A stretch of DNA of 20,010 nucleotides from a virus. The position numbers were made by a program, and so were the translations under genes. The stretch spans positions 1 to 20,010 of the IMG/VR virus record IMGVR_UViG_3300049489_000107, one strand, 5' to 3'. Positions 1 to 20,010 of this stretch are shown here, one piece after another. The notes under the pieces are model-generated. The model saw only the letters and a list, made by a program, of their open reading frames with translations, was not told where the DNA came from and did not search any database. Positions within the stretch are counted from its first letter, which is position 1, and each line of letters begins with the position of its first letter.

Positions 1-82
1 CCTGCTTTCTGAATGACGCGTACAGGTACTGGCCCGCGTCCTGCGCATCGGCCAGCTTGCGAGCGTTGGCGAACCCGGCCAT
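1..82 (-). CDS. Partial CDS, start of an unknown phage tail-region protein
   Basis: An ATG at 80-82 on the minus strand opens a frame that stays open to the window edge, giving 27 residues (MAGFANARKLADAQDAGQYL and on). It begins directly after the stop codon of the 146-aa tail protein, with no gap, as expected for the same late operon. The visible residues are polar, with no signal peptide or transmembrane segment. Too little is present to name a family. Its position after the tail genes suggests another virion or virion-assembly protein, which is inference only. Confidence 0.6.
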   Translation of the reverse strand, partial: MAGFANARKLADAQDAGQYLYASFRKQ

Positions 83-523
83 TTAGTCGAGCGTTGCCGT
101 CAGGGCCGTGGCGGCGAACTGCGGCTGAATGCCGTTGCTGATCGCCAGAGATGCAGACAGCGCACCTTTCAGCAGCACCTGCCCAGCGCCGCTGACATCC
201 TGCCCAATGCTGAAGTGCGTGGCCGTCCCGCTGCCGCCCGTGCATTGCGGGAACTGCACCAGCGCTGTATTGCTGATCGTCGAGACACTGCGAGTCCAGC
301 CGCCCGCCGTGCGAGGCACAGCCACCCGCGCATAGCTGGTGTACGCGATCTCGTTCGTGGCTTGCGTGCCGGCTTCGCCCGGGTCTGCCGTGTGCAGCGC
401 AATGTAGAAATTGCCCGCTGCCGCGCTGTTCTGCAGCCCGCCTGCGTCGCCGATGCCTGCCCAATCGGTGTTCAGAAAGATCAGGTCAAGGAGTGCAGCC
501 TCGGCCGCGTTGCTCATGCTCAT
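83..523 (-). CDS. Phage tail-fibre/tail-associated structural protein (146 aa)
   Basis: The N-terminal part is helical (residues 5-18, AAEAALLDLIFLN). A beta-rich body follows with FYIALHTADPGEAGTQATNE and YTSYARVAVPRT around residues 39-72, a pattern I recognise from small tail or tail-fibre proteins of many proteobacterial phages. The rest is Ser/Thr/Gly-rich beta sequence without catalytic motifs, membrane spans or signal peptide. The gene starts 3 nt after the preceding gene's stop. The ATG at 523 has an in-frame ATG two codons later as an alternative. It probably forms part of the distal tail. The family resemblance is from memory, and the exact position in the virion is unknown. Confidence 0.65.
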   Translation of the reverse strand: MSMSNAAEAALLDLIFLNTDWAGIGDAGGLQNSAAAGNFYIALHTADPGEAGTQATNEIAYTSYARVAVPRTAGGWTRSVSTISNTALVQFPQCTGGSGTATHFSIGQDVSGAGQVLLKGALSASLAISNGIQPQFAATALTATLD

Positions 524-526
524 AGT

Positions 527-949
527 TCACCACCCGCTCGGAAAGTAAGAGTTGCCACCACCGCTGCCACCACCGCCCGCGATGGTCACTAGCGTCTTGG
601 TACCGGTGTCGGTGACGGTGACGCCAGCGCCGGCAAAATTGATCGTGGCGCGCTGTGTCAGCGGTACGCCTTCGTCTTCGATGACGTGGCCGCTACCGGG
701 TGGCGCGGCCTCAAGCACGGTGACCCGCACGTCAAGATCGCCGACAAGCGCTTCAGCGGCATTCGCCGCCACCAAAGCCGCCGCCGAGTCAATCGCCGCC
801 GCCGTGGCCGCATCCGTGGCCGCTTGCACGGCATCCGGCAGCGTGATGCCCACGTCCTGCACCATCGCCTCAAACGCCCGAATCACCTCCGGCGTCTTGA
901 AGACTGACGCGAGCTTGTCGCGTGTGAGCTGGCGCACCGTGCTAGACAC
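527..949 (-). CDS. Tail protein with Ala-rich helix and glycine-rich tip; candidate tail needle
   Basis: I start this gene at the GTG at 949, overlapping the end of the gp10-like gene by 8 nt. The upstream ATG at 973 lies deeper inside gp10. The 140-aa product has an amphipathic N-terminus (VRQLTRDKLASVFKTPEVI), a long alanine-rich helical stretch (about residues 35-75) that could form a trimeric coiled coil, then short beta strands (RATINFAGAGVTVTDTGTKT). It ends in a glycine-rich tip finishing in NSYFPSGW. P22 places its tail needle gp26 directly after gp10, and this gene occupies that slot with a helix-then-tip layout, but it is much shorter than gp26 (233 aa) and I see no sequence match. 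A short fibre subunit is the main alternative. Confidence 0.6.
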   Translation of the reverse strand: MSSTVRQLTRDKLASVFKTPEVIRAFEAMVQDVGITLPDAVQAATDAATAAAIDSAAALVAANAAEALVGDLDVRVTVLEAAPPGSGHVIEDEGVPLTQRATINFAGAGVTVTDTGTKTLVTIAGGGGSGGGNSYFPSGW

Positions 950-2345
950 TGAGCGGCTCCAACTGCACCTCAAGCCGCGCCATCGACAGGTGCGCGTCTG
1001 ACGTGCCCCGAAAGCGCTGCATGCGGTACTGGCCCATCTTGCCTTGACGCCGCCACACTAGCCGCTTATCTCGCTGGCCTTGCGACCCAGCAGAGACAGG
1101 GCGCTCCACGCTCCATGTCTCACCGTCCAGGCTGTAACTTGTCCAGACAACCGGCTCGGCACCCAATGGCACACGGCCCGGCAGCGTCACAAGCTCCAAC
1201 TCGTGGAAGATGGCGCCGCGCCCGCCGTTATAGACAACCGGCGTTCCAAACTGCCAGCCGACAGCCTGCCCGTAATGCGTGCTGATGTCGCTCACCAGTT
1301 CCCCCACCTGCGCCGCGTCTGTGTCGCCCGTCAACCACTTGTCATAGCACCACACCAGACCACGGGCGCGATAGGTGGCAGCGTCCAACACGCCACTGTC
1401 AAGTGTGAACCACACCGGGTCTTGCACCGCCTGCGTGGCGGCGTGGTCATAGACCAGCGTGCAATCGGGCAAGTGAATCAGCAGGTGTTGATGGTTTCGA
1501 TCAACCCGCGCCTCTACCAAGATGGCTGATAGCTGCGCCTCGGAATACTGCCGCAGCGTCTCGTCTATCTCGCGTGTTGACAGCTTGGCCGATGCACCAC
1601 CGCCGAGCAGATAAACGCCCGGCGCCTCATCTTTCGCGCTGCCAACAAAGGCGAACGTCTCAAGATACGGCGCGTATGCGTGCGTGCCGATGACGCCGCG
1701 CCCAACTTGTGCGCCTTCAATGCGGCGAAATGGGAACAGGTCGCCGCCGACGTTCTGAAACACTTCGACCGTGTACCGTCCAAACGCATACGCCTCGTTG
1801 CGCAGTTCATCAACGGCGAGGATCGGATCAGGGTCAGACTCAGCGCTGCCGTATTTCAGCGGGTTAACGGTCAGCGGGTTGTTGAGTTCGGTCACGATCA
1901 GGCTTGTCCCGTCCGTGCTCATGTAATACCCGGCGATCCATTTGCCGTCGATGACGTTGCCGAGGTCGCCATCGGTCACAAGCGTGAGTGACGTGCCGTT
2001 GTAGTACCAAAGCCTGCCGCCGCTCCAGATTGCCAGCCGGTCGAAGCCGTAGTCCATCGTGACCCGACCAGAGCCGCCGACGCCGCCCAGCACCGTGACG
2101 ACGCCCGCCGCGTCAATGCTCACCAGCGATGACCCCATGACGCGATACATGACGCCGCGCCAGTTGATGCCGCCGCGATCAATGCCCGGCCCGGCAGCAA
2201 ATGCCGTGATGCCTTCAGCCGGCCGCAGATACCCGCTGCTGATGCCGGTTTGTTTCGGCACCGGCACCAGGTTTCGCGGGTACGCGCTGCGCCAGTCTCC
2301 AACTGTGTCGGAGTAGATGCCGGCGATGATCGGGACTTGCGTCAT
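942..2345 (-). CDS. P22 gp10-like packaged-DNA stabilisation protein (tail hub)
   Basis: This 467-aa protein matches the P22 gp10 family in length (472 aa in P22), in its position among head-completion genes, and in character. It opens with MTQVPIIAGIYSDTVGDWRS and continues as a beta-rich propeller-like sequence with repeated strand motifs such as FDRLAIWSGGRLWYYNGTSL (about 103-122), AVDELRNEAYAFGRYTVEVF (about 178-197) and WCYDKWLTGDTDAAQVG (about 332-348). In P22, gp10 joins the portal-gp4 assembly after DNA packaging and, with gp26, closes the head. No signal peptide or transmembrane segment is present. The start is the ATG at 2345; the ribosome-binding site is weak, so translation may depend on readthrough from upstream genes. 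The gene lies after the tailspike rather than directly after gp4. Confidence 0.85.
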   Translation of the reverse strand: MTQVPIIAGIYSDTVGDWRSAYPRNLVPVPKQTGISSGYLRPAEGITAFAAGPGIDRGGINWRGVMYRVMGSSLVSIDAAGVVTVLGGVGGSGRVTMDYGFDRLAIWSGGRLWYYNGTSLTLVTDGDLGNVIDGKWIAGYYMSTDGTSLIVTELNNPLTVNPLKYGSAESDPDPILAVDELRNEAYAFGRYTVEVFQNVGGDLFPFRRIEGAQVGRGVIGTHAYAPYLETFAFVGSAKDEAPGVYLLGGGASAKLSTREIDETLRQYSEAQLSAILVEARVDRNHQHLLIHLPDCTLVYDHAATQAVQDPVWFTLDSGVLDAATYRARGLVWCYDKWLTGDTDAAQVGELVSDISTHYGQAVGWQFGTPVVYNGGRGAIFHELELVTLPGRVPLGAEPVVWTSYSLDGETWSVERPVSAGSQGQRDKRLVWRRQGKMGQYRMQRFRGTSDAHLSMARLEVQLEPLSV

Positions 2346-2407
2346 GCGTTAGGCTTTGCGCACGCGGCGGGCTGGTGTCATTGCTGGGTGTACCGGCAGG
2401 GGATGGG

Positions 2408-4438
2408 TCAAACAACCGCGACGCTGACTTCTGTGACCGCGGCCGGGTTCGTGCCGTTCAGGATCGACTTCTTGCCGACTCCGCCGGTCTGCGTGGAGTT
2501 GTCGATTCGCACGTTGGTGACGCGACCCGATGCGGTCTGCTGCACGATGCCGCCAGCGCCGCCGGTGGCAGTCATGGTGCAATCGCGGATCGTCAATTGT
2601 CCAAGCGTGGCGGCGCTGGCATTGGTGTTCTCGCACGATGCGATGAAGGTCGCGCCCGACGCACTGGCAACCCCGCTGGCGCTCTCAATCAGCGCGTTCG
2701 CAATAGCGCCGACGGTGCCGCCGAACTTGACCAGGCTGACGCCGGTCAGGCGCGCGGTCGGCAAGCCGGCGATGCGCAGGTCGTTGATGTTGGAGTCGGC
2801 GATGTCGATGACCGGCTGCGTACGGTTGTTGCTCGATCCACGCGTCCACTGGCCCACGTCCTCGATGTCCAGCCGGCTGATGGTCTGCGTCGCGGCGGAT
2901 CGCGTGAGCTGCACCAGAGGCGCAAAGGCCGGGTTGCCGTTGCGCACCTTGGACACAGAAATGTGTTCCCAAGCGCCCTCCGACTGGATGCGCACAGGCG
3001 CCCCGTTGAAATTGCCGCTGATGTCGCGCACGGTGAGCAATCCGCCGTTGCACGCCATCATGTTGGTGGCGGCATACGGCGCGTTGATCTGCACCGCAGC
3101 GCCGCCGCAGCGGCCAGCCGTCACGCGCTCGACAGTCGTCGAGTGGTGGGCGTAGTTGGTGTTGCCCCACAGCGCCACCATTGCCGCCTCACAAGACCGG
3201 CCCGCGATGTCGCGGATGGTGATGTCGTAGGTGTCGCCGGGGAAATACAGCCCGGCGGCGGCATAAGAGACCGGCACCGCCGAGCTGTTGACAATGTCGT
3301 CGAGCGTCATGCCGACCGTGTTGTCGTCGCAGTCGGCAGTGATGCGCTGGATCAGGCCGTTGCGGTGCCCGCCGGCCAGGTGGATGATGTCGTGCGCCTG
3401 GATGACTGCATCGCCCGACCACGTATCAGCGTCAACGTCCTCGACCGTGAAGTCGCGCAGGTTGTTGGACCCGAAGCACCATGCTTCGCCCTTGCGGTAC
3501 TGCACCCCACGCACGATGAGGTTCTGGACGTTGCGCATGGAATGGATGCACTGGCGCGGGTCGCCGTCTTGGTATCCGCTGCCGGCCTGCCCGGTCTCGT
3601 TGCCGTCCCATACACCGCCGATGATGCGGATATTGCTGTCGGCCGGGTAGACGATGGCGCCTGTCGCGCTGTTGCCGCCGCTCGGCGGGCTGCTGAAGAG
3701 CTGGAACGCGATCTGATTCGGCGTCGCCTCGCGCACGAGGTAGACACCCTGATAGCCCCGGTTGCTGGAATTCGAGCCGGCCAGGTTGAGGATGCCGATC
3801 CAACTGCCGACCGGGTGCAGCAGGCCGATGCCCGGCCAGTCGATGGTGGCTTTCAGCCCCAAGCCGGTAAACACCACGGAGACGCCGGTCAGCGTGGTGC
3901 CGGTGGCAAACGCGTTGGCGTTGCGGATCAGCGGCTGATAGGTCGCGGCGGCTGCGATCATCTCGACGCCTTGGCCAATGATCAGCGTGGTGTTGCTCGG
4001 GATCAGCAGGCCACCTTGACCGGGGCCGCCGAAAAGGTATTGGCCTGGCTTGGTCAGGGTCACCAGACGGTTCTGCTGCAGCGCGAGATTCATGCGCGCG
4101 ACGTTTTGCGCTGGCGTGGCGTTGTAGTCCACGCCGTAGGATTCCCCAGCCCCTGACACCAGTGCTTGAGTCGCGGCCACTTCGGAGGGGGAGAGTCGGT
4201 CGGCAGCACTCGGCACCGTCAGCGCTTCTTCGGTGACGTAAACGACCGTGCTTGTCGCCGTGATATGCACCGTCTGCGCACGGTCAAACGGGCCGATCTG
4301 CCACGGGCTGCCGTTGGTCAGCGGGATGATTCCTGAGGCGCCGTTGCCAACCGTGGCAATGCCTGCGCCCGTGCCGTTCAAGTCCTGCCCCGCAGGCAAT
4401 GCGATTTGGACCGTGGTGTTTGCGTTGATCGTCGGCAT
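2408..4438 (-). CDS. Tailspike / tail fibre with right-handed parallel beta-helix (676 aa)
   Basis: Residues 1-75 form a small beta domain (NTTVQIALPAGQDLNGTGAG) that probably attaches the protein to the virion. Residues 80-125 are a mainly helical connector (SPSEVAATQALVSGAGESYG). From about 130 to 650 there are repeated short strand and turn units typical of pectate-lyase-like beta-helices, such as NIRIIGGVWDGNETG, NLRDFTVEDVDADTW and YDITIRDIAGRSCEAAMVAL. Asp clusters at DADTWSGDA (336-344) and DCDDNT (369-374) lie near GGHRNG, faintly recalling polygalacturonase-type active sites; I would not assign a reaction. The likely role is binding and possibly cleaving host surface polysaccharide. 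It lies between the gp4-like and gp10-like genes, not at the end of the tail module as in P22. Confidence 0.8.
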   Translation of the reverse strand: MPTINANTTVQIALPAGQDLNGTGAGIATVGNGASGIIPLTNGSPWQIGPFDRAQTVHITATSTVVYVTEEALTVPSAADRLSPSEVAATQALVSGAGESYGVDYNATPAQNVARMNLALQQNRLVTLTKPGQYLFGGPGQGGLLIPSNTTLIIGQGVEMIAAAATYQPLIRNANAFATGTTLTGVSVVFTGLGLKATIDWPGIGLLHPVGSWIGILNLAGSNSSNRGYQGVYLVREATPNQIAFQLFSSPPSGGNSATGAIVYPADSNIRIIGGVWDGNETGQAGSGYQDGDPRQCIHSMRNVQNLIVRGVQYRKGEAWCFGSNNLRDFTVEDVDADTWSGDAVIQAHDIIHLAGGHRNGLIQRITADCDDNTVGMTLDDIVNSSAVPVSYAAAGLYFPGDTYDITIRDIAGRSCEAAMVALWGNTNYAHHSTTVERVTAGRCGGAAVQINAPYAATNMMACNGGLLTVRDISGNFNGAPVRIQSEGAWEHISVSKVRNGNPAFAPLVQLTRSAATQTISRLDIEDVGQWTRGSSNNRTQPVIDIADSNINDLRIAGLPTARLTGVSLVKFGGTVGAIANALIESASGVASASGATFIASCENTNASAATLGQLTIRDCTMTATGGAGGIVQQTASGRVTNVRIDNSTQTGGVGKKSILNGTNPAAVTEVSVAVV

Positions 4439-4450
4439 AGTCTGATCCAG

Positions 4451-4900
4451 TTAGGCCACGCGATACCAAGCGCCAAACACGCCATCGAATCGCAAAGTGA
4501 AAAAAGCATTCGCGGCCAGCGTTGCCGGCGCGCCGTTGACGGTTGACCCGTTACCCGCCACTGTCAGCGTGGTGACAGCCTGAGTGCAGGACACCCGCAC
4601 CTCTTGCCCGTCAACGCACAGCGCAGCAGCAGGCAGCGTGATCGTGCCGGCCGCATAGCCAGCCGCAGGGGTCAGCAGCAGCCACACGCTGCCGCCGTCA
4701 TAGCCGGGCACGATCTGCACGCCAAACCCGGTTGCAGCGGGCGCGGCATATTGCGTGATGGTCGCAACAGCCTGCGACGCCAGCAGCGCGGCCAGAACAT
4801 CAGACAGCGATGCGCGGCGGTCTTGCCCGTTTGTCGTGTCAAAGAACGGGATTTGACTGGCCGTTGTCGGCGTGCCGGTGTTGAGTCGTTCGATCGCCAT
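4451..4900 (-). CDS. Phage virion-associated protein, likely tailspike adaptor (149 aa)
   Basis: The N-terminus (MAIERLNTGTPTTASQIPFF) is followed by DTTNGQDRRASLSDVLAALL, a segment typical of small phage structural proteins. From about residue 55 the protein is beta-rich (VPGYDGGSVWLLLTPAAGYA; TLTVAGNGSTVNGAPATLAA) and ends in FTLRFDGVFGAWYRVA. It has no membrane span or catalytic motif. It sits 12 nt upstream of the tailspike and 5 nt downstream of the gp4-like gene, so it is probably an accessory or adaptor between the tail tube and the spike. That role comes from position only. Similar proteins are usually annotated as hypothetical. Confidence 0.65.
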   Translation of the reverse strand: MAIERLNTGTPTTASQIPFFDTTNGQDRRASLSDVLAALLASQAVATITQYAAPAATGFGVQIVPGYDGGSVWLLLTPAAGYAAGTITLPAAALCVDGQEVRVSCTQAVTTLTVAGNGSTVNGAPATLAANAFFTLRFDGVFGAWYRVA

Positions 4901-4905
4901 AGCGG

Positions 4906-5385
4906 CTACTCCGGGAGGATGGCGAGGCTTTCGCCCGCGCCCTCGGTCAATGGGCTGCGGTCAGGCTCGGGCAGGTATGGCAGCCGCTGATAGCCGCGAT
5001 TGCCAGCGCCGCCGGGCATGGCCGGGAATTGCTGTGTCTGCGGCTGCGCTGGCTTGAGTAGCAGCAGTTCATAAGCGTTTCGGGCAGCCACTCGCGTATC
5101 GACGGAGACCGCCTTGCCGTAGCTCGGCGCAATGCGGATGGCAAGGCCGAGATAGACGGCCTCGTTCGCGGTGTCAGGCAGGCCGCTTGGGTCTGTTGCG
5201 TTTGATCCGTCAGGGCTTGACGGCAGCGCATAGCCGCAGGCAACGCCGCGCGCCTCCCATGTCGCCATCATCGAATCAAGGCGCCGCAATGCGCCCTGCA
5301 ATTCTTCCGGCGTGGCGTCGAATTGATGGCCCGCGAGACCAATCTCGGTCAACGCCTCGGCCACCAAGTCACCTTTGCTCCACAT
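4906..5385 (-). CDS. P22 gp4-like head-completion / tail accessory factor
   Basis: The 159-aa product opens with MWSKGDLVAEALTEIGLAGH and contains LQGALRRLDSMMATWEARGV (about residues 29-48), the helical signature of the P22 gp4 family (166 aa in P22). It then has AVYLGLAIRIAPSYGKAVSV (about 75-94) and an extended Pro/Gly-rich C-terminus. In P22 twelve copies of gp4 bind the portal and form the platform for gp10. Its place after the coat gene fits this role. P22 gp4 has also been reported to have muralytic activity, which cannot be judged here. The start is the ATG at 5385, 2 nt after the preceding stop codon, implying translational coupling. Confidence 0.85.
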   Translation of the reverse strand: MWSKGDLVAEALTEIGLAGHQFDATPEELQGALRRLDSMMATWEARGVACGYALPSSPDGSNATDPSGLPDTANEAVYLGLAIRIAPSYGKAVSVDTRVAARNAYELLLLKPAQPQTQQFPAMPGGAGNRGYQRLPYLPEPDRSPLTEGAGESLAILPE

Positions 5386-5387
5386 GG

Positions 5388-5702
5388 TCAGAGCGCCGCA
5401 GCAATCAGGGCGGACAGCTTCTTGTCACCCGTGCGGCCGTCGAACTTCAAGCCGAGTTCCGTGGCTTTCTGCTCAAGCTCGGCGCGGGTCGGAGGATGAT
5501 CTGCCGGCGCTTCCGGTTCAGGCTCGATCCATTCCGACACCGCCTCGGCCCCCGCATCCTTGGCCGCGTATTGGTCAAGATGCCAGCCATCGGCCAGCAG
5601 TTCGGCCATGTGCTCTGCGTTCTTTGCGGCGGCCCAATCGTAGGCGCCGCTTTCGAGTTCGCAGGCCGTGCCGACGCGGTACAGGATGCGGGGATATTCC
5701 AT
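5388..5702 (-). CDS. Small head-region protein with C-terminal HeH/LEM-like domain (104 aa)
   Basis: The N-terminal half (MEYPRILYRVGTACELESGA; AEHMAELLADGWHLDQYAAK) is of a type often seen in proteins encoded next to phage coat genes. A Glu/Pro-rich linker (about residues 60-70) leads to a C-terminal helical motif, TRAELEQKATELGLKFDGRT and then DKKLSALIAAAL. This resembles the HeH/LEM-type helix-extended loop-helix, which in phage proteins is often nucleic-acid associated. A GGAG ribosome-binding site lies 6 nt before the ATG at 5702. P22 has no gene at this place between coat and gp4, so this is an insertion relative to P22. The function is unknown; minor head protein or head-tail joining factor are guesses. 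Confidence 0.65.
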   Translation of the reverse strand: MEYPRILYRVGTACELESGAYDWAAAKNAEHMAELLADGWHLDQYAAKDAGAEAVSEWIEPEPEAPADHPPTRAELEQKATELGLKFDGRTGDKKLSALIAAAL

Positions 5703-5723
5703 GCGTGCTCCAGCGTGATAGAT

Positions 5724-5745
5724 GCCCCGGCGCGATGGCCGGGGC
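5724..5745 (-). terminator. GC-rich hairpin just after the coat gene
   Basis: A perfect 8-bp stem (GCCCCGGC at 5724-5731 with GCCGGGGC at 5738-5745) and 6-nt loop lies in the 51-nt gap between the coat stop and the next gene. No T-run follows it on the minus strand, so it is not a canonical intrinsic terminator. It may partly stop transcription or protect the 3' end of coat mRNA, both of which would raise coat relative to downstream tail genes. Confidence 0.4.
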
Positions 5746-5753
5746 TGTCAGAC

Positions 5754-6977
5754 TTAGGTCTGATTTGCGACGATGACGCCGACCTTTTCCGGGTCCAGGA
5801 CGGTCGTCGCGTAGAGCGTGGTGTTCCGCACAAAGAGCTTGCCGGTTTGCGCGTTCATCTGAGCGACCATCACCAGCGGCACGCCGTTCTTAGTGTTGGC
5901 GGTCAGCACTTGCGCGCCGGTGCCTTGCGGGAACTCTAGCCGGCCATAGTCCAGGCACACAGCACCCTGAGCCCAGAACACGTTGGCCGGGCGCGTGGAG
6001 TTATTCAGGAACGTGACCGCTGCACCGTTGCCAGCGCCCGCCGTGACGTTCTGATACGGCCCGGTTGCCACGATGGCCGGCGTGATGACAACAGAGGTCG
6101 TGCCGGCGCCGCTGATGACGCGGAAGGTCATCAACTGGCCGGTGTCGCTCTTGTCGATCATGTGTACCGCGTTGACGCCAGCGATGGTGAACGCTGCCCC
6201 GTTGACCACGTTGGCGATGTTCGCGCCCGCGATGGTCAGCGACATGCGGCGGTTATCGGTCGGGACATCGCCGGTCATCGACGTGACCGTGAACGACTGC
6301 GCGCCGTTGATCGTGGTGCCGGTGACGGTGCCGTTCGTGGTGACGTTCGCCAGGTTGTCGGTGCGGAAGGTCGAGAAGGTGGCGATGTCGGGCACCTTCG
6401 AGCGCTCATAGGCATCCTTGCTGCGGTCGCCCATGTACGCCTTGTTGCCTAAGTCCTGCGCGATCACGGAGTAATCGAACGGGTTCAGGAACATCTTGCG
6501 GTTGCCGCTGCCGATGCCGCGAGACAGCATCAGCGCTTCAGCCAGCGCACCATCGGTCCAACTGATCGCGCCCACCTTCTTGACGAAGATCGACGCCTGA
6601 GCGGCGGCCGTCGCGTAGATGTTCTTGTCGATCTCTGCGGCCAAGCGCTGCGCGGCAGCTTGCCCCATCTTCTTCATGTGCTGCTCGTCGCGCAGTTCCT
6701 TCGCGTCAAGCTGAAACCGCACGTTGTCCGGGTTGCGAAACACGGTCGGCACGAAGCGCTCAATGATGTCGGTGTCAGCAGATGCGCTGATGTCCAGGCC
6801 GGTGACGATGCTGGCGTGGTAGTTCTGCTTTTTGTAGAACGTGTCACCAGCCCGTTGCATGGACTTCGGATCGGGGAAGGAGGTCTCGGCCTCCATGCTG
6901 ATGACACAGTTCGCGTCGAAACCTTCGACGAACTCCTCGAACATCAGTTCAAGGTCTTTGGCAAGTGCGTTGGGCAT
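5754..6977 (-). CDS. P22-type major capsid (coat) protein
   Basis: Homology to P22 gp5 is visible by eye: SMQRAGDTFY, FQLDAKELRDE, FLNPFDY and NVFWAQGAVCLDYG match SMQRSSNTIW, FQLRADDLRDE, FFNPQDY and NVFWADDAI in P22, in the same order. The length is 407 aa (P22 coat is 430). The fold is expected to be HK97-like with a beta-rich inserted domain, here around residues 215-310. I choose the ATG at 6977 because a GGAG box lies 6 nt upstream. The in-frame TTG at 6989 overlaps that box and would add only four residues. The gene follows scaffold after a 104-nt gap that contains a hairpin. Confidence 0.9.
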   Translation of the reverse strand: MPNALAKDLELMFEEFVEGFDANCVISMEAETSFPDPKSMQRAGDTFYKKQNYHASIVTGLDISASADTDIIERFVPTVFRNPDNVRFQLDAKELRDEQHMKKMGQAAAQRLAAEIDKNIYATAAAQASIFVKKVGAISWTDGALAEALMLSRGIGSGNRKMFLNPFDYSVIAQDLGNKAYMGDRSKDAYERSKVPDIATFSTFRTDNLANVTTNGTVTGTTINGAQSFTVTSMTGDVPTDNRRMSLTIAGANIANVVNGAAFTIAGVNAVHMIDKSDTGQLMTFRVISGAGTTSVVITPAIVATGPYQNVTAGAGNGAAVTFLNNSTRPANVFWAQGAVCLDYGRLEFPQGTGAQVLTANTKNGVPLVMVAQMNAQTGKLFVRNTTLYATTVLDPEKVGVIVANQT

Positions 6978-7057
6978 ATCAGGCTCCAATAGATGAGATT
7001 GACGAAAAAGCTAGTCATTTCTCATCCGTTGTGGCCGGACGGCTGCCAAAGATCAGT

Positions 7058-7074
7058 GCCCGCGTCTCGCGGGC
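7058..7074 (-). other. Hairpin between scaffold and coat genes
   Basis: GCCCGCG (7058-7064) and CGCGGGC (7068-7074) form a perfect 7-bp stem with a 3-nt loop, just after the scaffold stop and about 80 nt before the coat start. No T-run follows, so a full terminator is unlikely. It may be an mRNA processing or stability element that uncouples scaffold from coat expression; that role is inference. Confidence 0.35.
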
Positions 7075-7081
7075 CGGTCAG

Positions 7082-7987
7082 TCACTTTGCAGCGAGTTTT
7101 CGCTTTGCCGCAAGGTATTCGTTCATGTCGCCGCTTTTCAGTCCTGCCTCTCGCAGGGCTTCGAGCTTGCGATTCGTGCCCATCGTCGCCGATGCGCCGG
7201 CCGCAGAACTGCGTAACCGTTGCTCAGGTGGCGGGGCAGACTTGCGCGGGGTCGTCTTCAATTGCGTCTCCACTTCAGCAGCGGCAAAGGCGAACTTCAC
7301 CGGGTCAGTAATGGCCGCAAGCTCTTTGGCCTTTGCCGGGCTCTTGCCCAGCGCATACACCAGCAGCGCCGGGTTCTTTGCGCCGTTCAGGATGATCCCC
7401 TGCTGCACGACACTCAGCGTTTCCTGCGCGACGGCTTCTGCGTCCTCGTAGTCACGCACCTTCAGCGCTGCTTTCGCGGCGCCGTAGGCGGTCAGCTTGA
7501 CCTGCCATGCGGCGCGGGCTTCGTCTTCCTGACGCTGCACCGCTGCCGCTTGTTCGTCAGCCTGCCGCTTGCGTGCGTGCCATGCTTCCAACTGCTCTGC
7601 AAACTTGTCGCCGTCAAAGTCGGCGCCTTCAAGCGTCGGCTTCGGGCCAAGGGTCACAGTAGCCGGAGCCGCCGCGACACCTTTCAGCCGGTCGAACTCC
7701 GCATCACGTTCACGCAGCTTGCGGACAAGCTCGCGGTTCGTCTTGCGCAGGTCACGCACCCATTCAGGAGCGCGGCCTTCGGGTTCTTCCTGCTCGACTG
7801 GCGCGTCGCCAATCGTGACGACAACTTCGTCGGCTTCCGCTTCCGCTTCGACCGCTGGCCCCTCATCGCCGCCGTCCTCTGCGCCTGGCGTCTCGCCGGG
7901 TTCTGCATCGGTGTCGCCGTCTGGCGCGTCCAAGACCATCAGGTCTTCGTCGTCGCCGTCGTCTACGGGGTCAGTCTTCACACCCAT
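7082..7987 (-). CDS. Phage scaffolding protein, P22 gp8-like
   Basis: The protein is 301 aa (P22 gp8 is 303), highly charged and helical. Residues 1-75 are very acidic (DPVDDGDDEDLMVLDAPDGD). The middle is coiled-coil-like (VRDLRKTNRELVRKLRERDA, about 77-96; QADEQAAAVQRQEDEARAAW). The extreme C-terminus is basic and helical (KLEALREAGLKSGDMNEYLA, then AKRKLAAK), resembling the basic helix-turn-helix that binds coat in P22 scaffold. The place between portal and coat is the canonical scaffold position. It would direct procapsid assembly and then leave. GAAGGG lies 7 nt before the ATG at 7987. Direct alignment to P22 gp8 is not obvious by eye, so the call rests on size, composition and order. 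Confidence 0.8.
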   Translation of the reverse strand: MGVKTDPVDDGDDEDLMVLDAPDGDTDAEPGETPGAEDGGDEGPAVEAEAEADEVVVTIGDAPVEQEEPEGRAPEWVRDLRKTNRELVRKLRERDAEFDRLKGVAAAPATVTLGPKPTLEGADFDGDKFAEQLEAWHARKRQADEQAAAVQRQEDEARAAWQVKLTAYGAAKAALKVRDYEDAEAVAQETLSVVQQGIILNGAKNPALLVYALGKSPAKAKELAAITDPVKFAFAAAEVETQLKTTPRKSAPPPEQRLRSSAAGASATMGTNRKLEALREAGLKSGDMNEYLAAKRKLAAK

Positions 7988-8017
7988 TGCGGCCCTTCAG
8001 GCTGTGATCGTGCGCGC

Positions 8018-8047
8018 ATTGTAGTGCTGATATTCAAAGAATTGCAA
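8018..8047 (-). promoter_or_regulatory. Candidate promoter in portal-scaffold gap
   Basis: On the minus strand TTGCAA (8047-8042), an 18-bp spacer and TACAAT (8023-8018) match sigma-70 elements at 4/6 and 5/6 positions, about 30 nt upstream of the scaffold start. The 87-nt gap is unusually AT-rich for this window. It could boost scaffold and coat over terminase and portal. Confidence 0.4.
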
Positions 8048-8074
8048 CGACATAGGCAGTAGCCATGCAATCCG

Positions 8075-10123
8075 TTAGAACGATGGCGGGCTAGACCCTC
8101 GCTGCAGCGCATCGACGGCGCCCAATAGCTGCGCCTGCTGTTCGCCATCGGTTTCCGACACCACCTTTGCAGTTTGCGCTTTTTTCAGGTTAGCGTCGGC
8201 CAGCGTCTGGATCGTGTCGGCGCGCGCCTTGATGGCTTTTGCCTCGGCTTCCTGCGCTGCTTTCTGCAGGTATTCGGTCTGAGCGTCGGGCTTCGCGTTG
8301 GCTTGCTCTTCGGCCATCTGCGCCTGCTCTTCCTCGTTCGGCTTGATGATGCCCAGGCGGATTGCTTTCGCCCGTGCCCAATCACGCAAGTCCTTCAGCC
8401 CCTCGCCTTCAAGGTTGCTGATGGTCGATAGCGTCAACGCCTGCTTTGTCTCGGGGTCGTCGGTGATGCTGGCAATCCCCGTCAGCGCACGCACGACAGC
8501 GTTTCTCAGGCTGGTTGACGATGGCCCGACATCAACCGCCACATCAAACTTCGCATCCGCAAAGCTGTTTCGCGTGTAGCTTTCGCAGGTCTTGTCGTTG
8601 ACAGCCGGCTCGTTGATAACAGCGCTGCTCGGCTGCCCATCCGCCGCAATGACCTTCATCGTTCGGCTGTCTTCAACGGCGATGTCTCGCATCATCGACA
8701 GCCACACTTCGCCGCTGCGCTTCATGGCCTTGCCGAGGTTGCTCATGTAGATGAACACCTGCATGTCCAGCCGGCTCTGAATCAGCTCGACCGCCTTGCC
8801 ACTCATGTTCGGCTTCATTTCCTCGCCGGCCTGCTGGTTGCCGAGCAGATCGGACAGCGCCTGCTGTGCAATCTGCGTCAGGGCGGCCATTGCGGGCGGG
8901 ACGCTCGGCGCTTTGGTGTAGGCCAGCGGCCCGGATGGCACTCGCTGCCCGCTTTCGTCGGTGCTGGGGTTGATGAGCAAATACGGATACTTGCTCACGT
9001 TGTCCTGCGCCCACATGGTCGCGTGCCCGGCTACCTGCTCCGGCGTCAGAATCGGCTTTTCAACGTCAAAACGGCCGGCCATTTCGGCCAGCCATGACAG
9101 CAGCATGTTGTAAAGCCGCTGGGCATCCTTTGCCAGGCGCACATGACCCATGCACCGCTCGACGCCATCGACAACCCAGCGCTTACCGTAAACAGGGATG
9201 ATCGGGATCATCTTTCCGGCAATCACGCCGCAATCGTCCAGCACGCCGCCGCCGCTCATGATGTACTTCTCAACGCAGCGCCGCTTTACCTTCTTGGTGC
9301 GCGACAGCGTAAAGCCGGTGGCAGCCAGCTCGCCGAGCATCTTTGGATCGGCTTTGATGTCTTCCTCGGTCACCTTCTTCTCGGCGCCAGGGATCAAGCC
9401 AGAAAACCACATGATCTTCTCGGACTTCTCGACCACGCGGTAATGCTCTGCGACCCACACGACAGTCGGCGTCGCCCAATCAAACTGCACGTTCTGAATG
9501 GTCTTCGGCCAGTCGTTCGGGTCTTCGTCGTACTCTTCCTTGTACGCTTCCGGCGTCATCGGCGTCAGGACATAGCAGCGTTTAGCGTCGGCCTTGTCTT
9601 GCCGCTTGGCGTCCATGTCGAAAAACACGCAAGAGTCAGCATCGTGGATCGGCTCGATCTTGATGCGCTGCTTTTCGTTTTCGTCGTCTTCTTCGTCTTC
9701 GTAATCACAGCGCAGACGCCATGCTCCAAAGCCGCCGCCGACCGCCTCCTCGAATGCGTTGTCATACGCTTCATTCGCGGTGCATGCCTGCTCGTCAGCA
9801 CGATAAATGCCGTCGCAGGTGTCGGCCATCGTGTCGTCTGTGCTGCCGTCCTTGGTCTGAAAATCGACGGTGATCCGGTTGTTCCGGTACTCGTTGATGA
9901 TGCGAATGACTGCAAGGTGAACCGCGTTGAACTCATAGCGCGGCTTGTTGGCAAACTGCTCGCCGTGCGGGCCTTCCCACTGCGCGCCAGCTATCGAGTA
10001 GAAGCGGCGGTCTTCTAGCGCCTGCGTCCGCTCATCGAAGACTGCCGTTTGAATGCGGTCAAAGTCTTGCAGCGCCTCGGCGTGGATGTCTTGCAAGCGT
10101 TGCGAGTTTGTCGGTCGGGCCAT
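8075..10123 (-). CDS. P22-type portal protein
   Basis: The 682-aa product (P22 portal is 725) has the characteristic start of the family: FDERTQALEDRRFYSIAGAQ, then QWEGPHGEQF, YEFNAVHLAVIRIINEYRNN and ITVDFQTKDG in about residues 27-115. The central wing and stem region includes ERCMGHVRLAKDAQRLYNML. The C-terminus is a long Glu/Ala/Lys-rich helix (EEEQAQMAEEQANAKPDAQT and onward), consistent with the barrel of P22 portals, and ends GSSPPSF. Twelve copies are expected at the unique vertex, where terminase docks and gp4/gp10 assemble. The ATG at 10123 has GGGGA about 6 nt upstream. The 75-nt gap between it and terL holds no other gene. Confidence 0.88.
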   Translation of the reverse strand: MARPTNSQRLQDIHAEALQDFDRIQTAVFDERTQALEDRRFYSIAGAQWEGPHGEQFANKPRYEFNAVHLAVIRIINEYRNNRITVDFQTKDGSTDDTMADTCDGIYRADEQACTANEAYDNAFEEAVGGGFGAWRLRCDYEDEEDDENEKQRIKIEPIHDADSCVFFDMDAKRQDKADAKRCYVLTPMTPEAYKEEYDEDPNDWPKTIQNVQFDWATPTVVWVAEHYRVVEKSEKIMWFSGLIPGAEKKVTEEDIKADPKMLGELAATGFTLSRTKKVKRRCVEKYIMSGGGVLDDCGVIAGKMIPIIPVYGKRWVVDGVERCMGHVRLAKDAQRLYNMLLSWLAEMAGRFDVEKPILTPEQVAGHATMWAQDNVSKYPYLLINPSTDESGQRVPSGPLAYTKAPSVPPAMAALTQIAQQALSDLLGNQQAGEEMKPNMSGKAVELIQSRLDMQVFIYMSNLGKAMKRSGEVWLSMMRDIAVEDSRTMKVIAADGQPSSAVINEPAVNDKTCESYTRNSFADAKFDVAVDVGPSSTSLRNAVVRALTGIASITDDPETKQALTLSTISNLEGEGLKDLRDWARAKAIRLGIIKPNEEEQAQMAEEQANAKPDAQTEYLQKAAQEAEAKAIKARADTIQTLADANLKKAQTAKVVSETDGEQQAQLLGAVDALQRGSSPPSF

Positions 10124-10198
10124 AGTGCATCCCCATTCGGGTGATGCGCTGCTGGCGGCGCGAGAACTCAGCGGGCCGGGCGGCCGGATGCGGCGATT

Positions 10199-11644
10199 CT
10201 AGCGGCGAGCGTAGGGGCTGACCATAGGCACAGGCTCATAGTCGCGTTTGCGCTCGTTCTTCAAAACAGGAAAAGCAAACGACAAAGCCAGCGAATCAGC
10301 GCGATTGGGACTTGGGATGCCGCGCTTCTTCATGTCTTTCTTTGATTCGATCTGAATTTTCCCGTCTAGCCGTGCGACTGTTTCGGGCGCGGTTAGGTCA
10401 TCGCAAAGCACTTGATCCCGCTCATCCAGCACACCGCCAGCTTTGAGCCAGTCGCGCATCAGCTTCCACATCTCGGCGCGCTTGTTCAGACACCCCTTAT
10501 CCGATGCCTCGCCAGCGAACCACACCAAGCGCCACTGCCGTCCCATCGTGCGGCCTGCGCTAACAATGCCAGTGCCATAGCCAGCGTCTACAAAAACCGC
10601 GTCGGCCTTGTGCTCGTCCTCGAAGTCAGCCAGTTTCTGTGCAATCAGGATGTCGTTGTCGTTCTTCGCCAGAGTGTCCAGAACCCGAAAGTGCAAGCCC
10701 TGCCGGAGACCGAAAACGATTTCATCGTCGCCTTCCCATGCCGGATCAAGCGTCAGAACTTTAGGCGCAAAGCTGTACTGTTCAGGTTTCAGTGTGCGCG
10801 TCTTTGCCGCATCAACATCGGCGCCGCTAATGAACTGTTTCAACGACTGGGCCGGGAACTGCCCCCGGACACGTACTTTCACCACGTCACTATCTTCGCC
10901 GTGCGTTTCGACCAACTCGGCTAAATACTCCTTGTTCGTCCCCTCGACGGTGCGGCTGTCAATTTGGCGCGTCACCCACTGCGCACGGAACCGGCGAAAG
11001 CACTCGCGGAACCTTCCGCTGTTGCGTGTCGGGTTGCCAAACACTAGCCACAAAATCTCTGTGTCTTCGTCTGTCAACGCGCCTTCAGCTACTTCCCACA
11101 CCTTATCAGCAATGGCCGCCGCTTCGTCGAAGATCAAAACAATCCGCTTGCCTTGATTGTGCAGGCCGGCGAACGCTTCGGTGTTGTTCTCGCTCCAGGG
11201 GATCGCATCAGCGCGCCACGACTTCTCCCGGCTTTTTTCGTACATCGACATAGCTGGTATCTGCCACCAGTCGGCATTTACCGCCATGCGCGCCCACTTG
11301 CCTACCTCGGGCCATGTCTTCGTGCGTAGCTGGTTCTCGGTGTTCGCCGTGATGACGCACCGGGTCTCGGCGCATGTGGACATCGCCCAATCGACCACCA
11401 TCGAAATCAGCGCGGATTTGCCGATGCCGTGGCCGGACGAGACCGCGATGCGCAGCGGCTTGCACCGCGTAAACTTGTTCTGCAGATGCGCGCCGATGAC
11501 GCCGAGAATGTCCCGCTGCCACTCACGCGGCCCATTGTTCCCAATCAGCGCGCCTTCGCCCCATGCGTAGGCATCATGGACAAAGCCCAGCGGATCATCC
11601 GCGTAGCTTTCCATGTCATCGGCCAGCGGGTCAGGCTTTGCCAA
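10199..11644 (-). CDS. terL: Terminase large subunit (packaging ATPase-nuclease)
   Basis: The 481-aa protein has a complete two-domain TerL layout. ATPase: Walker A SSGHGIGKS (69-77, Lys76), Walker B IVLIFDE (168-174, Asp173-Glu174) and a coupling motif FGNPTRNSG (202-210). RNase H-like nuclease: Asp300 in LTLDPAWEG, Asp353 in FVDAGYG and Asp450 in SPNRADSLAL provide the acidic triad. It would drive DNA into procapsids and cut concatemers, acting with TerS and the portal. The start appears to be TTG at 11644, preceded by AGGGAG at 7-nt spacing and overlapping terS by 14 nt. The first in-frame ATG, at 11614, lacks a ribosome-binding site. Confidence 0.95.
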   Translation of the reverse strand: MAKPDPLADDMESYADDPLGFVHDAYAWGEGALIGNNGPREWQRDILGVIGAHLQNKFTRCKPLRIAVSSGHGIGKSALISMVVDWAMSTCAETRCVITANTENQLRTKTWPEVGKWARMAVNADWWQIPAMSMYEKSREKSWRADAIPWSENNTEAFAGLHNQGKRIVLIFDEAAAIADKVWEVAEGALTDEDTEILWLVFGNPTRNSGRFRECFRRFRAQWVTRQIDSRTVEGTNKEYLAELVETHGEDSDVVKVRVRGQFPAQSLKQFISGADVDAAKTRTLKPEQYSFAPKVLTLDPAWEGDDEIVFGLRQGLHFRVLDTLAKNDNDILIAQKLADFEDEHKADAVFVDAGYGTGIVSAGRTMGRQWRLVWFAGEASDKGCLNKRAEMWKLMRDWLKAGGVLDERDQVLCDDLTAPETVARLDGKIQIESKKDMKKRGIPSPNRADSLALSFAFPVLKNERKRDYEPVPMVSPYARR

Positions 11645-12149
11645 GCCGCTGCTCCCTGCGCTTGCGCATCTGTTCAGCCCTGCCGGTCACGTCCTCGACC
11701 TCTAGACGGTCTTTCAGCATGCCCAGATGGCGCATGGCAAGAGTCAGCGCGCTTGTCCGCTCAATCACTTTGGCCTTGCGTGTCGTGACCACCGGGGCAC
11801 CCTCGCCGCCGGTTGTGACTTCCTGAATGTCGATCCCAGTCAGAGCCGCAGCAGTGTCGTCGTCCAAGTCTTTCGGGTTCTTTAGCGTACCGTCCTCGGC
11901 GTACAGTTTGCGGATGTCGAAGAAGGCGATTCGGGCCAACTCCTTCAGCACGCGGTCGGCGGTTATCTCGGTGCGCTCGCCTCGTTGTTGCTGCGCTGCG
12001 GCAAGAGCAAAGGAAATCTCAGGTTTGCTAAGGTTCTCCTGCCCGATGACATGCGCAGTCTTTGCGCTGTAGCCAGCGCGCTTCGCGGCTGCCGTGGCGT
12101 TCAAATCGATCAGGTACTCCTGCACAAACCGCTCTTGTTTCGGAGTCAT
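11631..12149 (-). CDS. terS: Terminase small subunit
   Basis: The N-terminus MTPKQERFVQEYLIDLNATA, followed by AAKRAGYSAKTAHVIGQENL, is the classical Terminase_2 DNA-binding helix-turn-helix (residues 1-42). It continues through KPEISFALAAAQQQRGERTE to the ITADRVLKELARIAFFDIRK segment, all typical of the family. The basic C-terminus (AEQMRKRREQRLGKA) may contact TerL. At 172 aa the size is usual. TerS recognises the packaging site and activates TerL; in P22 the pac site lies in the small-terminase gene itself, so it could lie here too, though no pac sequence is recognisable. The ATG overlaps the preceding stop as ATGA. Confidence 0.92.
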   Translation of the reverse strand: MTPKQERFVQEYLIDLNATAAAKRAGYSAKTAHVIGQENLSKPEISFALAAAQQQRGERTEITADRVLKELARIAFFDIRKLYAEDGTLKNPKDLDDDTAAALTGIDIQEVTTGGEGAPVVTTRKAKVIERTSALTLAMRHLGMLKDRLEVEDVTGRAEQMRKRREQRLGKA

Positions 12150-12349
12150 TGCCTTTTTCCCTTGTCGCGCCGAAGCTCTCTGTCTCTCGCCTGCCCTACA
12201 TGGAACTGCCCGCAGTGTCGGCAGTGATACGCCTCAACATAGCAATCGCCTTCGTAATTTTGCCGCATTCTCTTCGCTCGCATCTTTGCCTGACCGAACG
12301 CGCCGAAAGCCCGCTTACCAGTGCAGCCGGGCTTAATGGCGTCAGTCAC
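12146..12349 (-). CDS. Small zinc-finger-like phage protein (67 aa)
   Basis: I start this gene at GTG 12349, which overlaps the preceding stop codon as GTGA, the same junction type as its neighbours. A longer frame upstream would run through the neighbouring gene. The product is basic, with a Cys in CTGKRAF and then YHCRHCGQFHVGQ, a CxxC plus His pattern common in small phage and bacterial zinc-binding proteins. It lies immediately upstream of terS in a run of tiny overlapping genes. It may bind nucleic acid, but no specific function can be given. Confidence 0.65.
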   Translation of the reverse strand: MTDAIKPGCTGKRAFGAFGQAKMRAKRMRQNYEGDCYVEAYHCRHCGQFHVGQARDRELRRDKGKRQ

Positions 12350-12543
12350 GCTATTTCCAATTCCATCTGCGCCGGGTCGGTGACTACTGGTTGTTGTCGA
12401 TACGTCACCACCCGATGCGCTGTCCGCGTCTCGGCCACAAACACTCGTTTTGCGCACACCGGCCCAAAGTGCAGCATCCCGCCCTGCGTTTTGATGCTGC
12501 GCGCAGGAACGCTCAAGCGCCGGCCGCAGTGCGCGCAGTTCAT
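12346..12543 (-). CDS. Small cysteine-rich phage protein (65 aa)
   Basis: The protein opens MNCAHCGRRLSVPARSIKTQ with a CxxC pair, and a further Cys follows in FGPVCAKRV. The three Cys and a His (LHFGPVC) could form one zinc site. The remainder (YRQQPVVTDPAQMELEIA) is polar. The ATG overlaps the previous gene's stop as ATGA, and its own end overlaps the next gene, so it is embedded in a translationally coupled chain. Function unknown; a structural zinc ribbon that binds DNA or protein is a reasonable guess. Confidence 0.6.
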   Translation of the reverse strand: MNCAHCGRRLSVPARSIKTQGGMLHFGPVCAKRVFVAETRTAHRVVTYRQQPVVTDPAQMELEIA

Positions 12544-12806
12544 AAGCCCTCTGCCTGCTGTTGCACTCTCAACACCGCATCAGGCCCGCACGCAGCGCCT
12601 TCCTCGCGCACGTCAATGCAAAATTTCCCAATCAAGCCGCGCTGATGTTTGCCTGAGCTTGTGGGCAACGGCACAGCGGCACAGCGCATGCCATATTCGC
12701 CCATTGGGCGCACATGAATGCATGACTCGCAAGCACTCTTCCATGACGGGTCAAAAACCGGCAGCATTGGCGGCGTCAACATTACAGCGATAGGCGCGTA
12801 TCTCAT
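12540..12806 (-). CDS. Small cysteine-containing phage protein (88 aa)
   Basis: The start at ATG 12806 is chosen because it overlaps the preceding stop as ATGA; a longer in-frame version from 12902 would lie inside the nuclease gene. The sequence includes SACESCIHVRPMGEYGMRCA (CxxC, His and a further Cys), then GKFCIDVREEGAACGPDA, giving five Cys in all. It resembles small conserved hypothetical proteins of betaproteobacterial phages. No known fold is recognised; zinc binding is likely. The context, between a nuclease and terS, does not settle a role. Confidence 0.6.
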   Translation of the reverse strand: MRYAPIAVMLTPPMLPVFDPSWKSACESCIHVRPMGEYGMRCAAVPLPTSSGKHQRGLIGKFCIDVREEGAACGPDAVLRVQQQAEGL

Positions 12807-13162
12807 GGTCGCCGACTCCATTTCTCGCGGATTGCCGACGCCGCATCTAGCAGCGTGCCTTCCCGGTGTTGCCCATCGCGGGTGTGTATCCATGCCTGCC
12901 ACGGTTCACGGTTGCGCCTGTAAAGCAGCATGGGCTCGCCGATGCCTGCCGCTTGCCTGCACGCCTGGCGCCACCATGCAGGCCGGCTCAAAGCCTCCTG
13001 CCGCTTGATCTCGATGACGTAGCCCCACACGTCCAGACAATCGCCGCCGCCTGCGCGTGTCTGCTGCAAGTTGCGCTGTAGCTGCTGGCCGAGTTCGGCG
13101 CCGAGCAGCCGCAGAACCTCAAGCTCCGCCCTCTGGCCCTTGTTGCGCTGGCTGGCACTCAT
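12803..13162 (-). CDS. PD-(D/E)xK nuclease, Holliday-junction-resolvase-like (119 aa)
   Basis: The sequence has the expected order of motifs: an N-terminal helix with acidic residue (KGQRAELEVLRLLGAELG, Glu13/Glu15), GGGDCLDVWGYVIEIKRQ with Asp41/Asp44 and the catalytic Glu51-x-Lys53, then a helix (RPAWWRQACRQA). The size and compactness fit small phage endonucleases of this superfamily, including Hjc-like resolvases. It lies three genes downstream of ninB, where lambdoid phages often carry a resolvase (NinG/Rap or RusA), so it may resolve recombination or replication intermediates before packaging. The start at 13162 overlaps the upstream stop as ATGA; the longer frame from 13285 is not used. 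The substrate is inferred. Confidence 0.72.
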   Translation of the reverse strand: MSASQRNKGQRAELEVLRLLGAELGQQLQRNLQQTRAGGGDCLDVWGYVIEIKRQEALSRPAWWRQACRQAAGIGEPMLLYRRNREPWQAWIHTRDGQHREGTLLDAASAIREKWSRRP

Positions 13163-13362
13163 GCCTCCACCGCCTGCGCATCTTTCGTGCGCACACACGC
13201 TGCGCATACCCACGTCATCAGCCCGCGTGCTTTGCGCTTGCGCCTGCCCAGCGTCTGATACTGCGGGCGGTTGCATGCCCCGCACTGCCAGCCGGGGATA
13301 TGCCCGATGCCACGCGCCGCGAATGCCGGAACACTGGCGCGCATGTTGTCGTCACTGCTCAT
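13159..13362 (-). CDS. Small zinc-ribbon protein (67 aa)
   Basis: Two CxxC pairs (WQCGACNRPQ and WVCAACVRTK) about 27 residues apart flank a very basic segment (GRRKRKARGL), which is a textbook zinc-ribbon layout with probable nucleic-acid binding. Both ends overlap neighbours by 4 nt. Some phage late antitermination (Q-type) proteins also use zinc sites, but this one is much smaller and I see no other similarity. Function unknown, with DNA or RNA binding or RNA polymerase contact the most plausible options. Confidence 0.65.
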   Translation of the reverse strand: MSSDDNMRASVPAFAARGIGHIPGWQCGACNRPQYQTLGRRKRKARGLMTWVCAACVRTKDAQAVEA

Positions 13363-13850
13363 GCTGACCTCAGCGCTTGCATGGCTTGCCGGTACTGCTG
13401 CACCACGGCATCGGGTGCCCAGCGGTCAGGCGGCGTCGGGATGCGTGTCAGTGTGGCCCGGCTGTAGTCGGCCTCGGCAGCGGTAAACATTTGGCACGGC
13501 GTGATCTTGGGCAGGGCCACGCGCTTTGGCTGCACGAGCTTAGGTGCCGGCTTGTTGCGCGCTTTGCATGCAGCGCTGGTGATCTTGTCGCGTGCTTTCT
13601 TGCGCGCCTTGGCTGCCACGATCGCAGACAAGTCGGTGACGTAGTGCGACTCTCGCGCCTCGACGTATCGCATCAACACACCGGCCTGCTGCATGTCGCA
13701 CAGGTCTTTGATCAGCGTATGGTGGTTAAGGCCCAGCGTGCCCAAGTCGGTCATGGTCAGGCCGGTATGCCCCGCCGCTTCGACGGCTTGGCGGATGCCC
13801 TCGCGGCGCTTGGCTTGCATCGCCCGCTTTGCTGCGTTGCCGGGGTTCAT
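13359..13850 (-). CDS. Basic winged-helix-like phage protein (163 aa)
   Basis: Residues 15-75 (RREGIRQAVEAAGHTGLTMT, DLGTLGLNHHTLIKDLCDMQ) look like a helix-turn-helix or winged-helix domain, ending in a possible wing (VEARESHYVTD). A strongly basic linker follows (KARKKARDKIT; RNKPAPKLVQPKRVALPK). The C-terminus includes ATLTRIPTPPDRWAPDAVVQ. It is probably a DNA-binding regulator. In a lambdoid map this place, after ninB and before terminase, is where a late regulator would be expected, so it is a candidate for that job. No Q-family motif is visible. It overlaps ninB and the next gene by ATGA. Confidence 0.65.
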   Translation of the reverse strand: MNPGNAAKRAMQAKRREGIRQAVEAAGHTGLTMTDLGTLGLNHHTLIKDLCDMQQAGVLMRYVEARESHYVTDLSAIVAAKARKKARDKITSAACKARNKPAPKLVQPKRVALPKITPCQMFTAAEADYSRATLTRIPTPPDRWAPDAVVQQYRQAMQALRSA

Positions 13851-14242
13851 GCCGACACCTCATCCAACATCACGCCGCGATCTACTGCCGTCGCGTGCAA
13901 AAACTCCAGCCACTCGGAAAACTGCTTCTTGTCCATCTTCGATGTCCGCATGCCCAGCATCACGACGCCGCCATTCAAGCCCTGAGCGATGCGTACATGC
14001 TCCCCCCGGAAAGCTGCCGTCAGCGTGTCTTTCCAGTCTTCGGGCTCCATGCGCACTATTGCGCCGTTGACCGGCCACAAAAGCTGTTTCGAGAACGCTT
14101 CCAGAATCGGCCATTGCGCCGCGTTCTGTTCAAGGGTGCGCGTCGGCTGCTCGACTCGCACCACATAGCCCTCTGGCGCCTCGGCAACAGCCGACATAGC
14201 GCGGCGCCTGGCTTCCGGGTGCGCCATCACAAAGCGGCTCAT
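13847..14242 (-). CDS. ninB: NinB-family recombination protein
   Basis: The 131-aa protein has the NinB signature: TRTLEQNAAQWPILEAFSKQ (about residues 34-53), then WPVNGAIVRMEPEDWKDTLT (about 56-75) and a final WLEFLHATAVDRGVMLDE. Lambda NinB (Orf) is 146 aa; it binds single-stranded DNA and SSB and can substitute for RecFOR mediator functions in phage recombination. Its position after the replication initiator mirrors the nin region of lambda. The start at 14242 overlaps the preceding stop as ATGA. The co-encoded SSB-like protein in the opposite early operon could be its partner, which is inference. Confidence 0.88.
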   Translation of the reverse strand: MSRFVMAHPEARRRAMSAVAEAPEGYVVRVEQPTRTLEQNAAQWPILEAFSKQLLWPVNGAIVRMEPEDWKDTLTAAFRGEHVRIAQGLNGGVVMLGMRTSKMDKKQFSEWLEFLHATAVDRGVMLDEVSA

Positions 14243-14445
14243 ATCGCCTTGCCCTGATAGATGCGGTATGCCTTGACCCGCTTGCCGTTTGGCAGCTCAG
14301 TCCACTTGTCGAGCACCAGCACGCCATCGCGCCGCAGTTCGCCGCACCTTTGCGACAGGCTGAGGCATCCGACCATCTGCAGCGCCAGCAGCGGCGTTGT
14401 CCAGCGCTTTTGCAGCAGCGTGATGAGTTGCGTTTTCATCGTCAT
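14239..14445 (-). CDS. Small helix-turn-helix phage protein (68 aa)
   Basis: The sequence MTMKTQLITLLQKRWTTPLL, ALQMVGCLSLSQRCGELRRD and KRVKAYRIYQGKAI has the helix-helix-recognition-wing pattern of a short winged-helix domain. Here the wing is VLVLDKWTELPNGKRVKAYR. Such proteins are common in proteobacterial phages. The start is the ATG at 14445, overlapping the previous stop as ATGA; an alternative ATG lies two codons on. A longer in-frame reading from 14586 would run inside the upstream gene. It is probably DNA-binding; the target is unknown. Confidence 0.68.
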   Translation of the reverse strand: MTMKTQLITLLQKRWTTPLLALQMVGCLSLSQRCGELRRDGVLVLDKWTELPNGKRVKAYRIYQGKAI

Positions 14446-14627
14446 GCGTTTTCTCCAATGCGTTGCGCTTCCGCGATCAACTGCGGCAGGCTCATCGTGT
14501 GTGCCATCGGCTCGGGATATTCCTGGCCGGGTGGGCAGCGGCGTTCTACCGGCTCGCTGCGGTCGCTTGCGTGATAGTCCGCGCACTTCTCACGGCTGCG
14601 GCACCAGCCGCCGAGACAGGCCCTCAT
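14442..14627 (-). CDS. Small hypothetical phage protein (61 aa)
   Basis: The sequence begins MRACLGGWCRSREKCADYHA, with three Cys (spaced 4 and 5 residues) and one His that might bind metal, followed by RSEPVERRCPPGQEY and a short C-terminal helix (SLPQLIAEAQRIGENA). Both ends overlap neighbours by 4 nt (ATGA). It fits the layout of the operon and is likely real. Related small proteins in betaproteobacterial phages are usually hypothetical. I cannot name a function. Confidence 0.6.
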   Translation of the reverse strand: MRACLGGWCRSREKCADYHASDRSEPVERRCPPGQEYPEPMAHTMSLPQLIAEAQRIGENA

Positions 14628-15094
14628 GCCCGCCCCTCACCCAGCAGGGCCGCCAGATTTCCCCTCGGCGTGTCGAATGCTTTCCGCTGCGGCACAAGCG
14701 GCGCCGGCCTCGCCGGCCTGGCGCCCACTCGGTGCATCAGTTCCAGGTGCAGGCGATACAGGTAGTGCGCCCGGTTCTCGGTGGCCGCCGGCACCATGTA
14801 GGCGTCTGCGTCTTTCCAGAACTCACGGCCCCAGTCGCGCCATGCCTTGTCGCTAACCAACTTTTCGTTGCGCATCAGGTCGGTGATGAAGTCGCGCAGC
14901 CAAACGTGCTGGATCAGACCTTCCGTCACTCGCGGCCAGTCTTCGGACTTCGCCGCCGCATGGAAAGAGCAAACAAAACCGCCGCCAAAGTCCGAAGATC
15001 CTTTACACGGACAGCCCCGCGCTTGGCATCCAGTCGAATCCTCAACCGGCGATGGCGCAGCCACAGCGCGCGCCCTAGTCATGGCAAAGCTCAC
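14624..15094 (-). CDS. Hypothetical phage protein next to the replication initiator (156 aa)
   Basis: The start is GTG at 15094, overlapping the initiator's stop as GTGA, with AAGGAGG 4 nt upstream. An ATG four codons later has no suitable spacing. An N-terminal segment with Cys/His (TGCQARGCPCKGSSDFGGGF, VCSFHAAAK) may form a zinc site. A helical domain follows (LIQHVWLRDFITDLMRNEKL; AWRDWGREFWKDADAYMVPA; YRLHLELMHRVG). Its location after an O-like initiator invites comparison with helicase-loader partners such as P, but there is no AAA+ or other loader motif, so this is only positional. Function unknown. Confidence 0.65.
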   Translation of the reverse strand: MSFAMTRARAVAAPSPVEDSTGCQARGCPCKGSSDFGGGFVCSFHAAAKSEDWPRVTEGLIQHVWLRDFITDLMRNEKLVSDKAWRDWGREFWKDADAYMVPAATENRAHYLYRLHLELMHRVGARPARPAPLVPQRKAFDTPRGNLAALLGEGRA

Positions 15095-15855
15095 GCTGCC
15101 TCCTTGTGGTAATGGCCTTCGCAGACCTTGACGAACTTTTGCGGAGTGACAAGAAAATCAAAATCCGCTCGCCAGTCCTTCGACTTGCCGGTGAGGAATT
15201 TCGATGTCGCGGCGTGGCCGAAGTACCACGCAAACCAGTCCAAGCCCTCGCGGCGAATGTCGTCTTTGCCCTTCATGGCGGGGTCACTGACAACATCCCG
15301 CCATCGGGCTGACAGGGCACGCTTGCGGCCATCGGACAGGATGTCCACTCGCGGCAGCATGGGCAGATGCTCGTGGTACAGGGTCACGATCTCATCCGAA
15401 GGACAGGCTGGCAGTCGGGGAGCCGAAGGCGAGCCGACGAGAACCGTAGGTTCTATGTTTTCTCCTTCCTTTCCCTTCCCTTCCCTTCCTCCCTGCGTGT
15501 CACTGTCGCGTGGCGACGCGTGCTTGACGCGTGCCCCACGCGTGGGTTCAGGTAGCGTTGAGGCTGCCTCGCGTGGGTTCAGGTGCTGATGCTTGCCAAA
15601 GGAGGGGATGTAGGCCAAAGCGTCGCCGTACAGCTTGACCATGCCGCTGTCAGTCAACTCCTTGCACAGCGCATTGATGTCGCAATCGTCTGCTGGCAGA
15701 TAGCGAATCTTGAAGGTGCGCGGCTTCCAGCAAAGCCGGCCCTCCCGGTCAGCTTCACACCACAGCGCGATGTAAAGCAGCCGAGCCAGCGGCGATATCG
15801 CCACGATGTCTTCGCTGGTGAAGAACTCGGGTTTGATCGTTCTGATTCGCGCCAT
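15091..15855 (-). CDS. Phage replication initiator, lambda O / DnaD-like (254 aa)
   Basis: Residues 1-95 (MARIRTIKPEFFTSEDIVAI, ARLLYIALWCEADREGRLCW, LTDSGMVKLYGDALAYIPSF) are the winged-helix domain found at the start of many phage replication proteins. Residues 96-150 are a low-complexity charged linker. The C-terminus WRADFDFLVTPQKFVKVCEG (227-246) is a conserved tail of the same group, likely contacting the helicase loader or DnaB. The protein would bind origin repeats and start DNA unwinding. The candidate origin lies in the DNA encoding its own linker, as lambda ori lies in O. The ATG at 15855 directly abuts the upstream stop; its stop overlaps the next start as GTGA. No helicase or loader gene is seen. 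Confidence 0.82.
   Translation of the reverse strand: MARIRTIKPEFFTSEDIVAISPLARLLYIALWCEADREGRLCWKPRTFKIRYLPADDCDINALCKELTDSGMVKLYGDALAYIPSFGKHQHLNPREAASTLPEPTRGARVKHASPRDSDTQGGREGKGKEGENIEPTVLVGSPSAPRLPACPSDEIVTLYHEHLPMLPRVDILSDGRKRALSARWRDVVSDPAMKGKDDIRREGLDWFAWYFGHAATSKFLTGKSKDWRADFDFLVTPQKFVKVCEGHYHKEAA
15539..15553 (+). repeat. 15-bp direct repeat, copy 1 (CGCGTGGGTTCAGGT)
   Basis: An identical copy lies 31 bp (about three helical turns) further on, at 15570-15584. In the overlapping initiator gene the two copies are read in different frames (LPEPTRG versus LNPRE), so the repeat is not explained by a repeated peptide. Confidence 0.75.
15570..15584 (+). repeat. 15-bp direct repeat, copy 2 (CGCGTGGGTTCAGGT)
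   Basis: Identical partner of the copy at 15539-15553, at the outer edge of the CGCGTG array and encoding part of HLNPREA in the initiator. It is probably an iteron for the initiator protein. Confidence 0.75.
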
Positions 15856-16110
15856 CTATGCCACCACCCGGTTCACACAGTCAAAACCGCCCTTCACGCG
15901 CTTCACAGCAGCCGGTATCACGCTGGTGCCGATGCGCGTGTAGCGCAGGCAATCACGGCACAGCGGGTGCGGCTGCCACGGCCTGATGAGTGCCGGCGCA
16001 CCTGCACAGGACTGCAACGGCGGATTGACTGCGCTCACCGTTGACGCTGGAGGAGTCTCCCTACTGCTAGGGGGATCAATTAAGCTAGACCTAAACGAGA
16101 ATGAAGGCAT
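15856..16110 (-). CDS. Small hypothetical phage protein with Cys pair (84 aa)
   Basis: I prefer the ATG at 16110 because GGGGAGG lies 9 nt upstream, within the end of the preceding gene. An in-frame ATG at 16134 would overlap that gene by 20 nt and lacks a clear ribosome-binding site. The N-terminal half is Pro/Ser-rich and likely disordered. The C-terminal half has HPLCRDCLRYTRIGTSVIPA and VKGGFDCVNRVVA, three Cys and a His that may bind zinc. A half-operator-like sequence (16079-16096) lies in its start region. It sits between the HNH-like gene and the initiator in the cro operon. Function unknown. Confidence 0.55.
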   Translation of the reverse strand: MPSFSFRSSLIDPPSSRETPPASTVSAVNPPLQSCAGAPALIRPWQPHPLCRDCLRYTRIGTSVIPAAVKRVKGGFDCVNRVVA

Positions 16111-16114
16111 GGCC

Positions 16115-16444
16115 TCAAGCCTCCCCTTCAACATAAGCTGCCCACGCCGCTGGGCCTCGTCGCTGATTGCACCTTCTGCAAACAGGCACGACGTTCAAAG
16201 GCTGCCTGTAGTCCCGATGGTCGTAAACGCTGGCGGGCTCTTCGCAGTCAATGCAGGGCAGCATTGCAGCCTTGGAGATGGCGCCAGACGCCACAGCCAA
16301 ATGCACCGCAGCCATAGCCCTTGCGCGTATGGCTGCCATTGCTCTCTCGCAACCCCAGCAACGCCAAGACCCCATGTCTCGACGAAATGGTGCTGCGCAG
16401 TCAATGCACACGCCCTCGATCCGAAACGGCAAAGCGCGAGCCAT
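16115..16444 (-). CDS. HNH-like double zinc-knuckle protein (109 aa)
   Basis: An N-terminal zinc ribbon (CIDC at 13-16, CWGC at 29-32) is followed by a helix and a second module: CIDC (64-67), YDHRDY (74-79), N84, and CRRC (89-92) followed by N93. The second module has the HNH pattern of two Cys pairs around Asp-His and Asn, but the usual final His position is Asn93, so catalysis is doubtful. It may be a DNA-binding relative of HNH endonucleases. The start overlaps the cro stop by 1 nt (TGATG), so it is co-translated with the first gene of the operon. Confidence 0.7.
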   Translation of the reverse strand: MARALPFRIEGVCIDCAAPFRRDMGSWRCWGCERAMAAIRARAMAAVHLAVASGAISKAAMLPCIDCEEPASVYDHRDYRQPLNVVPVCRRCNQRRGPAAWAAYVEGEA

Positions 16445-16665
16445 CAGGCCTCCGCTTGTGCTTTGTCGGTGTTGCGGCCCTCAATGTCGGCCAGCAAGTC
16501 ATCAAGACTCACGGCGCCTTTCGTCTCCAAGACGATGCGCCGCAGGTGCTTGACTGGCGCCCCGGTCGCTCGCCATTGACTGACGGCAGACAACGTGACC
16601 CCAAACATTTCAGCCATGCGGGTGGCTCGTCCCGCCTCATCTTCAAGCCATGCGTGCAGTCTCAT
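16444..16665 (-). CDS. Cro-like (YdaS-type) transcriptional regulator (73 aa)
   Basis: Residues 1-31 (MRLHAWLEDEAGRATRMAEM, FGVTLSAVSQW) give a Cro/CI-type helix-turn-helix with recognition helix around TLSAVSQWR. The RATGAPVKHLRRIVLETKGA segment that follows is typical of YdaS/Cro proteins of lambdoid phages. It is the first gene of the leftward early operon and diverges from the repressor gene, with the operator cluster between them. There is no ribosome-binding site before the ATG, and the -10 box TAAACT lies only 7 nt upstream, so its mRNA is probably leaderless. It likely binds the same operators to shut off repressor synthesis and moderate early transcription, as lambda Cro does. Confidence 0.85.
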   Translation of the reverse strand: MRLHAWLEDEAGRATRMAEMFGVTLSAVSQWRATGAPVKHLRRIVLETKGAVSLDDLLADIEGRNTDKAQAEA

Positions 16666-16672
16666 GGCCCGA

Positions 16673-16702
16673 AGTTTACGCGAACCTAAACGGCCACGTC
16701 AA
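16673..16702 (-). promoter_or_regulatory. Leftward early promoter (PR-like) for cro and replication genes
   Basis: On the minus strand TTGACG (16702-16697), an 18-bp spacer and TAAACT (16678-16673) are followed by 7 nt and the cro ATG. The -35 lies at the end of one 18-mer operator and the -10 at the end of the next, so a bound repressor would block RNA polymerase. Confidence 0.7.
16674..16691 (-). promoter_or_regulatory. Operator site 1, left cluster
   Basis: The minus-strand sequence is GTTTAGGTTCGCGTAAAC. Its ends (GTTTA/TAAAC) are inverted, as expected for a dimeric repressor site. It overlaps the cro -10 box. Confidence 0.75.
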
Positions 16703-16715
16703 GACGAACCTAAAC
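16698..16715 (-). promoter_or_regulatory. Operator site 2, left cluster
   Basis: The minus-strand sequence is GTTTAGGTTCGTCTTGAC, starting 24 bp from site 1 in the same orientation and containing the cro -35 element. Confidence 0.75.
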
Positions 16716-16722
16716 ACCTTTC

Positions 16723-16740
16723 GTTTAGCCTTAGTTGCAC
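16723..16740 (+). promoter_or_regulatory. Operator site 3, left cluster (diverged)
   Basis: GTTTAGCCTTAGTTGCAC keeps GTTTAG and the final AC but otherwise differs from the other sites. It ends 1 nt before the repressor ATG, 25 bp from site 2, so it may serve autoregulation like lambda OR3. Less certain than the other four. Confidence 0.5.
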
Positions 16741-16741
16741 C

Positions 16742-17050
16742 ATGCATGCACTAAGACGCTATAAGCTTCAACAACTCCTTGACGACACGTACAAGGGGAA
16801 ACGGGAGCTTTTCTTGTCAAAGTCTGGTCTGTCAAAAGGGCGGCTGTCTCAACTGCTCGACCCTAAGCTGCCCTTCGGGGATGTCGCTGCACGCAACCTA
16901 GAGGGCAGGCTAGACCTAGACCCCGGGTTCTTCGACGCTATGGACGCGCAGACGGTGCATTTCGCCGTCCAGTTCGATGCGTTGCCGCAGCACCTGAAAG
17001 AGCAATGGTTGACGCTCGTTGACCTGGTGGCCGGCAAAAAGCCCGACTAA
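16742..17050 (+). CDS. CI-like phage repressor lacking a cleavage domain (102 aa)
   Basis: The N-terminus MHALRRYKLQQLLDDTYKGK is followed by RELFLSKSGLSKGRLSQLLD (21-40), a helix-turn-helix, and RNLEGRLDLDPGFFD (51-65), as in CI-like regulators of many proteobacterial prophages. The C-terminus (HFAVQFDALPQHLKEQWLTL) is a short helix pair, probably for dimerisation, and no S24/LexA-type peptidase domain follows. The start at 16742 is chosen because the frame further upstream runs through the operators and into the start of cro. There is no ribosome-binding site, so the mRNA may be leaderless. The gene lies between two operator clusters that control divergent operons, which strongly supports a repressor role. 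Confidence 0.82.
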   Translation: MHALRRYKLQQLLDDTYKGKRELFLSKSGLSKGRLSQLLDPKLPFGDVAARNLEGRLDLDPGFFDAMDAQTVHFAVQFDALPQHLKEQWLTLVDLVAGKKPD

Positions 17051-17063
17051 ACCGGCTCGCTTG

Positions 17064-17085
17064 CACCCCCTCAGACGCGGGGGTG
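17064..17085 (+). other. Hairpin downstream of the repressor gene
   Basis: CACCCCC (17064-17070) pairs with GGGGGTG (17079-17085), a 7-bp stem with 8-nt loop 14 nt after the repressor stop. No T-run follows directly; a T6 run lies much later, near 17150-17156. It may reduce read-through from the repressor into the left operon but is not a canonical terminator. The remainder of 17051-17162 shows no gene. Confidence 0.4.
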
Positions 17086-17162
17086 ACAACGCTGCTGCGA
17101 ACCCCGATAAGGATCAGGATCGCCCAACATCAGGGCATCCCCCTAACATTTTTTGCCTTCTG

Positions 17163-17180
17163 GTTTAGGTTTCGCTTGAC
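17163..17180 (+). promoter_or_regulatory. Operator site 4, right cluster
   Basis: GTTTAGGTTTCGCTTGAC shares its first nine bases with sites 1, 2 and 5 and its TTGAC end with site 2. It holds the -35 element of the rightward promoter. Confidence 0.75.
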
Positions 17181-17204
17181 GAAGTGTTTAGGTTAGGCGA
17201 AACT
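17176..17204 (+). promoter_or_regulatory. Rightward early promoter (PL-like) for the second early operon
   Basis: TTGACG (17176-17181), a 17-bp spacer and GAAACT (17199-17204) mirror the cro promoter (TTGACG, 18 bp, TAAACT), with both hexamers at the ends of adjacent operators. The -10 is a weak match to consensus. Transcription would start near 17211, about 36 nt before the first gene. Confidence 0.6.
17186..17203 (+). promoter_or_regulatory. Operator site 5, right cluster
   Basis: GTTTAGGTTAGGCGAAAC starts 23 bp after site 4 in the same orientation. It overlaps the -10 region of the rightward promoter. Confidence 0.75.
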
Positions 17205-17246
17205 TCTCCCCACGCGCTGCAGATTGACGGCGCGAAGGGGCAGAGA

Positions 17247-17447
17247 GTGATAACAGCCAACATCCACAGCGCCGTGGCCGTCGAAGTGCAGCGCACGACG
17301 TTTTCGGACTTCCACAGCCTGCGTTTTGTCGTCACCACCGCTGACGGCAACCAGATCGAGATCAGCGCGTTTTCGGCCATGCCGCTGACGCTGACCGACA
17401 CCACCGCGCAGCCGGCCCAGGTCGCGGCGCAAGAGGTGGCAGCGTGA
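17247..17447 (+). CDS. First gene of the rightward early operon, unknown (66 aa)
   Basis: The start is GTG at 17247, with AGGGG 6 nt upstream and after the predicted transcription start. The longer ATG frame from 17184 would begin inside operator and promoter DNA. The product is small, soluble and probably beta-rich (ITANIHSAVAVEVQRTTFSD; FHSLRFVVTTADGNQIEISA), with an Ala/Gln-rich tail. No motif is recognised. As the first product of a repressor-controlled early operon, it would be made straight after infection or induction, a position where phages often encode host-takeover or antitermination factors. It does not resemble lambda N (not arginine-rich). Its end overlaps the next gene as GTGA. 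Confidence 0.6.
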   Translation: MITANIHSAVAVEVQRTTFSDFHSLRFVVTTADGNQIEISAFSAMPLTLTDTTAQPAQVAAQEVAA

Positions 17448-17722
17448 GCACGTTGTCAGGCTGCAGCGCCGAGGAAAAGGCTGCGATCCTGGCGCATTAC
17501 TCGCCGATGGCTGCGCAGGCCGTCGCCGATGCCCTGCCGCCCATCCCCGACATGCCCAGCGATAGCCCGCTGTGGCGCGCTGTCATCGAGTACGGTGACC
17601 AGTCCTACAGCGCCAACTCCCGCGCCCTGCTGGATGCCGCTGTGGCCGCTGTGGAGGCTGCTGTGGCCGACATGATGCGCGACTACGCACTGCAGGCCCT
17701 GGCGATGCGGAGGGGTTCATGA
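17444..17722 (+). CDS. Unknown alpha-helical early protein (92 aa)
   Basis: The start is GTG at 17444, overlapping the previous stop as GTGA. The protein is acidic and helical (AEEKAAILAHYSPMAAQAVA; NSRALLDAAVAAVEAAVADM) with a short basic end (LAMRRGS). The Ala-rich stretch at about 62-77 comes from repetitive GCTGTGG-type codons and may be a coiled coil. No membrane span or catalytic motif is visible. Both neighbours overlap it by 4 nt, so it is co-translated with them. Function unknown. Confidence 0.6.
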   Translation: MSTLSGCSAEEKAAILAHYSPMAAQAVADALPPIPDMPSDSPLWRAVIEYGDQSYSANSRALLDAAVAAVEAAVADMMRDYALQALAMRRGS

Positions 17723-17901
17723 GCAGCTTTCGCCACCCCCGCAGCATGACCGAGGCTTTTGGCCCGTACACCGACAACCGGCTGCACCCGATGCAATCTC
17801 AGCCCACCTGCACCGAGCGCGTGCTTGGCGTTGTCCTGGCCGTCGTGCTGGGCATCACCGCCGCCTGCTGGCTGCTGCACGAACTTGCCAAGGGGTACTG
17901 A
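17719..17901 (+). CDS. Small single-span membrane protein (60 aa)
   Basis: A polar N-terminal part (MSSFRHPRSMTEAFGPYTDN) precedes one clear hydrophobic segment, VLGVVLAVVLGITAACWLL (residues 36-54), ending HELAKGY. There is no signal-peptide cleavage motif; the likely topology is a C-terminal anchor. The ATG overlaps the previous stop as ATGA. Small early membrane proteins in phages may act in superinfection exclusion, host inhibition or lysis timing, but nothing here decides between them. It is followed after 1 nt by a second small membrane protein, suggesting that they may work together. Confidence 0.6.
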   Translation: MSSFRHPRSMTEAFGPYTDNRLHPMQSQPTCTERVLGVVLAVVLGITAACWLLHELAKGY

Positions 17902-17902
17902 C

Positions 17903-18133
17903 ATGCACCAGATCACACCCGAGCAAGGCGACGCCATCACCCGCGCAAGATGGCCGCGTCCGTACACCGAGACGCTGCCCATCGACTACAGCCTGCACAC
18001 CAGCGAGTGCGGCAGCGTCGGCAGCGAGGCCGATGAGATCCGCCCAGCTGCACGCTGCAATGGCTGGATTGCCGTCGCGCTGGTGGCTGCTTTGGCCGCC
18101 GTCGTCATTGCGCTGACCCGGAGCCCGCTGTGA
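17903..18133 (+). CDS. Second small tail-anchored membrane protein (76 aa)
   Basis: Residues 1-52 are hydrophilic (MHQITPEQGDAITRARWPRP) with two Cys. A C-terminal hydrophobic segment follows (GWIAVALVAALAAVVIALT, about 54-72), ending RSPL. This is a tail-anchor layout, with the soluble part probably in the cytoplasm. The start at ATG 17903 lies 1 nt after the preceding stop; the longer upstream frame overlaps the previous gene and is not used. It ends in a GTGA overlap with the next gene. No family is recognised. Confidence 0.58.
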   Translation: MHQITPEQGDAITRARWPRPYTETLPIDYSLHTSECGSVGSEADEIRPAARCNGWIAVALVAALAAVVIALTRSPL

Positions 18134-18327
18134 ACGCGCCGGAGACGTGGCCCACCGCCGATGACGCGGCCAAGTGGCACGACGACTACACCCGCCGCCC
18201 GCTCACGCCCGAAGAAGTGCGGCAGGAGCAGATGCGCGAGGAATACGAGCGGGCTGCAATTGCAGACGCTAACAGCGCGGCGGATCGCGCAAGCAATGTG
18301 GACGCAGCCGGCACTTACCTCGGCTGA
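18130..18327 (+). CDS. Small charged unknown protein (65 aa)
   Basis: The GTG at 18130 overlaps the previous stop as GTGA. The product is hydrophilic, with an N-terminal segment TWPTADDAAKWHDDYTRRPL, then a strongly charged helix (PEEVRQEQMREEYERAAIAD). It has no Cys and no membrane span. It closes the run of five small unknown genes before the SSB-like gene. A 57-nt gap follows with a weak GCCGC/GCGGC stem but no terminator. Function unknown. Confidence 0.58.
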   Translation: MNAPETWPTADDAAKWHDDYTRRPLTPEEVRQEQMREEYERAAIADANSAADRASNVDAAGTYLG

Positions 18328-18384
18328 CATCAATTCGATAGGTTCGCCGCCACCTGTGAGAGCGGCACAACTAGGACTGACATC

Positions 18385-19026
18385 ATGGGATTCATCGCGA
18401 AGGACTCGGGCGGCGGCAACTTCAAGCGCGTGCCCGCAGGCGCCTACATCGGCCGCTGCTACAGCTTGATCGACCTCGGCACGCAAACCAGCACCGGGCA
18501 GTTCGGCGAAAAGTCGCAGCACAAACTGCGCATCGGTTGGGAGCTGTTCGGCGAAGACGAGGACGGTTCGCCGCTGACCGTTGAAATCGACGGCCGCCAG
18601 ATGCCGATGACGATCAGCAAGAGCTACACCGTGAGCCTGCACGAAAAAGCCGGGCTTCGCAAAGACCTGCAAGCGTGGCGCGGTCGTGAGTTCACGGACG
18701 ACGAAGCAAAGGCTTTCGACGTGTCCAAGCTGCTCGGCGCGTACTGCATGGTCAACGTCACCACCAGCGAGACAAACGGCAAGACCTATAGCAATGTGGC
18801 CGGCTTGACCCCGCTGCCCGGCGCGCTGAAGAACGTCAAGCCGGCGCCCGTGCATGACATTGTTTCGTTCGACTTGGATGCGCCTGATATGGACGTGTTT
18901 GCGAGTTTTCACGAGAAGCTGCAGGAGGCCATCAAGCGGGCGCCTGAATGGGCGCGCATGAACCGCAAGAGCGAACCGCCTGCTTATGCTGGCGCGGACT
19001 ATCCCGACGATGAAATCCCGTTTTGA
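18385..19026 (+). CDS. SSB-like phage replication protein with acidic C-tail (213 aa)
   Basis: The product resembles the phage family often annotated as replication protein of the NGO0469 type; this is from memory. The N-terminal two thirds look like a beta-barrel (RVPAGAYIGRCYSLIDLGTQ; HKLRIGWELFGEDEDGSPLT; LLGAYCMVNVTTSETNGKTY). A helical segment follows and the protein ends YPDDEIPF, nearly identical to the DDDIPF tip of bacterial SSB, which recruits many repair and replication proteins. It probably binds single-stranded DNA and recruits partners, possibly including NinB. AGGA lies 8 nt before the ATG. The exonuclease gene follows after 9 nt, so the two are probably made together for recombination or replication. 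Confidence 0.75.
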   Translation: MGFIAKDSGGGNFKRVPAGAYIGRCYSLIDLGTQTSTGQFGEKSQHKLRIGWELFGEDEDGSPLTVEIDGRQMPMTISKSYTVSLHEKAGLRKDLQAWRGREFTDDEAKAFDVSKLLGAYCMVNVTTSETNGKTYSNVAGLTPLPGALKNVKPAPVHDIVSFDLDAPDMDVFASFHEKLQEAIKRAPEWARMNRKSEPPAYAGADYPDDEIPF

Positions 19027-19035
19027 GGTGGCAGC

Positions 19036-19698
19036 ATGACCCCGTTCTATTGGGATTTGGAGTCGGTGCCCGCGCAAGACCCGGCCATCCGCGCCGACAT
19101 TGCGGCAGCGATCAAGCCGCCTGCTACGTTCAAGAAGCCGGAAAGCATCGCCGAATGGCTGGCCGAAAACCGCGAAAAGGAAGCCGAGGCGGAATGGCTC
19201 AAAACCAGCTTCGACGGCGGCGTCGGCCAGGTCGTCGCTATTGGCTTTGCTGTCGGCGATGGCCCGGCCCATTGCTACGGCGTTGACGACCTGAGCCGCG
19301 AGTCTGAGCGTAAGTTGCTGCAAGACTTCTTCTCGGCTATGTATGACGCTGGCCGCATTCAGCTTGTCGGGCACAACATCGCAGGTTTTGATATCCCGTT
19401 TCTTTGGAAACGTGCGATGGTTCTGAACGTCAAACCGCCGCACAACTTTCCACGCAACCCTAAGCCCTGGGCAGAGGGTATCTGCGACACGATGACGTTG
19501 TGGGACAGCCAGCAGCGCGCAGGCGGCAGCATGGACAGGATATGCAAGCTGTTCGGGCTTGCGGGCAAGGGTGACTTCGGCGGCGCTGATGTGTGGCCGG
19601 CGATTCAGCGCGGCGAGTATCAGCGGGTGCGCGACTACTGCGCGGCGGATGTCGAGCGTACACGGGCGATGCACAAGCGCATGACGTTCGCATCATGA
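19036..19698 (+). CDS. DnaQ-like 3'-5' exonuclease (220 aa)
   Basis: The three motifs of DEDD exonucleases are present: YWDLESV with Asp7/Glu9 (Exo I), GHNIAGFDIPFL with Asp119 (Exo II) and YCAADVERT with Tyr201/Asp205 (Exo III, DEDDy type). The sequence resembles the exonuclease domain of family B DNA polymerases, but no polymerase domain follows, so it is a stand-alone nuclease. GAGGTGG lies just before the ATG. Beside an SSB-like gene in the early operon, it could process DNA ends for recombination, proofread, or degrade host DNA; these are inferences. Residues 30-56 (FKKPESIAEWLAENREKEAE) form a charged insert. Confidence 0.85.
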   Translation: MTPFYWDLESVPAQDPAIRADIAAAIKPPATFKKPESIAEWLAENREKEAEAEWLKTSFDGGVGQVVAIGFAVGDGPAHCYGVDDLSRESERKLLQDFFSAMYDAGRIQLVGHNIAGFDIPFLWKRAMVLNVKPPHNFPRNPKPWAEGICDTMTLWDSQQRAGGSMDRICKLFGLAGKGDFGGADVWPAIQRGEYQRVRDYCAADVERTRAMHKRMTFAS

Positions 19699-19775
19699 TT
19701 TACGGGCGCGCAGCACGGGCCGCGTCACTCCCGCGCATCAGCATTTGCTGCGCTTTGCCCTTTTTATTGGCGTGA
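19695..19775 (+). CDS. Possible tiny ORF overlapping the exonuclease stop (26 aa)
   Basis: An ATG overlaps the exonuclease stop as ATGA, and the frame ends in a GTGA overlap with the next small frame, the junction style seen elsewhere in this operon. The product MIYGRAARAASLPRISICCA then LPFLLA is short and slightly hydrophobic at its end. It could equally be chance. No function is proposed. Confidence 0.25.
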   Translation: MIYGRAARAASLPRISICCALPFLLA

Positions 19776-19918
19776 CGGTGCCGATGAGCGGGCGCCGTGA
19801 AGCCCTTAACGAAGCACGCCGGCTGTGCGCTCTCCGCTTGATTGGCGTGGTTAGGCATCACAACGAGGTAACTCATGAAACGACTGAACGACAGCCAAAA
19901 CCATCCGTTGCGGTTTGA
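19772..19918 (+). CDS. Possible small ORF (48 aa) overlapping the next gene
   Basis: A GTG at 19772, with an in-frame ATG at 19784, opens a frame (MSGRREALNEARRLCALRLI from the ATG) that ends at 19918, overlapping the start of the next gene by 44 nt. It is basic and helical at first. Without it, 19699-19874 would be a 176-nt gap holding only a 9-bp direct repeat (ATTGGCGTG at 19766 and 19841). Support is weak. Confidence 0.25.
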   Translation: MTVPMSGRREALNEARRLCALRLIGVVRHHNEVTHETTERQPKPSVAV

Positions 19919-20010
19919 GGAAAACGGCAAGGTGATAGGACAGTTCTACAACTCATGGGACAAAACCTATCACCTTGCAGAGTACGAGCCGTACAAACGC
20001 CCGCCAAATG
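19875..20010 (+). CDS. Partial CDS, unknown early phage protein
   Basis: An ATG at 19875 with GAGG 6 nt upstream opens a frame to the window end (45 residues, MKRLNDSQNHPLRFEENGKV and on, including QFYNSWDKTYHLAEYEPYKR). The visible part is hydrophilic and rich in aromatic residues, with no membrane span or recognisable motif. It lies in the same rightward operon as the exonuclease. The good ribosome-binding site favours it as real. Function unknown because most of the gene is outside the window. Confidence 0.6.
   Translation, partial: MKRLNDSQNHPLRFEENGKVIGQFYNSWDKTYHLAEYEPYKRPPN

Follow-up and report, generated by a model that had tools for sequence, protein, structure and literature searches.

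Genes of the repressor region

The sequence analyzed here ("the window") comprises an entire IMG/VR virus record of 20,010 bases and is probably a genome fragment. It holds a gene for a putative 102-aa repressor and, divergent from it, a gene for a 73-aa protein of the YdaS family (PF15943) in the position of Cro (Table 1). The YdaS-family protein also matches P22_Cro (E = 2e-4) and resembles the solved PDB proteins XPH1 and Cro protein 3bd1. The only family match of the repressor is a weak one to phrog_5736 (transcriptional regulator; E = 9e-6), and no Pfam family, Peptidase_S24 included, was matched. Its AF2 model (pLDDT 91) consists of six helices; the best fold match in a structure search with this model, Rep of Salmonella phage SPC32H (PDB 5d50 and 5d4z), was not significant (E = 0.1). 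The repressor alone matches PDB 7nkv/8c3k/8c3l weakly (E = 0.04); a profile of the aligned repressor-family N-domains matches these entries with an E value of 4e-27.

On the Cro side, the operon continues after cro with an HNH-like open reading frame (ORF) and a replication initiator gene. Two early ORFs overlap on the minus strand (15859-16134 and 16118-16444); the 109-aa member of this pair shows weak similarity to HNH endonucleases, and the 92-aa member matches nothing. No CII-like YdaT gene was recognized after cro, the gene in that place being the weakly HNH-like one. The operon on the other side of the repressor gene (the PL operon) comprises small ORFs and genes for a phrog_862 protein and a PolB-type exonuclease. 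No antirepressor was identified in the window.

Table 1. Genes, putative operators, and predicted transcription signals around the repressor gene. Scores are from a symmetric matrix from which the window sites were held out.
Feature	Position	Strand	Sequence	Score	Remarks
Lone operator-like site	16079-16096	minus	GTTTAGGTCTAGCTTAAT	19.9	Inside the early Cro-side operon
Cro-like protein, 73 aa	16447-16665	minus			YdaS family; PF15943, E = 1.7e-7, above the curated cutoff
PR-like promoter (predicted)	16673-16702	minus	TTGACG, 18 nt, TAAACT		Reads into the 73-aa gene
OR1 (putative operator)	16674-16691	minus	GTTTAGGTTCGCGTAAAC	20.5	Over the -10 of PR
OR2 (putative operator)	16698-16715	minus	GTTTAGGTTCGTCTTGAC	19.1	Holds the -35 TTGAC of PR
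OR3 (putative operator)	16723-16740	plus	GTTTAGCCTTAGTTGCAC	7.6	Weak match; adjoins the repressor ATG
PRM -10 (predicted)	16726-16731	plus	TAGCCT		Within OR3, ten bases before the repressor ATG
Repressor, 102 aa	16742-17047	plus			HTH N-domain and two C-terminal helices
GC-rich hairpin	17063-17086	plus			After the repressor stop; z = -3.0 for 17056-17096
OL2 (putative operator)	17163-17180	plus	GTTTAGGTTTCGCTTGAC	20.9	Holds the -35 TTGAC of PL
PL-like promoter (predicted)	17176-17204	plus	TTGACG, 17 nt, GAAACT		Weak -10
OL1 (putative operator)	17186-17203	plus	GTTTAGGTTAGGCGAAAC	18.4	Over the weak -10 of PL
First PL-operon gene, 66 aa	17247-17444	plus			No known function; GTG start after GAAGGGG

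Putative operator sites and promoters

The putative operators are 18-bp near-palindromes of the form GTTTAG-N6-CTAAAC, arranged in the order OR1-OR2-OR3 on one side of the repressor gene and OL2-OL1 on the other. The initial annotation had described four 18-mers starting with GTTTAGGTT, spaced 23 to 25 bp within clusters, with three sites before the repressor and two after it and each cluster facing a different operon. On rechecking, all four positions and strands were correct, the start-to-start distances are 24 and 25 bp in OR and 23 bp in OL, and the three-plus-two arrangement was borne out, with OR facing the Cro-side genes and OL facing the operon of small ORFs and the exonuclease. In a motif scan of the 20,010-base record, GTTTAGGTT occurs exactly four times, in OR1, OR2, OL1, and OL2 and nowhere else; when up to one mismatch is allowed, there are six matches against 0.99 expected. 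Inverted-repeat analysis reveals a mirror order, in which 16671-16691 pairs with 17186-17206 (OR1/OL1) and 16697-16715 pairs with 17163-17181 (OR2/OL2).

For scoring, 17 sites from four relatives (L001, L125, L127, and L181) were combined into the matrix. The four strong sites are among its top five matches in the window (Table 1), the remaining one being the site at 16079-16096. In 300 simulations that preserved the dinucleotide composition, no score exceeded 17.9, and none of 500 further simulated 20-kb sequences reached 18.4. The diverged fifth site of the initial annotation, OR3, holds up in position but not in sequence strength: its score is at chance level for 20 kb (0.87 expected), whereas the probability of such a score within 2 bp of the conserved place by the ATG is about 2e-4. 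An intact OR3 lies 18 bp before the repressor ATG in seven relatives (L181, L256, L312, L125, L127, L193, and L311), and its palindrome is decayed in two (L001 and L263). A counterpart of OR1 occupies the corresponding position in L001, L181, L256, L125, L127, and L193.

The earlier count of five sites thus stands for the two clusters, but it had overlooked a sixth, strong site at 16079-16096. This lone site lies about 0.6 kb from OR and overlaps no promoter; a PR-like promoter could not be read there by eye, and the relatives scanned have no counterpart. It is not accounted for by the lambda model and may be a roadblock, an extra bridging site, or a remnant.

The PR-like promoter is the only sigma-70-like promoter found in 15800-17600. 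The outer end of OR2 forms its -35 element and the end of OR1 its -10 element; in the same manner, TTGACG ends OL2 and the weak -10 of the PL-like promoter ends OL1. At the PL place, the relative L001 has TTGACA-17-TAAAGT. The predicted -10 of the repressor promoter, PRM, is not accompanied by a recognizable -35. Among the 19 loci with a 24-bp array and a KGR recognition helix (see below), 16 have a TAnnnT hexamer 7 to 11 bases before the ATG, including L001 despite its decayed OR3 palindrome, and 17 lack a Shine-Dalgarno-like sequence. Because TAnnnT lies so close to the ATG, mostly without a Shine-Dalgarno sequence, the repressor transcript is expected to be leaderless, and judging from these signals it probably is; leaderless repressor transcripts have been published for lambda cI and paaR2 (PMC8630535). 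The strong hairpin that separates the repressor stop from PL lacks a T run and is possibly a terminator or insulator for PL.

Recurrence of the array among relatives

A prophage contig of a Rubrivivax metagenome-assembled genome (L001) encodes a repressor that is 62% identical to that of the window and carries the same array. In this 5.1-Mb genome, GTTTAGGTT occurs only twice, both times in the OL of that prophage. The array recurs in Rubrivivax and in other high-GC prophages. A search of 401 genomes with the repressor profile yielded two loci (L125 and L127) that, although found by repressor homology only, combine full-length Peptidase_S24-type repressors with GTTTAG arrays.

We also scanned for the pattern TTGAC-N4-7-GTTTAG-N7-TAAAC, which represents the -35 plus OR1, and obtained matches in at least 119 contigs. 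About half of the 125 matches listed lie near Cro/repressor homologues, compared with zero among the controls, whether distant parts of the same contigs (101 regions) or unrelated contigs (119); the Cro and repressor models used here were built from homology-found loci only. The final T of the -10 TAAACT is a base left free by the scan pattern, and among the matches listed it is present in all 65 that lie near Cro/repressor homologues versus 29 of 60 others. All 18 Cro partners tested match YdaS, so that the GTTTAG operator code pairs with a YdaS-type Cro in every case tested. A further scan added two-site arrays to the set. At least 87 nonredundant repressors of the class were collected, 69 of 87 with OR sites plus two or more OL sites; because the patterns used to retrieve many of the loci already specify parts of OR1, OR2, OL1, and OL2, the independent evidence consists only of OR3, the repressor-side register, the base following the fixed part of the -10, and the gene identities. 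The operator pattern locates immunity regions in unannotated phage contigs, and the operator design, which is lambda-like and of a class already known from prophages, is widespread.

Compared directly with the proteins of phage and plasmid records, the window repressor gave no match, and no relatives were found with the 73-aa Cro protein. The HNH ORF as query led only to an unrelated context without the array. When two GTTTAGGTT repeats served as the scan pattern, most matches were low-complexity Lys/Pro-coding repeats, and these were discarded. Two enterobacterial-looking loci (L139 and L142) have no near match in E. coli genomes.

Two operator registers and the closest known systems

The collected loci fall mostly into two registers. 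Where the repressor has a KGR recognition helix, the spacing of the OR sites is mostly 22 to 26 bp (19 cases); with a KSYxSQ helix there are mostly two strong sites at a distance of 36 to 40 bp (49 cases). The short spacing also occurs at one KSYxSQ locus, the long spacing at none of the KGR loci; the remaining loci are unclassified. Within the YdaS-type class, the 24-bp versus 38-bp register thus tracks the helix motif of the repressor, and the window array belongs to the KGR, approximately 24-bp register. The long register is represented by Escherichia phage Evi, with two strong OR sites 39 bp apart as against three sites at 24 to 25 bp in the window; in its N-domain, the Evi repressor shares 97% identity with PDB 7nkv.

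In lambda, three OR sites lie about 24 bp apart, and operators sit on the elements of the PR and PL promoters. The window shares with lambda the gene order, the three OR sites, and the placement of operators over the -35 and -10 of divergent early promoters. It differs in operator sequence, in a repressor without the Peptidase_S24 domain (RecA-cleavable in the lambda type), in having two OL sites, in the distance between clusters (about 0.5 kb, versus about 2.4 kb in lambda), and in an array whose distance from the repressor ATG is shorter by about 9 bp. As anatomy, the lambda OR/OL analogy drawn in the initial annotation is well supported by gene order, strand, site count, spacing, promoter overlap, and recurrence in independent prophages, but the specific kin of the region is a different system.

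By its sequence, the window appears to be a further member of the YdaS-type immunity-region class, with PaaR2/YdaS of the E. coli O157:H7 prophage CP-933P as the closest known system. There, an intergenic region with four 18-bp palindromes at even spacing (consensus/half-site GTTTAGTAA) is footprinted by PaaR2 and YdaS, YdaS behaves as a Cro analogue, and both proteins repress PL933P, which has further operators (PMC8630535). Common to CP-933P and the window are 18-bp palindromes with the half-site GTTTAG, a YdaS-family Cro, a short repressor, OR and OL arrays, and a repressor gene without a leader (in the window, a predicted one). The window repressor may also belong to the PaaR2-like N-domain family. 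In contrast to the 24- to 25-bp spacing of the window, CP-933P has four even repeats, of which IR1 and IR3, about 38 bp apart, are well conserved; Evi is apparently of this type. The repressor HTH motif is KGR in the window and KSYxSQ in the CP-933P kind, and the paaA2-parE2 genes of CP-933P are absent from the window. The register difference is one of subclass and does not define the class. The Rac prophage of E. coli K-12 likewise has a short repressor, RacR, divergent from ydaS, and several intergenic inverted repeats, but these are of the type GCCTAA/TTAGGC, unlike the GTTTAG type of the window (PMC5700373, PMC11014345). Judged by title and the opening lines of the abstract, no other paper among those listed appeared to describe GTTTAG phage operators, and the 24-bp register may have a precedent in the subscription literature.

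Predicted working of the switch and alternative readings

We consider it very likely (probability of roughly 0.9) that the region serves a temperate phage as its immunity region, in which repressor and Cro compete at 18-bp operators over the choice between dormancy and killing of the cell. The GTTTAG-N6-CTAAAC sites would be contested by dimers of two proteins, the 102-aa repressor and the YdaS-family Cro. OR1 and OR2 lie over the -10 and -35 of the predicted rightward-type promoter for cro, the HNH-like ORF, and the replication initiator gene, and OL2 and OL1 lie over the -35 and -10, respectively, of the predicted early promoter on the opposite side, which reads into the small ORFs and the phrog_862 and exonuclease genes. 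Repressor bound to the 1 and 2 sites of both clusters would keep both lytic operons off, and Cro or excess repressor at OR3, over the -10 of the repressor promoter, would turn the repressor off. Several features sit uneasily with the whole reading: OR3 is a poor sequence match, the -10 of PL is weak, PRM has no -35, the repressor itself matches named families only weakly, and the lone site at 16079-16096 has no place in a lambda model.

Because Peptidase_S24 is absent, we infer that induction would proceed without RecA-driven self-cleavage; another route, for example an antirepressor, is likely, and antirepressors are reported for at least some other prophages (PMC3121763). Lambda-style activation from OR2 is uncertain because the center of OR2 lies some 34 bp upstream of the repressor start and no -35 is seen at PRM. 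A more detailed proposal strikes us as rather doubtful: that OR2, over both the -35 of PR and the would-be -35 of PRM, permits no lambda-like activation of PRM, that the repressor is subject instead to negative autoregulation or CII-like activation and is not RecA-cleavable, and that the lone site serves as a roadblock or an extra bridge.

Looping between OR and OL across about 0.5 kb is possible. The two clusters could also be independent promoter-operator units that no repressor bridges, which would be compatible with the immunity-region reading and has, in our estimation, slightly under an even chance. Such independence would suit the presence of only two sites at OL, the repressor with only two short C-terminal helices, and an OR-OL distance that varies among relatives from tens of bases past the repressor stop to more than 2 kb. 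It fits less well with the retention of both clusters in 69 of the 87 relatives collected and with the octamers formed by PaaR2 (PMC8630535) and RacR (PMC5700373, PMC11014345); the mirrored OR1/OL1 and OR2/OL2 pairs also speak against it, though shared promoter elements could account for their likeness.

A toxin-antitoxin pair that regulates itself through the array, YdaS (73 aa) being the toxin and the 102-aa protein its antitoxin, is suggested by the Pfam title of PF15943 ("Bacterial toxin YdaS") and by the slowed growth on overexpression of Rac YdaS (PMC5700373, PMC11014345). We rejected this reading as highly improbable since the second array is turned toward an operon unrelated to the pair, YdaS is the Cro analogue in CP-933P (PMC8630535), and the neighbors are replication and exonuclease genes. 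Least probable of all, and likewise rejected, is a role of the repeats as replication iterons or as arm sites for integrase or partition instead of transcription operators, as spaced repeats close to a replication initiator gene might suggest, since the palindromic sites overlap -35 and -10 elements in a fixed register across relatives and flank the repressor gene rather than the initiator gene.

The association of YdaS with the array supports its role as a Cro rather than a toxin. Peptidase_S24 is present in 11 of 21 aligned repressors and absent from that of the window. As the GTTTAG operator code is common to repressors with and without the SOS-cleavable domain, the DNA-reading and induction halves of the switch seem to have been exchanged independently; the occurrence of the same N-domain and operator code with and without Peptidase_S24 implies exchange of the C-terminal half.
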